A stretch of DNA of 64,000 bases from Streptomyces sp. YIM 121038 (GTDB lineage Bacteria > Actinomycetota > Actinomycetes > Streptomycetales > Streptomycetaceae): contig NZ_CP030771.1 of assembly GCF_006088715.1 (NCBI RefSeq), positions 6,467,501 through 6,531,500 of the forward strand, written 5' to 3'. The notes beneath the pieces were generated by a model. It did not search any database and was not told where the DNA came from. It worked only from the letters and a program-made list of their open reading frames with translations. Position 1 is the first letter of the stretch, and every line of letters begins with the position of its first letter. The translations under genes and the position numbers were made by a program. This document shows positions 1 to 64,000 of the stretch, one piece after another.

Positions 1-385
1 CCCGGAACCAGGCCAGGAAGCCGATCGTCATCGCCACGGTGATCAGCCCCGTGGTGATCGGGATGCGCCGGGCCGCCGTCGGGGTGCCGTACAGGACGGC
101 CGCGTACACCAGGTCGGTGAACATCACGACCGTCGCCAGATTGCCCGGGGTGAACTGGTCGGCGATCAGTGCGAGGGTGCCGCAGGCCAGCGCGGTCTGC
201 GGTGCCGTCCGGCGCAGCAGCTCCAGGCCCGTCATGACGAACAGCGGCACCAGCGTCCACCCGTAGCCGAGGGGCCGGTCCATTTGCATATGCAGCCCCA
301 GCGACCACAGCGTGATCCCGGCGACGAGGCTGGCGGCGGCGATGCGCACGTCGACGACGTCGGGGCGGGGGAGCGGCAGCGGCAT
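1..385 (-). CDS. integral membrane protein N-terminus (possible sensor histidine kinase), cut by window edge
   Basis: Only the first ~128 residues are present and the frame runs open through base 1. The visible part starts MPLPLPRPDVVDVR and is then mostly hydrophobic, with about four predicted membrane segments separated by short charged turns. This is the usual layout of the membrane input domain of actinobacterial sensor kinases, but no kinase motif is inside the window, so that identity is a guess from N-terminal style. I used the ATG at 385; an in-frame GTG 15 bases upstream is an alternative. It is divergent from the small membrane protein gene at 556, with ~170 bp between them that could hold both promoters. 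Confidence 0.55.
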   Translation of the reverse strand, partial: MPLPLPRPDVVDVRIAAASLVAGITLWSLGLHMQMDRPLGYGWTLVPLFVMTGLELLRRTAPQTALACGTLALIADQFTPGNLATVVMFTDLVYAAVLYGTPTAARRIPITTGLITVAMTIGFLAWFR

Positions 386-555
386 GACTCCATCCAACAC
401 GGCCCGCGGCGGCCCGGCCTCCCTATGCCGGGTGAGGCCCGGGTACATCGAAGGATGCACCCGCACTTCGTCACTGACGACGACGATCCCCGGCCGCGCG
501 GCCGGGAGCCTGGAGAGGTGACAGGGAAGAACAGCGCCTCCAGGAGGAACGAGCC

Positions 556-1203
556 GTGATCGTCACTCTGATCATCCTGTGTGAAGTGGGCTTCTGGGTG
601 TTGCTCGCCGGCGGCCTCGCCCTGCGGTACTGGGCGAAGATGCCCCGCACCAGCGTGGCGGTGCTGCTCTGTGAGCCGCTCCTGGAGGTCGTCCTGTTCG
701 TCGTCACGGCGGTCGACCTGAAGAACGGCGCCGAGCCGGACTGGAAGCACGGCCTGGCCGCCGTCTACATCGGCTACTCGGTCGCGCTCGGCCACTACAC
801 GATCAAGTGGGTGGACGTCCGCGTCGCCCACCGCTTCGCGGGCGGCCCGCCGCCGGTCAAGCTCTACGGGGCCGCCCACGCGGTCAACGAGTGGAAGATC
901 GCCGCCCGCTGGGTGCTCGCCGCGCTGATCGCGATGGGGCTGCTCCAGGGCGCGATCTGGTACGTCGGCTCCGACGGCGAGACCGGGTCGCTGCGGATGT
1001 GGCAGCAGAAGATGCTCTGGGTCGTCGGCATCAACCTGATCATCGCGGGCAGCTACACCCTCTTCCCGAAGCGGATCCCGGCCCCCGGCCCGCAGGAGGC
1101 GGCCGGGGAGCACCCCGTGGAAGCGCGGGAAGCCGCGCGATCGGCCACGGCGGACCCGCGGGCGGGCGACGGCCCGGCCCGGTACGCCCGGCGCAGCGGC
1201 TAG
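556..1203 (+). CDS. conserved hypothetical five-helix membrane protein
   Basis: A 215-residue protein with a GTG start preceded by a strong AGGAGGA ribosome binding site. It has about five hydrophobic helices (roughly residues 3-25, 33-54, 66-88, 115-135 and 148-168) and a polar Ala/Arg/Glu-rich C-terminal tail of ~45 residues, probably cytoplasmic. I do not recognise a named family or any catalytic motif. The gene converges on the adenosyltransferase gene, and the two stop codons overlap in a shared CTAG at 1200-1203, so there is no room for a terminator between them. Membrane location is well supported; function is unknown. Confidence 0.75.
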   Translation: MIVTLIILCEVGFWVLLAGGLALRYWAKMPRTSVAVLLCEPLLEVVLFVVTAVDLKNGAEPDWKHGLAAVYIGYSVALGHYTIKWVDVRVAHRFAGGPPPVKLYGAAHAVNEWKIAARWVLAALIAMGLLQGAIWYVGSDGETGSLRMWQQKMLWVVGINLIIAGSYTLFPKRIPAPGPQEAAGEHPVEAREAARSATADPRAGDGPARYARRSG

Positions 1204-1772
1204 CGCTCGCCGCCCGGCACCCACAGCACGTCCCCGGCCTCCTTGTTCGCCGTCCTCGCGAGGATGAACAGGAGGTCGGAGAGGCGGTTGAGGTAGGTGG
1301 CGGTGAGCGCGTTCATCGTCTCGCCGTGCGCTTCGAGAGCGGCCCACGTGGAGCGCTCGGCGCGCCGCACCACCGTGCAGGCCTGGTGCAGGAGCGCCGC
1401 GCCCGGCGTGCCGCCCGGCAGGATGAAGCTGCGCAGCTTCTCCAGGTCCTCGTTGAAGCGGTCGCAGTCCGCCTCCAGCTTGTCGACGTAACCCTGCTCG
1501 ACGCGCAGCGGCGGGTACTTCGGGTCCTCGATGACGGGGGTGCACAGATCGGCGCCCACGTCGAAGAGGTCGTTCTGGACCCGGGTGAGGACCGCCACGA
1601 CCTCCGCGGGGAGGCCGCCGAGCGCGATGGCCGTGCCGATGACCGCGTTGGCCTCGTTCGCGTCGGCGTACGCGGAGATCCGCAGGTCGGTCTTGGCGGT
1701 CCTGCTCATGTCGCCGAGGGCGGTGGTGCCCTGGTCGCCGGTACGGGTGTAGATGCGCGTCAGATTGACCAT
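1200..1772 (-). CDS. cob(I)yrinic acid a,c-diamide adenosyltransferase (PduO/MMAB type)
   Basis: The 190-residue product transfers the 5'-deoxyadenosyl group of ATP to cob(I)alamin, making coenzyme B12. The N-terminus TRIYTRTGDQGTTALGD is the ATP-binding signature of the PduO family. Later family marks are the conserved RSFILPGG stretch and the RRAER segment near residue 140, and length is normal for single-domain members. The ATG start has no obvious ribosome binding site, so the mRNA may be nearly leaderless. Functional partners are in the same window: the MeaB chaperone (24.5 kb) and the B12-dependent isobutyryl-CoA mutase (41.6 kb). Family assignment is firm. Confidence 0.93.
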   Translation of the reverse strand: MVNLTRIYTRTGDQGTTALGDMSRTAKTDLRISAYADANEANAVIGTAIALGGLPAEVVAVLTRVQNDLFDVGADLCTPVIEDPKYPPLRVEQGYVDKLEADCDRFNEDLEKLRSFILPGGTPGAALLHQACTVVRRAERSTWAALEAHGETMNALTATYLNRLSDLLFILARTANKEAGDVLWVPGGER

Positions 1773-1810
1773 GCGGCCAGGGTAGGTGAGCCGGCCGCCC
1801 CGGACGGGGG

Positions 1811-2560
1811 TCAGGACCCGGCGGAGCGGACGACCCGGGTGCCGACCGCCACGGCGGCGAGCGCGAAGCCGACGGCGACCAGGACGCCGTACAGCATGTG
1901 CGCGCTCGCGTAGGAGCCGACGTACGCGTCGCGGACGGCGTCCACGAGGTAGCGGAACGGCGTGAAGTGGGAGAGCACGTCCAGCCAGCCGGGGCCGAGC
2001 GTCATCGGCAGCATCAGGCCGGAGAGCAGCATGGACGGCATGGCGAGGCCGTTGACCGTCGGGCCGAACTCCTGCGGGGTGCGGACCTTGAGGGCGAGGG
2101 CGTACGACAGGGCGGCGAGCGCGACGGTCAGCAGGGCGACGAACGCGAAGCCGATCAGGATCCCGGCGAGCGGCGCCCGCAACCCCATCACCAGGGCGGC
2201 GAGGACGAGCAGCACCGCCTGGAAGACGAAGAGCGCGGCGTCCCGCAGCAGCCGCCCGAGCAGCAGCGCGAGCCTGCTGGCCGGGGTCACGCGCATCCGC
2301 TCGACCACGCCCCAGCTGTTCTCCAGGATGAGCGCGAAGCCGCTGAACGAGGCGCCGAACAGGCTGAGTTGGAGCAGCAGGCCCGGCACGAGGACCTGCC
2401 AGGAGTCGCCGTCGGCGGCCAGGGGCAGATCGGTGAGGAGCGGGCCGAAGAACAGCAGGTACAGCAGGGGCATCAGGACCCCGAAGAGCATCTGGAAGCG
2501 GGAGTTCAGGGTCTGGCGGGCATAGCGCAGGAACAGCAGCGCGGTGTCGTGCAGAAGCAT
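1811..2560 (-). CDS. ABC-2 type transporter permease (DrrB-like)
   Basis: A 249-residue integral membrane protein with six predicted helices, the N-terminal ones around residues 25-50 and 60-85, and the ABC-2 permease pattern of a large central membrane block ending in a conserved FTPFRYLVDAVRDAY segment before the last helix. It lies 55 bp downstream of an ATPase gene on the same strand, so the two probably form one exporter of the daunorubicin-resistance (DrrAB) type. Such pairs export hydrophobic drugs or lipids; the substrate cannot be told from sequence. A divergent TetR gene next to the ATPase suggests drug- or metabolite-induced expression. Confidence 0.9.
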   Translation of the reverse strand: MLLHDTALLFLRYARQTLNSRFQMLFGVLMPLLYLLFFGPLLTDLPLAADGDSWQVLVPGLLLQLSLFGASFSGFALILENSWGVVERMRVTPASRLALLLGRLLRDAALFVFQAVLLVLAALVMGLRAPLAGILIGFAFVALLTVALAALSYALALKVRTPQEFGPTVNGLAMPSMLLSGLMLPMTLGPGWLDVLSHFTPFRYLVDAVRDAYVGSYASAHMLYGVLVAVGFALAAVAVGTRVVRSAGS

Positions 2561-2615
2561 GGCGGTATCCGGGGTTCGACGGGCCGGTGGCGGCGGGCTC
2601 GGGAGGGGACGGGGG

Positions 2616-3398
2616 TCAGACCGCGACCGGCGCGGTGTCCACCGGGGCCGGGCCGCGCCCGGTGATGGCGAGGAACGCGTCCTGGAGCGTGGCGTCGGGC
2701 GAGCCCGCGTGGCGCTCCTTGAGTGCGGCCGGGGTGCCCTCGGCGACGACCACGCCCCGGTCCACCACGACGATCCGGTCCGCGAGGGCGTCGGCCTCGT
2801 CCAGGTAGTGCGTGGTGAGGAAGACCGTGGTGCCGTGCTCGGCGCGCAGCCGCCGCACCAGCTTCCACAGGTCGGCGCGGCTCGCCGGGTCGAGCCCCGT
2901 GGTCGGCTCGTCGAGGAAGAGCACGGCGGGCCGGTGGACCAGCCCGAGCGCGAGGTCGAGCCTGCGCCGCTGGCCGCCGGAGAGCGCGGCGGTCCTGCGG
3001 CCGAGCAGCTCGGTGAGGCCGAGGTCGGCCGCCAGCTCCGCGGCGCGGGCGGCCGCCTCGGGCTTCGGCAGGTGGTAGAGCCGCCCCTGGAGGACGAGCT
3101 CGTCGCGCACCGTCTCCTGCGGGTCGACGCCGCCGGACTGGGCCACGTACCCGATCCGCGCGCGCACGCCCGCCGGGTCCCGCAGCAGGTCGTGGCCCGC
3201 GACGGTGGCGGCGCCGCCGGTGGGCGGCAGGAGCGTGGTGAGCATCCGCAGCGTGGTGGTCTTGCCCGCGCCGTTCGGCCCCAGGAAGCCGAGGATCTCG
3301 CCGGGCTCGACGGTCAGGTCGATGCCGCGCACGGCCTCCACGGGACCGCTCTTGGCGGCGAAGGTCCGGGCGAGCCCGGCCGTACTGATGATTGCCAT
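2616..3398 (-). CDS. ABC transporter ATP-binding protein (DrrA-like)
   Basis: A 260-residue ATPase subunit. Walker A is GPNGAGKT, the ABC signature is LSGGQRRRLD and Walker B is VLFLDEPTTGLDP, followed by the H-loop in LTTHYLDEADALADRI, so all catalytic motifs are intact. The start chosen is the ATG at 3398 (MAIISTAGLARTF), which puts the usual N-terminal strand directly before the A-loop; the frame stays open far upstream but that extension is not ABC-like. It is the first gene of a two-gene exporter operon with the permease at 1811-2560. The 84-bp space to the divergent TetR gene contains AT-rich direct repeats that may be the operator. Confidence 0.93.
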   Translation of the reverse strand: MAIISTAGLARTFAAKSGPVEAVRGIDLTVEPGEILGFLGPNGAGKTTTLRMLTTLLPPTGGAATVAGHDLLRDPAGVRARIGYVAQSGGVDPQETVRDELVLQGRLYHLPKPEAAARAAELAADLGLTELLGRRTAALSGGQRRRLDLALGLVHRPAVLFLDEPTTGLDPASRADLWKLVRRLRAEHGTTVFLTTHYLDEADALADRIVVVDRGVVVAEGTPAALKERHAGSPDATLQDAFLAITGRGPAPVDTAPVAV

Positions 3399-3424
3399 GG
3401 AGACCACAAAAACAGAGCCACTGT

Positions 3425-3453
3425 AATTTTTCAATGCCTCCAATTTTTCATGG
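3425..3453. promoter_or_regulatory. AT-rich direct repeat between exporter and tetR genes (candidate operator/promoter)
   Basis: Two near-identical 12-mers, AATTTTTCAATG (3425-3436) and AATTTTTCATGG (3442-3453), sit 17 bp apart in the 84-bp divergent intergenic region. Their AT content stands out sharply from the surroundings. Position suggests a promoter or the binding site of the adjacent TetR protein, although TetR sites are more often inverted repeats. Confidence 0.45.
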
Positions 3454-3482
3454 ACCCCCAGAACGGCGCCTAGGATGAGGCC

Positions 3483-4118
3483 ATGGCAGAGGGGCTCAGG
3501 GAGCGCAAGAAGCGGCAGACCAAGCAGCGGATCTCGGACATCGCCACCGGGCTCTTCCTGGAGCGCGGCTTCGCCGCCGTGACCGTCGCCGACGTCGCCG
3601 AGGCGGCGGACGTCTCCGTCAACACCGTCTACAACTACTTCCCGGCCAAGGAGGACCTCTTCCTCGACCGGGGCGCGGACATGGCCGACCGGCTCTCGCG
3701 CTGGGTGCGCGGCCGCCGCACCGGCGAGTCCGCCGCCGACGCCGTCCTGCGCGAGCTGCGCGGGCTCGTCGAGGGCGTCTCGCCCACCATCGGACTCTTC
3801 GCGGGCTACGCCGACTTCATGCGGGTCATCACCGACTCGCCCGCCCTGCGCTCGCGGCTCTGGGCCTTCCAGCAGGAGAGCCTGCGCGACCTGGAGACCA
3901 CCCTGCGCGCGGAGGCGGGCCCCGGCGGCCATCTGCCCGACCTCGTCGCGGGTCAGCTCCACTGGGTGCACGCCGGTGTCCTGGCCTGGATCGGCGCCGA
4001 GATGGCCGAGCGCCGCGACCCCCGCGAGGTCTCCCGCGAGGCACTCGTCCTCATCGACGAGATGGAGGAACTCCTCGGCGAACGGGTCCTCAACTACGCC
4101 GTCCGCGAGGCCTCCTGA
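3483..4118 (+). CDS. TetR/AcrR family transcriptional regulator
   Basis: A 211-residue repressor-type protein. The N-terminal helix-turn-helix covers about residues 15-60, with VTVADVAEAADVSVNTVYNY as its core and the typical FPAKEDL cap. The remaining ~150 residues form a helical ligand-binding domain with no recognisable ligand signature. ATG start at 3483; a TAGGAT -10-like hexamer at 3471-3476 lies so close that the transcript may be leaderless. It is divergent from the drrAB-like exporter, the classical arrangement for a local repressor of an efflux pump induced by the pump's substrate. The regulatory link is inferred from position. Confidence 0.92.
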   Translation: MAEGLRERKKRQTKQRISDIATGLFLERGFAAVTVADVAEAADVSVNTVYNYFPAKEDLFLDRGADMADRLSRWVRGRRTGESAADAVLRELRGLVEGVSPTIGLFAGYADFMRVITDSPALRSRLWAFQQESLRDLETTLRAEAGPGGHLPDLVAGQLHWVHAGVLAWIGAEMAERRDPREVSREALVLIDEMEELLGERVLNYAVREAS

Positions 4119-4289
4119 CCCTTCACGGCCCCCCTCGCGGCCCGCCCCGGTGTGATGTCCGTCAAACCGCACGTGGCGTGCGTCTCTTCGCCGCCCCACG
4201 GCAGCTCACGAGCGCTAGTGTCCGCTGGAGAGCGATACGTAAACAGCGTGTAAGCGCTCCGTCATACGCCAGGCAAGGGGAGTCGTAAC

Positions 4290-5138
4290 GTGGCACGAAA
4301 GCTCGCCGTCATCGGAGCCGGACTCATGGGGTCCGGCATCGCCCAGGTCTCCGCCCAGGCGGGCTGGGACGTGGTCCTGCGCGACGTCACCGACGAGGCG
4401 CTGACCCGGGGCACCGACGGCATCAAGGCCTCGTACGAGAAGTTCGTGAGCAAGGGCAAATTGGACGCCGAGACCGCTGAGTCGGCGCTTGGCCGCATCA
4501 CGACCACCACCGACCTGGACGCCGTCGCCGACGCGGACGTCGTCGTCGAGGCCGTCTTCGAGAAGCTGGAGGTCAAGCACGAGATCTTCCGCACGCTCGA
4601 CAAGCTCGTGCGGGACGAGGCCGTGCTCGCCTCCAACACCTCCGCCATCCCGATCACCAAGATCGCGGCCGTCACCGAGCGGCCCGAGCGGGTCGTCGGC
4701 GCCCACTTCTTCTCGCCGGTGCCCATGATGCAGCTGTGCGAGCTCGTCCGCGGCCACAAGACCAGCGACGAAACCCTCGCCACCACCCGCGAGTTCGCCG
4801 AGTCCGTCGGCAAGACCTGCATCGTCGTCAACCGCGACGTCGCGGGCTTCGTGACCACCCGCCTCATCTCCGCCCTCGTCGTCGAGGCCGCCAAGCTCTA
4901 CGAATCGGGCGTCGCGACCGCCGAGGACATCGACATCGCCTGCAAGCTCGGCTTCGGCCACGCCATGGGCCCGCTCGCCACCGCGGACCTCACCGGCGTC
5001 GACATCCTGCTGCACGCCACCGACAACATCTACACCGAGTCGCAGGACGAGAAGTTCGCCGCCCCCGAGCTGATGCGCCGGATGGTTGACGCCGGTGACA
5101 TCGGCCGCAAGAGCGGGCAGGGCTTCTACAAGCACTGA
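4290..5138 (+). CDS. 3-hydroxybutyryl-CoA dehydrogenase (3-hydroxyacyl-CoA dehydrogenase family)
   Basis: A 282-residue NAD(P)-dependent dehydrogenase that interconverts acetoacetyl-CoA and 3-hydroxybutyryl-CoA. The N-terminal dinucleotide fold begins with GAGLMGSGIAQV (residues 9-20). Conserved SNTSAIPIT, then GAHFFSPVPMM with the catalytic His, and NRDVAGFVTTRL mark the family. The C-terminal helical domain ends in GRKSGQGFYKH, also standard. Length equals that of single-function butyrate-type enzymes rather than large FadB fusions. It stands alone with its own hairpin terminator; with the thiolase at 23.2 kb it would supply C4 acyl-CoA units. The ATG follows GGGGAG, a good ribosome binding site. 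Confidence 0.94.
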   Translation: MARKLAVIGAGLMGSGIAQVSAQAGWDVVLRDVTDEALTRGTDGIKASYEKFVSKGKLDAETAESALGRITTTTDLDAVADADVVVEAVFEKLEVKHEIFRTLDKLVRDEAVLASNTSAIPITKIAAVTERPERVVGAHFFSPVPMMQLCELVRGHKTSDETLATTREFAESVGKTCIVVNRDVAGFVTTRLISALVVEAAKLYESGVATAEDIDIACKLGFGHAMGPLATADLTGVDILLHATDNIYTESQDEKFAAPELMRRMVDAGDIGRKSGQGFYKH

Positions 5139-5158
5139 GCACGAACACTGACGTGCTG

Positions 5159-5186
5159 TCACTCCGAGGGTCACCCCTCGGAGTGA
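5159..5186 (+). terminator. intrinsic terminator after the hydroxyacyl-CoA dehydrogenase gene
   Basis: A perfect 12-bp stem (TCACTCCGAGGG pairing with CCCTCGGAGTGA) around a 4-base TCAC loop, 20 bp past the stop and followed by TTTC. Confidence 0.85.
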
Positions 5187-5310
5187 TTTCGGTATCGGTT
5201 CGCTTACAGACGGCAACTTCCTCACCCACGTGACAGTCAGTTGCTGTGACATACGCAGACGCCCCGCGGCACGGGCGTCACACACGACACGGCACTCTCG
5301 GGGAGCGCAT

Positions 5311-5634
5311 ATGCACATCAGGGGCGACCAGGCCCAGCTGGTCGTCGGGGGACGCCTCGACGTACGCAGCGCGGCGGACGCCCGTACGGTCCTGCACTCG
5401 GCCGTCGACGACGGTGCCGGTGACCTGGTGCTCGACCTGTCCGAACTCGACTCGTGGGACGCCACGGGACTCGGCGTCATCATGGGCGCCCACCGGCGCG
5501 CCGGGCGGTGCGGACGCAGGCTCGTCCTGCGCGGCGTGCCCCCGCAGATGCAGCGCCTGCTCGTCGCCACCCGGCTGCACCGCATCCTCGCCATCGAGGG
5601 CGGCATCGGCGTCGAATCGCTTCCTCGCGTGTGA
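5311..5634 (+). CDS. STAS-domain protein (anti-sigma factor antagonist-like)
   Basis: A 107-residue single STAS domain. Anti-sigma antagonists of this fold release a sigma factor by binding its anti-sigma partner, and are normally switched off by phosphorylation of a Ser in a D-S-[ST]-G loop. Here the loop after DLSELDSW reads D50-A51-T52-G53, so the usual phospho-acceptor Ser is Ala, although the neighbouring Thr could serve. The rest (GLGVIMGAHRRA) fits the family. The ATG at 5311 was chosen because the STAS strand 1 (QAQLVVGGRLD) follows at once; an upstream in-frame start at 5230 would add a non-conserved tail. No anti-sigma gene is adjacent. Family firm, switching role inferred. Confidence 0.85.
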   Translation: MHIRGDQAQLVVGGRLDVRSAADARTVLHSAVDDGAGDLVLDLSELDSWDATGLGVIMGAHRRAGRCGRRLVLRGVPPQMQRLLVATRLHRILAIEGGIGVESLPRV

Positions 5635-5660
5635 CGAGCGGTCCCCGTGCGTGCCGTGCC

Positions 5661-5760
5661 GCGCGGCCCGCGCGCGGGACATGTCGTCCTCGTACGTGAC
5701 GTGTCGTCCTCGTACGTGACACGTCGTCGGCGCGCGTGACGCGTCGCCCTCGTACGGGAC
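5661..5760. repeat. 20-bp tandem repeat in the 362-bp gap before the P-loop protein gene
   Basis: Units of exactly 20 bp run head to tail at 5681, 5701, 5721 and 5741, with a more diverged copy at 5661. Each ends in GTGAC or GGGAC; the first two differ by one base. The rest of the gap (5635-5996) shows no gene. A region around 5866-5885 (GAAGACGGTTTAGGGTTCGG) may hold the promoter of the next gene. Confidence 0.8.
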
Positions 5761-5996
5761 ACGCGGACAAGGGGTGCGAGCGGTGCGGGACGGCATCACT
5801 CGCGCAATCCTCACGAGACTGTGACGTCTCGGGCGGGGCGGTACCCCGCCCTCCGCGGAGATACTGAAGACGGTTTAGGGTTCGGTCCGCCCGACGATTG
5901 ACGAACCCACACGGGGGCACCGGACCAGTAGCGACAGCGCGGTGTGCCCAAGGCCGGAGGGGGCTTCGCACACGACGCATCTGGGGGGCTTGGACC

Positions 5997-8777
5997 ATGG
6001 ACCCGACGAACCGGGGACCGGAGGAGCACGGCCGCGACGACCGCACGGGCCGTGACGACCACGAGGGCCGCGACGGATACGAGGGCAGCGAGAGCTACGA
6101 GGGCCCTGACGGCTACGAGAGCCCTGACGGCTACGAGGGCCGCGACGGCTACGAAGGCCGTGACAGCTACGACGCCGACGGGCCCGAGGCCCGCGAGCGC
6201 GGCGCGGCGCGGGAGAACCACCCGCCGCGGCACGACGCGTCGACGGGCCCCGCGAGCGCGCACGGGCCCGGCACACCCGGCCTCGGCACTCCCGCACCCG
6301 CGCCCGTGCGCGCCGTCCAGCTCTTCTCCGGCGACTTCCTGCTCACCGTCAACCCCATAGACGGCAGCGAGATAGAACCCTGCCCGCCCGGCGAGCACCC
6401 CGACCGCCCCCGCAAGTACACCGCCGCCGAGCGCGCCGAACGCCGCGGGGCCGCCCTGCCGCCCGTGCCCGCGGGCCCCGTCAGGACCCGCCCCCCGCTC
6501 CTCGAACGCCAGGAGGAGCGCGAGCGCCTGGTGCGGCTGCTCGCCCGCGGCCGCTCCGTGCGCCTGACCGGACCCGCGGGCTCCGGACGCACCGCGCTGC
6601 TCGACGCCGTCGCCGAGGACTGCGCGGACCTCGCCCCCGACGGCGTGGTCCGCCTCTCCGGCTACCACCGGACGCCGACGGACCTCCTGTACGACCTGTG
6701 CGCCGCCGTCCACGACACCCGGCAGTACCGGCCCGACCGGGCCCTGCTCACCGAACTCGTCGGCGAGATAGGCGCCGTCGTGGTCCTCGACGACCTGGAG
6801 TTCGGCGGCACCGCGCTCGAAGAGCTCCTCGACGCCACCCCCGAGTGCGCCTTCCTCGTCGCCGCGACCCCCGACGTCGCCGCGCCCGCCCCCGAGTCGC
6901 ACCTCGAAGAGGTCTTCCTCGGCGGCCTCGGCCGCGGCGCCGCCCTGGAGCTCCTGGAGCGCGCCGTCGGCCGCGTCCTCACCGACGACGAAGCCGACTG
7001 GGCGGGCGACCTGCGGTTCGAGTCCGAGGGCCTGCCGCTGCGCTTCGTGCAGGCCGGGGCCCTGCTGCGGCAGCGCGACCGGCTGCGCGCCGACCCCGCC
7101 GCCTTCCAGGACTTCGCCGCGTACGACGCCCCGTACGACGCCCCGTACGACGCCCCGTACGACACCCCCTACGACGCCCCGGACGCGGCGGCCCCCGGGG
7201 ACGACGTGCCCCTGCCCTCGCTCGCCGACGCCGCCGCGCCCGCGGCCCTGCTCGCCTCCCGGCTCAGCCCGTCCGCGCGCGCCGCGCTGCGGTTCGCCGT
7301 CGCGCTCGGCGGGGAGCTGCCGCACCCGGCCCATCTGCCCGCGCTCGTCGGCGACACCCACGCCGACGCGGCGCTCGCCGAGCTCGTCGACTGCGCCCTC
7401 GTGACCCCGGCCGGCGGGCACTACCGGCTCGCCGCGGGAGTCCGCGTCCAGCTGGAGAGCGCCGGGTACGCCGACGCCGCCGCCGCGCACGCGCAGTCCG
7501 CCGCGCAGCACTACGCCTGGTGGTCCGGGCACCCCTCGGTCGCCGCCGAGCGCGTCGCCGCCGAGGCGGACACGGTGCTCGCGGCGCTCACCGCCCTCGT
7601 CACGGCCCGCGGCGGGGCGCCCGCCGCCCCGGGCGCCGTCGCCGACGAGCCGTCCGCCGCGGTGCTGCTCGCCCGCACCGCCGCGCCCGCCTTCGCCGCC
7701 GGGCTCAACTGGGGCGCCTGGGAGCGGGCCCTGCGCGCGGGCCAGGAGGCGTCCCGCACCGCCGGTGAGGTGGCCGAAGAGGCCTACTTCCACCACGAGT
7801 TGGGCATCCTCGCGCTCTGCGGCGGCCGGCTCGACCGGGCCCGCGCCGAACTGGAGGCCTCCATCGGCCTGCGCGGCGCCCTCGCCGACAAGCGCGGCAT
7901 GATCGCGGGCCGCCGGGCCCTCGCCCTGGTCGCCGACCGCTCCGGCGGGGTGCTGCCCGGGGGCCGTACCGCGGCGGGCGAGGAGGTGCCGGACGCCCGG
8001 TCCGAGGAGTCCGCTTCGCCGCCCGGCGGGGTGCCCGCCGCCTACGGGCCGGCGGTTCCGTCCGTGCCGCCCGTGCCGACCGCCTCGCCCGACGAGGCGG
8101 AGACCGTGGTCACCCGGCAGGCCGCACCGGGGTCCGCGCCGGTTCACCGGTCCGCGCCCACCCGCCGCGCCATCCTGCGCGGCACGCGCCGCAACCTGGT
8201 CGCGGCCGGGGCGGGCGCCCTGCTCGTCGCCGTGCTGGGCACGGTGGTGACGCTCGGCGCGACCTCCGGCGACAACGACGGGCCGCACCACAAGGTCCGT
8301 ACCGACCAGTCGGCGAGCGCGGACGACGACGGCGACGGCATCGGCGCCGACAAGCCGGGCGACGGCTCCTCGCAGCGCCCCGCCGACCCGGGCGGGGACG
8401 GCGTACCGGGCACCTCCGACGACCCGACGCCGCGCGGCGGCAGCGGTGCCCCGTCGCACACCGGCGGCGACGGCGACGGGACGAAGAGCCCCTCCGGGGA
8501 GCCCAGCGGCAAGCCGTCGGACCGGCCCACCGACCGGCCGACGACGCGGCCGCCCACGTCCAGGCCGCCGACCTCGCGCCCGCCGACGTCCCGGCCCCCG
8601 ACGTCCAGGCCGCCGACCACGCAGCCCCCGACGTCGCAGCCGCCCACGTCCCAGCCCCCGACGGCACCGTCCTCGCCGAACACCTCGAACTCGGCGAGCG
8701 GCCCGGTGACGTCCTCGGCCCCGGCGAGCAGCTTCAGCTCGGCCTCGGACACGGCCCCGGGCCCGTCGACCGCCTGA
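5997..8777 (+). CDS. large single-pass P-loop (AAA/NB-ARC-like) protein with low-complexity ends
   Basis: A 926-residue protein of unknown role. Order of parts: an acidic N-terminus with GYEG/GRDGYEG repeats (residues ~20-60); a linker; an ATPase-like domain with GPAGSGRT at 192-199 and a Walker B-like VVLDDLEF near 262; an odd YDAP repeat (~380-397); an alpha-helical TPR-like region (~420-650); one transmembrane helix (~733-755); and an extracellular tail with a PPTSR/PPTSQ repeat (~853-895) typical of wall-spanning stalks. The P-loop has Arg where Lys is usual, so it may bind nucleotide without normal hydrolysis. I used the ATG at 5997 after CTGGGGGG rather than an in-frame upstream start. 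Resembles STAND-type signalling ATPases; function not established. Confidence 0.8.
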   Translation: MDPTNRGPEEHGRDDRTGRDDHEGRDGYEGSESYEGPDGYESPDGYEGRDGYEGRDSYDADGPEARERGAARENHPPRHDASTGPASAHGPGTPGLGTPAPAPVRAVQLFSGDFLLTVNPIDGSEIEPCPPGEHPDRPRKYTAAERAERRGAALPPVPAGPVRTRPPLLERQEERERLVRLLARGRSVRLTGPAGSGRTALLDAVAEDCADLAPDGVVRLSGYHRTPTDLLYDLCAAVHDTRQYRPDRALLTELVGEIGAVVVLDDLEFGGTALEELLDATPECAFLVAATPDVAAPAPESHLEEVFLGGLGRGAALELLERAVGRVLTDDEADWAGDLRFESEGLPLRFVQAGALLRQRDRLRADPAAFQDFAAYDAPYDAPYDAPYDTPYDAPDAAAPGDDVPLPSLADAAAPAALLASRLSPSARAALRFAVALGGELPHPAHLPALVGDTHADAALAELVDCALVTPAGGHYRLAAGVRVQLESAGYADAAAAHAQSAAQHYAWWSGHPSVAAERVAAEADTVLAALTALVTARGGAPAAPGAVADEPSAAVLLARTAAPAFAAGLNWGAWERALRAGQEASRTAGEVAEEAYFHHELGILALCGGRLDRARAELEASIGLRGALADKRGMIAGRRALALVADRSGGVLPGGRTAAGEEVPDARSEESASPPGGVPAAYGPAVPSVPPVPTASPDEAETVVTRQAAPGSAPVHRSAPTRRAILRGTRRNLVAAGAGALLVAVLGTVVTLGATSGDNDGPHHKVRTDQSASADDDGDGIGADKPGDGSSQRPADPGGDGVPGTSDDPTPRGGSGAPSHTGGDGDGTKSPSGEPSGKPSDRPTDRPTTRPPTSRPPTSRPPTSRPPTSRPPTTQPPTSQPPTSQPPTAPSSPNTSNSASGPVTSSAPASSFSSASDTAPGPSTA

Positions 8778-8780
8778 GCG

Positions 8781-8830
8781 CGCACGTCAAGAGGGGCGGA
8801 CCCGGCCGGGTCCGCCCCTCTTGACGTGCG
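8781..8830. terminator. bidirectional terminator, 25-bp perfect palindrome
   Basis: A 50-bp perfect palindrome with both arms 25 bp and no loop mismatch, lying between the convergent P-loop gene (stop 8777) and nucS (stop 8838). It serves both strands. Confidence 0.93.
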
Positions 8831-8837
8831 GTGGGTG

Positions 8838-9509
8838 TCAGAAGAGCCGCAGCTTGTCGTCCTCGATGCCGCGCATCGCGTCGTAGTCGAGGACGGTGCA
8901 GCTGATGCCCCGGTCCGTGGCCAGGACGCGGGCCTGCGGCTTGATCTCCTGGGCGGCGAAGACGCCCTTGACCGGCGCGAGGTGCGGGTCGCGGTTCAAC
9001 AGCTCCAGATAGCGGGTGAGTTGCTCCACGCCGTCGATCTCGCCGCGGCGCTTGATCTCGACGGCGACGGTCCCGCCGTCGGCGTCGCGGCACAGGATGT
9101 CGACGGGCCCGATCGCCGTCATGTACTCGCGGCGGATCAGCGAGTATCCCTCGCCGAGTGTCTCGATCCGATCGGCGAGCAGTTCCTGAAGGTGTGCTTC
9201 CACGCCGTCCTTGATGAGGCCGGGGTCCACGCCCAGTTCGTGCGTGGAGTCGTGCAGCACTTCCTCCATCGTGATGATGAGCTTCTCGCCCGCCTTGTTG
9301 GTGACGGTCCACAGATGGGACTCGTCGCCCGTGCCCTCCTTCAGGGTGCACGGCGGCGACATCCAGTTGAGGGGCTTGTAGGCCCGGTCGTCAGCGTGGA
9401 TGGAGACGCTGCCGTCCGCCTTGACGAGGATCAGGCGGGGGGCCGACGGGAGGTGGGCGGTGAGCCGGCCCGCGTAGTCCACGGAGCAGCGGGCGATGAC
9501 GAGACGCAT
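8838..9509 (-). CDS. nucS: endonuclease NucS (non-canonical mismatch repair)
   Basis: A 223-residue homologue of NucS/EndoMS, which cuts DNA at certain mismatches and replaces MutS-MutL repair in most actinobacteria. The N-terminal DNA-binding half starts [16 protein letters not shown]. The C-terminal nuclease core shows Asp137 in GPVDIL followed by E151-I-K153, the PD-(D/E)xK active site. The protein ends LRLF, the short C-terminal motif by which NucS contacts the sliding clamp, so it is full length. ATG start at 9509. It stands alone between a perfect-palindrome terminator and a divergent small gene, as in other Streptomyces. Confidence 0.95.
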
Positions 9510-9764
9510 GGTCGGCAACGCTACTCGACAGCGGGACGGTCCTGCGAATCGCGCGCCCCCTGGACCGCGCGGAGGCCGTGGGCCGCACCACTTGTCCGGC
9601 GATGGACCCGTTCGAACCTGGCCAGTTATCCGCCCAATCTCCTGGTGCCCTCCACGGGCGTTGCCTACCGTAGAAGCAGGAGGTCGCCACGCGTGCACGC
9701 TGCGTATGCGGACTCCTTCCCTGCCCGTAAGCCCCTGCTGCTCGGGGGTGCGAGAGGAGAACCC

Positions 9765-10157
9765 ATGTCGCTCGACGTCTCACCGGCACTGTTGGAACAG
9801 GCCGAGCGAGGCGAGGTCGACGAAGCTGCCTTCGTCGACTGCGTCCGGACCTCCCTGCCTTACGCATGGGAGATGATCAGCTCCCTGGTGGCCCAGCTCA
9901 AGGTCGACGGCGGTGAGTTCGCCGACAACCAGACGCCGCCGCCGGACGAGCAGGCGCGCGGCCAGCTGCTGCGCGCGCTCGCGAGTGACGCGATCCGCGG
10001 CGCCCTGCAGCGCCACTTCGGGGTACGTCTGGCGTTCCAGAACTGCCACCGGGTGGCGGTGTTCCCCCTGGACGCCTCGGCGGACGACAGGCTGGCCAAG
10101 TTCACTTCGATCCGCGGTCAGCTGCTGAACCAGTCGCCCGAACTGCGGGACTGCTGA
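9765..10157 (+). CDS. SCO5389-family protein of unknown function
   Basis: A 130-residue soluble, mostly helical acidic protein beginning [20 protein letters not shown], with a good GAGAGGAGA ribosome binding site. It has no signal peptide or membrane segment. I recognise it as the conserved actinobacterial family named after S. coelicolor SCO5389, for which I know no function. The sequence [19 protein letters not shown] suggests an amphipathic helix. It is divergent from nucS (255 bp apart) and has its own terminator, so it is monocistronic. Confidence 0.82.
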
Positions 10158-10167
10158 AGACTGTTGC

Positions 10168-10209
10168 TGCCGCTCCGTACGCGGGAGGTGTTTCAGTACC
10201 GGAGCGGCA
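10168..10209 (+). terminator. hairpin terminator after the SCO5389-type gene
   Basis: TGCCGCTCCGTAC pairs with GTACCGGAGCGGCA (one bulged base) around a 15-base loop, 11 bp after the stop. Confidence 0.75.
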
Positions 10210-10295
10210 GTACCTTTCGCTGGCGGGGGCGCCTTGAACCGTGGGGCCCTGGGGGGTTGGGCTGTTTTCTTCTTCTGCGGGTTGGTTCGGGCTGG

Positions 10296-10326
10296 GCGCG
10301 CAGTTCCCCGCGCCCCTTCGGGGCGC
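10296..10326. repeat. dispersed Streptomyces intergenic palindrome
   Basis: Contains GTTCCCCGCGCCCCTTCGGG and its self-complementary core; the same element in reverse orientation lies at 28750-28787. It occupies the downstream end of the flavin monooxygenase gene and could also act as its terminator. Such elements are common between Streptomyces genes. Confidence 0.7.
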
Positions 10327-10341
10327 TCTCGTGCGGGGTGG

Positions 10342-11391
10342 TTACGGTAGCTGGGGGAGTACTTCCGCGCCCAGGCGGCGGATGTTCTCCTCTGTTGTGG
10401 TCAGTTCGCCCGAGCCCTCCACGAGGAGCGCGAAGCGGGTGATGCCCGTGCGTTCCGCGGTGGCGGTGATGCGGTCGACACACACTTGGGGCGTGCCCAC
10501 CGGATGGATGGCACACAGCAGTTCCGTGTACGCGAGCGGGTCGCGCATGGCGCGGACCCGGCCGTCCACCGTGACATGGGCCTCAAGGCCCTGGCGCAGC
10601 CAGCCGGGCATCGCCTTCTTGAGGATCTCGGCGGCCTCCACGCGGTGGTCGGCGACCTGGACGACACCCGCCGAGACGTGGGCGGCGGCCGCGACCGCGT
10701 CCGGTGTGTGCCCGGCGGCACGCGCGTGCCGGTTCCACAGCGCCACCATTTCGGCCTTCTCCTCGTCGCCCACGTGCATGCCGAGCAGCATCGGCAGGCC
10801 GCGGGCCGCGGCGAGGCGGACGCTCGACGGCGAGGTGCAGGCCACGACGACCTCGGGGGCGCGCGGCGGGTCCGGCGCTCCGGCGGACGCGACGGCGCGC
10901 TGGAGCCGCGGGACCACGGCGACGTCACGGAAGTCGAAGCGGCCGCCGGGGCCGCCGACCCGCGGCTCGCCGCTCAGCCAGCGGAGCAGCAGGTCGAGCG
11001 ACTCCGGGAACCCCTGCTCGTACGCGTCGAGCCCGGAGCCGAAGACTTCCAGGTCGACCCAGGGGCCGCCGCGCCCCACGCCGAGCGTGAAGCGGCCGCC
11101 GGTGGTGAGGTGCAGCAGTGCGGCCTGCTCGCCGAGCGCCACCGGATGGGCGGTGGGCAGCACGGTCACGGCGGTGCCGACGCGCAGGCGCCGGGTCCGG
11201 CCGAGAAGCAGGGCCGCGAGTGTGATCGCGGACGGACACGTGCCGTACGGCACGAAGTGGTGCTCGGCGAGCCAGACGCTGTCGAGGCCCGCCTCCTCGG
11301 CCATCTCGGCGGAGCGCACCGCGCGGTGCAGCGCCTCCCCATGGCCCTGGCCGGGGAACTGGGCGGCCAGCACAAAGCTTCCTAAGCGCAT
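10342..11391 (-). CDS. LLM-class flavin-dependent (probably F420) oxidoreductase
   Basis: A 349-residue luciferase-like monooxygenase fold protein. The start MRLGSFVLAAQFPGQGHGEA is the family's first beta strand; WLAEHHFVPYGTCPSAI and LRVGTAVTVLPTAHPVALGE are typical flavin/F420-pocket segments, and HLTTGGRFTLGVGRGGP follows. The substrate is not predictable. The frame extends upstream to 11445 but that part is not conserved in style; the ATG at 11389-11391 follows a usable GGAGGCAGGAA site. It is a single gene flanked by repeats, with no linked pathway. Confidence 0.88.
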   Translation of the reverse strand: MRLGSFVLAAQFPGQGHGEALHRAVRSAEMAEEAGLDSVWLAEHHFVPYGTCPSAITLAALLLGRTRRLRVGTAVTVLPTAHPVALGEQAALLHLTTGGRFTLGVGRGGPWVDLEVFGSGLDAYEQGFPESLDLLLRWLSGEPRVGGPGGRFDFRDVAVVPRLQRAVASAGAPDPPRAPEVVVACTSPSSVRLAAARGLPMLLGMHVGDEEKAEMVALWNRHARAAGHTPDAVAAAAHVSAGVVQVADHRVEAAEILKKAMPGWLRQGLEAHVTVDGRVRAMRDPLAYTELLCAIHPVGTPQVCVDRITATAERTGITRFALLVEGSGELTTTEENIRRLGAEVLPQLP

Positions 11392-11603
11392 CGAACTTCC
11401 TGCCTCCTTGGCGCCGACGCGGGCACTCCCTCCTACCGGCAACAACGCGTGACACGTGCCAAGGGCACGGCTTGGCGGGCGGATTGGCAGATTTTCTACG
11501 TGCCCTCAGGGGGGTTCGCGGGGCTTGGTGAAGGACACGTACCCGGTCCCGCGGCGCGTAGGCTGGACGGACCAAGCCCCCTGCGCAACCCGTGAGGTGT
11601 CCC

Positions 11604-11935
11604 GTGTCGCCGCGTCGCAACCGCCCCAAGGGCGCCGGAGAGTCCACGCCGGGTCCGGACGCGGAGCCGTCCGGGCGTTACGGCGGTTTCGAGCACACCG
11701 AGGACTGGCAGGGCGAGGACTGGAGGGTGCGCAGGGTCGCGGGGCGAGCGCGGCGGGCAAGACGTACCGCTGCCCGGGCTGCGACCAGGAGATCCCGTCC
11801 GGCCTCGCGCACGTGGTCGCGTGGCCCGCCTACTCGGGCGTGGACGAGCGGCGGCACTGGCACACCGGGTGCTGGAGCGCGAAGGACCGGCGCGGGGTGA
11901 AGGAGCGCCGGTCGCGGAACGCGCCGCGGCGCTGA
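11604..11935 (+). pseudogene. small zinc-ribbon-like protein gene with a -1 frameshift
   Basis: Two overlapping frames together make one plausible ~110-residue protein. The first, from GTG 11604 (MSPRRNRPKG...), is sensible up to RVRRVAG and then turns into Arg-rich nonsense. The continuation in another frame, from about 11745, reads ASAAGKTYRCPGCDQEIP and then HVVAW, RRHWHTGCW and RSRNAPRR. One extra G in the GGGG run at 11741-11744 would fuse them. The restored product has CPGC plus a downstream HWHTGC, a likely Cys/His zinc site. Either a recent inactivating deletion or a sequencing error in a homopolymer; the product family is unnamed to me. Confidence 0.7.
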
Positions 11936-11996
11936 GGGCTCCGCGGTGCTGAGCGCGCCGCGGCGCTGAGCGTTCCGCGGTGCTGAGCGTTCCGCC
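11920..11996. repeat. 17-bp tandem repeat overlapping the 3' end of the frameshifted gene
   Basis: Four full 17-bp units (start 11920, 11937, 11954, 11971) plus a partial fifth, each ending GCTGAG. The first unit encodes the last residues and stop of the frameshifted gene, so every unit carries a TGA in the same phase. Confidence 0.85.
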
Positions 11997-12091
11997 GAAG
12001 GCGCCGCGACGGACGGGTGACCGTCCGTGGGCCCGACGCGGCCGAGCGTGTGCTTCCCCCGTCCGCCGGGCGGTTCCGGCCGTTCGTGGAA

Positions 12092-12134
12092 ACGGCACGG
12101 CGCCCCGGCCGTGAGGGCCGGGGCGCCGTGCCGT
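12092..12134. terminator. terminator, 19-bp perfect stem
   Basis: ACGGCACGGCGCCCCGGCC pairs perfectly with its complement around a 5-base GTGAG loop. It sits 15 bp beyond the stop of the minus-strand ABC permease gene and can also stop rightward transcription. Confidence 0.9.
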
Positions 12135-12149
12135 GGACGCGGTTACGGA

Positions 12150-13172
12150 TCAGACGTCGCGCTTCTCCAGGAGGGCGAAGGCGCCCGCGAGCGCGCCCGC
12201 CGTGACGACGACGAGCAGCAGCAGCTGCCCGCCGCCACCGCCGTCGAGGCTGGAGTCGATCTTGAAGATCTCGGCGAGCGAGCTGATGGCGTTGTACTCC
12301 TCCATCTTCTCGCCCAGCTTCTCGGTGCTCGACCAGATGCCGAGGAACGCCGGCATGATCGCGGGGACGAGCACCAGGCCGAGCATCGTGGTGATCGCAC
12401 CGGCGGAGTGGCGCAGCATCGAGCCGACGGCGAGCGCGAGCACACCGAGCAGCGAGACGTACAGGCCGCCCTTGAAGACCGTGTCCATCCACGAGACCTC
12501 GCCGACGCCCGGACCGCTGTGCGCGCCCGAGGCCACCAGGCCCACGAAGAAGATCGAGCCCGCCGAGACGACGAAGGCGAGCACGAAGAAGACCAGGGCC
12601 TTCGCCGCGAGGACCCGGGAGCGCTGCGGCGACGCGGTGAACGTCGTACGGATCATGCCCGTGCCGTACTCGGACGAGGTGACCAGGACGCCCAGCGTGA
12701 TCAGGCAGATCTGGCCGAGGATCAGGCCGAAGAACGCCGGGATGGTGAACGGCACGTCCACGTAGTCGGCGTCGTCCGTCTGCGCGACCGCGAGCAGACC
12801 GATGCCGATGACCAGGAGCAGGAAGACGCCGAGCGTCCACATCGTGGAGCGGACCGACTTGATCTTCGTCCACTCCGAGGTGAGGGCGTGGCCGAGGTTG
12901 GTCTTCTTGATCGGGATCGGCGAGGTGTACGCGTTGTTCATCGCCTGCTGCCAGGCGGAGGGCGGCGCGGGCACGGCGGGGGCCGGGGCCATCGGCGTCA
13001 TGCCGGGCGGCGGGGCGCCGTGCGGCGGCTGCGGTGCGGTCGCGACGGCCACGGGCTGCGGGGCCGGGGCCTGCGGCGCGGGGGCCTGCGGTACGGCCGG
13101 GGCCTGCTGCGGGGCCGGGGGCTGCTGGGGCGGCTGCGCCTGCGGCTGCTGCGGAGTCTCAGGCGTGGTCAT
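12150..13172 (-). CDS. ABC transporter permease with Pro/Gln/Ala-rich N-terminal extension
   Basis: A 340-residue protein. The first ~75 residues are a low-complexity cytoplasmic extension rich in Pro, Gln and Ala. After SAWQQAMNNAYTSPIP and the conserved SEWTKIKSVRSTMWT (amphipathic entry helix) come six membrane helices of the ABC-2 type, with ASPQRSRVLAAKALV between helices, and it ends ALLEKRDV. It is translationally coupled to the upstream ATPase gene: the ATPase stop overlaps this ATG in an ATGA. A paralogous pair lies at 15370-17124. The substrate is unknown; this permease type occurs in bacitracin- or lantibiotic-like exporters and in envelope systems. Confidence 0.9.
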   Translation of the reverse strand: MTTPETPQQPQAQPPQQPPAPQQAPAVPQAPAPQAPAPQPVAVATAPQPPHGAPPPGMTPMAPAPAVPAPPSAWQQAMNNAYTSPIPIKKTNLGHALTSEWTKIKSVRSTMWTLGVFLLLVIGIGLLAVAQTDDADYVDVPFTIPAFFGLILGQICLITLGVLVTSSEYGTGMIRTTFTASPQRSRVLAAKALVFFVLAFVVSAGSIFFVGLVASGAHSGPGVGEVSWMDTVFKGGLYVSLLGVLALAVGSMLRHSAGAITTMLGLVLVPAIMPAFLGIWSSTEKLGEKMEEYNAISSLAEIFKIDSSLDGGGGGQLLLLVVVTAGALAGAFALLEKRDV

Positions 13173-14341
13173 CGGGCTTCCTCGCTGTCGCGCTTGGTCA
13201 TCTCGGGGGAGGCGGGGGCCTGCGGGGCGGCGTACGGGTTCGGCTGCGCGCCCACGGGTGCGGGCGGTACGCCAGGCGCGCCCTGCGGCATCGCGAAGGG
13301 CTGGCCGCCCTGCTGGGGCGGCGGCGGGGCGTACCAGCCCGGCTGGCCCTGCCCCGGCACCGGCATCGGCGGCTGCGGCTGCGCGCCGGGCGGCAGCTGC
13401 TCCTGGAGGCCCGCGCGCTGGTCGATCGTCGAGCGGTAGTCCACGGCGCCCTGCGTCATGCGCATGTACGCCTCCTCCAGGGAGGCCTGGTGCGGCGACA
13501 GCTCCCACAGGCGGACGTCCGCCTGGTGCGCGAGGTCGCTGATGCGGGGCAGCGGCAGACCCGTGACGCGCAGCGCGCCGTCGGGCTCGGGCAGCACCTG
13601 GCCGCCGGCCTCGGTGAGCGCGCCGGACAGCTTCTCGCGCTGCTGCGGGTCGGTGTCCGGGGTGCGGACCCGGGCGAAGTCGGCGGAGTTCGCCGAGATG
13701 AAGTCCGTGACGCTCATGTCGGCGAGCAGCTGGCCGCGGCCGATCACGATGAGGTGCTCGGCGGTCAGCGCCATCTCGCTCATCAGGTGCGAGGAGACGA
13801 AGACCGTACGGCCCTCGGCGGCGAGCGACTTCATCAGGTTGCGCACCCAGAGGATGCCCTCGGGGTCGAGGCCGTTGACCGGCTCGTCGAAGAGCAGCAC
13901 CTGCGGGTCGCCGAGCAGCGCGGCGGCGATGCCCAGGCGCTGGCCCATGCCGAGCGAGAAGCCCTTGGAGCGCTTCCTGGCCACGTCCTGCAGGCCGACG
14001 ACGCCGAGCACCTCGTCCACGCGGCGGGCCGGGATGCCCGAGAGCTGCGCGAGGCAGAGCAGGTGGTTGCGGGCGTGCCGGCCGCCGTGCACCGCCTTCG
14101 CGTCGAGGAGGGCGCCGACCTGGCGGGGCGCGTTCGGCAGCTTGCGGTACGGGTAGCCGCCGATCGTCACCTGCCCTGCCGAGGGGGCGTCGAGGCCGAG
14201 GATCATGCGCATCGTCGTCGACTTGCCGGAGCCGTTCGGGCCCAGGAAGCCGGTCACGGTGCCGGGCCGCACCTGGAAGGAAAGGTTGTACACGGCTGTC
14301 TTGGCGCCGTAGCGCTTCGTCAGGCCGACTGCCTCGATCAT
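13169..14341 (-). CDS. ABC transporter ATP-binding protein with Pro/Gln-rich C-terminal tail
   Basis: A 390-residue ATPase. The nucleotide-binding domain starts MIEAVGLTKRYGAKTAVYN; Walker A is GPNGSGKST, the signature region is KGFSLGMGQRLGIAAALLGD and Walker B is VLLFDEPVNGLDPEG, followed by VFVSSHLMSEM, all intact. The signature has SLGMG in place of LSGGQ, as in bacitracin-exporter-like ATPases. Residues ~305-375 form a Pro/Gln/Gly-rich tail that mirrors the Pro/Gln-rich N-terminus of the partner permease. ATG 14341 was used; a GTG nine bases upstream is possible. First gene of a two-gene operon. Confidence 0.9.
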   Translation of the reverse strand: MIEAVGLTKRYGAKTAVYNLSFQVRPGTVTGFLGPNGSGKSTTMRMILGLDAPSAGQVTIGGYPYRKLPNAPRQVGALLDAKAVHGGRHARNHLLCLAQLSGIPARRVDEVLGVVGLQDVARKRSKGFSLGMGQRLGIAAALLGDPQVLLFDEPVNGLDPEGILWVRNLMKSLAAEGRTVFVSSHLMSEMALTAEHLIVIGRGQLLADMSVTDFISANSADFARVRTPDTDPQQREKLSGALTEAGGQVLPEPDGALRVTGLPLPRISDLAHQADVRLWELSPHQASLEEAYMRMTQGAVDYRSTIDQRAGLQEQLPPGAQPQPPMPVPGQGQPGWYAPPPPQQGGQPFAMPQGAPGVPPAPVGAQPNPYAAPQAPASPEMTKRDSEEAR

Positions 14342-14610
14342 TCTCCGCACCCATCGAATGGTTCAGGACGTCGGGGCACACGCCCCCGTAAGGGTTAGGA
14401 GGATATCTGTGGACTGACGGTTCCGGCCAAGAGCGAGTAAAACGACGGCGGTGTGCGGCACGCCATCCCGGGCCTCTCGGTCGCCCCCTGCCTCCACCGG
14501 GGCGGCTCCTCCCTTCGAGGCGGCTTCTCCCGCTGCGGGGGGAGGGGGGCTTCTCCAGCGGTGGCTTCTCCCACCCACCCACCCACCCGTCACGGCCTCG
14601 GCGGCCCGGC

Positions 14611-14890
14611 CCGGCCCCGACCTGGCGGCTCACCCGCCGTCGTCGGCTTGCCCGCCGCTATCGCGGCGATTTTCCCGCCCGCCCACCCGTGTCACCCCGG
14701 TGACCTGGTCTGGCCCCGACCTGGCGGCTTGCCCGCCGTCGTCGGCTGTTCCGCCGCTATCGCGGCGGTTTCTCCCGCCCGCCCACCCGTGTCACTCCGG
14801 CGACTTGGTCTGGCCCTGGCCTGGCGGCTTGCCCGCCGTGGTTGGCTGTTCCGCCGCTATCGCGGCGGTTTCTCCCGCCCGCGACCCGTC
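14611..14890. repeat. three ~100-bp tandem repeats with internal hairpins
   Basis: Each copy contains CCCGACCTGGCGGCT-like text, a CGCCGTCGTCGGCT-like stretch, the hairpin CCGCCGCTATCGCGGCGG (centres near 14660, 14760 and 14860) and CCCGCCCACCCGTGTCAC. The first copy is slightly diverged. A related copy lies at 48079-48170. The whole 14342-15369 gap is composed of such repeats plus two other elements, and I see no gene in it. Confidence 0.85.
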
Positions 14891-15030
14891 TCCGCCTCAG
14901 CGGCCTGGTCGGGCCCGGCCTGATGGCCCGGCGGTCTGCCCGTTCCTGTCCGGATACGTGGCCCAGCTCTGACCCTCGCTGCCCTGGCGCCCTGCCCCGG
15001 CGCTCTGCGGGGGTGAGCGGGCGGGACACC

Positions 15031-15060
15031 AAGCCCGTCCGGCGTTTGAGGACGAGCGCG
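15031..15060. repeat. dispersed repeat carrying CCGTCCGGCGTTTGAGGACG
   Basis: Same core as at 43445-43471 and 48193-48222, with an inverted copy at 43397-43424. Common in Streptomyces intergenic DNA. Confidence 0.8.
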
Positions 15061-15195
15061 GAGCGCGATGGGGGCGGGTGGGTGGGAGCAGGCCCGGGCT
15101 CGGGAGGGGGAGTGACGGCAGGCCCTGGGTCGCGAGACCCGTGGGGAGGCCGGCGGAGGTGCCCTGCCAGGGCAGCCCCCCGCCAGGGCAGCCCT

Positions 15196-15290
15196 CGTCA
15201 CGGAAGCCCGCCCGTCAGGGAAGCCCGCCCGTCAGGGAAGCCCGCCCGTCAGGGAAGCCCGCCCGTCAGGGAAGCCCCCGCCGGGGAAGC
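15196..15290. repeat. 17-bp tandem repeat, about five copies
   Basis: Unit CGTCAGGGAAGCCCGCC (start 15213, then every 17 bp), with a diverged first copy (CGTCACGGAAG) and a decaying tail of GGGAAGCCCCCGCC units to about 15345. Non-coding, just downstream of the ABC permease gene that ends at 15370. Confidence 0.85.
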
Positions 15291-15369
15291 CCCCCGCCAG
15301 GGAAGCCCCCGCGGCCAGCGAGGCCCAGCCGGTGAAGGCCCCCGGGCCAGGGAAAGGCCCCGCGTCAGG

Positions 15370-16140
15370 TCACGCGTCCCGTCTCTTGAGGAGGGCGTAG
15401 CCGCTCAGGAGGGCCGCCGCCGTCCACGCGAGCATGATGGCGAGGCCGCCCCACGGCCCGTAGGGGGTGTCGTCGTCGAAGGGGGACTTGACCTGCATGA
15501 TCTTGCTGCCGGCCTGGTCGGGCAGGAACCGCCCGACCTTCTTCGTGGCGGACACGTTGCCGAGGATGCTGGAGATCAGGAAGAAGAAGGGCATCAGGAT
15601 GCCGAGGGACAGCATCGGGCTGCGCAGCATGGCGGCCACGCCCATGGAGAACATCGCGATGAGCGTCATATAGAGGCCACCGCCGATGACGGCGCGCAGC
15701 ACCCCGGGATCACCCAGGTGGGCCCGGTGCTCGCCGAGCATCGCCTGGCCGGTGAAGAAGGCGAGGAAACTGGTGGCGATGCCGACGACGAAGGCGAGCA
15801 GCGCCGCCACCGCGACCTTGCTGAAGAGGAACGTGGCGCGCTGCGGGACGGCCGCGAGCGAGGTGCGGATCATGCCGGTGCTGTACTCGTTGGAGACCAC
15901 GAGGACACCGAAGACGATCATTGCGAGCTGGCCGAGCGACATCCCGGCGAAGCTGATGAAGGTCGGGTCGAAGGTGAGCTTGTCGTCGCGGCTGAGGTTG
16001 TCGTAGTCGTTCTTGGACAGGGCGCTGATGAGCATGCCGAGGGCGATCGTGACGACGACCGAGAGGCTCAGCGTCCACACGGTCGACGCCACCGAACGGA
16101 TCTTGGTCCACTCGGACCTCAGGACCTGCGTCGCTGCCAT
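15370..16140 (-). CDS. ABC transporter permease
   Basis: A 256-residue six-helix ABC-2 permease beginning MAATQVLRSEWTKIRSVAST, the same entry helix as the paralogue at 12150, but without the Pro/Gln-rich extension. Shared features include YSTGMIRTSLAAVPQRATF, a long loop, and the end ALLKRRDA. It starts 6 bp after the ATPase gene stop, so it is the second gene of an operon. The two permeases are clearly paralogous and probably arose by local duplication. The substrate is unknown. Confidence 0.9.
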   Translation of the reverse strand: MAATQVLRSEWTKIRSVASTVWTLSLSVVVTIALGMLISALSKNDYDNLSRDDKLTFDPTFISFAGMSLGQLAMIVFGVLVVSNEYSTGMIRTSLAAVPQRATFLFSKVAVAALLAFVVGIATSFLAFFTGQAMLGEHRAHLGDPGVLRAVIGGGLYMTLIAMFSMGVAAMLRSPMLSLGILMPFFFLISSILGNVSATKKVGRFLPDQAGSKIMQVKSPFDDDTPYGPWGGLAIMLAWTAAALLSGYALLKRRDA

Positions 16141-16146
16141 GCGGGG

Positions 16147-17124
16147 TCACTCTCCCTTCGGGCGCGGCTGCCAGCCCTCGCCCCAGCCGGGGCCGCCGGG
16201 CGCCGGGGCCCCCTGGTGGTCGGCGTGCGCGTGGTACTCCACCGACTCGGCGGTGAGCTGCATGAAGGCCTCCTCCAACGAGGCCTGCTGGGGGCTGAGT
16301 TCATGGAGTACGAGGTGGTGCTGGGCGGCCAGTTCGCCGAGCTGCTCGGAGCTCGCGCCGTCCACTTCGAGGGTGCCGTTGCCCGCCTCGACGGTCGTGA
16401 CCCCGGCCTCGTGCAGCACGTCCAGGAGGCGTTCGCGCTGCGGTGAGCGCAGCCGTACGTACGACCGGGAGTTGTCGCGGATGAAGTCCGCCATCGAGGT
16501 GTCGGCGAGGAGGCGGCCCTGGCCGATGACCACCAGGTGCTCGGCGGTGAGCGCCATCTCGCTCATCAGGTGCGAGGAGACGAAGACCGTACGGCCCTGG
16601 GCGGCGAGGGACTTCATCAGGTTCCGGATCCAGTGGATGCCCTCGGGGTCGAGGCCGTTGACCGGCTCGTCGAACATCAGGATCTCGGGGTCGCCGAGCA
16701 GCGCGCCCGCGATGCCGAGCCGCTGGCCCATGCCGAGCGAGAAGCCCTTGGCCTTCTTCCTGGCCACGGCCGTGAGGCCCACGGTGTCCAGGACCTCGTG
16801 CACGCGCGAGCGCGGGATGCCGTTGGACTGCGCCAGACACAGCAGGTGGTTGAAGGCGCTGCGACCGCCGTGCATGGCCTTGGCGTCCAGGAGCGCGCCG
16901 ATGTAGGTGAGCGGGTCCTTCAGCTGCGCGTAGTGCTTGCCGTCGATGCGTACGTCGCCCGCGGTGGGGTTGTCGAGGCCCAGCATCATCCGCATGGTCG
17001 TGGACTTGCCCGCGCCGTTCGGCCCGAGGAAGCCCGTGACGAGACCCGGTCTGACGGTGAAGGTGAGGCTGTCGACCGCCACCTTCTCGCCGTACCGCTT
17101 GGTCAGCCCTTCGAGCTCGATCAC
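16147..17124 (-). CDS. ABC transporter ATP-binding protein
   Basis: A 325-residue ATPase, paralogous to 13169-14341. Walker A GPNGAGKST, signature region KGFSLGMGQRLGIAGALLGD, Walker B LMFDEPVNGLDPEG and the SSHLMSEM switch are intact. The C-terminal ~100 residues after the ATPase core are a regulatory extension (ending GEGWQPRPKGE) as in its paralogue, but with a shorter Pro-rich part. I chose GTG 17124 (VIELEGLTKRYGE), preceded by GAGGTGG at good spacing, over a GTG 21 bases upstream. Operon with the permease at 15370. Confidence 0.92.
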   Translation of the reverse strand: MIELEGLTKRYGEKVAVDSLTFTVRPGLVTGFLGPNGAGKSTTMRMMLGLDNPTAGDVRIDGKHYAQLKDPLTYIGALLDAKAMHGGRSAFNHLLCLAQSNGIPRSRVHEVLDTVGLTAVARKKAKGFSLGMGQRLGIAGALLGDPEILMFDEPVNGLDPEGIHWIRNLMKSLAAQGRTVFVSSHLMSEMALTAEHLVVIGQGRLLADTSMADFIRDNSRSYVRLRSPQRERLLDVLHEAGVTTVEAGNGTLEVDGASSEQLGELAAQHHLVLHELSPQQASLEEAFMQLTAESVEYHAHADHQGAPAPGGPGWGEGWQPRPKGE

Positions 17125-17179
17125 GCCGCCACCTCGATCACGCACGGAACCCGATCACGTCGACACGCTAAAACGGGAC

Positions 17180-17214
17180 GGAGCCCCCTGCCACTCGAGG
17201 TGGCAGGGGGCTCC
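17180..17214. terminator. terminator downstream of filP
   Basis: A perfect 15-bp stem (GGAGCCCCCTGCCAC with its complement) around a TCGAG loop, 33 bp after the filP stop. Confidence 0.92.
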
Positions 17215-17247
17215 ATCGCGTTCACCCCGTGGTTGCTCTTATCCGCG

Positions 17248-18183
17248 TCAGCGGCTCTGCTGTGCCGGAACCCCCCGCGAGATCGGCTCGTCCTCGGTGG
17301 GCGTGCTCGCCGCGGCCACGGCGGCACCGGTGAGCGTCGCGAGCATCTCGCGGACGTTCGTCAGCTGGGCGTTGATGGAGTCGCGGCGGTTGGTCAGCGC
17401 CGCGAGCTCGCGCTCGGACTCGCTGCGGATGCGGTCCGCCTTGGCGTTCGCGTCCGCGACGATGTCCTCGGCCTGGCGCTGCGCGGTCTCCACCGTCTGG
17501 CGGGCGCGGCGCTCCGCGTCGGTGCGCAGCTTCTCGGCCTCCAGGCGCAGCTGCTCCGCGCGGTGCTCGATCTCCGCGAGGCGCTTCTCGGCCTTGGCCT
17601 GGCGCGAGGCCAGGTCGCGCTCGGACTGGTCGCGCCGCTTGGCGAGGTTCGTCTCGAAGTCGGCGGCCGCCTGGGCGGCCTTGGCGCGGGTCTCCTCGAA
17701 GAGGGCGTCCGCCTCCTCGCGCTTGGACTGCGCGTCCTTCTGCGCCTCGGCACGCAGCGCGTTCGCCTCGCCCTTGGCCTTCTCGACGATGCGGACGCCC
17801 TCGTCCTCGGCCTTCGCCTTGCGCTCGGCGGCGAACGACTCGGCGTCGTTACGCACCTGCTGGGCGGCCGACTCGGCCAGCTCGCGGTGCTGTTCGGCCG
17901 CGCGCCGGGCCTCCTCGCGCAGGTCCTTCGCCTCTTCCTCGGCGAGGCGCAGGATCTTCTCGACGCGGGCCCCGAGCCCGGCGTACGACGGCTCGGCGTC
18001 GGCGACCTGGGCCTGGGCGTTCTGCGTTTCGAGGTGGAGTTCCTCGATGCGCTTTTCCAGAGCAGTGATTCGGGTGAGAGCGGAGTCTCGGTCGGAGACG
18101 AGCTTGGAGATACGTTCGTCCACCTGAGCGCGGTCGTACCCACGCCGCACAAGCTCGAAGCCGTAGGGGGAAGTGTCGCTCAT
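17248..18183 (-). CDS. filP: FilP, intermediate-filament-like coiled-coil protein
   Basis: A 311-residue protein recognised from its start MSDTSPYGFELVRRGYDRAQ, its coiled-coil composition and its place next to scy. Residues ~25-280 are almost continuous heptad/hendecad coiled coil rich in Ala, Glu, Arg and Lys, with no proline; a short tail follows (TEDEPISRGVPAQQSR). In S. coelicolor FilP forms cytoskeletal networks below growing tips, interacts with DivIVA and Scy, and stiffens hyphae. The in-frame region upstream of ATG 18183 is not conserved in style. It follows scy on the same strand after 183 bp, enough for its own promoter. Confidence 0.93.
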   Translation of the reverse strand: MSDTSPYGFELVRRGYDRAQVDERISKLVSDRDSALTRITALEKRIEELHLETQNAQAQVADAEPSYAGLGARVEKILRLAEEEAKDLREEARRAAEQHRELAESAAQQVRNDAESFAAERKAKAEDEGVRIVEKAKGEANALRAEAQKDAQSKREEADALFEETRAKAAQAAADFETNLAKRRDQSERDLASRQAKAEKRLAEIEHRAEQLRLEAEKLRTDAERRARQTVETAQRQAEDIVADANAKADRIRSESERELAALTNRRDSINAQLTNVREMLATLTGAAVAAASTPTEDEPISRGVPAQQSR

Positions 18184-18366
18184 GGGGTTCCTGTCGAATG
18201 AGACCGGGTGAGGTGATAGAGGGAATCCTAGGGGGCGTTGCGGCGTGTCATCGAGCGTATGCCCGTTTGATCTGGAGAATGACACCCCTTTTGAGTGGCT
18301 AACCGGCAGAGCGCTTGCCAGCGACAGGGCCGAAGGTCCCGGCCCAGCACGGAAAGGCCTCCGTGG

Positions 18367-21300
18367 CTAGCCCTCTGACTGCTTGCCACCCGAACGTGTA
18401 GCCCCCGCTGCGGCCCCCGCCTTGACGCCCGCGTCCTTGCCGCCGCCCTGTGGGGCCTCAAACGATTCCAACGCCTCGAGCACGTCCTGGACACGGGAGA
18501 TCTCCGCATTGATGTCCGCGCGACGCCGGACGAGGACCTCCAGTTCGCGCTTGCCCTCGTCGACCGTGCGCTCGGCCTCGGCCCGCGCCTCGGCGTGGAT
18601 CCGCTCGCCCTCGCGCACCAGCTCGGCCTTCTTCTGCTCGGCCTCCTTCAGCAGCCCCTCGGCCTTCTTCACCGCCGCGATACGCACCTTGCTCGCCTCG
18701 GAGTTGGCGTCCGACATCAGCTCCTCGGACTTCGCCTTCGCCTCGGCCAGCTGCTCCTCGGCGGCCTTCACCAGGGCGTCGCAGCGCTCGCCCGCCGACT
18801 TCATGGCCTCGGCCGACTCGCGCCGGGCCCGCTCGTGCAGCTCCTCGATCTCCGTCGTGACGCGGCTGCGGTGCTCCTCGGAGCGCTCCCTTATCGCGGT
18901 GGCGTCCCGGCGCGCGCCGACGAGCAGCTCGTCGGCGTCCGTACGCGACTTCTCCACCAGCGTGTTGCCCTCGACCGTGGCCTCGGCGACGATCCGCTCG
19001 GCCTCCTTGCGGGCCGCGCCGACCATCGCGTCCGCCTGCGTCTCGGCGTCCGTCGTCGCCTTGAGCGCCTTCTCCTGGGCGTCCGCGGTCAGCTTCTCGG
19101 CCTCGGCCGCGGCCTCGGTGATGAGCGTGTCGACCTGCTCCGCGGCTTCCGTACGCCGCTTGTTGGCGGCCTGGCGCGCCTCGTCCAGGGTGCGCTCGGC
19201 CTCCGCGCGCGCCTCGCTCAGCGTCCGCTCGGCCTCGGCCTGCGCCTCCTGCTTGACGCGCTCCGACTCCGTGCGGATCCGCTCGGCGTGCTGCTGCGCG
19301 GAGCCGACGGTCTCGGCCGCCTCGGCGCGCAGCCGCTCGGCGTCGCCGGTCGCGTCCGAGATCAGTCGCTCGGCCGCGGCCACCGCCTCGGCGCGCACCC
19401 GCTCCGCCTCGGCGGCCGTCTCCGTGGTGAGGCGTTCGGCTTCGGTGATCGCCTCGGTGCGCACCCGCTCGGCCTCGGCGGCGGTCTCGGTGGTGAGGCG
19501 CTCGGCCGCGGCGACGGACTCCGCGCGCACGCGCTCGGCTTCGGCGGCCGTCTCCGTGGTGAGGCGTTCGGCTTCGGTGATCGCCTCGGTGCGCACCCGC
19601 TCGGCCTCGGCGGCCGTCTCGGTGGTGAGGCGCTCGGCCTCGCTGCGGGCCTCGCCGATCAGCGTGTCCGCCTGGTTCGCGGCGTCACCGCGGATGCGGT
19701 TGGCGTCCTCGCGGGCGTCGGCGCGGGTGCGGGCGGCGTCCTGGTCGGCCTGCGCGATGGTGTCCGAGGCCTCCGTGCGCACCCGCTGGGCGTGCTCGGC
19801 GGCGTCGGAGCGCATCCGGTCGGCCTCGGCGATCGCCTCCGCGACGGTGTGCTCGGCGAGCGCCTTGGCGGCCTCCGCCGCCTCGGCGGACTCCCGCCGC
19901 GTACGGCTCGCGTCCTCACCGGCGCGCTCCCGCTCGGCGTACGCGTCGGCGCGGACGCGGTCCGCCTCCTCCTGCGCCTCGGTACGGGTGCGCTCCGCCG
20001 CGTGCTCGGCGGCCGAGCGCAGGCCCGTGATCTCCTCCTGGGCCTGCTCGTGCAGACCGGCCACGGAGTCCCGTACGGACTGGGCCTGCTGCTCGGCGGC
20101 GGACACCAGCTCCGTGGCGCGCGCCTCGGCCTCCTCGGCCAGGCGGTGCGCCTCGGCGTCGGCCTCCTCCACGCGCTTGCGCGCCGCGGCGAGCAGCTCC
20201 TCGCTCTGCTCGCGGGCCCGCTCCCGCTCCTGGTCGGCCTCCGCACGCGCGTTGCCGAGCGTCTCCTCGGCCTCGCGGCGGCGCCGGGCCGCCTCCTCCT
20301 GCGCGGCCGCGAGCGCCTCGGCGGCCTCGGTCGCGACGCGCTCGGCGGCGGCCGCCGCCTCCGCGCGCACCCGGTCCGCGGTCTCCTGCGCCTCCGTCCT
20401 GAGGCGCTCCGCCTCGGCGGCGGCCTCGGAGCGCAGGCGCACCGCGATGGCCTCGCCCTCGGCGCGCGCCTGCGAGGCGTCCGCCGCGGCCTCGTCGCGC
20501 AGCCGCTCGGCCTCGGCCTCGGCCTGCGACTGGAGGGTGCGGACGCGCTCGGCGGCCTCCGTGCGCTGCCGCTCGGTCTCCTCGGCGGCCTCGCGCCGCA
20601 TCAGCTCGGCGTCCGCGCGCGCCTCGGTCAGCGTCCGCTCGGCCGCGGTGAGCTTGTCGTCGGCCTCCGTCCGCAGCCGGGTCAGCTCCGCCTCGGCCTC
20701 GGCCGTGCGGGCCGCGACGGCGCGCTCGGCCTCCTCGCGCAGCTCCCGCGCGACCGCCTCCGCCTCGGCCTTGACGGCCTCGGCCTGTTCGTCGACCTCC
20801 GTGCGGTGCCGCTCGGCCTCCGCGCGGGTGCGCTCCAGGGTCTCCTCGGCCTGCTGGCGCAGGGACGTGGCGCGCTCGACGGCCTCGGAGCGGACCCGCT
20901 CGGCCTCGGCGGTCGCGGACTGGCGGGCCTCGGCGGCGTCCGCCTTGGCCTTGGTCAGCAGCTCCTCGGCGGACCGGGCCGCCTCCTCGATCTGCTGGAC
21001 GGCCTCGCGCCGCGCCTCGCCGCGGATCTTCTCGCCCTCGGCGACCGCGTCGGCCCGCAGCTGCTCGGCCTCGCCGCGCAGCCGGCGCGCCTCCTCCTGG
21101 AGCTCGACGGTCTTGGCGCGGTACTCCTTGGTGTCGTCCTTCGCCGCGCCCTTGAGCTGCTCGGCGATGTCGTGCGCCTCGCTGCGCAGCCGGTCCGCCT
21201 CGGCCTCGGCCTCGGCGCGGACCCGCTCGGCCTCCTCGGCGGCGGCGCGCGTGGTCGCGGTCGCCTCCTCGGAGGCCTTGGTCAGGACCTCCTCGGCGGT

Positions 21301-22416
21301 CCGCGCGGCCTTCGCGATCTCGGACGCGGTCTCCTCGGCGGTGATCGAGCGGGCCTTCTCGGCGGCCTCCGCGACCAGCTTCTCGGCCTCGGCGGCGGCG
21401 TCCGCCAGCTTCTGCTCGGCCTCCGCCTTGGCGGCCTCGGCCTCCTTCGTGGCCTCGCCGACGAGGCGGGCGACCTGCTCCTTGGCCGTCCGCGTGCGCT
21501 GCTCGCCCGCGGCCTCGGCGGCGGCGAGCTGCTTGGCCGCGGCCTCCTTGGCCCCGGCGACGAGCTTGTCGGACTCGGCGCGCGCCGCGCGCAGGGCGGC
21601 CTCGGCGTCAGCCATGCGCTGCTCGGCGGCCCGGCTCAGCTCGGTGGCCTGGCGGCGCGCCTGGTCGGACTCGGCGGCGGTGGACGAGCGCAGCGCCTCC
21701 GCGTGGTCGGCGGCCTCCTGGGCCTGCGCCGACGCGGCGTTCAGCAGGCGCTCGGCGTCGGTACGGGCCCGGCGCAGGAGCGCTTCGGCCTCCGCGCGGG
21801 CGCTCTCGGCGTCCGCGGCGAGGCGCTGCCGGCCCGCCTCGGCGAGCCGCTCGGTCTCGGCGCGGGCGGCGGCGAGCGCCTGCTCGGCCTCGGCGCGGGA
21901 CTCGTCGAGCAGCCGGCGGGCCTGCTGCTCGCTGCGGGCGCGCAGCTGCTCGGCCCACGCCACGTTCTCGTTGACGTGGGACTCGACGGTCTGGCGGCGT
22001 TCGTTCAGCTCCTGGTCGAGCTGCTGGCGCCGGGAGACGGCCTCCGTGTGCAGCTCGGCCTGGAGCCGGGCCTGCTGCTCGGCGTGCTCCTGGAGGATGC
22101 GCTGCGTCTGGGCGCGGGCCTCGCGCAGCTCGCGCTCGGCGTCGGCGCGCAGCTGCTCGGCCTGGATCTGGGCGTTCCGCAGCAGCTGCTCGGCCTGATA
22201 GCCCATGTCCGCGCTGTCGTAGGCAGGGCGGGACGCGAGGTTGCGGCGCGCCTCGTGCAGCTTGGCGCGCAACACCTCGACCTGGTAGCCGAGGTCCTCG
22301 GCGTGCTGGACGGCCTTCTCCCGGTCGGTCTTCAGCCGGTCCATCTCGGCTTCGAACCGTGAGAGATGGTCGGCCTCAGCCGGTCGTCGGCTGTCCTGGC
22401 TCTCGTAGCCCCGCAC
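18367..22416 (-). CDS. scy: Scy, giant coiled-coil polarity scaffold
   Basis: A 1349-residue protein, near the size of S. coelicolor Scy. After a short head (GYESQDSRRPAEADHLSRFE) and a DivIVA-like start (LGYQVEVLRAKLHEARRNL), residues ~80-1320 are one continuous Ala/Glu/Arg-rich coiled coil with a hendecad-like period. The extreme C-terminus is Gly/Ser/Lys rich. Scy recruits DivIVA and FilP to set up the tip-organising centre and marks new branches; it is cytoplasmic. GTG 22416 was chosen by similarity to the known start MRGYESQ; a TTG at 22446 would add ten residues. It carries an exact internal repeat (19366-19629). Same strand as filP. Confidence 0.94.
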   Translation of the reverse strand: MRGYESQDSRRPAEADHLSRFEAEMDRLKTDREKAVQHAEDLGYQVEVLRAKLHEARRNLASRPAYDSADMGYQAEQLLRNAQIQAEQLRADAERELREARAQTQRILQEHAEQQARLQAELHTEAVSRRQQLDQELNERRQTVESHVNENVAWAEQLRARSEQQARRLLDESRAEAEQALAAARAETERLAEAGRQRLAADAESARAEAEALLRRARTDAERLLNAASAQAQEAADHAEALRSSTAAESDQARRQATELSRAAEQRMADAEAALRAARAESDKLVAGAKEAAAKQLAAAEAAGEQRTRTAKEQVARLVGEATKEAEAAKAEAEQKLADAAAEAEKLVAEAAEKARSITAEETASEIAKAARTAEEVLTKASEEATATTRAAAEEAERVRAEAEAEADRLRSEAHDIAEQLKGAAKDDTKEYRAKTVELQEEARRLRGEAEQLRADAVAEGEKIRGEARREAVQQIEEAARSAEELLTKAKADAAEARQSATAEAERVRSEAVERATSLRQQAEETLERTRAEAERHRTEVDEQAEAVKAEAEAVARELREEAERAVAARTAEAEAELTRLRTEADDKLTAAERTLTEARADAELMRREAAEETERQRTEAAERVRTLQSQAEAEAERLRDEAAADASQARAEGEAIAVRLRSEAAAEAERLRTEAQETADRVRAEAAAAAERVATEAAEALAAAQEEAARRRREAEETLGNARAEADQERERAREQSEELLAAARKRVEEADAEAHRLAEEAEARATELVSAAEQQAQSVRDSVAGLHEQAQEEITGLRSAAEHAAERTRTEAQEEADRVRADAYAERERAGEDASRTRRESAEAAEAAKALAEHTVAEAIAEADRMRSDAAEHAQRVRTEASDTIAQADQDAARTRADAREDANRIRGDAANQADTLIGEARSEAERLTTETAAEAERVRTEAITEAERLTTETAAEAERVRAESVAAAERLTTETAAEAERVRTEAITEAERLTTETAAEAERVRAEAVAAAERLISDATGDAERLRAEAAETVGSAQQHAERIRTESERVKQEAQAEAERTLSEARAEAERTLDEARQAANKRRTEAAEQVDTLITEAAAEAEKLTADAQEKALKATTDAETQADAMVGAARKEAERIVAEATVEGNTLVEKSRTDADELLVGARRDATAIRERSEEHRSRVTTEIEELHERARRESAEAMKSAGERCDALVKAAEEQLAEAKAKSEELMSDANSEASKVRIAAVKKAEGLLKEAEQKKAELVREGERIHAEARAEAERTVDEGKRELEVLVRRRADINAEISRVQDVLEALESFEAPQGGGKDAGVKAGAAAGATRSGGKQSEG
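19366..19629 (-). repeat. four 66-bp repeats inside scy
   Basis: The protein repeats a 22-residue unit four times, alternating LTTETAAEAERVRTEAITEA and LTTETAAEAERVRAEAVAAA types, so a 132-bp block appears duplicated. The DNA is almost identical between copies, indicating recent expansion. Twenty-two residues equal two hendecads, so the coil stays in register. Confidence 0.85.
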
Positions 22417-22626
22417 TGCGCGGTCCCATCCGTCCCCTGGTCGCAAGTCTTAGACGTACGAGCCTCGCCCGTCCCGCGAACGAGGCCCCCGGGGAATGGT
22501 GTCAGATCAACAGCGGAGCTCGGGCTGCTGCCCCGACGCTCGTCCCCCGAAACCCGGACCCCGGCAAGCGACCGCCCATGGTTCGGACGGCCGCCACTAA
22601 CCCTACCGGCCCCGAGTAACGGGAGG

Positions 22627-23067
22627 TCAGTGCTCCGGCTGTTCGGCGGGCGCGGACGTGACGAGTTCGGTGAGGACGCCGTGGCAGTCCTTGGGGTGCA
22701 GGAAAGTGATGCGCGACCCCATCGAACCGATGCGCGGCTGCTCGTACAGAACGCGCACGCCCTTGTCGCGGATGGCCTCCGAGTCGCCGTCGACGTCGGC
22801 GGTGCCGAAGGCGATGTGGTGCACGCCCTCGCCGTTCTTGGCCAGCCACTTGCCGACCGCCGAGTCCTCCCGGATCGGCTCCAGGAGCTGGAGGTAGGAG
22901 GCGCCGCCGTCCGAGGTCTCGTTGATCTTCAGCATGGCCTCGCGCACCCCCTGTTCCTCGTTGACCTCGGTGTGGAACACCTCGAAGCCGTACGTCGCGC
23001 GATAGAACTCGACCGTCGCGTCGAGGTCCTTGCAGGCGATCCCGATGTGATCAATTCGCGTCAGCAT
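22627..23067 (-). CDS. mce: methylmalonyl-CoA epimerase
   Basis: A 146-residue glyoxalase-fold enzyme that interconverts (2S)- and (2R)-methylmalonyl-CoA. The start MLTRIDHIGIACKDLDATVE is characteristic. Candidate metal ligands are His7, Gln60, His84 and Glu134, with spacing close to that of the Propionibacterium enzyme; HPKDCHGVLTELV ends the fold. It is divergent from the thiolase gene, with 148 bp of shared promoter space, and near meaB. It links the propionyl-CoA/methylmalonyl-CoA pools used for polyketide extender units with the B12-dependent mutases. A 180-bp gap separates it from scy. Confidence 0.95.
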   Translation of the reverse strand: MLTRIDHIGIACKDLDATVEFYRATYGFEVFHTEVNEEQGVREAMLKINETSDGGASYLQLLEPIREDSAVGKWLAKNGEGVHHIAFGTADVDGDSEAIRDKGVRVLYEQPRIGSMGSRITFLHPKDCHGVLTELVTSAPAEQPEH

Positions 23068-23215
23068 GGTTCAAGTGCAGCGCCTGCGGCCGTGATTACG
23101 CAACGTGCGCGCGATCACACTCGCCTCCCGGTGACGGGCGCCGTACCGCTCAGTACATTCGAGTAAACCCTCGTTCACATCTCCTCAGCTCGCCAGCTGG
23201 AAGGGGCCGTGCCAC

Positions 23216-24418
23216 ATGTCTGGAACGACCGGAACCACCTCAGTGATCGTCGCGGGCGCGCGCACGCCCATGGGGCGACTGCTCGGCTCACTCAAGTCCT
23301 TCACCGGCGCCGACCTGGGCGGATTCGCGATCAAGGCGGCCCTCGACCGAGCGGGCATCGGCGGCGACCAGGTGCAGTACGTGATCATGGGGCAGGTGCT
23401 TCAGGCCGGGGCGGGGCAGATCCCGGCGCGCCAGGCCGCGGTCAAGGCGGGCATCCCGATGAGCGTCCCCGCACTCACCGTGAACAAGGTGTGCCTCTCC
23501 GGTCTCGACGCCATCGCGCTCGCGGACCAGCTGATCCGCGCCGGTGAGTTCGACGTCGTGGTCGCGGGCGGCCAGGAGTCGATGACCAACGCCCCGCACC
23601 TGCTCCCCAAGTCGCGCGAGGGCCACAAGTACGGCGCGATCGAGATGCTCGACGCGATGGCGTACGACGGCCTCACCGACCCCTTCGAGTCCATCGCCAT
23701 GGGCGAGTCGACCGAGAAGCACAACACCCGTCTCGGCATCCGGCGCCCCGAGCAGGACGAGATCGGCGCCCTGTCGCACCAGCGCGCGGCCGCCGCCCAG
23801 AAGAACGGCGTGTTCGACGCCGAGATCACGCCCGTCGAGGTGCCGCAGCGCAAGGGCGACCCGGTGCTCGTCGCCAAGGACGAGGGCATCCGGGCCGAGA
23901 CCACCGTCGAGACGCTCGGCAAGCTGCGCCCCGCCTTCGGCAGGGACGGCACGATCACGGCGGGCACCGCCTCGCAGATCTCGGACGGCGCCGCGGCCGT
24001 CGTCGTCATGAGCAAGGCCAAGGCCGAGGAGCTCGGCCTCGCGTGGATCGCCGAGATCGGGGCACACGGCAACGTGGCCGGGCCGGACAACTCCCTGCAG
24101 TCCCAGCCGTCCAACGCGATCCTGCACGCCCTGAAGAAGGAGGGCCTGGGCGTCGACGACCTCGACCTCATCGAGATCAACGAGGCGTTCGCGGCCGTCG
24201 CGGTCCAGTCAATGAAGGACCTCGGGGTGTCCACGGAAAAGGTGAACGTCAACGGCGGCGCCATTGCCCTGGGTCACCCGATCGGGATGTCCGGCGCGCG
24301 GCTCGTCCTGCACCTGGCCCTGGAGCTCAAGCGGCGCGGCGGCGGGGTCGGCGCGGCCGCGCTGTGCGGCGGCGGCGGGCAGGGCGACGCGCTCATCCTG
24401 AAGGTCTCCAAGAGCTGA
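23216..24418 (+). CDS. acetyl-CoA C-acetyltransferase (thiolase)
   Basis: A 400-residue biosynthetic-type thiolase making acetoacetyl-CoA from two acetyl-CoA, or the reverse. The nucleophile is Cys93 in [11 protein letters not shown]; His354 lies in [17 protein letters not shown]; Cys384 in [12 protein letters not shown] is the acid/base. The [20 protein letters not shown] region and [19 protein letters not shown] are standard. ATG at 23216 after GGAAGGGG. Upstream of meaB, with a 117-bp gap holding a short repeat. Together with the hydroxybutyryl-CoA dehydrogenase at 4.3 kb it would feed C4 units towards crotonyl/butyryl-CoA and isobutyryl-CoA. Confidence 0.95.
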
Positions 24419-24441
24419 GGCCCCGGCGCCCTCCTCCGGGA

Positions 24442-24497
24442 TCCCTTCGCATCCCCTTCGCTTCTCTTCGCATCCCTTCGCATCCCCTTCGTGTCTT
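24442..24497. repeat. short tandem repeat of CCTTCGCATCC-like units
   Basis: Four imperfect units (CCTTCGCATCC, CCTTCGCTTCT, CTTCGCATCC, CTTCGCATCC) lie between the thiolase and meaB genes. Function unknown. Confidence 0.6.
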
Positions 24498-24535
24498 CGG
24501 AGACGTCGGAGACGTACGTACGGAACGGAGCCGCA

Positions 24536-25492
24536 ATGCAAGACGTCCCCTCCCTGGTGGCGCAGGCCCGCGAGGGCAGGCCACGGGCCGTGGCCCGGCT
24601 GATCTCGCTGGTGGAGGGGGCGTCGCCGCAGCTGCGCGAAGTGATGGCGGCCCTCGCGCCGCTGGCCGGGCACGCGTACGTCGTGGGCCTGACCGGGTCG
24701 CCGGGCGTCGGCAAGTCCACGTCGACCTCCGCGCTGGTGAGCGCGTACCGGCGGGCCGGGAAGCGGGTGGGGGTCCTCGCCGTCGACCCCTCGTCGCCGT
24801 TCTCCGGCGGCGCGCTGCTCGGCGACCGCGTCCGCATGTCGGAGCACGCGTCCGACCCCGGCGTCTACATCCGCTCCATGGCGACCCGGGGGCATCTGGG
24901 CGGGCTCGCCTGGGCCGCGCCGCAGGCGATCCGGGTGCTCGACGCCGCGGGCTGCGACGTGGTCCTCGTCGAGACGGTCGGCGTCGGCCAGTCCGAGGTC
25001 GAGATCGCCTCGCAGGCCGACACCTCCGTGGTCCTCCTCGCGCCCGGGATGGGCGACGGCATCCAGGCCGCGAAGGCCGGGATCCTGGAGATCGGCGACG
25101 TGTACGTGGTCAACAAGGCCGACCGCGACGGCGCGGACGCGACCGCGCGCGAGCTCAACCACATGCTGGGGCTCGGGGAGGCGCGCACCCCCGGGGACTG
25201 GCGGCCGCCCATCGTCAAGACCGTCGCCGCGCGCGGCGAGGGGACCGACGAGGTCGTCGAGGCGCTGGAGAAGCACCGGGCGTGGATGGAGGAGCGGGGG
25301 GTCCTCACCGCGCGGCGGGTCACGCGGGCGGCCCGGGAGATCGAGACGATCGCCGTCACGGCGCTGCGGGAGCGGATCTCCGACCTGCACGGGGACGTGC
25401 GGCTCGGGGCGCTCGCCGAGCGGATCGTCGCGGGCGAGCTGGACCCGTACGCGGCGGCGGACTCCCTGGTGGAGGGCCTGACGGCGGGCTAG
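24536..25492 (+). CDS. meaB: MeaB-type GTPase, methylmalonyl-CoA mutase chaperone
   Basis: A 318-residue G3E/SIMIBI GTPase that protects and reloads B12-dependent acyl-CoA mutases. Walker A is GSPGVGKS (residues 54-61); VLAVDPSSPFSGGALLGDRV, VYIRSMATRGHLGGL, DVVLVETVGVGQSEVEIA and VVNKADRDG are the family switch and base-recognition motifs. ATG 24536 with CGGAACGGAG upstream was chosen; an upstream in-frame ATG-free extension looks random. Client mutase candidates include IcmA at 41.6 kb in this window. It lies downstream of the thiolase and probably has its own promoter. A hairpin follows ~100 bp later. Confidence 0.95.
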   Translation: MQDVPSLVAQAREGRPRAVARLISLVEGASPQLREVMAALAPLAGHAYVVGLTGSPGVGKSTSTSALVSAYRRAGKRVGVLAVDPSSPFSGGALLGDRVRMSEHASDPGVYIRSMATRGHLGGLAWAAPQAIRVLDAAGCDVVLVETVGVGQSEVEIASQADTSVVLLAPGMGDGIQAAKAGILEIGDVYVVNKADRDGADATARELNHMLGLGEARTPGDWRPPIVKTVAARGEGTDEVVEALEKHRAWMEERGVLTARRVTRAAREIETIAVTALRERISDLHGDVRLGALAERIVAGELDPYAAADSLVEGLTAG

Positions 25493-25593
25493 GCCCGCGG
25501 CCGGGCTCCTGCCTGCGCGGTCGCTCGGCACCGGGGGCCGCGCCCACCCGTCCCGCCCCGCGGGACGACCGCCCACAGCGCGGGGAGAGAGAA

Positions 25594-25618
25594 ACCCCGC
25601 CGCGGGGGACGGCGGGGT
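25594..25618. terminator. hairpin between convergent meaB and PepSY genes
   Basis: ACCCCGCC pairs with GGCGGGGT around a 9-base loop, between two convergent stops. Confidence 0.7.
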
Positions 25619-25649
25619 GGTGTGTGAGGCGTAGGGCTCTGTGCCGGGG

Positions 25650-26354
25650 TCAGTCGTCCAGGGGGCCGGGGGTGACCTCGGCGGAGCTGAGGTTCACGAG
25701 CCAGTGGGTCTCGGCGCCCTTGGCGGACACCGTCTCCACCTCCCAGACACCCTTGCCGCCCGCCTCGTCCTCGAGGTCGACCGACGTCACCGTGCCCTTC
25801 TCCGCGGCGGCCTTCGCCGCGTCGGCCGCGGAGACCGAGGAGCCCTTCAGCGCGGCCCCGGCCTCGGCCGCGTCCTCGGCGTCGTTCTCGGTGTGGGAGC
25901 CGAGCACGTTGCCCGTACCGGGGTCGACGTGCACGCTGTGCCAGGTCGAGCCGTCCTTGCCGAGGACGTCGACGTCCCAGACCAGGCCGCCGTCGTCGGA
26001 GTCCAGCTCGGCGGAGACGGCGGTGCCGCTCGCGGACCTGAGCGCGGCGGCGATCGCGTCGGCGGCGCTCACCTCGGCGGCCTTGGCCTCGGCGGCGTCC
26101 CTGGCGTCCTCGCCCCGGTCGTCCCTGTCACCCCGGTCGTCCCGGTCGTCGTCATCACGGTCGTCGTCGTATCGGTCGTCGCCCCGGACCTCCGTGCCCC
26201 GCGCCCCGCCGTCGTCCTTCAGCTGGACGCTCGACTTCCGCGCCGACGAGGCCGAGGAGCTCTCACCGTCGCCGCTGAGCGCGAAGGTCGTGGCCGTCCC
26301 GCCCCCGATGAGTGCGGCGGCCGCGACGGTGGCGATGACGATGTTGCGCTTCAT
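25650..26354 (-). CDS. secreted PepSY-domain protein
   Basis: A 234-residue protein with a signal peptide or anchor (MKRNIVIATVAAAALIGGGT), then an acidic low-complexity stretch of Asp/Arg-Asp repeats (about residues 45-80), then two PepSY domains of ~60 residues each (SAADAIAAALRSASGTAVSA... and SAADAAKAAAEKGTVTSVDL...). PepSY domains are extracytoplasmic and are thought to modulate proteases or bind ligands. ATG 26354 was chosen because it gives the signal sequence; the longer in-frame start is not credible. It is divergent from the two-component genes at 26493, with phased repeats in between, so it is a likely target of that system. Confidence 0.88.
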   Translation of the reverse strand: MKRNIVIATVAAAALIGGGTATTFALSGDGESSSASSARKSSVQLKDDGGARGTEVRGDDRYDDDRDDDDRDDRGDRDDRGEDARDAAEAKAAEVSAADAIAAALRSASGTAVSAELDSDDGGLVWDVDVLGKDGSTWHSVHVDPGTGNVLGSHTENDAEDAAEAGAALKGSSVSAADAAKAAAEKGTVTSVDLEDEAGGKGVWEVETVSAKGAETHWLVNLSSAEVTPGPLDD

Positions 26355-26421
26355 GAGGGTTTCCTCCCGAGTGGCTGGCCCCGCCGTACCGGGGCCGTCC
26401 GTTCCGATGGGAAACACGCTG

Positions 26422-26458
26422 CCTGAACGTTCCTGAAGCCCCCCTGAAGACACCTGAA
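26422..26458. promoter_or_regulatory. four helically phased CCTGAA direct repeats (candidate response-regulator site)
   Basis: CCTGAA occurs at 26422, 26432, 26443 and 26453, i.e. one copy per helical turn, in the divergent promoter region of the PepSY gene and the response regulator. OmpR/PhoB-type regulators bind such tandem direct repeats, so this is a good autoregulatory and target site. A CTTCAG follows at 26464. Confidence 0.72.
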
Positions 26459-26492
26459 GATTTCTTCAGCCGGGCTCCGGCATCCTGAGGGC

Positions 26493-27163
<671 letters not shown>

Positions 27164-27167
<4 letters not shown>

Positions 27168-28804
27168 GCCGCCGCTTCCGCCGCTTCCGCCCCTTCGCCT
27201 CGGTGCGCGCCCGCGCGACCGCGGCGGCCACGGTCGTCGTGGCCCTCGCCCTGGTCGCCGCGGGCGCCGCCGTGCTGCTCGCGATCCGGTCCGGCCTCGT
27301 CGAGCAGGCCGACGCGCAGGCCGGGTCCGCCGCCCGGAAGGTGGCGACCGAGTTGGCCATCGGCACCCCGTACGACAAGCTCGACCTGTCCGACGACGAC
27401 CATCCCGTACGGGTCCTGAACGAGGACGGCCGGGTCGTCGCGCACACCGAGGAACTGGAGCGGCTGTTCGGCGAGCGCGTCAGGGACGTGCGCCCCGAGC
27501 GGAAGGCCCCTTCCACCCCGCCCGCCTCCGAGCCGTCGGAGTCGTCCGAGGACTCCGAGGACTCCGACGACTCCGATGCCTCGGACGACTCGGACGACGC
27601 CGCGGAGGAGAAGGAGGACAAGGAAGAGGCCGCCGAGGACGGCGCGGAGAAGGCGGACGGCTCCGATGACTCCGACGACGGGTCCGACGACGGGTCCGAC
27701 GACGACTCCCTCAAGCCCGGTGAGATCGACGACGAGACCCGGATCACCGAGCGCTCCGCGACCGTCGACGGCGACACGGAGGAGTACCGATTCGCCGCCG
27801 TCCGCGTGAACACGGACTCGAAGGGTGAGCTGACCGTCGACGCGGGTGCCCCGTTGACCGCCGAACGGAGCGCCGTCACCACCGCGCTGACCGCGATGTT
27901 GATCGGCTTCCCCGTGCTCCTGGCCGTGATCGCGGCCGTGACCTGGCTGGTCACGCGCCGCGCGCTGCGGCCGGTCGACGCGATCCGCGGGGAGATGGCC
28001 GCCATCACCGCGTCCGAGGACCTGGCGCGGCGGGTGCCCGAGCCGGACACGCACGACGAGATCGCGCGCCTGGCCCGCACCACCAACGAGACGCTCGCCG
28101 CCCTCCAGGCCTCCGTGGAGCGGCAGCGCCGCTTCGTCGCCGACGCCTCGCACGAGCTGCGCAGCCCCATCGCCTCACTGCGCACCCAGCTCGAAGTGGG
28201 CGCCGCACACCCGGAGTTGCTGGACGTGGCGGGCGCCGTCGAGGACACCGTGCGGCTTCAGGAGCTGGCCGCCGACCTGCTGCTGCTCGCCCGTCTGGAC
28301 GCCGGGGAGAAGCCGGGGCAGGGCCGGGTGGAGCTCGCGGCCCTGGCCCGTGAGGAGCTGTCGCAGCGCCCGGCGGACCGCGTTCCGGTCGCGACGGCGC
28401 TGGAGAGCGCCGAAGTGGCCGGATCTCGTGGGCAGTTGTCCCGCGTCCTCGGCAATCTGGTGACCAACGCCCAGCGGCACGCCCGGTCGCGGATCACCGT
28501 CACCACCCGGACCGAAGGGGACTGGGCGGTCCTGGAGGTGGCCGACGACGGGAACGGGGTGCCGGCGGCGGAGCGCGAGCGGATCTTCGAGCGGTTCGTG
28601 CGTCTGGATGACGCGCGGAGCCGGGACGAGGGCGGTGCGGGCCTGGGGCTCGCCATCGCCCGCGACGTGGCCGCGCGGCACGGCGGCACGCTCACGGTCG
28701 ACGAGGCCCCTGGGGGCGGCGCCCGGTTCGTCCTGAGGCTGCCGCAAGTGCGCCCCGAAGGGGCGCGGGGAACTGCGCGCTCAGCCAAGGACCACCGGCA
28801 CTGA
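27164..28804 (+). CDS. sensor histidine kinase with Ser/Asp-rich extracytoplasmic insert
   Basis: A 546-residue kinase. TM1 spans ~12-35 and TM2 ~238-265, leaving a ~200-residue outer domain. Residues ~120-184 of it are an extreme Ser/Asp/Glu stretch (SEDSEDSDDSDASDDSDD and similar), which could bind cations. HAMP, then HisKA with phospho-acceptor His330 in ADASHELRSPIASL, then HATPase with N-box NLVTNAQRHA and G-boxes DDGNGVP and GAGLGLAIA. The last ~20 residues (VRPEGARGTARSAKDHRH) are encoded by a dispersed intergenic repeat, so the C-terminus is probably not native. Co-translated with the regulator. Confidence 0.93.
28750..28787. repeat. dispersed intergenic repeat overlapping the kinase 3' end
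   Basis: Carries GCGCCCCGAAGGGGCG followed by GGGGAACTGCGCG; the same element is inverted at 10296-10326. Here it supplies the last codons of the histidine kinase. Confidence 0.8.
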
Positions 28805-28854
28805 GCGACACACGAGCCAAGCCCCCCTGGAACCGCCGAGGCACAGCGGCAGCG

Positions 28855-29331
28855 TCACGGCTTGCCGCGCAGACCGCGCAGGTGCTCCGCGATCGGTGTC
28901 AGCGCCTTGTGCAGGTCGCCGAGGGCCTCCGGCGAGATGAGGTCGACGAAGTGCTGGCGCACGGACGACACGTGGTGCGGTGCGACGCGCTTCATCGTCT
29001 CCATGCCCTCGTCGGTGAGCACGGTGAACAGGCCGCGCCGGTCGGACTCGCAGTTCTCGCGCCGGACCAGGCCCGCGTTCTCCATGCGCGTGATCTGGTG
29101 CGACAGGCGGCTCTTGGACTGCAGAGTGGCGGTCGCGAGGTCGCTCATGCGCATGCGCAGGTCTTCGGACTCGGAGAGATGTACGAGGATGTCGTAGTCG
29201 TTCATGGTCAGGTTGAACGGCTGGAGATCCTTCTCCAGCTGGTACGTCAGCATCCTGTTGACCTCCACGTGGGTGCGCCAGGCGCACTGTTCCTCGTTGG
29301 TCAGCCACTGCGGGGCCGTCTCGGTCTCCAT
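28855..29331 (-). CDS. absC: MarR-family regulator, AbsC-like
   Basis: A 158-residue MarR protein. Winged helix about residues 50-110 with RMRMSDLATATLQSKSRLSHQ and the wing CESDRRGLFTVLT. Recognised as the orthologue of S. coelicolor AbsC by sequence style (WLTNEEQCAWRTHVEVNRML) and by position after a two-component pair. AbsC is a zinc-responsive pleiotropic regulator of antibiotic production that overlaps with Zur in controlling coelibactin. Metal ligands were not assigned here. ATG 29331 (METETAPQ) gives the normal length; a longer in-frame start adds unrelated residues. The promoter region has an AT-rich stretch (CTAAGAAGTTGAATGATGAA) that could hold the operator. Confidence 0.85.
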   Translation of the reverse strand: METETAPQWLTNEEQCAWRTHVEVNRMLTYQLEKDLQPFNLTMNDYDILVHLSESEDLRMRMSDLATATLQSKSRLSHQITRMENAGLVRRENCESDRRGLFTVLTDEGMETMKRVAPHHVSSVRQHFVDLISPEALGDLHKALTPIAEHLRGLRGKP

Positions 29332-29449
29332 GGAATCGATTCTACCTAAGAAGTTGAATGATGAACGAGTGAAGGGGTGTGACACGGCTCGCACCCCCCG
29401 GGAGACCGAGGGGCACAGGCGTTCGCCGTCACACTCCGCAGACTACCGC

Positions 29450-30277
29450 TCACAGGCCGAAGCGACGCTGGAGGCTGCCTAGTTGTCCGGGAAGGCGCGG
29501 TCCGAGCGGCTGCTGTCCACGTTGGCCATGTTGCCCGCCCTGGCCGGAGGAGCCGTGTCCGCCCGAGCCGCCGCCGGTGCCCGCCGCGCCCGGCACCCCG
29601 GCCTGCTGCGGAAGCGCGCCGGTGTCCACCCCGTCCATCAGGGACTCCGAGGACTGGAGCAGGACCGTGCCCGCGCCCACGAACTCGAACTGGTGCTCCT
29701 CGCCCGATGTGCCGCCGATGCCGGTCAGTGCGCGCAGGCCGCCGAGCACCCCCGTCATGTACCCGTGGTCGTAGTGGTGGCAGGGGGACGGGCAGTCCGC
29801 CCAGCCGACGAGGGCCTGCGGATCCACGCGGATCGGCGGCTCCATGAACACCACGGGGCCACTGGAGACCGCCACGAACTTGCCCGTGCCGATCAGGGTC
29901 AGAAAGCCCGGGACGATGGACTGCTTCAGCGAGAGACTTGGCTGAAAAGCGAGGAGGTTCCCCGCGCGGATCGTCAGGTTGCCGTCCTCGAGGTCGTACG
30001 AGTTCGCGTCGAAGGCGCGGTCGGCGAGCAGCATCTTGCCCTCGCCCTCGGCCACCACCCAGTCGCTCGCGTGCAGCGGGGAGTGGAAGGACGTGCGCAG
30101 GAGGCGGTCGAGGCGGCCGTGGCCGATGCCGTTGAAATCGATGCGCCCGTAGTAGGCGATCATCTTGCCCTTCTGCAGGAACCACTGGCTGCCGCGCAGT
30201 TCCACACAGAAGGTGTACGCGTTGACGTTGTCGTCGCTCGGTAGCGTCGCCGGGTCGAAGATCACGGGCGTGCTCAC
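29450..30277 (-). CDS. AIM24-family protein with Gly/Gln/His-rich tail
   Basis: A 275-residue member of the AIM24 family (beta-rich, named for a yeast mitochondrial protein; bacterial role unknown). The core of ~220 residues contains QWFLQKGKMIAYYGRIDF, VVAEGEGKMLLADR and a late EEHQFEFVGAGTVLLQSSES. After that comes a 50-residue Gly/Gln/Ser/His-rich tail ending RRFGL. GTG 30277 overlaps the previous stop by 4 bp, so it is the third gene of a translationally coupled trio. No catalytic residues are apparent. The HH-YDHGY stretch near residue 165 could bind metal, but this is speculation. Confidence 0.87.
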   Translation of the reverse strand: MSTPVIFDPATLPSDDNVNAYTFCVELRGSQWFLQKGKMIAYYGRIDFNGIGHGRLDRLLRTSFHSPLHASDWVVAEGEGKMLLADRAFDANSYDLEDGNLTIRAGNLLAFQPSLSLKQSIVPGFLTLIGTGKFVAVSSGPVVFMEPPIRVDPQALVGWADCPSPCHHYDHGYMTGVLGGLRALTGIGGTSGEEHQFEFVGAGTVLLQSSESLMDGVDTGALPQQAGVPGAAGTGGGSGGHGSSGQGGQHGQRGQQPLGPRLPGQLGSLQRRFGL

Positions 30278-30924
30278 AGCTTCTCCTCCGAACCTTGGAC
30301 GTACACCACGCCGTTGCCGCTGAGCTCCAGCTGGAACGCCTCGCCGGAGCCGCGGCCCACCATGTCGCGCCAACTGAGCGCCGTGGACAGCTTGTTGCGT
30401 ACGTCACCGTGGTGCGCCACATAGGACTGCGGGTCCACGTGGACCGGGCGCTGGGGGGTGATGGGCAGCTCGACGACGCCGCCGTGGGCCATCACGGCGA
30501 CCGCGCCCTGGCCCTTGAGGGACGTGGTGAACAGGCCCTGGCCCGAGATCTGGCCGCGCACCATGCCCATCACGCCGCCCTGCGAGCCGAGGAACACGGT
30601 GCCCTGCTGGAGGGTGCCGTCGAAGGCGAGCAGGCGGTCCGACTCCACGTACAGCGTGTCGCCGGTCAGGGTGATCACGTGGATGTGATGGCCGCCGTGC
30701 CCGAACATGACCGTGCCGCTGCCCTCGACGGTCATCAGCGGGACGTCCTCGTCGGCGAGGCGGCGCCCGATCATGGACATCAGGCCGCCCTGGCCGCCGG
30801 TGAGGTTCGGGGTGAAGGAGACGTCTCCCTTGTAGGCGAGCATCGCGCCGCGCTGGCTGAACAGCTTCACGCCCGGCTGCACGGTCGCCTCGACCATCTT
30901 CGGAGTGACTTCACGGAACGGCAT
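30274..30924 (-). CDS. AIM24-family protein
   Basis: A 216-residue paralogue: VKLFSQRGAMLAYKGDVSFT, MTVEGSGTVMFGHGGHHIHV, then VHVDPQSYVAHHGDV and GEAFQLELSGNGVVYVQGSEE. The shared pattern with its neighbours is a GxMxAYxGxxxF opening, a GxGxxxxA/G middle, VDPQxxVAxxG and a C-terminal GxGxVYVQxSE. Middle gene of the operon: it starts 1 bp after the first gene's stop and its own stop overlaps the third gene's GTG. Soluble, no signal peptide. Function unknown; the family is often found as tandem paralogues in actinobacteria. Confidence 0.9.
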   Translation of the reverse strand: MPFREVTPKMVEATVQPGVKLFSQRGAMLAYKGDVSFTPNLTGGQGGLMSMIGRRLADEDVPLMTVEGSGTVMFGHGGHHIHVITLTGDTLYVESDRLLAFDGTLQQGTVFLGSQGGVMGMVRGQISGQGLFTTSLKGQGAVAVMAHGGVVELPITPQRPVHVDPQSYVAHHGDVRNKLSTALSWRDMVGRGSGEAFQLELSGNGVVYVQGSEEKL

Positions 30925-30925
30925 G

Positions 30926-31564
30926 TCACACGTCTCCCGCGATCGTTTCGCGCTCGCTGGGCTGGACGTACACCAGGCCCTCGCCCTCGAAGCGGATTTG
31001 GAAGGCCTCGCCGCCGCCCTCGCCGAACAGATGGCGGAAGGTGACGCCGGACTGGAAGCTCTGCTTGAGATTGCCCTGGTGCGCCACGTAGGCGCCCGGG
31101 TCGACATGGAGCGGGTACTGCTTCGTCACGCGCAGGACGACCGCCGGGCCGTCCGAGATGATCGCCGCCTGGCCGGTGCCCTCCACGGTCGTCGTGAAGA
31201 CGCCGTTCCCCTGGCTGGCGCCGCGCAGGCCCGTGAACGTGGTGCCGGTGCGCAGGCCCGCGTCCGTGCACAGCAGATTGCTGGCCTCCACGTACAGCTT
31301 CTCGCCCTGGAGGCCGACCAGGCTGATCTCCGCCGCGCGGTCGGCGAACCAGCACGTGCCGTGGCCCTTCACCTCCATCACCGTCATCTGCTCATTGGTC
31401 AGACGCCGGGTGACCATGCCTCGGATGCCCTCGCCGCCCCCCGTCAGTTTCTTGAAGTTCATCGTGCCGTCATAGGCGACCATCGAACCGTTCTTCGCCT
31501 TGACCGAGTCGCCTGTCATGTCGACGGCGAGCACTCTGCTGCCCTGCACTCGGAACGTAGCCAC
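30926..31564 (-). CDS. AIM24-family protein, first of three
   Basis: A 212-residue paralogue beginning VATFRVQGSRVLAVDMTGDS, with KNGSMVAYDGTMNFKKLTGG, VMEVKGHGTCWFADRAAEIS, QYPLHVDPGAYVAHQGNLKQ and EAFQIRFEGEGLVYVQPSER. The start is GTG 31564; the open frame upstream looks unrelated. It heads the three-gene operon, divergent from the DUF3817 gene with 145 bp between them. The three proteins may assemble into a hetero-oligomer, inferred only from tight co-translation. No signal peptide or membrane helix. Confidence 0.9.
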   Translation of the reverse strand: MATFRVQGSRVLAVDMTGDSVKAKNGSMVAYDGTMNFKKLTGGGEGIRGMVTRRLTNEQMTVMEVKGHGTCWFADRAAEISLVGLQGEKLYVEASNLLCTDAGLRTGTTFTGLRGASQGNGVFTTTVEGTGQAAIISDGPAVVLRVTKQYPLHVDPGAYVAHQGNLKQSFQSGVTFRHLFGEGGGEAFQIRFEGEGLVYVQPSERETIAGDV

Positions 31565-31709
31565 GACAGCGAAGGTATCCGCAGCGCGGTGCGCGGCGAC
31601 AGGGCTTCCGACCCTGAACGCACCCCGGTAGATCCCTGATGCCACAATGGGGGGCGCTTGTGCATCCGTTCACAAGATCGACGCCGACCCCCGCCCCCGA
31701 AGGTGACTC

Positions 31710-32054
31710 GTGGACATCAACACCGCTTCCGCACTCCGCCGCCTCCGTCTGGTCTCCGTTCCGGAGGCCGTGTCCTTCCTCCTCCTGATCGTCTGCTCGG
31801 TGCTCAAGCGCACCACGGAGTTCAACGCCGTGCCGGCGATGGGCATGATCCACGGCGTGCTCTTCGTGCTCTACGTGCTGTTCTGGGCCGACGCCTGGAA
31901 CCGCACCAAGTGGAGCCTGAAGACGGCCGCCCTGTACTTCGTCCTCTCCGTCCTGCCGACGGGAGGCTTCTTCGCCGACCGCAAGCTCAAGCGTGAGGCC
32001 GAGGCCGCGGTCATCGCCTCGCGCGCCCGCCGCGAGGGGGTCGTGAACGCGTGA
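31710..32054 (+). CDS. DUF3817 membrane protein
   Basis: A 114-residue three-helix membrane protein (helices ~18-36, 43-62 and 72-90) of the DUF3817 family, common in actinobacteria and of unknown role. It has the family's [16 protein letters not shown] start and [13 protein letters not shown] centre. GTG start at 31710. Its stop overlaps the next gene's GTG by 4 bp. A paralogue lies 9 kb away at 41228, also near a regulator gene. Confidence 0.9.
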
Positions 32055-32347
32055 TCGTCGCCTTCTCCGTGACGCCGCTCGGCGTCGGCGAGGACGTGGG
32101 GGAGTACGTCGCCGACGCCGTCCGCGTGGTGCGCGAGTCGGGCCTGCCGAACCGCACCGACGCGATGTTCACCTCCGTCGAGGGGGAGTGGGACGAGGTG
32201 ATGGACGTGGTCAAGCGCGCCGTCGCCGCGGTCGAGGCCCGTGCTCCCCGCGTCTCCCTCGTCCTCAAGGCCGACGTCCGCCCCGGCGTGACGGACGGCC
32301 TGACCTCCAAGGTCGAGACCGTGGAACGGCATCTGTCCCAGGGCTGA
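32051..32347 (+). CDS. MTH1187/YkoF-type thiamine-binding family protein
   Basis: A 98-residue ferredoxin-like-fold protein of the DUF77/MTH1187 family, which includes thiamine-binding and YkoF-like members. [20 protein letters not shown] and [19 protein letters not shown] are family segments, and length is normal. The precise ligand is not certain from sequence. Translationally coupled to the DUF3817 gene, with a strong hairpin terminator 25 bp after the stop. Confidence 0.85.
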
Positions 32348-32371
32348 CAGCCAGGCCCACGCGCCCGCTTC

Positions 32372-32408
32372 CGAAAGGCCCCCGCCGAGCATCGGCGGGG
32401 GCCTTTCG
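32372..32408 (+). terminator. terminator, 17-bp perfect stem
   Basis: CGAAAGGCCCCCGCCGA pairs perfectly with its complement around a GCA loop, right after the MTH1187-type gene. Confidence 0.93.
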
Positions 32409-32458
32409 CTGTCCTCAACCGTCACCCGTCCGTCGCCCCGTCCCTCACCCCGAAGGAG

Positions 32459-32530
32459 TTGAGCGACCGCTCAAATCCCTGCTACGTTGCGACAGCCGCA
32501 GTTGAGCGACTGCTCAAAGCGATCGCTCAA
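32459..32530 (+). promoter_or_regulatory. triple TTGAGCG/CGCTCAA operator cluster
   Basis: Two 16-bp palindromes, TTGAGCGACCGCTCAA (32459-32474) and TTGAGCGACTGCTCAA (32502-32517), and a third site with perfect core AGCGATCGCT (32518-32527) extended by CAA. All share TTGAGCG/CGCTCAA half-sites and lie just upstream of the SRPBCC gene. Their form is that of a TetR-family operator; the third gene of this operon encodes a TetR protein, the obvious candidate ligand. Confidence 0.85.
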
Positions 32531-32554
32531 ACCGTGCTGACGTGGGGGTTTCCG

Positions 32555-33277
32555 GTGAGCCTGTACATCGAAGCGTTGATCCGCGCCGACATCGACGACC
32601 TGTGGGCGCACACTCAGGACCCCGCCGCGCACCAGCGGTGGGACCTCCGGTTCACGGAGATCGACTATCTGCCCGCCAAGGACGGCGAACCGCAGCACTT
32701 CCGGTACGCCACCCGCGTGCTGCCCTTCCTCACCGTCGCCGGGACCGGCGTCAGTGCGGGCGAGAGGCGCAGGCCCGACGGCACCCGGACCTCGGCGCTC
32801 CGGTTCGCCTCGCCGCATCCGCTCTCGCTGCTCGCCGAGGGCAGCGGCTACTGGCGCTACGTGCCCACCGGCGACGGCGTCCGCTTCCTCACGGGCTACG
32901 ACTACCGGCCGCGCTGGGGCCGCCCCGGCGCGCTCGCCGACCGGCTGCTCTTCCGCCCGCTCATGGGCTGGGCCACGGCGTGGTCGTTCGACCGGCTCCG
33001 GCTCTGGCTGGAGCGCGGCACCACCCCGGAGCGCGCCCTCGCCCACGCGGCGGCCGACGTCGGGGCGCGCGGCCTGGCCGTGGCCGTGGCGGGGGCGGGC
33101 GGCGGGCCGGTGGCCGCGCTCGGCGCCGCCCTGGTGGCGCTCCTGGTGCCGCCGCTGCCCGGCACGCCCGCCGCGCGGCGCTGTCTGCGCAGGCCGCCGC
33201 GGCGCACCCGGGCGCCGGGCGTCCTGCGCCGCCTGTCCGCCGCCGCGCCCCTCGACCCGCAGGAGAAGCCCGCATGA
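32555..33277 (+). CDS. SRPBCC/polyketide-cyclase-like protein with C-terminal hydrophobic region
   Basis: A 240-residue protein. The first ~150 residues look like an SRPBCC (START-like) lipid/ligand-binding fold: LYIEALIRADIDDLWAHTQD, HQRWDLRFTEIDYLP and a late FRPLMGWATAWSFDRLRLWL. A hydrophobic Ala/Gly/Val segment (~185-210) may be a membrane helix, followed by an Arg/Pro-rich tail. GTG 32555 fits the fold; the upstream open frame is operator DNA. First gene of a coupled three-gene operon (ATGA overlap with DUF4166). Proposed to bind a hydrophobic ligand; no enzyme motif seen. Confidence 0.8.
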   Translation: MSLYIEALIRADIDDLWAHTQDPAAHQRWDLRFTEIDYLPAKDGEPQHFRYATRVLPFLTVAGTGVSAGERRRPDGTRTSALRFASPHPLSLLAEGSGYWRYVPTGDGVRFLTGYDYRPRWGRPGALADRLLFRPLMGWATAWSFDRLRLWLERGTTPERALAHAAADVGARGLAVAVAGAGGGPVAALGAALVALLVPPLPGTPAARRCLRRPPRRTRAPGVLRRLSAAAPLDPQEKPA

Positions 33278-33954
33278 CCTCGATCTTCCGTACCGTGCTC
33301 GGCGCCGACTTCGAGCGGCTCCATCCGCAGCTCCGGCGGCGGTTCTCCGTCGGGCTCGACAGCGGCGAGGCCTGCGTCGGATACGGCGTGATGGACCGGA
33401 TCTGGCACGGCCGCGGCTTCGTGAAGCCGTTCCTCGCGGTCGGCGCGACGCGGCACATCCTCGTCCCGCGCACCGGCCGGAACGTCCCCTTCACCATCGA
33501 GAACGTGCCGTACGCCGACACCTTCGGGCGTGAGACGGTGAGCTTCGTGCGCACCTTCCACTTCCCCGGGCGGGCCCGGCGCTTCGACGCCCAGATGGTC
33601 CTCGCCCCCGAGGGCGACCGCGTGCTCGACTACCTCGGCACGCACCAGCACCTCGCCAGCGACCTGCACTTCGCGGCCGAACCGGACGGCTCCCTCGTCA
33701 TCCGCTCCGGAGAGCACCGGTTCCGGGAGGGCCCGGTGGACGTCCGCGTGCCGGACCTCGTCGGCGGCGACGCCGAGGTGCGCGAGTCCTACGACGACGC
33801 CGCCGGGTGCTTCCGCATCCGGGTCCGGGTCGCCAACCGGTACGTGGGGCCGCTGTTCGGGTACGAGGGCCGGTTCCGGGCCGCGTACCGGGACGTGCGG
33901 GAGTGCGGGGTGCGGCCCGGTCTGCGGCCCGTGCGCGAGGAGGTGCGCGCGTGA
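33274..33954 (+). CDS. DUF4166 domain protein
   Basis: A 226-residue protein recognised as a stand-alone DUF4166 domain: TVLGADFERLHPQLRRRFSV, CVGYGVMDRIWHGRGFVKPF, VPYADTFGRETVSFVRTFHF and VGPLFGYEGRFRAAYRD. In other bacteria this domain is often fused to the C-terminus of saccharopine dehydrogenase-like oxidoreductases. No catalytic motif is known to me. Coupled by 4-bp overlaps to both neighbours, so it is made in step with the SRPBCC protein and the TetR regulator. Confidence 0.83.
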   Translation: MTSIFRTVLGADFERLHPQLRRRFSVGLDSGEACVGYGVMDRIWHGRGFVKPFLAVGATRHILVPRTGRNVPFTIENVPYADTFGRETVSFVRTFHFPGRARRFDAQMVLAPEGDRVLDYLGTHQHLASDLHFAAEPDGSLVIRSGEHRFREGPVDVRVPDLVGGDAEVRESYDDAAGCFRIRVRVANRYVGPLFGYEGRFRAAYRDVRECGVRPGLRPVREEVRA

Positions 33955-34580
33955 GCGCGGAGACCCGCGAGAAGCTCCTCCAGGGGGCGCTGCGCACGCT
34001 CACCGAGCAGGGCATCGCCAAGACGTCCGCGCGCAGCGTGGCGGCCGCCGCCGGGGTGAACCAGGCGCTCGTCTTCTACCACTTCGGGTCGGTCGACGAA
34101 CTGCTCTCGGAGGCCTGCCGGTACGGCACGGAGCAGCGGGTCGCCCGCTACCGGGACGCTCTCGCCGCGATCTCCACGCTCGGGGAGCTCCTGGAGTTCG
34201 GGCGGCGGATGCACGAGGAGGAGCGGGCCGCGGGGTCCGTGGCCGTGCTCGGGCAGCTGCTCGCCGGGGCGCAGACCCAGCCGCGGCTCGCCGCCGCGAC
34301 GGCGGCGGGGCTCTCGCTCTGGGTCGCGGAGGTCGAGGAGGTCCTCGTGCGGGTGCTCGGGGCGTCGCCGCTCGGCGGGTTCGTGGACGCGGTGGGGCTC
34401 GCGCGGGCGGTGGCGGCGTCGTTCGTGGGGATCGAGCTGTACGAAGGGGTGGACGCGGAGGGGGCGGGGCGGGCGCTCGACGCCCTGGAGGACCTGGGGG
34501 CCCTGGTCGCGGCCCTGGACGACCTGGGTCCCGTGGCCCAGCGGGCCGTGCGCCACCGCCTGCGGCGGGCTGTGCGCTGA
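33951..34580 (+). CDS. TetR family regulator of the SRPBCC-DUF4166 operon
   Basis: A 209-residue TetR protein: HTH core IAKTSARSVAAAAGVNQALV with the FYHFGSVDELL cap (~residues 22-55), then a helical ligand domain. GTG start overlapping the DUF4166 stop. As the last gene of the operon headed by three TTGAGCG palindromes it probably autoregulates the operon and may respond to a ligand carried by the SRPBCC protein. It could also act on cslA, which starts 140 bp downstream. Confidence 0.9.
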   Translation: MSAETREKLLQGALRTLTEQGIAKTSARSVAAAAGVNQALVFYHFGSVDELLSEACRYGTEQRVARYRDALAAISTLGELLEFGRRMHEEERAAGSVAVLGQLLAGAQTQPRLAAATAAGLSLWVAEVEEVLVRVLGASPLGGFVDAVGLARAVAASFVGIELYEGVDAEGAGRALDALEDLGALVAALDDLGPVAQRAVRHRLRRAVR

Positions 34581-34651
34581 CCTGGGCCCTCGTCGGGGCC
34601 TCGCCGGGGGCGCGGGGGAGCAGGAAACACCACCCGGCCAGCCCCGCCCCG

Positions 34652-34679
34652 TTCGACACGCCGTCGAAAGTGCCTTTTT
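34652..34679 (+). terminator. weak hairpin with T-run between tetR and cslA-like genes
   Basis: TTCGAC pairs with GTCGAA (5-base loop), followed a few bases later by TTTTT. A short stem, but one of few T-runs in the window. Confidence 0.45.
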
Positions 34680-34719
34680 GTTTGGTTATCGGCTCATTTG
34701 ATGACCAGAGGAGGGCGCT

Positions 34720-36495
34720 GTGCGGCCGGAGGGCTACGACTACGACACCCACAGCCGGCTGGCCGGTCCGCTCACGCAGCCCGAGGAGGGCCGCCACGGC
34801 TACCGGGTCCAGTACAGGTCGCTCCTCGCCGGCGAGCCCCGCCGAATACGCGCCGTCCTGCTGATGACGCTCGCCCCGCTGCTCACCGGCGTCCTGCTGG
34901 TGTACCTGGTCTGGCCCACGCACTGGACCGAGCGCGAGGGCGGCGACCGCTGGCTGGTCGGCCTCGATGTGACGATGCTCGTCGCGATCGGGCTCATCGA
35001 GCTGTTCATGCTGGTCAACGTCGTGTCGATCGCGCACGCGACGATGGTGGCCCGCGATCCCGTGCCGGTCGTGCCCGAGCCGGGCACCCGCGTCGCGTTC
35101 CTGACGACGTACGTACCGGGCAAGGAGCCGCTCCCCATGGTCCGCGCCACGCTGGAGGGTGCCGTGCGGATACACCACACGGGGCCGCTCGACGTGTGGC
35201 TGCTCGACGAGGGCGACGACGACGAGGCGAAGGCCCTGTGCGCGGAGCTCGGCGTGCGGCACTTCACCCGCAACGGCGTCCCGGAGTGGAACCGCAAGAA
35301 GGGCCCGCACAAGACCCGCACCAAGCACGGGAACTACAACGCCTGGCTCGCGATGCACGGCGACGACTACGACTTCTTCGCCTCCGTCGACACCGACCAC
35401 GTCCCGCTGCCGAACTTCCTGGAGCGGATGATGGGCTTCTTCCGGGACCCGGACGTCGCGTTCGTCGTCGGCCCGCAGGTGTACGGCAACTACGTCTCGC
35501 CCGTCACCAAGGCGGCCGAGTCGCAGCAGTTCCTGTTCCACGCGCTGATCCAGCGCGCCGGGAACCGCTACCGGGCACCCATGTTCGTCGGCACCAACAA
35601 CGTGGTGCGGATCGCCGCCCTGCGGCAGGTCGGCGGCCTCTACGACTCCATCACCGAGGACATGGCCACCGGCTTCGAGCTGCACCGGCACCGCAACCCC
35701 GCGACGCGGCGGCACTGGCGGTCCGTGTACACCCCGGACGTGCTCGCCGTCGGCGAGGGCCCGGCGTCCTGGACGGACTTCTTCACCCAGCAGATGCGCT
35801 GGTCGCGCGGCACCTACGAGACGCTGTTCAAGCAGTACTGGAAGGCGCCGTTCACGATGCCGCCCGGCCGTCTGTTCTCGTACACCCTGATGCTCGTCTA
35901 CTACCCGATGACGGCCGTCAACTGGCTCCTGGGCATCCTCAGTTGCGTCCTGTTCCTGTGGTTCGGGGCCTCGGGCACGCAGGTCGCCGCGTCCGTGTGG
36001 CTCATGCTCTACAGCGACGCCGCGGCCCTCCAGATCGGCCTCTACCTCTGGAACCGGCGGCACAACGTCTCGCCGCACGAACCCGAGGGCTCCGGCGGCC
36101 TCGCGGGCATGGCGATGTCCGCGCTCTCCGCGCCCATCTACGCCAAGTCGCTCGGCGCCGCGCTGCTGCGCCGCCCGAGCCGCTTCGTCGTCACGCCCAA
36201 GGGCTGCGGCGCCACGTCCGACCGGCTGCTCACCTTCCGCGTCCATCTGTTCTGGGCCGCGGTGCTCGCCAGTTCGCTCGTCGCCTCGTTCGTCCTCGGC
36301 CACACCCATGTGGCGATGCGCACCTGGGCCGTGCTCGCCATGGCCATCTCGCTCGCGCCGGTGACGGTGTGGGGCGTCACCGCCCTCAGGGAGCGCCGGG
36401 CCCGCAAGGCGGCGCGGCAGCGGCTCGCGGAGCGCGGGACCGACGGCGAGCCGGAGCCCGCGTTCGCCACCGGCACGACCACTGGAGGTAACTGA
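34720..36495 (+). CDS. cslA: CslA-like cellulose synthase family glycosyltransferase
   Basis: A 591-residue membrane GT2 enzyme. Two N-terminal helices (~45-65 and 82-107), then the catalytic domain with the four processive-GT signatures: D163 in LLDEG, D224-x-D226 in SVDTDH, TED at 312-314 and QQMRW at 357-361. Four or more C-terminal helices form the export channel. In S. coelicolor/lividans, CslA makes a beta-glucan-like tip glycan with DivIVA association and is operonic with glxA, exactly as here (4-bp gap). GTG start at 34720. The symbol is by family and operon context; this could be a second copy, as in S. coelicolor cslA lies elsewhere (SCO2836). Confidence 0.88.
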   Translation: MRPEGYDYDTHSRLAGPLTQPEEGRHGYRVQYRSLLAGEPRRIRAVLLMTLAPLLTGVLLVYLVWPTHWTEREGGDRWLVGLDVTMLVAIGLIELFMLVNVVSIAHATMVARDPVPVVPEPGTRVAFLTTYVPGKEPLPMVRATLEGAVRIHHTGPLDVWLLDEGDDDEAKALCAELGVRHFTRNGVPEWNRKKGPHKTRTKHGNYNAWLAMHGDDYDFFASVDTDHVPLPNFLERMMGFFRDPDVAFVVGPQVYGNYVSPVTKAAESQQFLFHALIQRAGNRYRAPMFVGTNNVVRIAALRQVGGLYDSITEDMATGFELHRHRNPATRRHWRSVYTPDVLAVGEGPASWTDFFTQQMRWSRGTYETLFKQYWKAPFTMPPGRLFSYTLMLVYYPMTAVNWLLGILSCVLFLWFGASGTQVAASVWLMLYSDAAALQIGLYLWNRRHNVSPHEPEGSGGLAGMAMSALSAPIYAKSLGAALLRRPSRFVVTPKGCGATSDRLLTFRVHLFWAAVLASSLVASFVLGHTHVAMRTWAVLAMAISLAPVTVWGVTALRERRARKAARQRLAERGTDGEPEPAFATGTTTGGN

Positions 36496-36499
36496 CGCC

Positions 36500-38479
36500 A
36501 TGGCCCTGCGCCTCTCGAAGCTCTCCCAGCGTTCCAAGAAGATCGCGTTCGGCGCCGGCGCGGGCGCGCTGCTCATCGGCCTCAACGCCCCCGCCGCCGT
36601 CTCCTTCGCCGAGGAGAAGTACCACGCGTACAAGATCTCCCGGCCCGGGTACAAGAAGAAGTACGGGTCGTGGCGGCAGATCGGCATTCCCGAGGAGTTC
36701 CGTACGAACGCCATCCACGCGGCGCTCCTGCACACCGGCAAGGTGCTGATCGTCGCGGGCTCCGGCAACGAGCAGAAGAAGTTCGACGCCGGGTCCTTCG
36801 ACACGATCCTGTGGGACCCGAAGAAGAACACCTTCAAGAAGGTGCCGACCCCGGTGGACTTCTTCTGCGCCGGGCACGCCCAGCTGCCCGACGGACGGCT
36901 GCTCGTCGCCGGGGGCACCGCCCGCTACGAGCTGCTCGACGGCGAGGTGGAGCGCGCGGGCGGCGGCATGCGCGTGAAGAACGAGAACCCGGACAAGCCC
37001 GTCGTCCTGAAGAAGGGCACCAAGTTCCGCTCGCCGTCCGGCGTCGAGTACATCAGCAAGTTCGACGTGGAAGTCCCCAAGGCCAAGCGGGACTTCCAGA
37101 TCACGTACTCCAAGTCCGGTGTGATGCAGCCCTGGAAGACGAAGGTCACCGCGAGCGAGGCCCGGGTCTTCGTGGAGGCCGCGCAGGAGGGCAGGGAGGC
37201 GGTCACCGAGAAGTCCGCGCAGTACGAGATCGAGGGCCTCACCGGCAAGGAGGCCGACAACACGTACGGCATCGCCGAGAAGCTCACCATGGAGAAGCAG
37301 GACTTCCAGGGCATCAAGGCGGCGTACGAGTTCGACCCGGTGGCCGAGCGGTACGTGGCCGTGGAGCCGATGGACAAGGCGCGCTGGTACCCGACGCTCG
37401 TGGGCCTCGACGACGGCCGGGTGCTCGCGGTGTCCGGGCTCGACGACGTCGGCGTCATCGACCCCGGCGACAACGAGATCTACGACCCGAAGACCAAGAA
37501 GTGGACCGACGGGCCCAAGCGCTACTTCCCGAGCTATCCGGCGCTGTTCCTCACCAAGGGCGGCAAGCTCTTCTACCCCGCGTCCAACGCCGGGTACGGG
37601 CCCGCGAACAAGGGGCGCAAGCCGGGCCTGTGGGACCTGGAGACCAACACCTTCACCAAGGTGCCGGGGCTCGCCGACCTCGACCAGACCGAGACGTCCG
37701 CCTCCGTGCTGCTTCCGCCCGCCCAGGACCAGAAGGTGATGATCCTCGGCGGGGGCGGCGTCGGCGAGTCGGACAAGGCCACGCGGCGCACGGCCGTGAT
37801 CGACCTGAAGGAGGCCGACCCCTCCTTCAAGACCGGGCCGCGGCTGCCGCAGGGCACCCGCTATCTGAACAGCGTGATCATGCCGGACGACTCCGTGTTC
37901 ACCACCAACGGCTCGTCCGACTACCGCGGCCGCAGCGGCAGCAACATCCTCAAGGCGCAGTTCTACGACCCCAAGGCCGACGGCGGGCGCGGCGCCTTCC
38001 GCACCGCGGCCGAGCCCACGGTGGGCCGCAACTACCACTCCGAGGCGCTGCTGCTGCCCGACGGGCGCGTGGCCACCTTCGGCTCCGACCCGCTCTTCGA
38101 CAACGAACAGAACACCAAGCTGGGCCACTTCGAGCAGCGCATGGAGATCTTCACCCCGCCCACGCTGCACAAGGCGGGCAAGGACCGCCCCGTCCTCGGC
38201 GAGGGCCCCGAGGCCCTGCCCGCGGACGGCCGCGCCACCTTCCGCACGCCGCACCCCGAGAAGCTCGCCTCGGCCCGGCTCATGCGCCCGAGCGCGGTCA
38301 CGCACACCACGGACGTCGAGCAGCGCTCCATCGCGCTCGGCCTGACGAAGGGCAAGGGCTCGGTGACGGTGGAGGTGCCGCGCGGCGACGCGGCGCTCGT
38401 GCCGCCCGGCTGGTACATGCTGTTCGTGACGGACGCCGACGGGGCCTCCTCCGAGGCCAAGTGGGTGCACGTCAAGTAG
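36500..38479 (+). CDS. glxA: GlxA-like copper radical oxidase (galactose/glyoxal oxidase family)
   Basis: A 659-residue extracytoplasmic enzyme with one N-terminal anchor helix (~15-35), a Kelch beta-propeller and a C-terminal immunoglobulin-like domain. Radical-site residues are visible: Cys123 in FFCAGH and Tyr297 in RWYPTL (the Cys-Tyr cross-link pair by alignment with glyoxal oxidase), axial Tyr512 and His513 in NYHSEALLLPDGRV, and His602 in VTHTTDVEQR. Trp296 is the stacking candidate. GlxA matures or oxidises the glycan made by CslA and depends on copper delivery (Sco/DtpA). Four bases after cslA, so co-transcribed; a complete active site. Confidence 0.92.
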   Translation: MALRLSKLSQRSKKIAFGAGAGALLIGLNAPAAVSFAEEKYHAYKISRPGYKKKYGSWRQIGIPEEFRTNAIHAALLHTGKVLIVAGSGNEQKKFDAGSFDTILWDPKKNTFKKVPTPVDFFCAGHAQLPDGRLLVAGGTARYELLDGEVERAGGGMRVKNENPDKPVVLKKGTKFRSPSGVEYISKFDVEVPKAKRDFQITYSKSGVMQPWKTKVTASEARVFVEAAQEGREAVTEKSAQYEIEGLTGKEADNTYGIAEKLTMEKQDFQGIKAAYEFDPVAERYVAVEPMDKARWYPTLVGLDDGRVLAVSGLDDVGVIDPGDNEIYDPKTKKWTDGPKRYFPSYPALFLTKGGKLFYPASNAGYGPANKGRKPGLWDLETNTFTKVPGLADLDQTETSASVLLPPAQDQKVMILGGGGVGESDKATRRTAVIDLKEADPSFKTGPRLPQGTRYLNSVIMPDDSVFTTNGSSDYRGRSGSNILKAQFYDPKADGGRGAFRTAAEPTVGRNYHSEALLLPDGRVATFGSDPLFDNEQNTKLGHFEQRMEIFTPPTLHKAGKDRPVLGEGPEALPADGRATFRTPHPEKLASARLMRPSAVTHTTDVEQRSIALGLTKGKGSVTVEVPRGDAALVPPGWYMLFVTDADGASSEAKWVHVK

Positions 38480-38497
38480 CCGACCCGCGGCGGCGGT

Positions 38498-39250
38498 TCA
38501 CGCGGGCACGAACGCCCCGTGCCGCAGGACGGGGACCTGGGTGCTCGCGTCCACCTCCGTCGCGACGGCCACGTCGTCGGCGAAGCCGTCGTCGGCCAGC
38601 TCCCGTCCCGAGGAGCTGTCCGCGACGGCCGCCCCGACGTCCAGGGCCGAGGCGAACGCCGCCGCGGCCGCGGCGGCCTCCGGCGAGAGCCCGGTGCCGC
38701 CGTGCTCGCCCAGGGCCGCGATCACCGCGCCCGCGCCGAGCAGGTCCTCGACGGCGGGCCGCAGGGTGCCGTCGGGCCACCGCTCGCCCGCCGCGATCAC
38801 CCCGACGGGCCGCTCGGCGGTGCCGAGGCCCTGCCCGGCGAGCCAGCGCCCCACGGCGGAGCCGTTGCGCAGCGACCCGGCGGCCACGTCCGCGCCGCCC
38901 GCCGCGGCGGCGATCGCCGAACCGTTGGGGGACGGCAGCACCAGGCGCTCGGTGAACGGGGCGCGCCGCAGGGCCGCCGGGGACAGCGACCACGGGGTGG
39001 CCTCGGTGACCGCCCGCCGCCCCACCGCCAGGCTGGCGTCCAGCTGCCGGGCGAACGCCGTGGCGCTCTCGTCCCGCCACGCGTAGGGGAAGACCCGCGC
39101 CCCGGCCTCCACCGCGACCGACACCGCCGTGGTGAAGGACAGCACGTCGACCACCACCAGGCAGGACACGGCCGGTGCCAGCTGCTTCGCCCCGGCCGGG
39201 CCCCACTCGAACCGAATGCCGTAGCCCGCTTGCGACAAGTCCTCGCGCAT
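38498..39250 (-). CDS. ComB-family 2-phosphosulfolactate phosphatase-like protein
   Basis: A 250-residue protein similar to ComB, which in coenzyme M synthesis removes phosphate from 2-phosphosulfolactate. The marks are CLVVVDVLSFTTAVSVAVEA, GARVFPYAWRDE, VLPSPNGSAIAAAA, then AAGERWPDGTLRPAVEDLLGAG. Streptomyces do not make coenzyme M, so the true substrate is likely another phosphate or sulfonate ester. It is convergent with glxA (stop codons 19 bp apart) and 55 bp from the GH6 gene, both on the minus strand; it could share its transcript. Confidence 0.85.
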   Translation of the reverse strand: MREDLSQAGYGIRFEWGPAGAKQLAPAVSCLVVVDVLSFTTAVSVAVEAGARVFPYAWRDESATAFARQLDASLAVGRRAVTEATPWSLSPAALRRAPFTERLVLPSPNGSAIAAAAGGADVAAGSLRNGSAVGRWLAGQGLGTAERPVGVIAAGERWPDGTLRPAVEDLLGAGAVIAALGEHGGTGLSPEAAAAAAAFASALDVGAAVADSSSGRELADDGFADDVAVATEVDASTQVPVLRHGAFVPA

Positions 39251-39305
39251 GTGCCCCGAGGCTGCCAGCCCCGGGGCACTTTGGCCAGAGTGATCAGCGG
39301 GCGGG

Positions 39306-40331
39306 CTACGCCTTCGCGTTGCGGACGAGCCCGAGCGCGTAGTCCGGCCACCACTGCCCGGCCGCGGGGCCGCCCCGGCACGGGCCGTCGGAGTCGCCGG
39401 GCCGCTTGATCCACAGATAGGCGTCGAGCAGCGGGTCGCCGGTCCTGTCGGTGGGCGGGGTGCCGAGGCCGCGGCCCGGCGGGTTGCACCAGGCGTCCTG
39501 GCGGTCGCCCGCGAGCGGGCCCCGGCCGTTGCGGCTGGTGTCCATGACGAAGTGCTTGCCGCCGATCGCCCCGGACAGCGTGCGGCCGTAGGCCTTGGTG
39601 GTCTCGTCGCTCTGGAAGTTGGAGACGTTGAGCGAGACGCCGTCGGCCGCGTCGACGCCCGCCTGCCGCAGCGGCTGCGTCAGCTTGCGGGCGTCGGCGA
39701 TCCAGCCGGGGTTGCCCGCGTCCAGGTAGACCTTGACGCGCGGCTGCCGCTTGAGCCGCTGGATCGCCTCGGAGAGCAGCTGGTAGCGCTCCTCGTGGTA
39801 CTGGCCCGGGGTGCAGCCGTCCACGATGTGCGGGATCGCGTCCGGCTCCAGGATGACCAGGGCCGGGCTCTCCCCGATGGCGGCGGCGAAGGAGCCGAGC
39901 CACTGCCGGTAGTACCCGGCGTCGGGGGCGCCGCCCGCGGAGTGCTGCCCGCAGTCGCGGTGCGGGATGTTGTACGCCACGAGCACGGCCGTGCGCCCCT
40001 CCTGGGCGGCGCCCGCGGTGGCCTCGCGGATGTCCGGGGCCGGGTCGTCGCCCGCGGGCCACACCGCCATCGGCTGCTCGGCGATCCGCTTGAGCGCCTC
40101 GGCGTCCCGGGTGCGGCCCTCCTGCGCCCACGCGCGCACCTGCCGGGCGGCCGCGCTCTGCGGGTCCACCCAGAAGGAGTGCGACGCCGCCTTCGCGCCC
40201 GTGGGGGGCGCGGCCTCCTTCTTGCCGGAGCCGCCGGAGTCGCCGGAGCCCGGCCCGGACGAGCACCCCGCCGCGAGCCCGAAGGCGGCGACGGCCGTGA
40301 GTGCCGTGAACGTACGGAGCAGCCGGTGCAT
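39306..40331 (-). CDS. GH6 endoglucanase lipoprotein (CslZ-like)
   Basis: A 341-residue lipoprotein: signal with lipobox LAAGC (Cys23), a short Gly/Ser linker, then a glycoside hydrolase family 6 barrel. Asp126 in NIPHRDC and Asp164 in ILEPDAIPH are the family catalytic Asp positions, and DAGNPGW and DTSRNGRGP line the cleft. It most likely trims the beta-glucan made by CslA, like the cslZ gene next to cslA-glxA in other Streptomyces. ATG 40331 gives the signal peptide. Minus strand; upstream is a ~280-bp stretch with no gene and no clear element, ending at the MarR promoter. Confidence 0.92.
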   Translation of the reverse strand: MHRLLRTFTALTAVAAFGLAAGCSSGPGSGDSGGSGKKEAAPPTGAKAASHSFWVDPQSAAARQVRAWAQEGRTRDAEALKRIAEQPMAVWPAGDDPAPDIREATAGAAQEGRTAVLVAYNIPHRDCGQHSAGGAPDAGYYRQWLGSFAAAIGESPALVILEPDAIPHIVDGCTPGQYHEERYQLLSEAIQRLKRQPRVKVYLDAGNPGWIADARKLTQPLRQAGVDAADGVSLNVSNFQSDETTKAYGRTLSGAIGGKHFVMDTSRNGRGPLAGDRQDAWCNPPGRGLGTPPTDRTGDPLLDAYLWIKRPGDSDGPCRGGPAAGQWWPDYALGLVRNAKA

Positions 40332-40615
40332 CCAGCCCCCTAGGGCGATGGTGACGTGACGTACGGGTGGGTGCCCGGCAATCGTGGCATAGGGGATTAA
40401 TCGGCCGGGGGCGCGACACCGCCGACGGAGCAGGGCGTCAGCCACCCGTCGGACACGCGGCGGGGCACGGGCCCCTGACGCTCCAGGGCGTCGGCACGGT
40501 CTGTCGCGCGGCCCTGGCCCTGGAGGTGCGCGCCACCGCTGCGCGCGCCCGCGTGCCCTCTGACCGGCGCACGCGCCCCGGAAAGCGAACGCGCTGCCGA
40601 ATCGTGAGACTGGGG

Positions 40616-40644
40616 CTGACCGCCCTGGGCCCGGCGGCTAAGGT
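40616..40644 (+). promoter_or_regulatory. candidate leaderless promoter of the MarR gene
   Basis: CTGACC (40616-40621), 17-bp spacer, TAAGGT (40639-40644); the GTG start follows at 40652, so the transcript would begin at or near the start codon. Confidence 0.5.
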
Positions 40645-40651
40645 CGACGCT

Positions 40652-41161
40652 GTGCCGAAGCCGCTCAGTCTCCCCTTCGATCCGATCGCCCGCGCCGACG
40701 AACTCTGGAAGCAGCGCTGGGGGTCCGTGCCCGCCATGGGCGCGATCACCTCCATCATGCGCGCCCAGCAGATCCTGCTGGCCGAGGTCGACGCGGTCGT
40801 CAAGCCGTACGGACTGACCTTCGCGCGCTACGAGGCCCTGGTGCTGCTCTCCTTCTCCAAGGCGGGCGAGCTGCCGATGTCCAAGATCGGCGAGCGCCTC
40901 ATGGTGCACCCCACCTCCGTCACCAACACCGTCGACCGCCTGGTCCGCTCCGGCCTGGTCGACAAGCGCCCGAACCCCAAGGACGGCCGCGGCACCCTCG
41001 CCTCCATCACCGACAAGGGCCGCGAGGTCGTCGACGAGGCCACCCGCGAGCTGATGGCCATGGACTTCGGTCTCGGGGTGTACGACGCCGAGGAGTGCGG
41101 CGAGATCTTCGCGATGCTGCGGCCGCTGCGCGTGGCCGCGCAGGACTTCGCGGACGAGTGA
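40652..41161 (+). CDS. MarR family transcriptional regulator
   Basis: A 169-residue winged-helix regulator: LTFARYEALVLLSFSKAGEL, then MSKIGERLMVHPTSVTNTVD as the recognition helix region, and wing NPKDGRGTLASITDKG. GTG start at 40652 with a likely leaderless promoter. It lies 66 bp upstream of the DUF3817 gene and close to icmA. In S. coelicolor a MarR gene occupies the same place (SCO5413). The ligand is unknown; an acyl-CoA-metabolism role is suggested only by its neighbours. Confidence 0.92.
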   Translation: MPKPLSLPFDPIARADELWKQRWGSVPAMGAITSIMRAQQILLAEVDAVVKPYGLTFARYEALVLLSFSKAGELPMSKIGERLMVHPTSVTNTVDRLVRSGLVDKRPNPKDGRGTLASITDKGREVVDEATRELMAMDFGLGVYDAEECGEIFAMLRPLRVAAQDFADE

Positions 41162-41227
41162 GCGCGGGGCGCGGCGCCCCGTAGGCCGCCCGAAGATCGC
41201 GTAAACCGGACGGTTACGCTCATAGTC

Positions 41228-41560
41228 ATGAAACGAAGCGTGCTGACCCGCTACCGGGTGATGGCCTACGTCACCGCCGTCATGCTCCTCATCCTCTGCG
41301 CCTGCATGGTGGCGAAGTACGGCTTCGAGAAGGGCGAGGACCTGACGCTCGTCGTCTCGCAGGTCCACGGCGTCCTCTACATCATCTATCTGATCTTCGC
41401 CTTCGACCTGGGCTCCAAGGCGAAGTGGCCGTTCGGCAAGCTGCTGTGGATCCTGGTGTCCGGCACCATCCCGACGGCGGCGTTCTTCGTCGAGCGCAAG
41501 GTCGTGCGCGAGGTGGAGCCGCTGCTCACCGACGCGTCGCCGGTCATCGCCAAGGCGTAA
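41228..41560 (+). CDS. DUF3817 membrane protein (second copy)
   Basis: A 110-residue three-helix protein (~12-31, 42-60 and 69-87) paralogous to that at 31710: VSQVHGVLYIIYLIFAFDLG, then SGTIPTAAFFVERKVV. ATG start at 41228. It follows the MarR gene and precedes icmA by 72 bp on the same strand, but the palindrome before icmA suggests separate control of the latter. Function unknown. Confidence 0.9.
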   Translation: MKRSVLTRYRVMAYVTAVMLLILCACMVAKYGFEKGEDLTLVVSQVHGVLYIIYLIFAFDLGSKAKWPFGKLLWILVSGTIPTAAFFVERKVVREVEPLLTDASPVIAKA

Positions 41561-41602
41561 CCGCACCGCCACGGGGCGTCCCGTGGCGGTCAGCCATCGA
41601 CA

Positions 41603-41624
41603 TTTACTAGGACGTCCAAGTAAA
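41603..41624 (+). promoter_or_regulatory. palindromic operator upstream of icmA
   Basis: A 22-bp inverted repeat, TTTACTAGGAC/GTCCAAGTAAA, 10 of 11 positions paired, centred 19 bp upstream of the icmA ATG. A typical size and form for a TetR-like repressor; the binding protein is not in an obvious adjacent gene. Confidence 0.8.
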
Positions 41625-41632
41625 TTGGAGTC

Positions 41633-43333
41633 ATGGACGCTCACGCCATCGAGGAGGGCCGCCGTCGCTGGCAGGCCCGGTACGACGCCGCGAAGAAGCG
41701 CGACGCCGATTTCACGACGCTCTCCGGTGACCCGGTCGAGCCTGCCTACGGGCCCCGGCCCGGGGACGCGTACGAGGGCTTCGAACGGATCGGATGGCCG
41801 GGCGAATATCCGTTCACGCGCGGCCTCTATCCGACGGGGTACCGGGGCCGCACCTGGACCATCCGCCAGTTCGCCGGCTTCGGCAACGCCGAGCAGACGA
41901 ACGAGCGGTACAAGATGATCCTCGCCGCGGGCGGCGGCGGCCTCTCCGTCGCCTTCGACATGCCGACGCTGATGGGCCGCGACTCCGACGACCCGCGCTC
42001 CCTCGGCGAGGTCGGCCACTGCGGCGTCGCCATCGACTCGGCGGCCGACATGGAGGTCCTGTTCCAGGACATCCCGCTCGGCGACGTCACGACGTCGATG
42101 ACGATCTCCGGCCCCGCCGTCCCCGCCTTCTGCATGTACCTGGTCGCCGCCGAGCGCCAGGGCGTCGACCCGCGCGTGCTGAACGGCACGCTCCAGACCG
42201 ACATCTTCAAGGAGTACATCGCGCAGAAGGAGTGGCTCTTCGAGCCCGAGCCCCATCTGCGCCTCATCGGCGACCTCATGGAGCACTGCGCCCGCGAGAT
42301 CCCCGCGTACAAGCCGCTCTCCGTCTCCGGCTACCACATCCGCGAGGCGGGCGCGACGGCCGCGCAGGAGCTGGCGTACACCCTGGCCGACGGCTTCGGG
42401 TACGTGGAGCTCGGCCTCAGCCGCGGCCTCGACGTGGACGTCTTCGCGCCCGGCCTGTCCTTCTTCTTCGACGCCCACGTCGACTTCTTCGAGGAGATCG
42501 CCAAGTTCCGCGCCGCGCGCCGGATCTGGGCCCGCTGGATGAAGGAGGTGTACGGCGCCAGGACCGACAAGGCGCAGTGGCTGCGCTTCCACACGCAGAC
42601 GGCGGGCGTCTCCCTGACGGCCCAGCAGCCGTACAACAACGTCGTCCGCACGGCCGTCGAGGCCCTCGCCGCCGTGCTCGGCGGCACCAACTCCCTGCAC
42701 ACCAACGCCCTCGACGAGACCCTCGCGCTGCCCAGCGAGCAGGCCGCGGAGATCGCCCTGCGCACCCAGCAGGTCCTGATGGAGGAGACCGGCGTCGCCA
42801 ACGTCGCGGACCCGCTGGGCGGTTCCTGGTACGTGGAGCAGCTCACCGACCGCATCGAGGCCGACGCCGAGAAGATCTTCGAGCAGATCAAGGAGCGTGG
42901 CCTTCGCGCCCACCCGGACGGGCAGCACCCCATCGGGCCCATCACCTCGGGCATCCTGCGCGGCATCGAGGACGGCTGGTTCACCGGGGAGATCGCCGAG
43001 TCCGCCTTCCGCTACCAGCAGTCCCTGGAGAAGGGCGACAAGCGGGTCGTCGGCGTCAACGTCCACCACGGGTCCGTGACCGGGGACCTGGAGATCCTGC
43101 GCGTCAGCCACGAGGTGGAGCGGGAGCAGGTGCGGCTGCTCGCCGACCGCAAGGCGCGGCGCGACGACGCCCGGGTGCGGGGCGCGCTCGACGCGATGCT
43201 CGCCGCTGCGCGGGACGGGTCCAACATGATCGGGCCCATGCTCGACGCGGTGCGGGCGGAGGCGACGCTCGGGGAGATCTGCGGGGTCCTCCGGGAGGAG
43301 TGGGGCGTCTACACGGAGCCCGCGGGCTTCTGA
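41633..43333 (+). CDS. icmA: isobutyryl-CoA mutase large subunit
   Basis: A 566-residue TIM-barrel acyl-CoA mutase subunit without a B12-binding domain; the small IcmB subunit must come from elsewhere. It interconverts isobutyryl-CoA and n-butyryl-CoA. Diagnostic positions are Phe80 ([10 protein letters not shown]) and Gln198 (EYIAQKEW), where methylmalonyl-CoA mutase has Tyr and Arg, so butyryl rather than methylmalonyl substrate is expected. Length equals the known S. cinnamonensis IcmA. GGAG ribosome binding site before ATG 41633. The MeaB and adenosyltransferase genes needed for B12 mutases are in the same window. It ends against a 198-bp nested inverted repeat. Confidence 0.96.
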
Positions 43334-43344
43334 CCCTCACGGGT

Positions 43345-43542
43345 GCGCCCCAGACCCGCCCCTTCCCGATTCCTGGGGGCTCCGCCCCCAGACCCCCGCT
43401 CCTCAAACGCCGGAGGGGCTGGAATACAGCCGCAAGCGGCACCATCCAGCCCGTCCGGCGTTTGAGGACGAGGCGCGGAGCGCCGAAAAGCGGGGGCACG
43501 GGGGTGGAGCCCCCGGATCGGGAAGGGGCGGGCCTGGGGCGC
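43345..43542. repeat. 198-bp nested inverted repeat between convergent icmA and kinase genes
   Basis: Outer arms: GCGCCCCAGACCCGCCCC... (from 43345) against GGGGCGGGCCTGGGGCGC (to 43542). Middle arms: GGGGGCTCCGCCCCC-type text. Inner arms: GCTCCTCAAACGCCGG (from 43397) against CCGGCGTTTGAGGACGAG (to ~43471). It fills nearly all of the 220-bp gap and could fold into one long cruciform or hairpin. It includes the dispersed GTCCGGCGTTTGAGGACG element in both orientations. Confidence 0.9.
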
Positions 43543-43553
43543 CCCGCGAGGGC

Positions 43554-44963
43554 TCACGGCCACGTCAGGCGGAAGCGGGCGCCGCCGCCCGGGGCGGCTT
43601 CCGCGTGGAGGTCCGCGCCGTGGGCGTGGGCGATCTGGCGGGCCATGGCCAGGCCGAGGCCGGAGCCGGGCAGGGCGCGGGCCTTCTCGGCGCGGTAGAA
43701 GCGGTCGAAGACGTGGGGGAGGTCCTCCTCGGCGATGCCGGGCCCGTGGTCGCGCACCGTCAGCTCGCGGGCCGAGAGCGACACCTCCACCAGCCCGCCG
43801 GGAGGGCTGAACTTGGCGGCGTTGTCCAGGAGGTTGGTGACGAGCCGGGCGAGCCGCGCGGGCACGCCCGGAAGGACCAGGACCGCCGCGTCGGGCGCGA
43901 CGTCAAGGGTGAAGGCGACGCCCGGCCAGTGCTCCCGCGCGGCCGCCACCACGTGCGCGACGAGCGGTACGAGCGCCACGTCCTCCAGGAGCGGCCGCGG
44001 CTCCTCGTCCCGGGCCAGCTCGATGAGGTCGTTGACGAGCCCGGTCACCTCGCGCAGCTGCCGGGCGAGCGCGCCCGAGGCCCGGTCCCGCTGGGCCTCG
44101 TTCAGGAGATCGGCCCGGGCCAGCAGTTCGGCGTTCGTGCGCAGCGCGGTGAGCGGGGTGCGCAGCTCGTGCGAGGCGTCGGCGACGAGGCGGCGGCGGG
44201 CCGCGACGGACTCCTCCAGCTCGGCGAGCATCGTGTTGAACGTGGCGGCCAGGCGCGTCACCTCGTCCTCGCGGCCCGGCGGCCCCGGCGGCAGCTCGAT
44301 GCGGTGCCGGGCGTCCCGGGTCGCCGCGATGCGCTCGGCGGTCGCGGTGAGCCGGGCGACGGGCGCGAGGCCGGTCCGCGAGACCCAGTAGCCGCCGAGC
44401 GCCGAGAGCAGGATGCCCGCGCCGCCCACCGCGGACAGGATCGCGGCGGTCTGCCGCACCCCGCGCTCGGCGATGTCGGCGCGCAGGGCCACCTGTACGG
44501 CGGAGCCCTTGCCGTGGGGGGTGGTGAGCATGCGCCCCGGCTTGCCGTTGGGGAGGGTGAAGTTCGAGTAGTACGCGGGCAGTTCGCCCGCCGCGACCTG
44601 GCGCGTGGAGCGGTTCACGGGCAGCAGGTACGGCTTCTCCGGGTCCTCGGCCGCGGCGGCGGGGACGACCTGTGCGCAGGCCGGAGCGCCCAGGTAGCGG
44701 CACTCGCCCGCGAGCACGCCGTAGTCCCGGTCCTCGGCGCGGTGCTGCTGCGCGGCCAGGGTCGCGGACTGGGCCAGGTTCTGGTCGAGCTGCTGGTACA
44801 GCTTGTAGCGGAGTACGAAGAACGACGCGGTGCACACACAGATCGCGACCAGCGCCACCGCGGCGGACGCGGCCACCGCGAGCCGGGTGCGCAGCGGACG
44901 GCGCCGCCGCCAGCGGGCCCCGAGGGCGCGGCGGGCACGGCGGGCGCGCCGGGCCGCGCTCAC
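43554..44963 (-). CDS. sensor histidine kinase
   Basis: A 469-residue kinase: Arg-rich N-terminus, TM1 ~30-52 (LAVAASAAVALVAICVCTAS), an outer domain of ~120 residues with a Cys pair (GECRYLGAPACAQ), TM2 ~170-190 (ILSAVGGAGILLSALGGYWV), HAMP, HisKA with His265 in ADASHELRTPLTAL, and HATPase (NLLDNAAKFS, DHGPGIAEEDL, GSGLGLAMA). The start is GTG 44963, overlapping the response-regulator stop by 4 bp. The outer Cys pair may form a disulfide. The pair is divergent from a MurG-like/SDR operon, so the signal may be envelope-related. Confidence 0.93.
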   Translation of the reverse strand: MSAARRARRARRALGARWRRRRPLRTRLAVAASAAVALVAICVCTASFFVLRYKLYQQLDQNLAQSATLAAQQHRAEDRDYGVLAGECRYLGAPACAQVVPAAAAEDPEKPYLLPVNRSTRQVAAGELPAYYSNFTLPNGKPGRMLTTPHGKGSAVQVALRADIAERGVRQTAAILSAVGGAGILLSALGGYWVSRTGLAPVARLTATAERIAATRDARHRIELPPGPPGREDEVTRLAATFNTMLAELEESVAARRRLVADASHELRTPLTALRTNAELLARADLLNEAQRDRASGALARQLREVTGLVNDLIELARDEEPRPLLEDVALVPLVAHVVAAAREHWPGVAFTLDVAPDAAVLVLPGVPARLARLVTNLLDNAAKFSPPGGLVEVSLSARELTVRDHGPGIAEEDLPHVFDRFYRAEKARALPGSGLGLAMARQIAHAHGADLHAEAAPGGGARFRLTWP

Positions 44964-45682
44964 GGCGAGCCGAGCCGGTAGCCGACGCCGTGCACGGTGT
45001 GCACGAGCCGGGTCTCGCCGCCGCACTCCAGCTTGCGGCGCAGATAGCCGACGTACACCGCGAGGGAGTTGGAGTCGGGCCCGAAGTCGCGCCCCCACAC
45101 CGCCTCGTGGATCAGCTCGCGCGGAAGGACCTGGCCCGCGTTGCGCAACAGGAGTTCGAGGAGCGTGGCCTCCGTGCGGCTGAACTCGACGCGGCGCCCG
45201 CCGCGCAGGCCGGTGCGGGTGCGCGGGTCCAGGGTCAGGTCCCCGTACGCCAGCTCGTCCCCGGCGTCGCCGGGATCGCCCGGCTCGGCCGCCGCGCGGC
45301 GCAGGAGCGCGCGCACCCGGGCCGCGAGCTCGTCCAGGGCGAAGGGCTTGACCAGGTAGTCGTCGGCGCCCGCGTCGAGCCCGTCGACCCGGTCGCTCAC
45401 CGCGTCCAGGGCGGTCAGGACAAGGACCGGGGTGCGGTCGCCCGCCGCCCGCAGCTGACGGCAGACGGCGAGCCCGTCCATGACGGGCATCATCACGTCG
45501 AGCACCACGAGACCCGGTTCCCACCGGGCCACGGCGGTCAGCGCCTGCTGGCCGTCCCCGGCCCCGCGGACCAGATAGCCCTCGACGGTGAGCGCGTCCT
45601 CCACGGCGGCCCGCACCTCGGGGTCGTCGTCGACGACGAGCACCTTGGCGGCGGGGCCGCGGGGCCCGGCGGCGGCCGTCAC
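44960..45682 (-). CDS. OmpR-family response regulator
   Basis: A 240-residue regulator with receiver (VLVVDDD, phospho-acceptor Asp62 in LVVLDVMMPVMDG, Lys in YLVKPFAL), a Pro/Gly/Asp linker (AAAEPGDPGDAGDELAYGD) and winged helix (FSRTEATLLELLLRNAGQVL... AVYVGYLRRKL... TVHGVGYRLGSP). I chose GTG 45682; TTG at 45802 is possible but adds Arg-rich residues. Phased CTCTTA repeats in the divergent promoter are a likely binding site. Co-translated with the kinase. Confidence 0.92.
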   Translation of the reverse strand: MTAAAGPRGPAAKVLVVDDDPEVRAAVEDALTVEGYLVRGAGDGQQALTAVARWEPGLVVLDVMMPVMDGLAVCRQLRAAGDRTPVLVLTALDAVSDRVDGLDAGADDYLVKPFALDELAARVRALLRRAAAEPGDPGDAGDELAYGDLTLDPRTRTGLRGGRRVEFSRTEATLLELLLRNAGQVLPRELIHEAVWGRDFGPDSNSLAVYVGYLRRKLECGGETRLVHTVHGVGYRLGSP

Positions 45683-45808
45683 GACGCGGTCACCGCCGGC
45701 GCCACGGCCGGCGCCACGGCCGGGGTCCGGCCCCGTCGGCGGCCGTCGACGCCCTCTTCGCGCCCCCTGTGTCTCATCTCGTTCATGCACCAAAGGTGCC
45801 AAACGCGG

Positions 45809-45825
45809 CTCTTAAAACCCTCTTA
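45809..45825. promoter_or_regulatory. phased CTCTTA direct repeat facing the MurG-like operon
   Basis: CTCTTA at 45809 and 45820 (11-bp spacing) in the divergent region, 26 bp before the MurG-like start. Typical of OmpR-type regulator sites; would tie the two-component system to the glycosyltransferase operon. Confidence 0.6.
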
Positions 45826-45850
45826 GAGCGGGCGTGGACGGTGAGTCGGT

Positions 45851-47056
45851 ATGAAGCCAACCGTCACCTCCGTCACCGTGCCAAGGCCGCCCGGGCCCCT
45901 GTCCGTCGTGATCGGCGCGGGCGGCACCGGCGGGCACATCTACCCGGGCCTCGCCCTCGCCGACGCCCTGCGCCGGGCCGTGCCGGACGCCGTGGTCTCG
46001 TTCGTGGGCACCGAGCGGGGCCTGGAGACCCGGCTCATCCCCGAGGCCGGGTACCGCCTGCACACCGTCGACATGATCCCCTTCGACCCCGCGCTCGGGG
46101 CGAAGCGCTATCTGCTGCCCGCGGCCCTCCTGAAGTCCGGCGCCCAGTGCCGGGCCATCCTGCGCGAGCAGGGCGCCCACGTCGCCGTCGGCATGGGCGG
46201 CTACCCGAGCGCCCCCGTCATCGTCGGCGCCCGGATGGCGGGGCTGCCCAGCCTCATCCACGAGTCCAACGCCGTCCCCGGCCGCGCCAACCGCTTCGCC
46301 GCGCGCCTCACCCCGCACATCGCCGTCGCCTTCGACCGCAGCCGCGCCCATCTGCCCGGCGGCCACCGCGCCCACACCACCGGCATGCCCATCGCCGACG
46401 CCCTGGCCCGCCTGGACAGGACCGCGCTGCGCGCCGACGCCCGCCGCGCCCTCGGGGTGCCGGACGGGGCGCGGCTGCTCCTCTTCAACGGCGGCAGCCT
46501 GGGCGCCGCCCGCCTCACCGAAGCGGCGCTCGGACTCGCCGCCCGCTGGCGCCACCGCACCGACGTCCAGCTGCTGATCAAGACCGGGCCCGCCGCGCTC
46601 GACGAGACACGGGCCCGGCTCGCGTACGACGGCGGCGACGCCGTGGCCCGCGCCGTGCCCTATCTGGACCGGATGGACCTCGCGTACGCCGCCGCCGACC
46701 TGGTGGTGTGCCGCGCGGGTTCGGCGACCGTCGCCGAGCTGGCCAGCACCGGGGTGCCCGCCGTCCTCGTGCCCTATCCGCACGCGCCCGGCGACCACCA
46801 GACCCACAACGCGCGCGTCCTGTCCGACGCGGGCGCGGGCCTCCTGCTGCCCGACGCGGAGGTGACCGCCGACCGACTCGCCGCGCTCACCGGGCCGCTC
46901 CTCGACTCCCCGGCACGGCTCGCCGCCATGAGCGGAGCCGCCGACCCGGGGCCGCACGCCCGCGCCGCCGACCTGCTCGCGGCGCGCGTCCTCGACCTCG
47001 CCCACGGGGCCGGGTCCGCCCACCACCCCTCCACCCACTGGGAGAACGCCGCATGA
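45851..47056 (+). CDS. MurG-like GT28 glycosyltransferase (second MurG type)
   Basis: A 401-residue MurG homologue. VVIGAGGTGGHIYPGLALAD (residues ~19-38) is the donor loop, HESNAVPGRANRFAARL and GMGGYPSAPV are acceptor-side family segments, and RAGSATVAELASTGVPAVLV with the HAPGDHQTHNA loop binds the UDP-sugar. MurG adds GlcNAc to lipid I. The essential murG normally lies in the dcw cluster, so this is probably a paralogue with another lipid-linked acceptor. ATG at 45851 with a weak ribosome binding site. Coupled (ATGA) to an SDR gene, facing a two-component pair. Confidence 0.88.
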   Translation: MKPTVTSVTVPRPPGPLSVVIGAGGTGGHIYPGLALADALRRAVPDAVVSFVGTERGLETRLIPEAGYRLHTVDMIPFDPALGAKRYLLPAALLKSGAQCRAILREQGAHVAVGMGGYPSAPVIVGARMAGLPSLIHESNAVPGRANRFAARLTPHIAVAFDRSRAHLPGGHRAHTTGMPIADALARLDRTALRADARRALGVPDGARLLLFNGGSLGAARLTEAALGLAARWRHRTDVQLLIKTGPAALDETRARLAYDGGDAVARAVPYLDRMDLAYAAADLVVCRAGSATVAELASTGVPAVLVPYPHAPGDHQTHNARVLSDAGAGLLLPDAEVTADRLAALTGPLLDSPARLAAMSGAADPGPHARAADLLAARVLDLAHGAGSAHHPSTHWENAA

Positions 47057-48066
47057 CCACGTCCACTCCGCTGTCCTCCTTCGACTGGAGCGACCGCACC
47101 GTCCTCGTCACCGGCGCCGAGGGCTTCATCGGCTCCACCCTCGTCGACCTGCTCCTGGAGCGCGGCGCGCGCGTCCGCGCCTTCGTGCACTACAAGCCGT
47201 ACGGGGAGAAGGGGAACCTGGCGCATCTGCTGGGCGACCCGAGGGTCGAGTTCCTCGCCGGTGACGTACGCGACCCGGGGCGCGTGTCCGACGCCGTCGC
47301 CGGCTGCGACACCGTCTTCCACCTGGCGGCCCTCATCGGCATCCCGTACTCGTACGACTCGCCCGGCGCGTACGTGCAGACGAACGTCGTCGGCACCGAG
47401 AACGTCGCGGAGGCCTGCCGCAGGCACGCGGTGCGGCGGCTCGTCCACACGTCCACGAGCGAGGTGTACGGGACCGCGCGGGCGGTGCCGATCAGCGAGA
47501 GCCACCCGCTGCAGCCGCAGTCCCCGTACTCCGCCTCGAAGATCGGCGCCGACATGGCGGTGCTCTCGCACTGGCACGCCTTCGAGCTGCCGGTGGCGGT
47601 CGTGCGGCCCTTCAACACGTACGGGCCGCGGCAGTCCGCGCGGGCCGTGATCCCCACGATCCTCGCCCAACTGCACTCCGGGGCGCGGGAGATCAAGCTC
47701 GGCTCCCTCACGCCGACGCGTGACTTCACGTACGTCACCGACACCGCGCGCGGGTTCCTCGCCGTCGCCGAGAGCGAGCGGGCGCTCGGGCACGTGGTGA
47801 ACCTCGGGGTCGGGCGGGAGATCTCCATCGGGGAACTGGCGGACGCGCTGGTCGCCGCGAGCGGGCGGGCGGCTCGGGTCGTGGTCGATCCCGCGCGGCT
47901 GCGGCCCGCCGGGAGCGAGGTGGAGCGCCTCGTCTCCGACAACTCCCGGGCCCGGGAGTGGGCCGGCTGGACGCCGGAGGTCTCCCTCAAGGAGGGCCTC
48001 CGCCGGACCTCGGCCTGGGTCGAGGCCAACCTCTCCCTCTTCGCCCCGTCCCGCTACCAGGTCTGA
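47053..48066 (+). CDS. NAD-dependent epimerase/dehydratase (extended SDR)
   Basis: A 337-residue extended SDR: GAEGFIG (21-27) for NAD, Y159-x3-K163 in SPYSASKIG, STSEVYGTA, and RPFNTYGPRQSARAVIPTI, typical of UDP/dTDP/GDP-sugar 4,6-dehydratases or 4-epimerases. Substrate not predictable, but coupling to the MurG-like gene suggests it makes the donor sugar for that enzyme. ATG overlaps the MurG-like stop. A repeat cluster with hairpins follows. Confidence 0.9.
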   Translation: MTTSTPLSSFDWSDRTVLVTGAEGFIGSTLVDLLLERGARVRAFVHYKPYGEKGNLAHLLGDPRVEFLAGDVRDPGRVSDAVAGCDTVFHLAALIGIPYSYDSPGAYVQTNVVGTENVAEACRRHAVRRLVHTSTSEVYGTARAVPISESHPLQPQSPYSASKIGADMAVLSHWHAFELPVAVVRPFNTYGPRQSARAVIPTILAQLHSGAREIKLGSLTPTRDFTYVTDTARGFLAVAESERALGHVVNLGVGREISIGELADALVAASGRAARVVVDPARLRPAGSEVERLVSDNSRAREWAGWTPEVSLKEGLRRTSAWVEANLSLFAPSRYQV

Positions 48067-48078
48067 CCCCGCCCCCCT

Positions 48079-48222
48079 GCCCGCCGCTACCGCGGCGGGT
48101 CCTCTCCCACCCACCCCCCAGCGTCCTGGCCCGGCCCCGACCTGGCGGCTCCCGCGCCGTCGTCCGGCAGTTTTGGACGGCGCGGCGGACAGATCCAGCC
48201 CGTCCGGCGTTTGAGGACGAGC
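48079..48222. repeat. dispersed repeat cluster, related to 14611-15060
   Basis: Contains CCCGCCGCTACCGCGGCGGG, then CCCGGCCCCGACCTGGCGGC, then ATCCAGCCCGTCCGGCGTTT, in the same order as in the 14.6-15.06 kb region. It lies between the SDR and TetR genes, where the first hairpin may also terminate the SDR transcript. Confidence 0.85.
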
Positions 48223-48254
48223 GCGTCAGCGCGGCGGTGCGAGGGGGCGGGGAG

Positions 48255-48899
48255 CTAAGGGGCGTGCGGCGCCTGGCCGGTCGTCGCGGAGAGGCCGCCC
48301 AGGAGGAGGAGGGTGAAGCGGTGGGCCCAGGCGGGGTCGACCGGCTCCGCGCTGACGAGGGCCCGGTGCACCACGGCCCCGGCGATGACGTCGAAGATGA
48401 GGTCGGCGGTGCGGGCGGCAGCCGTCGCGTCGGGCTCGACGGGCAACTCGCCCCGGGCCTGCGCCCGCTGCCGCCCTTCGAGCACGAGCCGCTTCTGCCG
48501 CTCGACGATGGAGCCGCGGACCCGTTCCCGCAGCGGGGCGTCCGTCGTGGACTCCGCGACCACCGCCATCAGGGCCGTCTTCGTCTCGGGCCGCCCGAGC
48601 AGCGCCGCGAACTGCAGGACCACGCTCTCGATGTCCGTGGCGAGGCTGCCGCTGTCCGGCAGTTCGAGCTCGTCGAAGAGCTCCGCCACCGCGTCCACGA
48701 CCAGCTCGCTCTTGCCCGCCCAGCGCCGGTAGAGGGTCGTCTTGGCGACCCCGGCCCGCGTCGCCACGTCGCCGAGGGTCAGCTTCGTCCAGCCGAGGTC
48801 GACCAGCGCCTCGCGGGTCGCTTCGAGGATGGCGGTGTCCGCCTCGGCGCTGCGCGGGCGGCCTCCGGCACGGGCGGACGGTGTACTGCGGCTCTGCAT
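48255..48899 (-). CDS. TetR family regulator
   Basis: A 214-residue TetR protein: HTH TLGDVATRAGVAKTTLYRRW about residues 42-61, plus helical ligand domain. ATG 48899 used; in-frame ATG 30 bases upstream possible. A palindrome at 48992-49014, ~94 bp upstream, is the candidate autoregulatory site and also lies before the YbbN-like gene. No efflux or enzyme gene is directly adjacent. Confidence 0.92.
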   Translation of the reverse strand: MQSRSTPSARAGGRPRSAEADTAILEATREALVDLGWTKLTLGDVATRAGVAKTTLYRRWAGKSELVVDAVAELFDELELPDSGSLATDIESVVLQFAALLGRPETKTALMAVVAESTTDAPLRERVRGSIVERQKRLVLEGRQRAQARGELPVEPDATAAARTADLIFDVIAGAVVHRALVSAEPVDPAWAHRFTLLLLGGLSATTGQAPHAP

Positions 48900-48991
48900 G
48901 CCCGCGACCATACCGGCCAGTACGGCCACGGCGGCCAGCCGCGAGTGAGGGAGATCACTCGGAGCCCCGTGCCGGGCCGGACCGGATCCAG

Positions 48992-49014
48992 TTACGCTAC
49001 GACCCGTAGCGAAA
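48992..49014. promoter_or_regulatory. TetR-type palindrome between tetR and ybbN-like genes
   Basis: TTACGCTACG-ACC-CGTAGCGAAA: 9 of 10 arm positions pair. It lies in the 391-bp divergent gap (48900-49290), otherwise without gene or repeat. Confidence 0.78.
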
Positions 49015-49290
49015 GCCGCGCACCAAGGCCGTACGGCCGCGTCCGGCGGCGAGGCGCTGCGAGCGAACCTCTACCGCCCCAGGGCGGCAACCACGAGCAC
49101 GGGGTGGGGACCCCGCGCGACAAACGGTACGAACGGTCCTCCTCGGGACCCGCGCCCCGGTCCGTCCGGTCGGCCCCGCAATCCGGCGGGGGACCGCGAG
49201 CGGACGAGGAGGCGAAGCGACTTCCCTGGAAGCGCGGTGGCGGAAGACGGGCGGGCGCGGTTCCCGCACGGCTTGGGGGAGGATGTACTC

Positions 49291-50259
49291 ATGCAGCCAC
49301 GGAACATGTCCATGAGCGGAGTCGTCGACCTCGCCGCGGTGAAGGCGGCCCAGGAGGCCAAGGCGAAGGCGGAGCAGGCGCGCGCCGAAGCGGCACGGCA
49401 CGGCGGCGGCGGGGCCGTCACCCCCGCGAGTCTCGTCATCGACGTCGACGAGGCGGGTTTCGAGCGCGACGTACTGCAGCGGTCCACCGAAGTGCCCGTC
49501 GTCATCGACTTCTGGGCCGAGTGGTGCGAGCCGTGCAAGCAGCTCAGCCCGCTCCTCGAGCGGCTGACGCAGGAGTACAACGGCCGCTTCCTGCTCGCGA
49601 AGATCGACGTCGACGCGAACCAGATGCTGATGCAGCAGTTCGGCGTGCAGGGCATCCCCGCGGTGTTCGCGGTGGTCGCGGGCCAGGCCCTGCCGCTGTT
49701 CCAGGGCGCCGCCCCCGAGGCGCAGATCCGCCAGACCCTGGACCAGCTGGTCCAGGTCGCGGAGGAGCGCTTCGGGCTCACCGGTCTGACCGTCGACGCG
49801 GACGCCCCCGAAGACGCGCAGCCCGCACCCGTCCCCGCGGGGCCGCACGACGCCGCGCTCGCGGCCGCCGTCCAGGCCCTGGACGCGGGCGACTTGGGCG
49901 GCGCCGTCCGGGCGTACGAGAACGTGCTGAGCGACGACCCCGCCAACACCGAGGCCAAGCTCGGCCTCGCCCAGGCCCAACTCCTGCTCCGCGTCCAGGA
50001 CATGGACCCGGTGGCCGTCCGCAAGGACGCCGCCGAGAAGCCCGGCGACGCCCGCGCGCAGATCGCGGCGGCCGACCTCGACCTGGTCGGCGGGCACGTC
50101 GAGGACGCCTTCGGACGGCTCGTCGAGACGGTCCGGCGCACGGCGGGCGAGGAGCGGGACGCCGCCCGGGTGCGGCTGCTCGAACTCTTCGAGGTGGTGG
50201 GCGCGGACGACCCGCGCGTGACGGCGGCGCGCACGGCGCTCGCCCGCGTGCTCTTCTGA
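49291..50259 (+). CDS. YbbN-like thioredoxin/TPR co-chaperone
   Basis: A 322-residue protein: a charged helix (AAVKAAQEAKAKAEQARAEA), a thioredoxin fold with the redox motif WCEPCK (Cys ~87 and ~90), then a TPR-like helical half (DAALAAAVQALDAGDLGGAV, NTEAKLGLAQAQL) as in E. coli YbbN/CnoX. CnoX-type proteins guard clients against oxidation and hand them to chaperonins. Actinobacterial members keep both Cys. ATG 49291 after GGGGGAGG. In S. coelicolor the same gene (SCO5419) sits here. Confidence 0.9.
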   Translation: MQPRNMSMSGVVDLAAVKAAQEAKAKAEQARAEAARHGGGGAVTPASLVIDVDEAGFERDVLQRSTEVPVVIDFWAEWCEPCKQLSPLLERLTQEYNGRFLLAKIDVDANQMLMQQFGVQGIPAVFAVVAGQALPLFQGAAPEAQIRQTLDQLVQVAEERFGLTGLTVDADAPEDAQPAPVPAGPHDAALAAAVQALDAGDLGGAVRAYENVLSDDPANTEAKLGLAQAQLLLRVQDMDPVAVRKDAAEKPGDARAQIAAADLDLVGGHVEDAFGRLVETVRRTAGEERDAARVRLLELFEVVGADDPRVTAARTALARVLF

Positions 50260-50400
50260 GTCGCGCTCCGGGCGCGGATGCGCCCGGAGTCCGGCATTCC
50301 GCCGGATTTGCCCCGGCCTGCCCGGCGATCCGTCCGCTGACCGGTCACATCGGGCCGGGGCTCGTGGTGTCCAAGTGAAAAGTCAGTCCCCGCAGTGCCA

Positions 50401-50442
50401 CAGTGGCCGCGTTTTGCCAAATCTTGGCAAACGCGGCCACTG
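50401..50442. other. long hairpin in intergenic region (terminator or attenuator-like)
   Basis: CAGTGGCCGCGTTTTGCCAA pairs with TTGGCAAACGCGGCCACTG (one bulged T) around an ATC loop, 140 bp past the YbbN-like stop and 520 bp before the next start. No T-run follows. Confidence 0.6.
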
Positions 50443-50964
50443 TTACTTGGAGTAAGTCCGAGGTGGAATTCTGTCCACTTCTGTTCGTCAATATCCGGAT
50501 CATTCCGGTCTGTTGGAACCACCGTGTGTCGCTGATCGACGCCACGCCGTCAGGCTTCGGTTATCCGACCGTTACCGGCCAGTAATGAACCCCCTTGTGC
50601 GGGCGCCGAGAATGCACCACGATCGGCCACGCTCGGTCCATTGCCCGCAGCCCGACGGCCAGTCGGGAGACGGGTTTTCTGGGTCCCCACCGAGTAGGCC
50701 GGCGGCGCCGTCGCCGGTCTGGGACAGGGGGGTCTCTGCCCGTAGTCGCGGCAGGGCCTGTCCCGGCAGGGTTGTGCGTGATGAGTCAGGCGCGACCAGT
50801 GGTTGTCGCTCGGGGGCGATCGCCGGTGCCCCAGGCGCGATGCGTGCCTGGCGACACGGGCGCTCTCCTGACCGAGGACGTAGCACTTCTCCCATCCCCG
50901 CTCCGCTGAACCGACCCCTCGGGACCAGTGGGACGGAGATGTACGTCCGAGAAGGAGGAAAGTC
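50443..50964. other. long leader/intergenic region before the DUF6230 operon
   Basis: No gene with coding character is seen on either strand; open frames here have no usual third-position GC pattern or recognisable domain. The AT-richer stretch at 50443-50600 and a plain AGAAGGAGGAAAG site just before 50965 suggest promoter(s) and a long 5' leader. Confidence 0.5.
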
Positions 50965-51591
50965 ATGGAGTCCGTGGCTCGTGGCGGAACCAGATGGAAG
51001 CGGTTCGCCGTGGTCATGGTGCCGAGCGTCGCGGCGACGGCCGCGATAGGCGTGGCCCTCTCGCAGGGTGCGCTCGCGGCATCGTTCAGTGTGTCCGGTC
51101 AGCAGTTCAAGGTGACCGCGAAGGAACTCAACGGCACGGGATTCGTCCAGTACGGGGCGATGGACGTCGGCAATTCGGGCAAGCATCCGGTCGCCGTCGT
51201 CGGCATGGATTCGGCGAAGATCACCAATCTCTGCCAGTCCGTCGTCGTTCCGGTCCCGCTCTTCGGCGATGTGTCGATGAAGCTCAAGGCCGGTGGCGGC
51301 GATGAGCCCGTCCGGGCCAAGAAGCTCTTCATCGACGCCGACGACCTGCGCGCCAACGCGACGTTCACCAACGTCGACATCGGTGTCTCGGTCGACCGCA
51401 CGACGAAGGGCCCCGGTCCGAACCCGCAGGACAAGCCGGGCAAGCAGTACGTCCCGGACTCGTTCGCGCAGCAGGCCGAGAAGGTGCGCTTCACCGATGT
51501 GAAGCAGCGCGCGTGGGCGACCAGCGCGGGCACCTTCAAGCTCTCCGGCCTGCACATGTCGGTCCAGAAGGGCAAGCACGAGTGCTACTGA
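50965..51591 (+). CDS. DUF6230 secreted protein
   Basis: A 208-residue protein recognised as DUF6230 (sometimes labelled cholesterol esterase, without evidence I know of). Signal/anchor helix VVMVPSVAATAAIGVALSQG, cleavage near GALAASF, then a beta-rich domain with FVQYGAMDVGNSGKHPVAVV and a late Cys (HECY). Very strong ribosome binding site. First gene of a three-gene group with DUF6114 and an acidic protein. Extracytoplasmic; role unknown. Confidence 0.85.
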   Translation: MESVARGGTRWKRFAVVMVPSVAATAAIGVALSQGALAASFSVSGQQFKVTAKELNGTGFVQYGAMDVGNSGKHPVAVVGMDSAKITNLCQSVVVPVPLFGDVSMKLKAGGGDEPVRAKKLFIDADDLRANATFTNVDIGVSVDRTTKGPGPNPQDKPGKQYVPDSFAQQAEKVRFTDVKQRAWATSAGTFKLSGLHMSVQKGKHECY

Positions 51592-51798
51592 GGCGGTCGT
51601 CGTCTCGGTCTCCCCAGTCCCCCTCATCCGCTTCGCTCCACCGAGCCGCAGCGGGGACCACGGCCGAGGCCATCACCGGCTGAGCCGCACTCGTCGCGCT
51701 GAACGGCCGGGCGCGGGGGCGCCACGTCTTCAACCAGCCGTCCCCGTGCCCGCATCCGACACACAGAACCAAACGCCATACCCGAGGAGCTGTACGAC

Positions 51799-52374
51799 AT
51801 GAGCGCCGAAGCGCAAGTGGGCCTTGGTAGCAAGCTTGGCCGGATGCGCCGGGGTTTCCGGGGGTGGCGCGGTCAGCGCCCGTTCTGGGGTGGCCTGCTG
51901 ACGCTGCTCGGCGGCATCCCGATCATGTACTTCCCGTACGCGAACCTCACGCTCGGCACACTGACCATCCGGATGGCGACCACCGCCGGGGCCGGATCGC
52001 TGATCATCGGCGTGCTGTTGGTCGTGCTCGGCCTGACCATGTGGTTCCAGCCGCAGTCCCGCGTGTTCGCGGGCGTCGCGGCGATCCTGCTCGCCCTGGT
52101 CTCCCTGGTGGTCTCCAACTTCGGCGGCTTCGTCATGGGCTTCCTGCTCGCCCTCGTCGGCGGCGCGCTCGGCATCTCCTGGGTGCACGAGAAGCCACAG
52201 AAGCCCGTCAGACGGCGCGCGAAGGCGCCGGACACCGGGGGCTACGCCGGTGGCACCCCCCAGGCGGCGGCGGGGGCCGCGCCCGAGGCGGCGCCCGGGG
52301 CGGGCGGCACGACCGATGACTTGTCAGGAACGAGCCCGAGCAACGGGACGAACGGGAGGCACCGTGCCGACTGA
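51799..52374 (+). CDS. DUF6114 membrane protein
   Basis: A 191-residue protein with four hydrophobic helices (~30-50, 55-77, 83-103 and 105-123), family DUF6114: RPFWGGLLTLLGGIPIMYFP, GSLIIGVLLVVLGLTMWFQP. The C-terminal 60 residues are a Pro/Ala/Gly-rich soluble tail. ATG 51799. The next gene's GTG overlaps its 3' end. 207 bp after the DUF6230 gene, with no clear terminator, so operonic. Confidence 0.85.
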   Translation: MSAEAQVGLGSKLGRMRRGFRGWRGQRPFWGGLLTLLGGIPIMYFPYANLTLGTLTIRMATTAGAGSLIIGVLLVVLGLTMWFQPQSRVFAGVAAILLALVSLVVSNFGGFVMGFLLALVGGALGISWVHEKPQKPVRRRAKAPDTGGYAGGTPQAAAGAAPEAAPGAGGTTDDLSGTSPSNGTNGRHRAD

Positions 52375-53815
52375 CGAGGTGCGCCGCGGGACCGATGCGG
52401 TCACGTCCCGTGTGAGAACGGGGCCGCGCCACGCGGCCCCCAGGAAGCCGCTGTTGACTCGTGTACCCGTCGGCAAGGCGATCGCCCTCGCGGCCATGCC
52501 CACCGCCGTCCTCATGGGGATGGGGCTGACGCCGCAGCTTGCACAGGCGAAGCCCGGTGTGCCCGAGAACCCCTTCCAGGACGGGCCGTGCGTGACGGCT
52601 CCCGACGAGCCGTCCAAGGACGCCGAGAACGCGGAGAAGGCCGAGAAGGCCGAGAAGGACGCCGCCGACAAGGCCGCCGCGGAGAAGGCCGAGCGCGAGG
52701 CCGCGCGCAAGAAGCAGGCCGAGGACGCGCGGAAGCGGGCCGAGGACGCGCGGAAGAAGCCCGACGAGAAGGGCGACGCGGACCAGCCGTCGCCTTCGCC
52801 GTCCGCGGAGACTCCCGAGAGGGCGCAGCCGTCACCGTCCGCCGGTGCGGACAAGGGCGACGGGGCCGACAAGGCCGAGGACGGCACCAAGGCTCCGGAG
52901 TCGGAGCCGTCCGAGCCCGCCGACCCGCTGGACCCGCTGGGTGTCGGCGACGCCCTCAAGGACCTCCTGACGCCGGACGGGCCCGAGAAGGAGTCCCCGC
53001 GGGGCAAGGACGGCAAGGACGGCGGCGACGAGGACGCCCAGGAGGTCAGGGGCGACGGCAGCCGGGACGGCAGGGCCACCAGGCCGGTCGAGGACACCGT
53101 CGACAAGGCGAAGGACACCGCCGAGGACCTCCGGGACAAGGCCGACGACAAGGCCGACGACAAGGCCGACGACGAGGCCGACGACAAGGCCGAGGACAAG
53201 GACGCCGAGGACAAGGACACCGCCGACAAGGACGCCGACGGCAAGGACGAGGCCGACGACGCCGACGGCAAGAAGGACGGGGCCGACCCGGAGGAGTCGA
53301 AGGACCCCATGGCCCCGGACGAGAACGGCAAGAAGCCGTTCCCGTGCGTCGTGGAGAAGAAGGTGGACGGCGACGACGAGCAGTCGCCCGCGCCGATCCC
53401 GAACCAGCCGTGGCACCTGGAGGCCAGCTCCCTGCTGCTCAAGGGGGCCGACTACAAGGGCGTCGTGAACCTGAAGATGCCCAACGGCCAGACCAAGCAG
53501 GCGCTGAAGTACGTCATCAGCGGCGGCACGGACATCGGGGACCTGCACCAGATCGTCGACGGTCCGGGCGGCAAGAAGTACCACGTCCAGGCCGCCGAGG
53601 GCTCCATGTCCACGATCCGCAACGGCGACACGACGATGTACACCGAGCGCATCTCGGGCAATCTGTTCGGCCTGATCCCGGTCACCTTCGACCCGGAGCA
53701 CCCGCCGCCCCTGAACCTGCCGCTGATCTACTTCACCCATGTGAAGGTCCAGCAGGCGGGCCAGTTCGGCGGCGACCTCACCATCCCCGGCCTGCACCAG
53801 TCGATCACCGACTGA
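52364..53815 (+). CDS. secreted acidic repeat protein with conserved C-terminal beta domain
   Basis: A 483-residue protein. Signal/anchor at ~35-60 (GKAIALAAMPTAVLMGMGLT), then ~250 residues of Lys/Glu/Ala/Asp low complexity (AEKAEKAEKDAADKAAAEKA; KADDKADDKADDEADDKAED), then a folded domain from ~340 (QPWHLEASSLLLKGADYKGV) to the end, including LKYVISGGTDIGDLHQIVDG and YTERISGNLFGLIPVTFDPE. GTG 52364 after GGGAGGC, overlapping the DUF6114 stop. The last domain resembles that of the DUF6230 partner in outline only. Probably wall-spanning, with the folded part outside. Confidence 0.82.
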   Translation: MPTDEVRRGTDAVTSRVRTGPRHAAPRKPLLTRVPVGKAIALAAMPTAVLMGMGLTPQLAQAKPGVPENPFQDGPCVTAPDEPSKDAENAEKAEKAEKDAADKAAAEKAEREAARKKQAEDARKRAEDARKKPDEKGDADQPSPSPSAETPERAQPSPSAGADKGDGADKAEDGTKAPESEPSEPADPLDPLGVGDALKDLLTPDGPEKESPRGKDGKDGGDEDAQEVRGDGSRDGRATRPVEDTVDKAKDTAEDLRDKADDKADDKADDEADDKAEDKDAEDKDTADKDADGKDEADDADGKKDGADPEESKDPMAPDENGKKPFPCVVEKKVDGDDEQSPAPIPNQPWHLEASSLLLKGADYKGVVNLKMPNGQTKQALKYVISGGTDIGDLHQIVDGPGGKKYHVQAAEGSMSTIRNGDTTMYTERISGNLFGLIPVTFDPEHPPPLNLPLIYFTHVKVQQAGQFGGDLTIPGLHQSITD

Positions 53816-53834
53816 GGCGGGGCGGGGCGAGGAC

Positions 53835-53880
53835 GACGGAAGCGGAGGGTGCCCCGGCCGGGGCACCCTCCGCTTCCGTC
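53835..53880. terminator. bidirectional terminator, 23-bp perfect palindrome
   Basis: 46 bp, both arms perfectly complementary, between the acidic-protein gene and convergent pyk. Confidence 0.93.
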
Positions 53881-53896
53881 ATGCGGCGGTGGCGGC

Positions 53897-55327
53897 TCAG
53901 TCGCGGCAGCCGTTGCCCAGGTGGTGCACCCGGACCATGTTCGTGGTGCCGGGGACGCCGGGGGGCGAGCCCGCGGTGATGACCATGGTGTCGCCCTCGT
54001 TGTAGCGCTTGAGCTTGAGCAGCTCGGCGTCCACGAGCTCGACCATCTCGTCCGTGTTGTCGACGTGCGGGACGACGAAGGACTCCACGCCCCAGCTCAG
54101 CGCGAGCTGGTTGCGGGTCTCCTGGTCCGTGGTGAAGGCCAGGATCGGCTGGGCCGCGCGGTAGCGGGACAGGCGGCGGGCGGTGTCACCGGACTTGGTG
54201 AAGGCCACCAGCGCCTTGCCGTTGAGGAAGTCCGCGATCTCGCAGGCGGCACGGGCCACCGAACCGCCCTGCGTCCGCGGCTTCTTGCCGGGCACCAGCG
54301 GCTGCAGGCCCTTGGAGAGGAGCTCCTCCTCCGCGGCCGTGACGATCTTCGACATGGTCTTGACCGTCTCGATCGGGTACGCGCCCACGCTGGACTCGGC
54401 CGACAGCATGACCGCGTCCGCGCCGTCCAGGATCGCGTTGGCGACGTCGGACGCCTCGGCGCGCGTGGGGCGGGAGTTGGTGATCATCGACTCCATCATC
54501 TGGGTCGCGACGATCACCGGCTTGGCGTTGCGGCGGCACATCTCCACGAGGCGCTTCTGCACCATCGGGACCTTTTCGAGGGGGTACTCGACGGCGAGGT
54601 CGCCGCGCGCGACCATGACGCCGTCGAAGGCCGCCACGACGTCCGCCATGTTCTCGACGGCCTGCGGCTTCTCCACCTTGGCGATGACGGGGACCCGGCG
54701 GCCCTCCTCGTCCATCACCTTGTGGACGTCCTTCACGTCGTCCGCGTCGCGCACGAAGGACAGGGCGACCATGTCGCAGCCCATCGCCAGGGCGAAGCGC
54801 AGGTCGTCGATGTCCTTCTCGGAGAGCGCGGGCACGTTCACGGCCGCGCCGGGCAGGTTGATGCCCTTGTGGTCCGAGATGACGCCGCCCTCGACGACGA
54901 TCGTCTTGACGCGCGGGCCGTCGATCTCGACGACCTTCAGCTCGACGTTGCCGTCGTTGATGAGGACCTGGTCGCCCTTGGTGACGTCACCGGGCAGGCC
55001 CTTGTACGTCGTGCCGCAGATCGACTTGTCACCGGGCACGTCCTCGGTGGTGATGGTGAACTCGTCCCCGCGCACCAGCTCGACCGGGCCCTCGGCGAAG
55101 GTCTCCAGGCGGATCTTCGGGCCCTGGAGGTCGGCGAGGACGCCGATGGCGCGACCGGTGCGCTCCGCCGCGGCCCGGACGCGGTCGTACCGCCCCTGGT
55201 GCTCGGCGTGCGTGCCGTGGCTGAAGTTGAAGCGGGCCACGTTCATGCCGGCCTCGATCAGCGAGACGAGCTGGTCCTCGGAGTCGACGGCGGGACCCAG
55301 GGTGCAGACGATTTTGGAACGGCGCAT
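53897..55327 (-). CDS. pyk: pyruvate kinase
   Basis: A 476-residue enzyme making pyruvate and ATP from PEP and ADP. MRRSKIVCTLGPAVDSEDQL, MNVARFNFSHG, ADLQGPKIRLE, the K-E motif VIAKVEKPQAVEN and MVARGDLAVEYP are intact; TQMMESMITNSRPTRAEASD is the substrate loop. GDLAVE has Ala instead of the usual Gly. The C-terminal effector domain ends HHLGNGCRD. ATG 55327. Downstream of ackA, but a palindrome in the gap suggests its own control. In S. coelicolor this is one of two pyk genes (SCO5423). Confidence 0.96.
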   Translation of the reverse strand: MRRSKIVCTLGPAVDSEDQLVSLIEAGMNVARFNFSHGTHAEHQGRYDRVRAAAERTGRAIGVLADLQGPKIRLETFAEGPVELVRGDEFTITTEDVPGDKSICGTTYKGLPGDVTKGDQVLINDGNVELKVVEIDGPRVKTIVVEGGVISDHKGINLPGAAVNVPALSEKDIDDLRFALAMGCDMVALSFVRDADDVKDVHKVMDEEGRRVPVIAKVEKPQAVENMADVVAAFDGVMVARGDLAVEYPLEKVPMVQKRLVEMCRRNAKPVIVATQMMESMITNSRPTRAEASDVANAILDGADAVMLSAESSVGAYPIETVKTMSKIVTAAEEELLSKGLQPLVPGKKPRTQGGSVARAACEIADFLNGKALVAFTKSGDTARRLSRYRAAQPILAFTTDQETRNQLALSWGVESFVVPHVDNTDEMVELVDAELLKLKRYNEGDTMVITAGSPPGVPGTTNMVRVHHLGNGCRD

Positions 55328-55355
55328 GAGGGCGATCCTATCGGTTTGTTTCGCT

Positions 55356-55369
55356 ACGGAATATTCCGT
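55356..55369. promoter_or_regulatory. 14-bp perfect palindrome upstream of pyk
   Basis: ACGGAATATTCCGT, 28 bp before the pyk ATG in the 74-bp gap after ackA. The AT-rich core is unusual here; it is either an operator or overlaps a -10 region. Confidence 0.7.
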
Positions 55370-55401
55370 CTGGCGGAAGATACAAATGGGCGCGGGGGTG
55401 C

Positions 55402-56613
55402 TCAGCTGTTCTTTCCTGCCAGTGCATAAGTCTGCGTGGCGATTTCCAGTTCTTCGTCGGTCGGCACGACCGCGACCTTCACCCGGGCGTACTCGGGGGA
55501 GATCAGCCGGGGCTCGTCGGAGCGCACCGCGTTGAGGCCGCCGTCCACCGCGAGGCCCAGTTCCTCGAGGCCCGCCACGGCGGCCTCGCGCACCGGCGCC
55601 GCGTTCTCGCCGACGCCCGCCGTGAAGGCGATGGCGTCCACCGTGCCGAGAACCGCGTAATAGGCGCCGATGTACTTCTTCAGCCGGTGAATGTAGATGT
55701 CGAAGGCGAGCCGCGCCGCTTCGTCGCCCTCGTCGATCCGGCGGCGGATCTCCCGCATGTCGTTGTCGCCGCACAGGCCGATAAGGCCGCTCTTCTTGTT
55801 GAGGAGCGTGTCGATTTCGTCGATGGAAAGGCCGCCGACCCGCGCCAGATGGAAGATCACGGCGGGATCCATGTCCCCGGAGCGCGTACCCATCACGAGC
55901 CCCTCCAAAGGCGTCAGACCCATGGAGGTGTCCACGCACCGGCCGCCGCGCACGGCGGACGCGGAGGCGCCGTTGCCGAGGTGCAGCACGATGACGTTCA
56001 CGTCCTCGGGGGCCTTGCCGAGCAGCTCCGCGGTGGCTCGCGACACGTACGCGTGCGAGGTGCCGTGGAAGCCGTACCGGCGCACGCGGTGCGCGTCGGC
56101 CGTGGCCACGTCCATCGCGTAGCGGGCGGCCGACTCCGGCATCGTCGTGTGGAAGGCGGTGTCGAAGACCGCGACCTGGGGCAGGTCGGGGCGGAGCGCC
56201 CGGGCCGTGCGGATGCCGGTGATGTTGGCGGGGTTGTGCAGCGGGGCCACCGGCACCAGGCGCTCGATCTCGGCGAGCACCGCGTCGTCGATGACCGTGG
56301 GCTCGGTGAACTTCAGGCCGCCGTGCACGACCCGGTGGCCGATCGCGGCCAGCTCGGGCGAGTCCAGGCCGAGCCCGTCCGCGGCCAGCTCCTCGGCGAC
56401 GGCCTTCAGCGCGGCCTCGTGGTCGGCGATCGGCCCGGTGCGCTCGCGCTCGGCGCCGCCGCCCGTCAGCGGGGTGTGCTTGAGCCGCGAGGTCTCCTCG
56501 CCGATGCGCTCGACGAGGCCCATGGCCAGGCGCCGTGAGTCCGCCATGTCGAGCAGCTGGTACTTCACCGACGACGAGCCGGAGTTGAGGACGAGGACAC
56601 GGGTGGAGCTCAC
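55402..56613 (-). CDS. ackA: acetate kinase
   Basis: A 403-residue ASKHA kinase: VLVLNSGSSSVKYQLLDM, GHRVVHGG with catalytic Arg, VFDTAFHTTMPESAARYAMD with catalytic Asp, HLGNGASASAV and GTRSGDMDPAVIFHL. Converts acetyl phosphate and ADP to acetate and ATP. GTG 56613 overlaps the pta stop (GTGA), so pta-ackA is translationally coupled. Complete. Confidence 0.97.
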   Translation of the reverse strand: MSSTRVLVLNSGSSSVKYQLLDMADSRRLAMGLVERIGEETSRLKHTPLTGGGAERERTGPIADHEAALKAVAEELAADGLGLDSPELAAIGHRVVHGGLKFTEPTVIDDAVLAEIERLVPVAPLHNPANITGIRTARALRPDLPQVAVFDTAFHTTMPESAARYAMDVATADAHRVRRYGFHGTSHAYVSRATAELLGKAPEDVNVIVLHLGNGASASAVRGGRCVDTSMGLTPLEGLVMGTRSGDMDPAVIFHLARVGGLSIDEIDTLLNKKSGLIGLCGDNDMREIRRRIDEGDEAARLAFDIYIHRLKKYIGAYYAVLGTVDAIAFTAGVGENAAPVREAAVAGLEELGLAVDGGLNAVRSDEPRLISPEYARVKVAVVPTDEELEIATQTYALAGKNS

Positions 56614-58709
56614 TGGGGGGCCTTCTCGGTGGGGGACTGGGTGGGGGTCTGGGCCTGGATCGCCGTGATGGCGACGGTGTTCACGATGTCCTGGACGAGC
56701 GCGCCGCGGGACAGGTCGTTGACCGGCTTGCGCAGGCCCTGGAGCACCGGGCCGACGGCGATCGCGCCGGCCGAGCGCTGCACGGCCTTGTAGGTGTTGT
56801 TGCCGGTGTTCAGGTCCGGGAAGACCAGGACGCTGGCCTGGCCCGCGACGTCGGAGCCGGGCAGCTTCGTGGCGGCCACCGACGGCTCGACGGCGGCGTC
56901 GTACTGGATCGGGCCCTCGATCTTCAGGTCCGGGCGCTGGCCGCGGACCAGCTCGGTGGCCTCGCGGACCTTGTCGACGTCGGCGCCCGAGCCGGAGGTG
57001 CCGGTGGAGTACGACAGCATCGCGATGCGCGGCTCGACGCCGAACTGCTCGGCCGTGCCCGCCGACTGGACGGCGATGTCCGCGAGCTGCGTGGCGTTCG
57101 GATCGGGGTTGACCGCGCAGTCGCCGTACACGAGGACCTTGTCGGCCAGGCACATGAAGAACACCGACGACACGATCGACGCGTCCGGCTTGGTCTTGAT
57201 GATCTCGAAGGCGGGGCGGATGGTCGCGGCCGTGGAGTGCACGGAGCCGGACACCATGCCGTCGGCGAGGCCGCCCTGCACCATCAGCGTGCCGAAGTAG
57301 TTCACGTCGGCCACCACGTCGTACGCCAGCTCCACGGTCACGCCCTTGTGGGCGCGCAGGCGCGCGTACTCCTCGGCGAAGCCCTGGCGCAGCTCGGAGG
57401 TCTGCGGGTCGACGAGCTGGGAGTCCGCGAGGTCCACACCGAGGTCGGCGGCCTTCTTGCGGATGGTCTCCGCGGGGCCGAGCAGCGTCAGGTCGCACAC
57501 GCCGCGGCGCAGCAGGACGTCGGCGGCGCGCAGCACGCGCTCCTCGGTGCCCTCGGGGAGGACGACGCGGCGGCGGTCGGCGCGGGCCCGCTCCAGGAGC
57601 TTGTGCTCGAACATCATCGGCGTGACGCGGTCGCTGCCGGACACCGCAAGGCGGGCCAGGAGCTCGGCGGTGTCGATGTGCCGCTCGAAGACGCCGAGGG
57701 CGGTCTCCGCCTTGCGCGGCGTCGCCGCGTTCAGCTTGCCCTCCAGGGCGAACAGCTCGCCCGCCGTCGGGAAGGAGCCCCCGGCGACGGCGATCACGGG
57801 CGTGCCGGGCGCGAGCCGGTCGGCCAGGCGCAGGATCTCCGGGCCCGGCTGCTCGTTCAGGGTGAGCAGGACGCCCGCTATCGGCGGGGTGCCCGCGCTG
57901 TGCGCGGCGAGCGCGCCGACGACCAGGTCGGCGCGGTCGCCGGGGGTGACGACCATGCAGCCCGGGGTCAGGGCGTTCAGGAAGGTCGGCAGCATCGCGC
58001 CGCCGAAGACGAAGTCGAGGGCGTCCCGGGCCAGGCCCGAGTCGTCGCCGAGGAGGACCCGGCCGCCGAGCGCGTGGGTGATCTGCGCGACGGTCGGCGC
58101 GGCCAGGGCGGGCTCGTCGGGCAGCACGTAGCAGGGCACCGGCAGGCTCGCGGCGAGGCGCTCCTGGATCTCGGCGCGGTCGGCGGGGGCCACGCGGTTG
58201 GTGACCATCGCGAGCACGTCGCAGCCCAGGGCCTCGTAGGCGCGGTAGGCGTTGCGGGTCTCGGCGCGCACCGACTCGGCGGTCTGGTTCTTGCCGCCGA
58301 CGACGCCGAGGACGGACGCGCCGAACTCGTTCGCGAGCCGGGCGTTGAGCGACAGCTCGTCGGGCAGCTGGGTGGCGGCGAAGTCGGTGCCGAGGACCAG
58401 GACCACGTCGTACGCGCGCGCGACCTCGTGGAAGCGGTCGACGAGCTGGGAGACCAGCTCGTCGGTGCCCTTCTCGGCCTGGAGCGCGGACGCCTCGTGG
58501 TAGTCCATGCCGTACACGGACGCCGGGTCCTGCGAGAGCCGGTAGCGGGCACGCAGGAGCTCGAACAGCCGGTCCGGTCCGTCGTGGACGAGCGGGCGGA
58601 AGACGCCCACGCGGTCCACCTGGCGGGTCAGGAGTTCCATGACTCCCAGCTCGACGACCTGGCGGCCGTCGCCCCGGTCGATCCCGGTCACGTACACGCT
58701 GCGCGTCAC
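56610..58709 (-). CDS. pta: phosphate acetyltransferase (long form)
   Basis: A 699-residue Pta with N-terminal P-loop-like domain (VYVTGIDRGDGRQVVELGVM; DRTGG type), a DRTGG middle region and the C-terminal catalytic PTA_PTB domain (ERARADRRRVVLPEGTEERV, GLADGMVSGSVHSTAATIRP, GDCAVNPDPNATQLADIAVQ, MLSYSTGTSGSG). GTG 58709 after GGAGAG chosen. Makes acetyl phosphate; first gene of pta-ackA. Divergent from pfkA across ~200 bp. Confidence 0.96.
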   Translation of the reverse strand: MTRSVYVTGIDRGDGRQVVELGVMELLTRQVDRVGVFRPLVHDGPDRLFELLRARYRLSQDPASVYGMDYHEASALQAEKGTDELVSQLVDRFHEVARAYDVVLVLGTDFAATQLPDELSLNARLANEFGASVLGVVGGKNQTAESVRAETRNAYRAYEALGCDVLAMVTNRVAPADRAEIQERLAASLPVPCYVLPDEPALAAPTVAQITHALGGRVLLGDDSGLARDALDFVFGGAMLPTFLNALTPGCMVVTPGDRADLVVGALAAHSAGTPPIAGVLLTLNEQPGPEILRLADRLAPGTPVIAVAGGSFPTAGELFALEGKLNAATPRKAETALGVFERHIDTAELLARLAVSGSDRVTPMMFEHKLLERARADRRRVVLPEGTEERVLRAADVLLRRGVCDLTLLGPAETIRKKAADLGVDLADSQLVDPQTSELRQGFAEEYARLRAHKGVTVELAYDVVADVNYFGTLMVQGGLADGMVSGSVHSTAATIRPAFEIIKTKPDASIVSSVFFMCLADKVLVYGDCAVNPDPNATQLADIAVQSAGTAEQFGVEPRIAMLSYSTGTSGSGADVDKVREATELVRGQRPDLKIEGPIQYDAAVEPSVAATKLPGSDVAGQASVLVFPDLNTGNNTYKAVQRSAGAIAVGPVLQGLRKPVNDLSRGALVQDIVNTVAITAIQAQTPTQSPTEKAPQ

Positions 58710-58806
58710 GCGTGCTCTCCGTTTCTTCTCGGTCTTCCCTGGTGAGGAGGGGGAGGGCAGCTCCGGCAGCGCCGGAAAATCACCCGATATTGTTGGTCGT
58801 GCCCTC

Positions 58807-58835
58807 TTGACAATACCTCTGCGGCTGGCTAAGTC
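58807..58835 (+). promoter_or_regulatory. pfkA promoter candidate
   Basis: TTGACA (58807-58812), 17-bp spacer, TAAGTC (58830-58835), ~74 bp before the pfkA start. One of the best sigma-HrdB-like matches in the window. Confidence 0.7.
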
Positions 58836-58908
58836 GCAGGCTGGCCGAACGCCGTGGAACAATCGGACCGGCTCACAGGAAGCAACAGCGAGCAGGAGAC
58901 ACAGCGCG

Positions 58909-59934
58909 ATGCGTATCGGAATTCTCACCGCGGGCGGCGACTGCCCGGGCCTCAACGCAGTGATCCGGTCGGTCGTGCACCGAGCGGTCACCAACTACGG
59001 CGACGAGGTCATCGGCTTCGAGGACGGCTACGCGGGTCTGCTCGACGGCCGCTACCGGACCCTGGACCTGAACGCGGTGAGCGGCATCCTCTCCCGCGGC
59101 GGAACGATCCTCGGCTCCTCCCGCCTGGAGCGCGCCCGCTTCCGCGCCGCCTGCGACAACGCCAAGGACCTGATCGAGAAGAGCGGCTTCGACGCGCTCA
59201 TCCCGATCGGCGGCGAGGGCACGCTGACCGCGGCGAAGATGCTCCACGAGGCCGGGGTACCCGTCGTGGGCGTGCCCAAGACCATCGACAACGACATCTC
59301 CTCCACGGACCGCACCTTCGGCTTCGACACGGCCGTCGGCGTGGCCACCGAGGCCATGGACCGGCTGAAGACCACCGCCGAGTCCCACCAGCGCGTGATG
59401 GTCGTCGAGGTCATGGGGCGGCACGCGGGCTGGATCGCCCTGGAGTCCGGCATGGCGGGCGGCGCCCACGGCATCTGCCTGCCCGAGCGGCCCTTCGACC
59501 CGGCCGACCTGGTCAAGATGGTCGAGGAGCGGTTCGCGCGCGGCAAGAAGTTCGCGGTGATCTGCGTCGCCGAGGGCGCGCACCCCGCCGACGGCACCAT
59601 GGACTACGGCAAGGGCGCCATCGACCAGTTCGGCCACGAGCGCTTCCAGGGCATCGGCACGGCCCTCGCCTACGAGCTGGAGAAGCGGCTCGGCAAGGAG
59701 GCCAAGCCGGTCATCCTCGGCCACGTCCAGCGCGGCGGCACGCCCACCGCGTACGACCGCGTCCTCGCCACCCGCTTCGGCTGGCACGCCGTCGAGGCCG
59801 TGCACCGCGGCGACTACGGCCGCATGACCGCGCTGCGCGGCACGGACATCGAGATGGTGCCGCTCGCCGAGGCCGTGACGGAGCTCAAGACGGTCCCGAA
59901 GGACCGGATGGACGAGGCGGAGTCGGTCTTCTAG
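58909..59934 (+). CDS. pfkA: 6-phosphofructokinase
   Basis: A 341-residue ATP-type PFK: GILTAGGDCPGLNAVIRSVV, GGEGT at the ATP loop, PKTIDNDI with catalytic Asp, MGRHAGWIAL and HVQRGGTPTAYDRVLATRFG. At the two positions that separate ATP from PPi enzymes it has Gly (GGEGT) with Lys (PKTIDND), the mixed pattern seen in Streptomyces ATP-dependent PFKs. CAGGAGA ribosome binding site. Divergent from pta. Glycolytic partner of pyk in this cluster. Confidence 0.96.
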   Translation: MRIGILTAGGDCPGLNAVIRSVVHRAVTNYGDEVIGFEDGYAGLLDGRYRTLDLNAVSGILSRGGTILGSSRLERARFRAACDNAKDLIEKSGFDALIPIGGEGTLTAAKMLHEAGVPVVGVPKTIDNDISSTDRTFGFDTAVGVATEAMDRLKTTAESHQRVMVVEVMGRHAGWIALESGMAGGAHGICLPERPFDPADLVKMVEERFARGKKFAVICVAEGAHPADGTMDYGKGAIDQFGHERFQGIGTALAYELEKRLGKEAKPVILGHVQRGGTPTAYDRVLATRFGWHAVEAVHRGDYGRMTALRGTDIEMVPLAEAVTELKTVPKDRMDEAESVF

Positions 59935-60014
59935 AGCTTCCGGGTATCTGGTTTCCGACTTTCCAGAACGTTCCATCCAGAGCGGAAACAGATGGTGCCG
60001 CCGCCCTCGGCTGT

Positions 60015-60045
60015 GTCCCGGGCCGTCTCAGGGCGGGCCCGGGAC
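60015..60045. terminator. hairpin at the convergent pfkA/HTH 3' ends
   Basis: GTCCCGGGCC pairs with GGCCCGGGAC, 11-base loop; it overlaps the last codons of the HTH gene. Confidence 0.55.
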
Positions 60046-60732
60046 CAGCGGCCAGAAGTGGTCGAGGACCCGGTCCAGGAAGTCGCGGCCCGCGTGGCCC
60101 GAGGCGTCGGCGCTCGCGGAGGCGCCCCAGCTCAGCGTGCGGACCATCCGCGACTGGTACGCGTCGTGCAGCTGGCGCAGCGGGCCCTCCACGGTGCGCT
60201 TGTCGACGGCAAGGAGCTTGCTGACCGGGCGCACGTACCCCTGCCAGCGGGTCGTCACCGCGCTGCGCAGCAGCTCCGCGAGCTGCTCGGAGCGGCCGGT
60301 GACCGCGATGAAGTCCGGCAGCGAGAGCCGCAGGGTGTGCGCGAGGGCGGCTGACTGCCGGTCGCTGCCGCGCCACTGGCCGGTCTCCTCCATCCGCAGA
60401 TAGGCCTGGAGCTCCACGCCCGCGCCGCGCGCCACGTCCTCCGGGGCGAGGGCGCGGGCCAGGCGGTGCTCCCGCAGCGTCCGCGCGGCGCCCATGAGTT
60501 CACCGGGCGAGCACCACAGCGTGGCCGCGAGCGCGGCGAGCTCGGCGGCGTTCGGCGTGGCGAGGCCCCGCTCCCACGCGCTGACGGTGTCCGCGGTGAC
60601 GTGGGCGAGGCCGTAGCTGGCCCGCATGTCGTGGGCGACGTGCCCGGGCGCCATGCCCAGCGCCTCGCGCAGCCGGCGCGCGGCGGGGAAGTCGAAGAGC
60701 GGTGGGGGCTGCCTTGCTTGCACGGGGCACAC
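60028..60732 (-). CDS. XRE-type helix-turn-helix regulator
   Basis: A 234-residue protein with two HTH-like regions: LREALGMAPGHVAHDMRASY with TADTVSAWERGLATPN (~20-65), and a second helical part (AYLRMEETGQW... SLPDFIAVTG) of similar outline. The C-terminus is Trp/Gly-containing and ends FWPLVPGPP. GTG 60732 or GTG 60723. Lies between pfkA and the sugar importer; a family member occupies the same site in S. coelicolor. Targets unknown. Confidence 0.85.
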   Translation of the reverse strand: MCPVQARQPPPLFDFPAARRLREALGMAPGHVAHDMRASYGLAHVTADTVSAWERGLATPNAAELAALAATLWCSPGELMGAARTLREHRLARALAPEDVARGAGVELQAYLRMEETGQWRGSDRQSAALAHTLRLSLPDFIAVTGRSEQLAELLRSAVTTRWQGYVRPVSKLLAVDKRTVEGPLRQLHDAYQSRMVRTLSWGASASADASGHAGRDFLDRVLDHFWPLVPGPP

Positions 60733-60846
60733 GGTAGGGGCACCGCAGTCGGGCGACTACGGTGCGTTCCTACGAGGCTGTGGCTCGGACGAAGCCACAT
60801 CCGACGGGGGCGCCCTCGGCGGGCTCCCGTGCGCCGGGTGCGGGGC

Positions 60847-61677
60847 TCATCCCTTCACCGCGCCGCCCAGGGCGAAACCTCCTCCCAGGCGCCGGGCGAT
60901 CAGGACGTACAGCAGGATCACCGGCGTCGAGTAGATGAGCGAGAACGCCGCGAGCTGGCCGTAGACGATGGCGCCCTTGCTGCCGAAGAAGTCGTTGATG
61001 CTGACCGCCGCGGGCATCTGGTCGGGGGAGAGCAGCAGCATGAACGGGACGAAGAAGTTGCCCCACATCAGGACGAAGGAGAAGACGGTCACGACGGCGA
61101 CGCCCGGCCCCATCAGGGGCAGCACGATGCGGATCAGGGACTGCAGCGGCGAGGCGCCGTCCGTCCAGGCGGCCTCCTCCAGCTCCTTGGGCACGCCGTC
61201 CATGAAGTTCTTCATCAGCCAGATGGCGAACGGCAGTTGGGACGCGGCGAAGAAGAAGATCGTGCCCTGGAGGGTGTCGATGAGGTCGACGCGGACGAAC
61301 AGCGCGTACACCGGAACCATGATGGCGGTGATGGGCAGGCTCGTCGCGAACAGGATGGTCAGCATGAACGGCCGGTTGAGGCGGGAGGAGTAGCGCGACA
61401 GCGGGTAGGCCGCGAGGGCGGCGCTCACCACTGTCAGGAGCGTGCCGCCGCCGCACAGCAGCAGGCTGTTCAGCATCGGCGTGAAGGTGATCTCGTCGGT
61501 GAGGACGGCGTCGAAGTGGTCGAGCGTGAAGCCGTCCGGGCGCTTCACGCCCACGTCGGCCCTGGGGTCGACGGCGGACAGCAGCACCCAGGCGAGCGGC
61601 ACGGCGAAGGCCGCCGCCACCGTCAGCAGACCGATGTCGGCGGCGAGGCGGCGGCTGCGGGCACGGCGTGCGGACAT
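60847..61677 (-). CDS. carbohydrate ABC transporter permease (MalG-like)
   Basis: A 276-residue six-helix permease with the EAA loop ELEEAAWTDGASPLQSLIRI for ATPase docking, ending FALGGAVKG as usual for MalG-type proteins. Its ATG shares one base with the upstream permease stop. Third gene of a solute importer operon that lacks its own ATPase; Streptomyces importers of this class use the shared ATPase MsiK. Confidence 0.94.
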   Translation of the reverse strand: MSARRARSRRLAADIGLLTVAAAFAVPLAWVLLSAVDPRADVGVKRPDGFTLDHFDAVLTDEITFTPMLNSLLLCGGGTLLTVVSAALAAYPLSRYSSRLNRPFMLTILFATSLPITAIMVPVYALFVRVDLIDTLQGTIFFFAASQLPFAIWLMKNFMDGVPKELEEAAWTDGASPLQSLIRIVLPLMGPGVAVVTVFSFVLMWGNFFVPFMLLLSPDQMPAAVSINDFFGSKGAIVYGQLAAFSLIYSTPVILLYVLIARRLGGGFALGGAVKG

Positions 61678-62585
61678 CAGACCTCCGTGCGCAGCAGGCG
61701 CATGTAGAGCAGGGAGAACAGGGACCCCACGAGGAGCAGCAGCAGCGCCACCGCCGTGCCGTAGCCGATCATGCTCTTCTGGAAGGCCTGCTCGTACATG
61801 AACAGCGGCAGCGTCTGGCTGCGGTTGCCGGGGCCGCCGCGCGTCATCACCCAGATCAGCCCGAAGACGGACAGCGTCTGGAGGGTGTTGAGCATCAGGT
61901 TCGTGCCGATGGAGCGGCGGATCATGGGCAGCGTGATGTGCCACATCCGGCGCCAGCCGCCCGCGCCGTCGACCTCCGCGGCCTCGGTGACCTCCCGCGG
62001 GATCTCGCTCAGCGCCGCCGAGTAGACCAGCATCGAGAAGGCCGTGCCGCGCCACATGTTGGCGAACGACACCGCCAGGATCGGCAGGGTGAACAGCCAG
62101 TTCTGGGACGGCAGATGGAGCACGTCGAGGACCGCGTTGAGGGTGCCGTCGCGGCGGAAGAAGGCGTACAGGAGGAAGCCCGCGACGACCTCGGGCAGCA
62201 CCCACGCCGTGACGACGACGGCCCCCGTGACGGTGCGCACCGGCTTGGAGGCCCGCCGCATCAGGACGGCGAGCGCCAGGCCGAGCGTGTTCTGCCCGAG
62301 GACCGAGGACAGGAACGTGAAGACGAGCGTCAGCCACACCGCGTTGAGGAAGTCCTCGTCGCCGAAGGCCGTGCGGAAGTTCTCGAAGCCGACGAAGCTC
62401 TCGTGCGCCTGGCCGGTCAGCTGGAGGTCGGTGAAGGCGATGTACGCGCAGTAGCCGATGGGGCCCGCCAGGAACAGCGCCATCAGGACGACGGCGGGCG
62501 AGACCGGCAGGGCACGGCCCAGCGAGCGGACGAGGCGCCGGCGGCGCGGCGGGGCCTCGCCCGGGGCCGTCGCCAGGGCCTTCAC
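61677..62585 (-). CDS. carbohydrate ABC transporter permease (MalF-like)
   Basis: A 302-residue six-helix permease; EAA loop EVTEAAEVDGAGGWRRMWHI. The periplasmic P2 loop is short compared with enteric MalF, as is normal in Gram-positives. GTG 62585 overlaps the binding-protein stop (GTGA). Works with the MalG-like permease and the lipoprotein. Confidence 0.94.
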   Translation of the reverse strand: MKALATAPGEAPPRRRRLVRSLGRALPVSPAVVLMALFLAGPIGYCAYIAFTDLQLTGQAHESFVGFENFRTAFGDEDFLNAVWLTLVFTFLSSVLGQNTLGLALAVLMRRASKPVRTVTGAVVVTAWVLPEVVAGFLLYAFFRRDGTLNAVLDVLHLPSQNWLFTLPILAVSFANMWRGTAFSMLVYSAALSEIPREVTEAAEVDGAGGWRRMWHITLPMIRRSIGTNLMLNTLQTLSVFGLIWVMTRGGPGNRSQTLPLFMYEQAFQKSMIGYGTAVALLLLLVGSLFSLLYMRLLRTEV

Positions 62586-63946
62586 CTCTCGATCACCTTG
62601 CCGTCGGTGGCCGACCTGACCTCGTCGTCGTAGCCGCGCGCCGCGTCGTCCACGGAGCCGTCACCCGTGGTGACCTTCTCCATGGCCTCCTGCATCGCCG
62701 TGGAGACCTTCGGGTACGCGGGGTAGGCGGGCCGGTAGTGGGTGACGGCGACCAGGTCGGTGAAGAACCGGATGCCGGGCTGCGCCTTCACGTACTCGGG
62801 GTCCTTCGCGACGTCCTCGCGCACGGAGATGCCGGAGTTGGCGATGTACCACCGCTTCGCGTTCTCCTTCGTCTGCATCGTCTCGATGAACCGGAACGCC
62901 AGCTCGGGGTTGTCCGCCTTCGCGGGGACGGCCCAGGTCCAGCCGCCGGACATGCTGACCTTGCCGGGCGCCTGACCTCCTTGCGTGGGCATGGCCGCGA
63001 GGCCCAGCTCCTTGGACCACTCGGGCCATTCGTGCCCGGAGCCCTTCAGCCAGTCCTGCGGCAGCCAGGAGCCGTCGAGGTTGATGGCGAGCTTGCCCTT
63101 GGGCAGGAACTCGCCGCGCACGCGCGTGGCCATGTTCGGGTCGAGCGCGTCCTCGACGTCCGGGCCGAGCTTCTCCTTGTACACGGTCTCGACGAACCTC
63201 AGGGCGTCCTTGAAGCCCTTGCTGCCCACGACCCACTTCTTGGCCTTCGGGTCGTACACCGGGTCCTTGCCCGTCCCGTACAGGAGCATCTCCAGGCCCT
63301 GCATGGAGGAGGTCTCGCCGCCGGGCTTGCCGGTGTACACGTTCAGCGGCACGACGCCGGGCACCTTGTCCTTGACGGTGCGGGCCGCGTCCAGGACCTC
63401 GTCCCAGTTCTTGGGCCGCCAGTCCTGCGGCAGGCCCGCCTTCTTGAAGACGTCCCTGCTGAACCACAGCCCGCGCGTGTCCGTCCCGTCCGGCACGCCG
63501 TACGTCTTGCCGTCCTCGGCCCGCGCGGCGGCCTTGGCCGTGTCGATGAACTTCGGCCACTCCTTCCACTTCTCCAGATACGGGTCGAGGGGTCTCAAGT
63601 ACCCGCTGGTGATGTCGGAGTTGATGAGGAAGGTGTCCTCGTAGACGAGGTCGGGCGCGGTCTTCGGGGAGCGCAGCATCTGCTGCACCTTCGTGTAGTA
63701 CTCGGCGTCCGGCGCCTTGATCGGCACCAGCTTCACCTTCTTGCCCGGATGCGCCTTCTCGAACTGCTTCTTCATGGCCTCCAGGTAGTCGTCCATCACC
63801 CGGATCTGGTTGTCCATGGACTGCTTGTACGACACCTTCACGGTGTCCGGGTCGTCACCGGAGCCGCCGCCGCACGCGGTGAGGGCACCGGCGGCGAGCG
63901 CGGTCGCGAGGAGGAGAGGAGCGGAAGCGGTGGGGCGCACGGGCAC
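62582..63946 (-). CDS. extracellular solute-binding lipoprotein (sugar ABC importer)
   Basis: A 454-residue family 1 binding protein. Lipobox LTAC with Cys25 after LLLATALAAGA; mature protein DDPDTVKVSYKQSMDN..., with a Trp-rich binding face (WKEWPKF, LDGSWLPQDW, SGGWTWAVP). Such proteins bind oligosaccharides; the ligand is not predictable. First gene of the operon. GTG 63946 after GTAGGAGG. No repressor gene is adjacent on this side of the window. Confidence 0.94.
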   Translation of the reverse strand: MPVRPTASAPLLLATALAAGALTACGGGSGDDPDTVKVSYKQSMDNQIRVMDDYLEAMKKQFEKAHPGKKVKLVPIKAPDAEYYTKVQQMLRSPKTAPDLVYEDTFLINSDITSGYLRPLDPYLEKWKEWPKFIDTAKAAARAEDGKTYGVPDGTDTRGLWFSRDVFKKAGLPQDWRPKNWDEVLDAARTVKDKVPGVVPLNVYTGKPGGETSSMQGLEMLLYGTGKDPVYDPKAKKWVVGSKGFKDALRFVETVYKEKLGPDVEDALDPNMATRVRGEFLPKGKLAINLDGSWLPQDWLKGSGHEWPEWSKELGLAAMPTQGGQAPGKVSMSGGWTWAVPAKADNPELAFRFIETMQTKENAKRWYIANSGISVREDVAKDPEYVKAQPGIRFFTDLVAVTHYRPAYPAYPKVSTAMQEAMEKVTTGDGSVDDAARGYDDEVRSATDGKVIER

Positions 63947-64000
63947 GACCTCCTACGGTCCGGCGCGGCCGCACTGCCTGCCGCGCACGGCCGCCGCCCG

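Follow-up and report, generated by a model that had tools for sequence, protein, structure and literature searches.

A conserved DUF6230-DUF6114 gene unit of Streptomyces with a che1 leader RNA, and its possible role in lipid handling outside the membrane

Results

Organization and conservation of the three-gene locus

The window analyzed here, a stretch of 64,000 nucleotides from Streptomyces sp. YIM 121038 (contig NZ_CP030771.1, positions 6,467,501 to 6,531,500), contains three same-strand genes encoding a DUF6230 protein (P0001), a DUF6114 membrane protein (P0002), and a protein with a charged stalk (P0003). The locus includes the following features, given in window positions.

50400..50443, no strand given: inverted repeat (15-nt arms) that probably marks where the upstream thioredoxin/TPR gene ends
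50571..50586, no strand given: GTTACCGGCCAGTAAT, an operator-like palindrome that differs from GTTACYNNNNRGTAAC at one position
50721..50825, plus strand: leader element of the operon, che1 RNA (Rfam RF02935), 82.7 bits
50859..50893, plus strand: near-invariant leader block with two alternative pairing partners predicted from energies only, the 3' portion of che1 and the ribosome-binding region
50934..50964, plus strand: near-invariant ribosome-binding region ahead of the DUF6230 start codon
50965..51591, plus strand: DUF6230 gene, 208 aa (Pfam DUF6230, E 6.7e-60)
51799..52374, plus strand: DUF6114 gene, 191 aa (Pfam DUF6114, E 9.3e-36)
52364..53815, plus strand: stalk protein gene, 483 aa, GTG start
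53387..53812, plus strand: DUF6230-like domain at the C-terminus of the stalk protein, recognized by profile homology and modelled by AlphaFold2 with a mean pLDDT of 94
53835..53880, no strand given: palindrome at the end of the operon, its arms 24 nt each, ahead of a convergent pyruvate kinase gene

The coordinates and families of the three genes agree with the original prediction, and the overlap that it reported between the last two measures 11 nt, the start codon of the third gene lying at exactly this overlap with the DUF6114 stop in all 80 fetched loci. Gene order and strand are identical in the same 80 loci, which are the closest of 548 confirmed and are all close relatives. In a class sample of 394 genomes, 83 of the 84 genomes encoding DUF6230 also have DUF6114 above the cut-off, and in a phylum sample of 246 genomes every DUF6230 genome (16/16) has an adjoining DUF6114; the two genomes of the latter sample in which only DUF6114 was detected have an adjoining DUF6230 relative, picked up with a broader profile. 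Separation of the three genes in most relatives had been named as evidence against a unit, and this is not what the 80 loci, the co-occurrence in 83 of 84 genomes, and the gene fusions described below reveal. No inverted repeats (arms of at least 12 nt, spacing of at most 40 nt) were found between the three genes, nor any terminator-like sites, a search that gave none across the whole region. On strong evidence, the three genes form a real unit.

The DUF6230 and DUF6114 proteins

P0001 scores 202 bits against Pfam DUF6230 (PF19741; curated cut-off 27.5) and P0002 scores 123 bits against DUF6114 (PF19609; cut-off 27.9). Pfam names no function for either family, and in the scans performed its DUF6114 model covered no more than the membrane portion of fused proteins. 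The earlier statement that none of the three proteins has a known function omits that SCO5420, the Streptomyces coelicolor counterpart, has been called a cholesterol esterase. The DUF6230 protein consists of a highly conserved hydrophobic N-terminal segment (residues 14-38), with 97% identity versus 70% for the remainder, followed by a beta-rich domain, whose structural model, of moderate quality, has no significant match in Foldseek. Since the hydrophobic N-termini of both the first and the third gene products are more conserved than the sequence after them, they may be retained membrane helices. For DUF6114, the four helices proposed originally were only partly recovered: a hydropathy cut gives two in P0002 and up to four in fused relatives, and a number of about four is plausible.

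The stalk protein, its C-terminal domain, and fused relatives

P0003 comprises a hydrophobic segment (residues 34-52), the stalk, and the DUF6230-like C-terminal domain; Pfam assigned it to no family, even with E values of up to 1 allowed. The charged, acidic character ascribed to the stalk was borne out over the 80 loci (D+E 23%, K+R 13%, VILMFYW 8%), in which its length, from residue 71 to the domain, ranges from 175 to 321 residues. The C-terminal domain had been described as folded, in keeping with its AlphaFold2 model, which has no match in the PDB at E up to 0.001 by Foldseek; the description is incomplete, since the domain itself is, by profile comparison, a remote homologue of DUF6230. 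In hhalign the two aligned over the entire domain with a score of 48.5 (E 2e-7), whereas the best of 200 column-permuted nulls scored 20.7. The homology is weak in Streptomyces-only alignments (Prob 25, E 8e-4), and a four-sequence third-gene profile fails to reach the stalk domain (Prob 2.3). In five-gene arrays, a direct match to DUF6230 was obtained for all four long third proteins, with E values from 4e-28 to 8e-6.

Beyond the close relatives, the third domain was found fused, replaced, or absent among 35 further loci. In 14 of these, DUF6114 and a stalk-type domain share one open reading frame, with a hydrophobic segment between them in 9 of the 11 fused proteins listed. The trio stands as a unit in which one part lies in the membrane and a stalk carries a folded domain; its core, however, is the DUF6230-DUF6114 pair.

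The leader region and the che1 RNA

The intergenic leader, originally given as 700 bp, is 705 bp long (50260-50964) and is not one thing, as it holds the inverted repeat, the palindrome, and the previously missed che1 RNA. The che1 match exceeds the Rfam gathering cut-off of 54.1 bits and stops at position 50825, short of the two further near-invariant leader blocks found here. Matches to che1 occur in 40 of 40 Streptomyces genomes (38 above the cut-off) and in none of 40 other genomes, and 40 of 41 lie 240-315 nt ahead of a DUF6230 domain. With the module, this orphan Rfam RNA can be placed in a specific operon and given a physiological signal that is plausible.

Both alternative pairings of the almost invariant blocks are predicted to be near -30 kcal/mol; equally stable pairings arose in 35 and 0 of 1000 shuffles, but the window's leader offers 903 segment pairs, of which 68 and 193 are as stable. 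From these energies we propose that the leader block at 50859..50893 may act as a switch between the two pairings.

An operator-like palindrome common to beta-oxidation genes

The best palindrome site within 600 bp upstream of the 80 loci has no mismatch in 63, one in 16, and two in one, while among 1388 background 600-bp windows a one-mismatch palindrome was found in three and a perfect one in none. Of 41 Streptomyces genomes, 29 contain the strict form, GTTACTNNNNAGTAAC, with 30 occurrences in all; the reversed control gave 0, the window's own genome has none, and 28 of the 29 fetched strict-form loci carry DUF6230.

Palindromes were also found at genes for acyl-CoA dehydrogenases, enoyl-CoA hydratases, thiolase, 3-hydroxybutyryl-CoA dehydrogenase, and an Fe-S oxidoreductase. 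In the window's own genome, 5 of 13 other palindrome sites lie at beta-oxidation genes versus 2.5% of background 3-kb windows (binomial tail 1e-5), the families counted having been chosen after the sites were seen. The operator is thus shared with fatty-acid degradation genes, as a beta-oxidation regulon would have it, with this post hoc choice of families and with a small reversed-pattern control that did not separate (9/29 versus 1/8 loci). Outside Streptomyces and the lineage f18, the palindrome with at most one mismatch was found only at three loci (L147, L195, and L196), and tblastn found no beta-oxidation relatives near the loci. In f18, a FadB relative is present in five of six loci and a TetR relative in all six.

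Other palindrome sites have neighbours that, to the extent that they could be named, lie outside beta-oxidation. These include an LLM F420 oxidoreductase (L207 and L253), unassigned genes (L209 and L251), a succinic semialdehyde dehydrogenase (L215), a PucR-type regulator together with a gene read as PKS (L211), and an S15 peptidase (L219 and L220, which are the same place); L212 and L217 belong to the same group. In genome G023, for which 15 of 20 palindrome sites were fetched, such sites comprise L250, an S41 peptidase (L255), a Succ-CoA-ligase-like gene (L257), an amino-acid dehydrogenase (L259), and L261-L263, and no gene was called at L258.

Published induction and the Geobacillus proteins P21 and P16

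Published work reports that SCO5420 is up almost 37-fold on Tween 40 (PMC7494193), and that proteins called cholesterol esterase also respond to nitrogen supply (Sven_0933) and to xylose or xylobiose (SACTE_4612). In Geobacillus thermoleovorans, P21 and P16 are described as alkane-induced membrane proteins that have signal peptides and are 201 and 196 aa long, respectively; they differ in being induced by alkanes and not by palmitate or triacylglycerol (PMC2676291). Their likeness to DUF6230 is known from three published peptides rather than full sequences: these fit DUF6230 profiles at both domain ends, with single-comparison E values of 7.5e-6, 4.3e-5, and 0.0022 against the f18-type profile and at most 1 of 1000 shuffles equally good in either profile. 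Another three peptides gave no fit to the f18-type profile. The literature passages searched mention no lipid binding, transport, or mutant phenotype for these proteins.

Discussion

A candidate lipid-handling complex and its alternatives

The original prediction said nothing of regulation and missed the che1 RNA, the palindrome common with beta-oxidation genes, and the published induction by Tween and alkanes, which together suggest a job for the trio. There is good reason to link it to lipids, and it appears to be turned on jointly with the degradation of fats. We give a probability of roughly one half to the reading that the three proteins form a membrane-anchored and probably wall-spanning complex handling long-chain fatty acids, or related lipids or hydrocarbons, outside the membrane. 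DUF6114 would be its membrane platform, DUF6230 a non-enzymatic beta-domain kept at or released from the membrane via its N-terminal helix, and the stalk protein would carry a second DUF6230-type domain outward. The lipids would most likely be fed to beta-oxidation, perhaps by uptake; the shared operator would tie expression to fatty-acid degradation, and the che1 leader RNA would probably fine-tune it. We infer lipid binding and a direction of transport for the trio, as well as one regulator for all palindrome sites and a che1-leader RNA switch. The envelope machine or surface display complex proposed earlier survives insofar as the trio is a unit that includes a membrane part and has a folded domain on a stalk, and nothing found bears on display.

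FadL, Mce, and Lpt are known lipid import or bridge systems, which the trio would resemble in extracytoplasmic lipid handling if our reading is right; in a Pfam scan at E up to 1, no protein of the trio was assigned to any of these systems. To our knowledge, how fatty acids or hydrocarbons pass the thick Streptomyces wall to beta-oxidation is not settled, and the module offers a starting point for this question in its three genes, together with a leader RNA and a candidate regulon. If our reading is true, these bacteria may deal with fatty substances by a mechanism that is new. It is doubtful, though conceivable, that the trio is the first described wall-spanning lipid or hydrocarbon uptake machine of Gram-positives, with a beta-fold not in the PDB, spread from Actinomycetes to a separate class of the phylum and, via P21 and P16, to Bacillota, and under the joint control of a beta-oxidation operator and of che1 as an orphan RNA switch.

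A rather unlikely alternative is that the complex serves as an envelope barrier or remodels the wall: on contact with detergents, alkanes, or free fatty acids, it would reinforce or open the wall and membrane surface but would not transport these compounds. Tween is a detergent, and a nearby divergent gene in all six fetched f18 loci encodes a protein of 814-945 aa with transglycosylase SLT and peptidase M23 domains. Four of these six match a clean DUF6230 profile N-terminally (E 6e-6 to 2e-3; the other two 0.6-0.7); for three of them, the DUF6230 model from Pfam itself reaches no better than E 0.16-0.33. Against this alternative, the shared palindrome is located at fatty-acid breakdown enzymes, and no stress gene was seen among 20 Pfam-scanned palindrome neighbours.

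One gene of the trio is probably labelled wrongly as an enzyme. The name cholesterol esterase, which is presumably widespread on DUF6230 proteins, would be right if DUF6230 were a true secreted cholesterol or fatty-acyl esterase that the other two genes export or display, which we consider quite improbable. The protein of a cloned cholesterol esterase gene of Streptomyces lavendulae (Nishimura and Sugiyama 1994) is reported to have resembled the P21 and P16 N-termini, and a putative DUF6230 "cholesterol esterase" is first-listed of the lipid-metabolism class (33-39%) in the Streptomyces scabiei secretome on potato suberin; the induction of SCO5420 on Tween (PMC7494193) points the same way. Against these stand the moderate DUF6230 model without a significant structural match and the judgement of the Geobacillus authors that P21 and P16 are not cholesterol esterases (PMC2676291). 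As to the Ser-His-Asp triad and GxSxG nucleophile of a serine-type cholesterol esterase, no well-conserved histidine was found: the histidines of P0001 are all below 60% identity in 81 Streptomyces-type sequences, histidine columns are all below 50% among 38 others, and GxSxG occurs in only 15 of 119 domains. Because 17 of the 119 have no histidine after residue 45, DUF6230 would not be a classical esterase.

That common descent alone accounts for the three genes lying side by side, with no joint work, is hardly credible: the 80 loci are indeed close relatives, and 8 of the 35 further loci have the pair without a detected third domain, but against it stand the DUF6114 fusions, the exact 11-nt overlap, the co-occurrence across classes, and DUF6230-DUF6114 pairs that are adjacent also on Rhodococcus plasmids.

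Organization and conservation of the three-gene unit

The 11.1-Mb genome carrying the window encodes a DUF6230 protein (P0001), a DUF6114 protein and a stalk protein that has no Pfam family, flanked by a thioredoxin/TPR gene on one side and a convergent pyruvate kinase gene on the other. Their coordinates and Pfam assignments bear out the original prediction of three genes on the same strand. Inverted repeats lie at both ends of the unit, and none with arms of at least 12 nt and spacing of at most 40 nt was found between the genes.

Features of the unit and its leader (window positions)
50400-50443, inverted repeat at one end of the unit
50571-50586, operator-like palindrome
50721-50825, che1 leader RNA (Rfam match, RF02935)
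50859-50893, near-invariant leader block beyond the che1 match (81 leaders)
50934-50964, second such block (81 leaders)
50965-51591, DUF6230 gene, same strand as the other two genes
51799-52374, DUF6114 gene, same strand
52364-53815, stalk protein gene, 483 residues, same strand
53835-53880, inverted repeat at the other end

Among the best 80 of 548 loci confirmed from a genome scan (79 Streptomyces and one Wenjunlia, with 68-91% DUF6230 identity), gene order and strand are the same in all 80, as is the overlap of exactly 11 nt between the third-gene start codon and the DUF6114 stop. Of 246 genomes sampled evenly across the phylum, 16 had DUF6230 and 18 had DUF6114 over the Pfam cut-off; each of the 16 also belongs to the 18 and has the two genes side by side, and in the remaining two of the 18 a broader profile detected an adjoining DUF6230 relative. 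A class sample of 394 genomes gave 84 with DUF6230, 87 with DUF6114 and 83 with both over the cut-off; both samples take in Streptomyces.

Profile searches of 35 further loci, which include second copies from the same genus and, at L146, from the same genome, revealed several arrangements. DUF6114 and the stalk-type C-terminal domain form a single ORF in 14 (L146, L147, L156, L187-L196 and L202) and lie on separate ORFs in three (L148, L203 and L204). Four loci (L149, L200, L201 and L206) have the order DUF6230-DUF6114-DUF6230-DUF6114-long DUF6230 protein, six of lineage f18 (L150-L154 and L160), probably Rubrobacter-like, have a DUF6230-DUF6114 pair near a divergent large wall-hydrolase-like gene, and in eight (L155, L157-L159, L197-L199 and L205) the pair alone was detected. 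A simple hydropathy cut applied to 11 of the 14 fused proteins places a hydrophobic stretch between the DUF6114 part and the domain in nine (not L191 or L196), corresponding to the one near the N-terminus of the split stalk protein. At L146 (G000:C1:1919947-1921127), the second DUF6230 gene of this genome is followed about 57 bp on by the fused gene. Two DUF6230-DUF6114 pairs (L264 and L265) reside on large Rhodococcus plasmids, shortly behind runs of glycosyltransferase genes.

The stalk protein ends in a DUF6230-like domain

By profile comparison, the C-terminal domain of the stalk protein is a relative of DUF6230. Alignment of 98 stalk-type domains with 119 stand-alone DUF6230 proteins by hhalign runs end to end, with a score of 48.5, a probability of 93.5% and an E-value of 2e-7; the controls reached at most 20.7 (200 column-permuted profiles), 16.3 (reversed profile) and 12.4 (DUF6114). 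When six-frame ORFs were searched with the stalk-domain profile using HMMER, the eleven best outside matches were stand-alone DUF6230 proteins (best E 0.0033), and unrelated ORFs started at a domain E of 1.1. In the reverse search, the DUF6230 profile detected the fused protein of L202 (E 0.028), with other stalk proteins scoring no better than E 0.1. Two results count against homology: Streptomyces-only alignments gave a probability of 25 (E 8e-4), and a four-sequence third-gene profile did not reach the stalk domain. AlphaFold2 models had a mean pLDDT of 94 for the stalk domain and 69 for DUF6230, and neither matched the PDB in Foldseek at E of 0.001 or below.

A signal peptide that is discarded usually shows less conservation than the mature protein. 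In the 62 DUF6230 sequences compared (P0001 and 61 of the best 80 of 548 loci), identity to P0001 is 97% over the first 46 residues, 99% over residues 14-38 and 70% over residues 47-208. Residues 26-62 of the stalk protein are 86% identical, vs 56% and 64% on the flanks (window and best 80 of 548 loci). Because this conservation exceeds that usual for discarded signal peptides, the hydrophobic N-termini of both proteins are probably retained, interacting helices; a leader-RNA constraint on the first codons could contribute. The hydrophobic segment of DUF6230 (window 50965-51102) itself exceeds the remainder of the protein in conservation, which is unusual for a signal peptide.

The che1 leader RNA

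Among 80 DUF6230-carrying genomes searched with stricter filters, at which weak matches are lost, che1 was found in 40/40 Streptomyces (38 over the cut-off) and in 0/40 non-Streptomyces genomes. Forty of the 41 matches lie 240-315 nt upstream of a DUF6230 domain; the same search found none at L146. In the accessible parts of earlier studies, che1 precedes S. lividans SLIV_11405, listed as 'cholesterol metabolism' (PMC8079986), is among the cis elements listed for S. ambofaciens (PMC8388888), and is of unknown function according to a S. clavuligerus study (PMC11678152).

For the middle block of the leader (50859-50893), two alternative partners are predicted: the 3' part of che1, at a mean of -32.8 kcal/mol, and the ribosome-binding block, at -30.2 kcal/mol, as averaged over 57 aligned leaders of the 81. 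Shuffled consensus blocks were equally stable in 35 and 0 of 1000 cases, respectively, and within the leader of the window itself, other segment pairs equalled the two pairings in stability in 68 and 193 of 903 cases. RNAalifold predicts the che1 pairing, with double changes in 3/64 pairs overall. These alternative pairings suggest the idea of an on/off RNA switch.

A palindrome shared with beta-oxidation genes

The palindrome GTTACYNNNNRGTAAC occurs within 600 bp upstream with no mismatch in 63, one in 16 and two in one of the best 80 of 548 loci; the 1388 remaining 600-bp windows taken from these loci included three with one mismatch and none with zero. Since the 80 loci are related, this recurrence reflects conservation and does not count as independent support. 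The strict form GTTACTNNNNAGTAAC occurs 30 times in 29/41 Streptomyces genomes (reversed control, 0), adjoins DUF6230 in 28/29 loci examined, and is absent from the window's own genome. With one mismatch allowed, this genome has 14 sites vs 5 for the control, and a second Streptomyces genome (G023) has 20 vs 3, with neighbours examined at 15.

Beta-oxidation-type genes at palindrome sites
Acyl-CoA dehydrogenases: L208, L213, L256 (Pfam cut-offs passed)
Enoyl-CoA hydratases: L210, L254 (Pfam cut-offs passed)
Thiolase: L218 (Pfam cut-off passed)
3-Hydroxybutyryl-CoA dehydrogenase: L252 (Pfam cut-off passed)
Fe-S oxidoreductase, presumably EtfD: L214, L260 (none over cut-off among the 25 best NCBIfam models listed for each)

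The called start lies 1-53 nt from the site in 8/9 of these loci and overlaps it in L214. Against a background of 800 kb from the window's genome, taken in 40 stretches (five such genes, all acyl-CoA dehydrogenases), the 5/13 other sites at such genes give a binomial tail of 1e-5, and genes starting close behind a site give 1e-11 with L214 and about 4e-9 without it (4/13), for gene families picked after the sites had been viewed. With queries drawn from the site loci, reversed-pattern loci (1/8) were not separated from site loci (9/29), and the named neighbours of the other sites examined are unrelated to beta-oxidation. In two Streptomyces genomes (L207 and L253) the palindrome also stands before a gene for an LLM F420-dependent oxidoreductase, assigned at L207 to the NCBIfam Rv3520c subfamily.

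Proposed role of the unit

The architecture of an extracytoplasmic trio, which had been linked by operon structure, proved largely right, and the accompanying guess of an envelope machine or surface display was too general. A role in lipids is likely: the domains of the trio would bind lipid, the stalk would cross the cell wall, and lipid might be moved inward. As a clearly delimited envelope unit with an orphan RNA leader, the trio lends itself to direct testing.

The complex may instead remodel the wall, since in all six f18 loci the nearby divergent protein carries transglycosylase SLT and peptidase M23 wall-cutting domains, and in four of these proteins the N-terminal part matches a clean DUF6230 profile. 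In the 11-12 kb examined around these loci, FadB relatives were present in 5/6 and TetR relatives in 6/6; L146 has an acyl-CoA dehydrogenase relative, and in the remaining 28 loci the beta-oxidation queries found no relative. Weak histidine conservation and rare GxSxG make it unlikely that DUF6230 is a classical serine hydrolase: the best-kept histidine of P0001, H205, reaches 57% among 81 Streptomyces-type sequences, every histidine column stays below 50% in the other 38 stand-alone proteins (from loci numbered L146 upwards, some being second copies in the genus), 17/119 DUF6230 sequences lack any histidine after residue 45, and GxSxG is present in 15/119. Cysteines C90 and C207 are both kept in all 81 Streptomyces-type sequences and in about three quarters of the 38 others.

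Published induction data, as far as the accessible text of the sources goes, bear on the lipid role. Compared with glucose, Tween 40 raises S. coelicolor SCO5420, annotated 'cholesterol esterase', almost 37-fold (PMC7494193). We equate it with P0001 because of gene order and che1, that is, by position and not sequence comparison; SCO5423 is the pyruvate kinase pyk2, and a pyruvate kinase likewise follows the trio in the window. Geobacillus thermoleovorans P21 and P16 are recovered with the membrane, increase on long alkanes, have N-termini similar to S. lavendulae cholesterol esterase and, according to the authors, are not esterases but serve alkane uptake, tolerance or degradation; contrary to a lipid link, they are not induced by palmitate or triacylglycerol (PMC2676291). 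Of the six published P21/P16 peptides, three fit DUF6230 profiles, falling at either end of the domain; the f18-type profile does not accommodate the remaining three (equalled by 147-707 of 1000 shuffles). In the mostly open-access literature covered, two papers name any of DUF6230, DUF6114, SCO5420, SCO5421 and SCO5422, and their accessible text gives no description of the trio, nor does any title or abstract start among the matches listed.

Other proteins called cholesterol esterase, which may or may not be members of DUF6230, respond to the nitrogen supply of S. venezuelae (PMC3087709) and increase on xylose and xylobiose in SirexAA-E (PMC12772271); on potato suberin, one such protein of S. 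scabiei accounts for 33-39% of the lipid-metabolism class (PMC5158115), according to the accessible portions of these reports. A DUF6230 promoter of S. albulus is listed, in the available part of the source, among moderate promoters screened as constitutive (PMC12835213).
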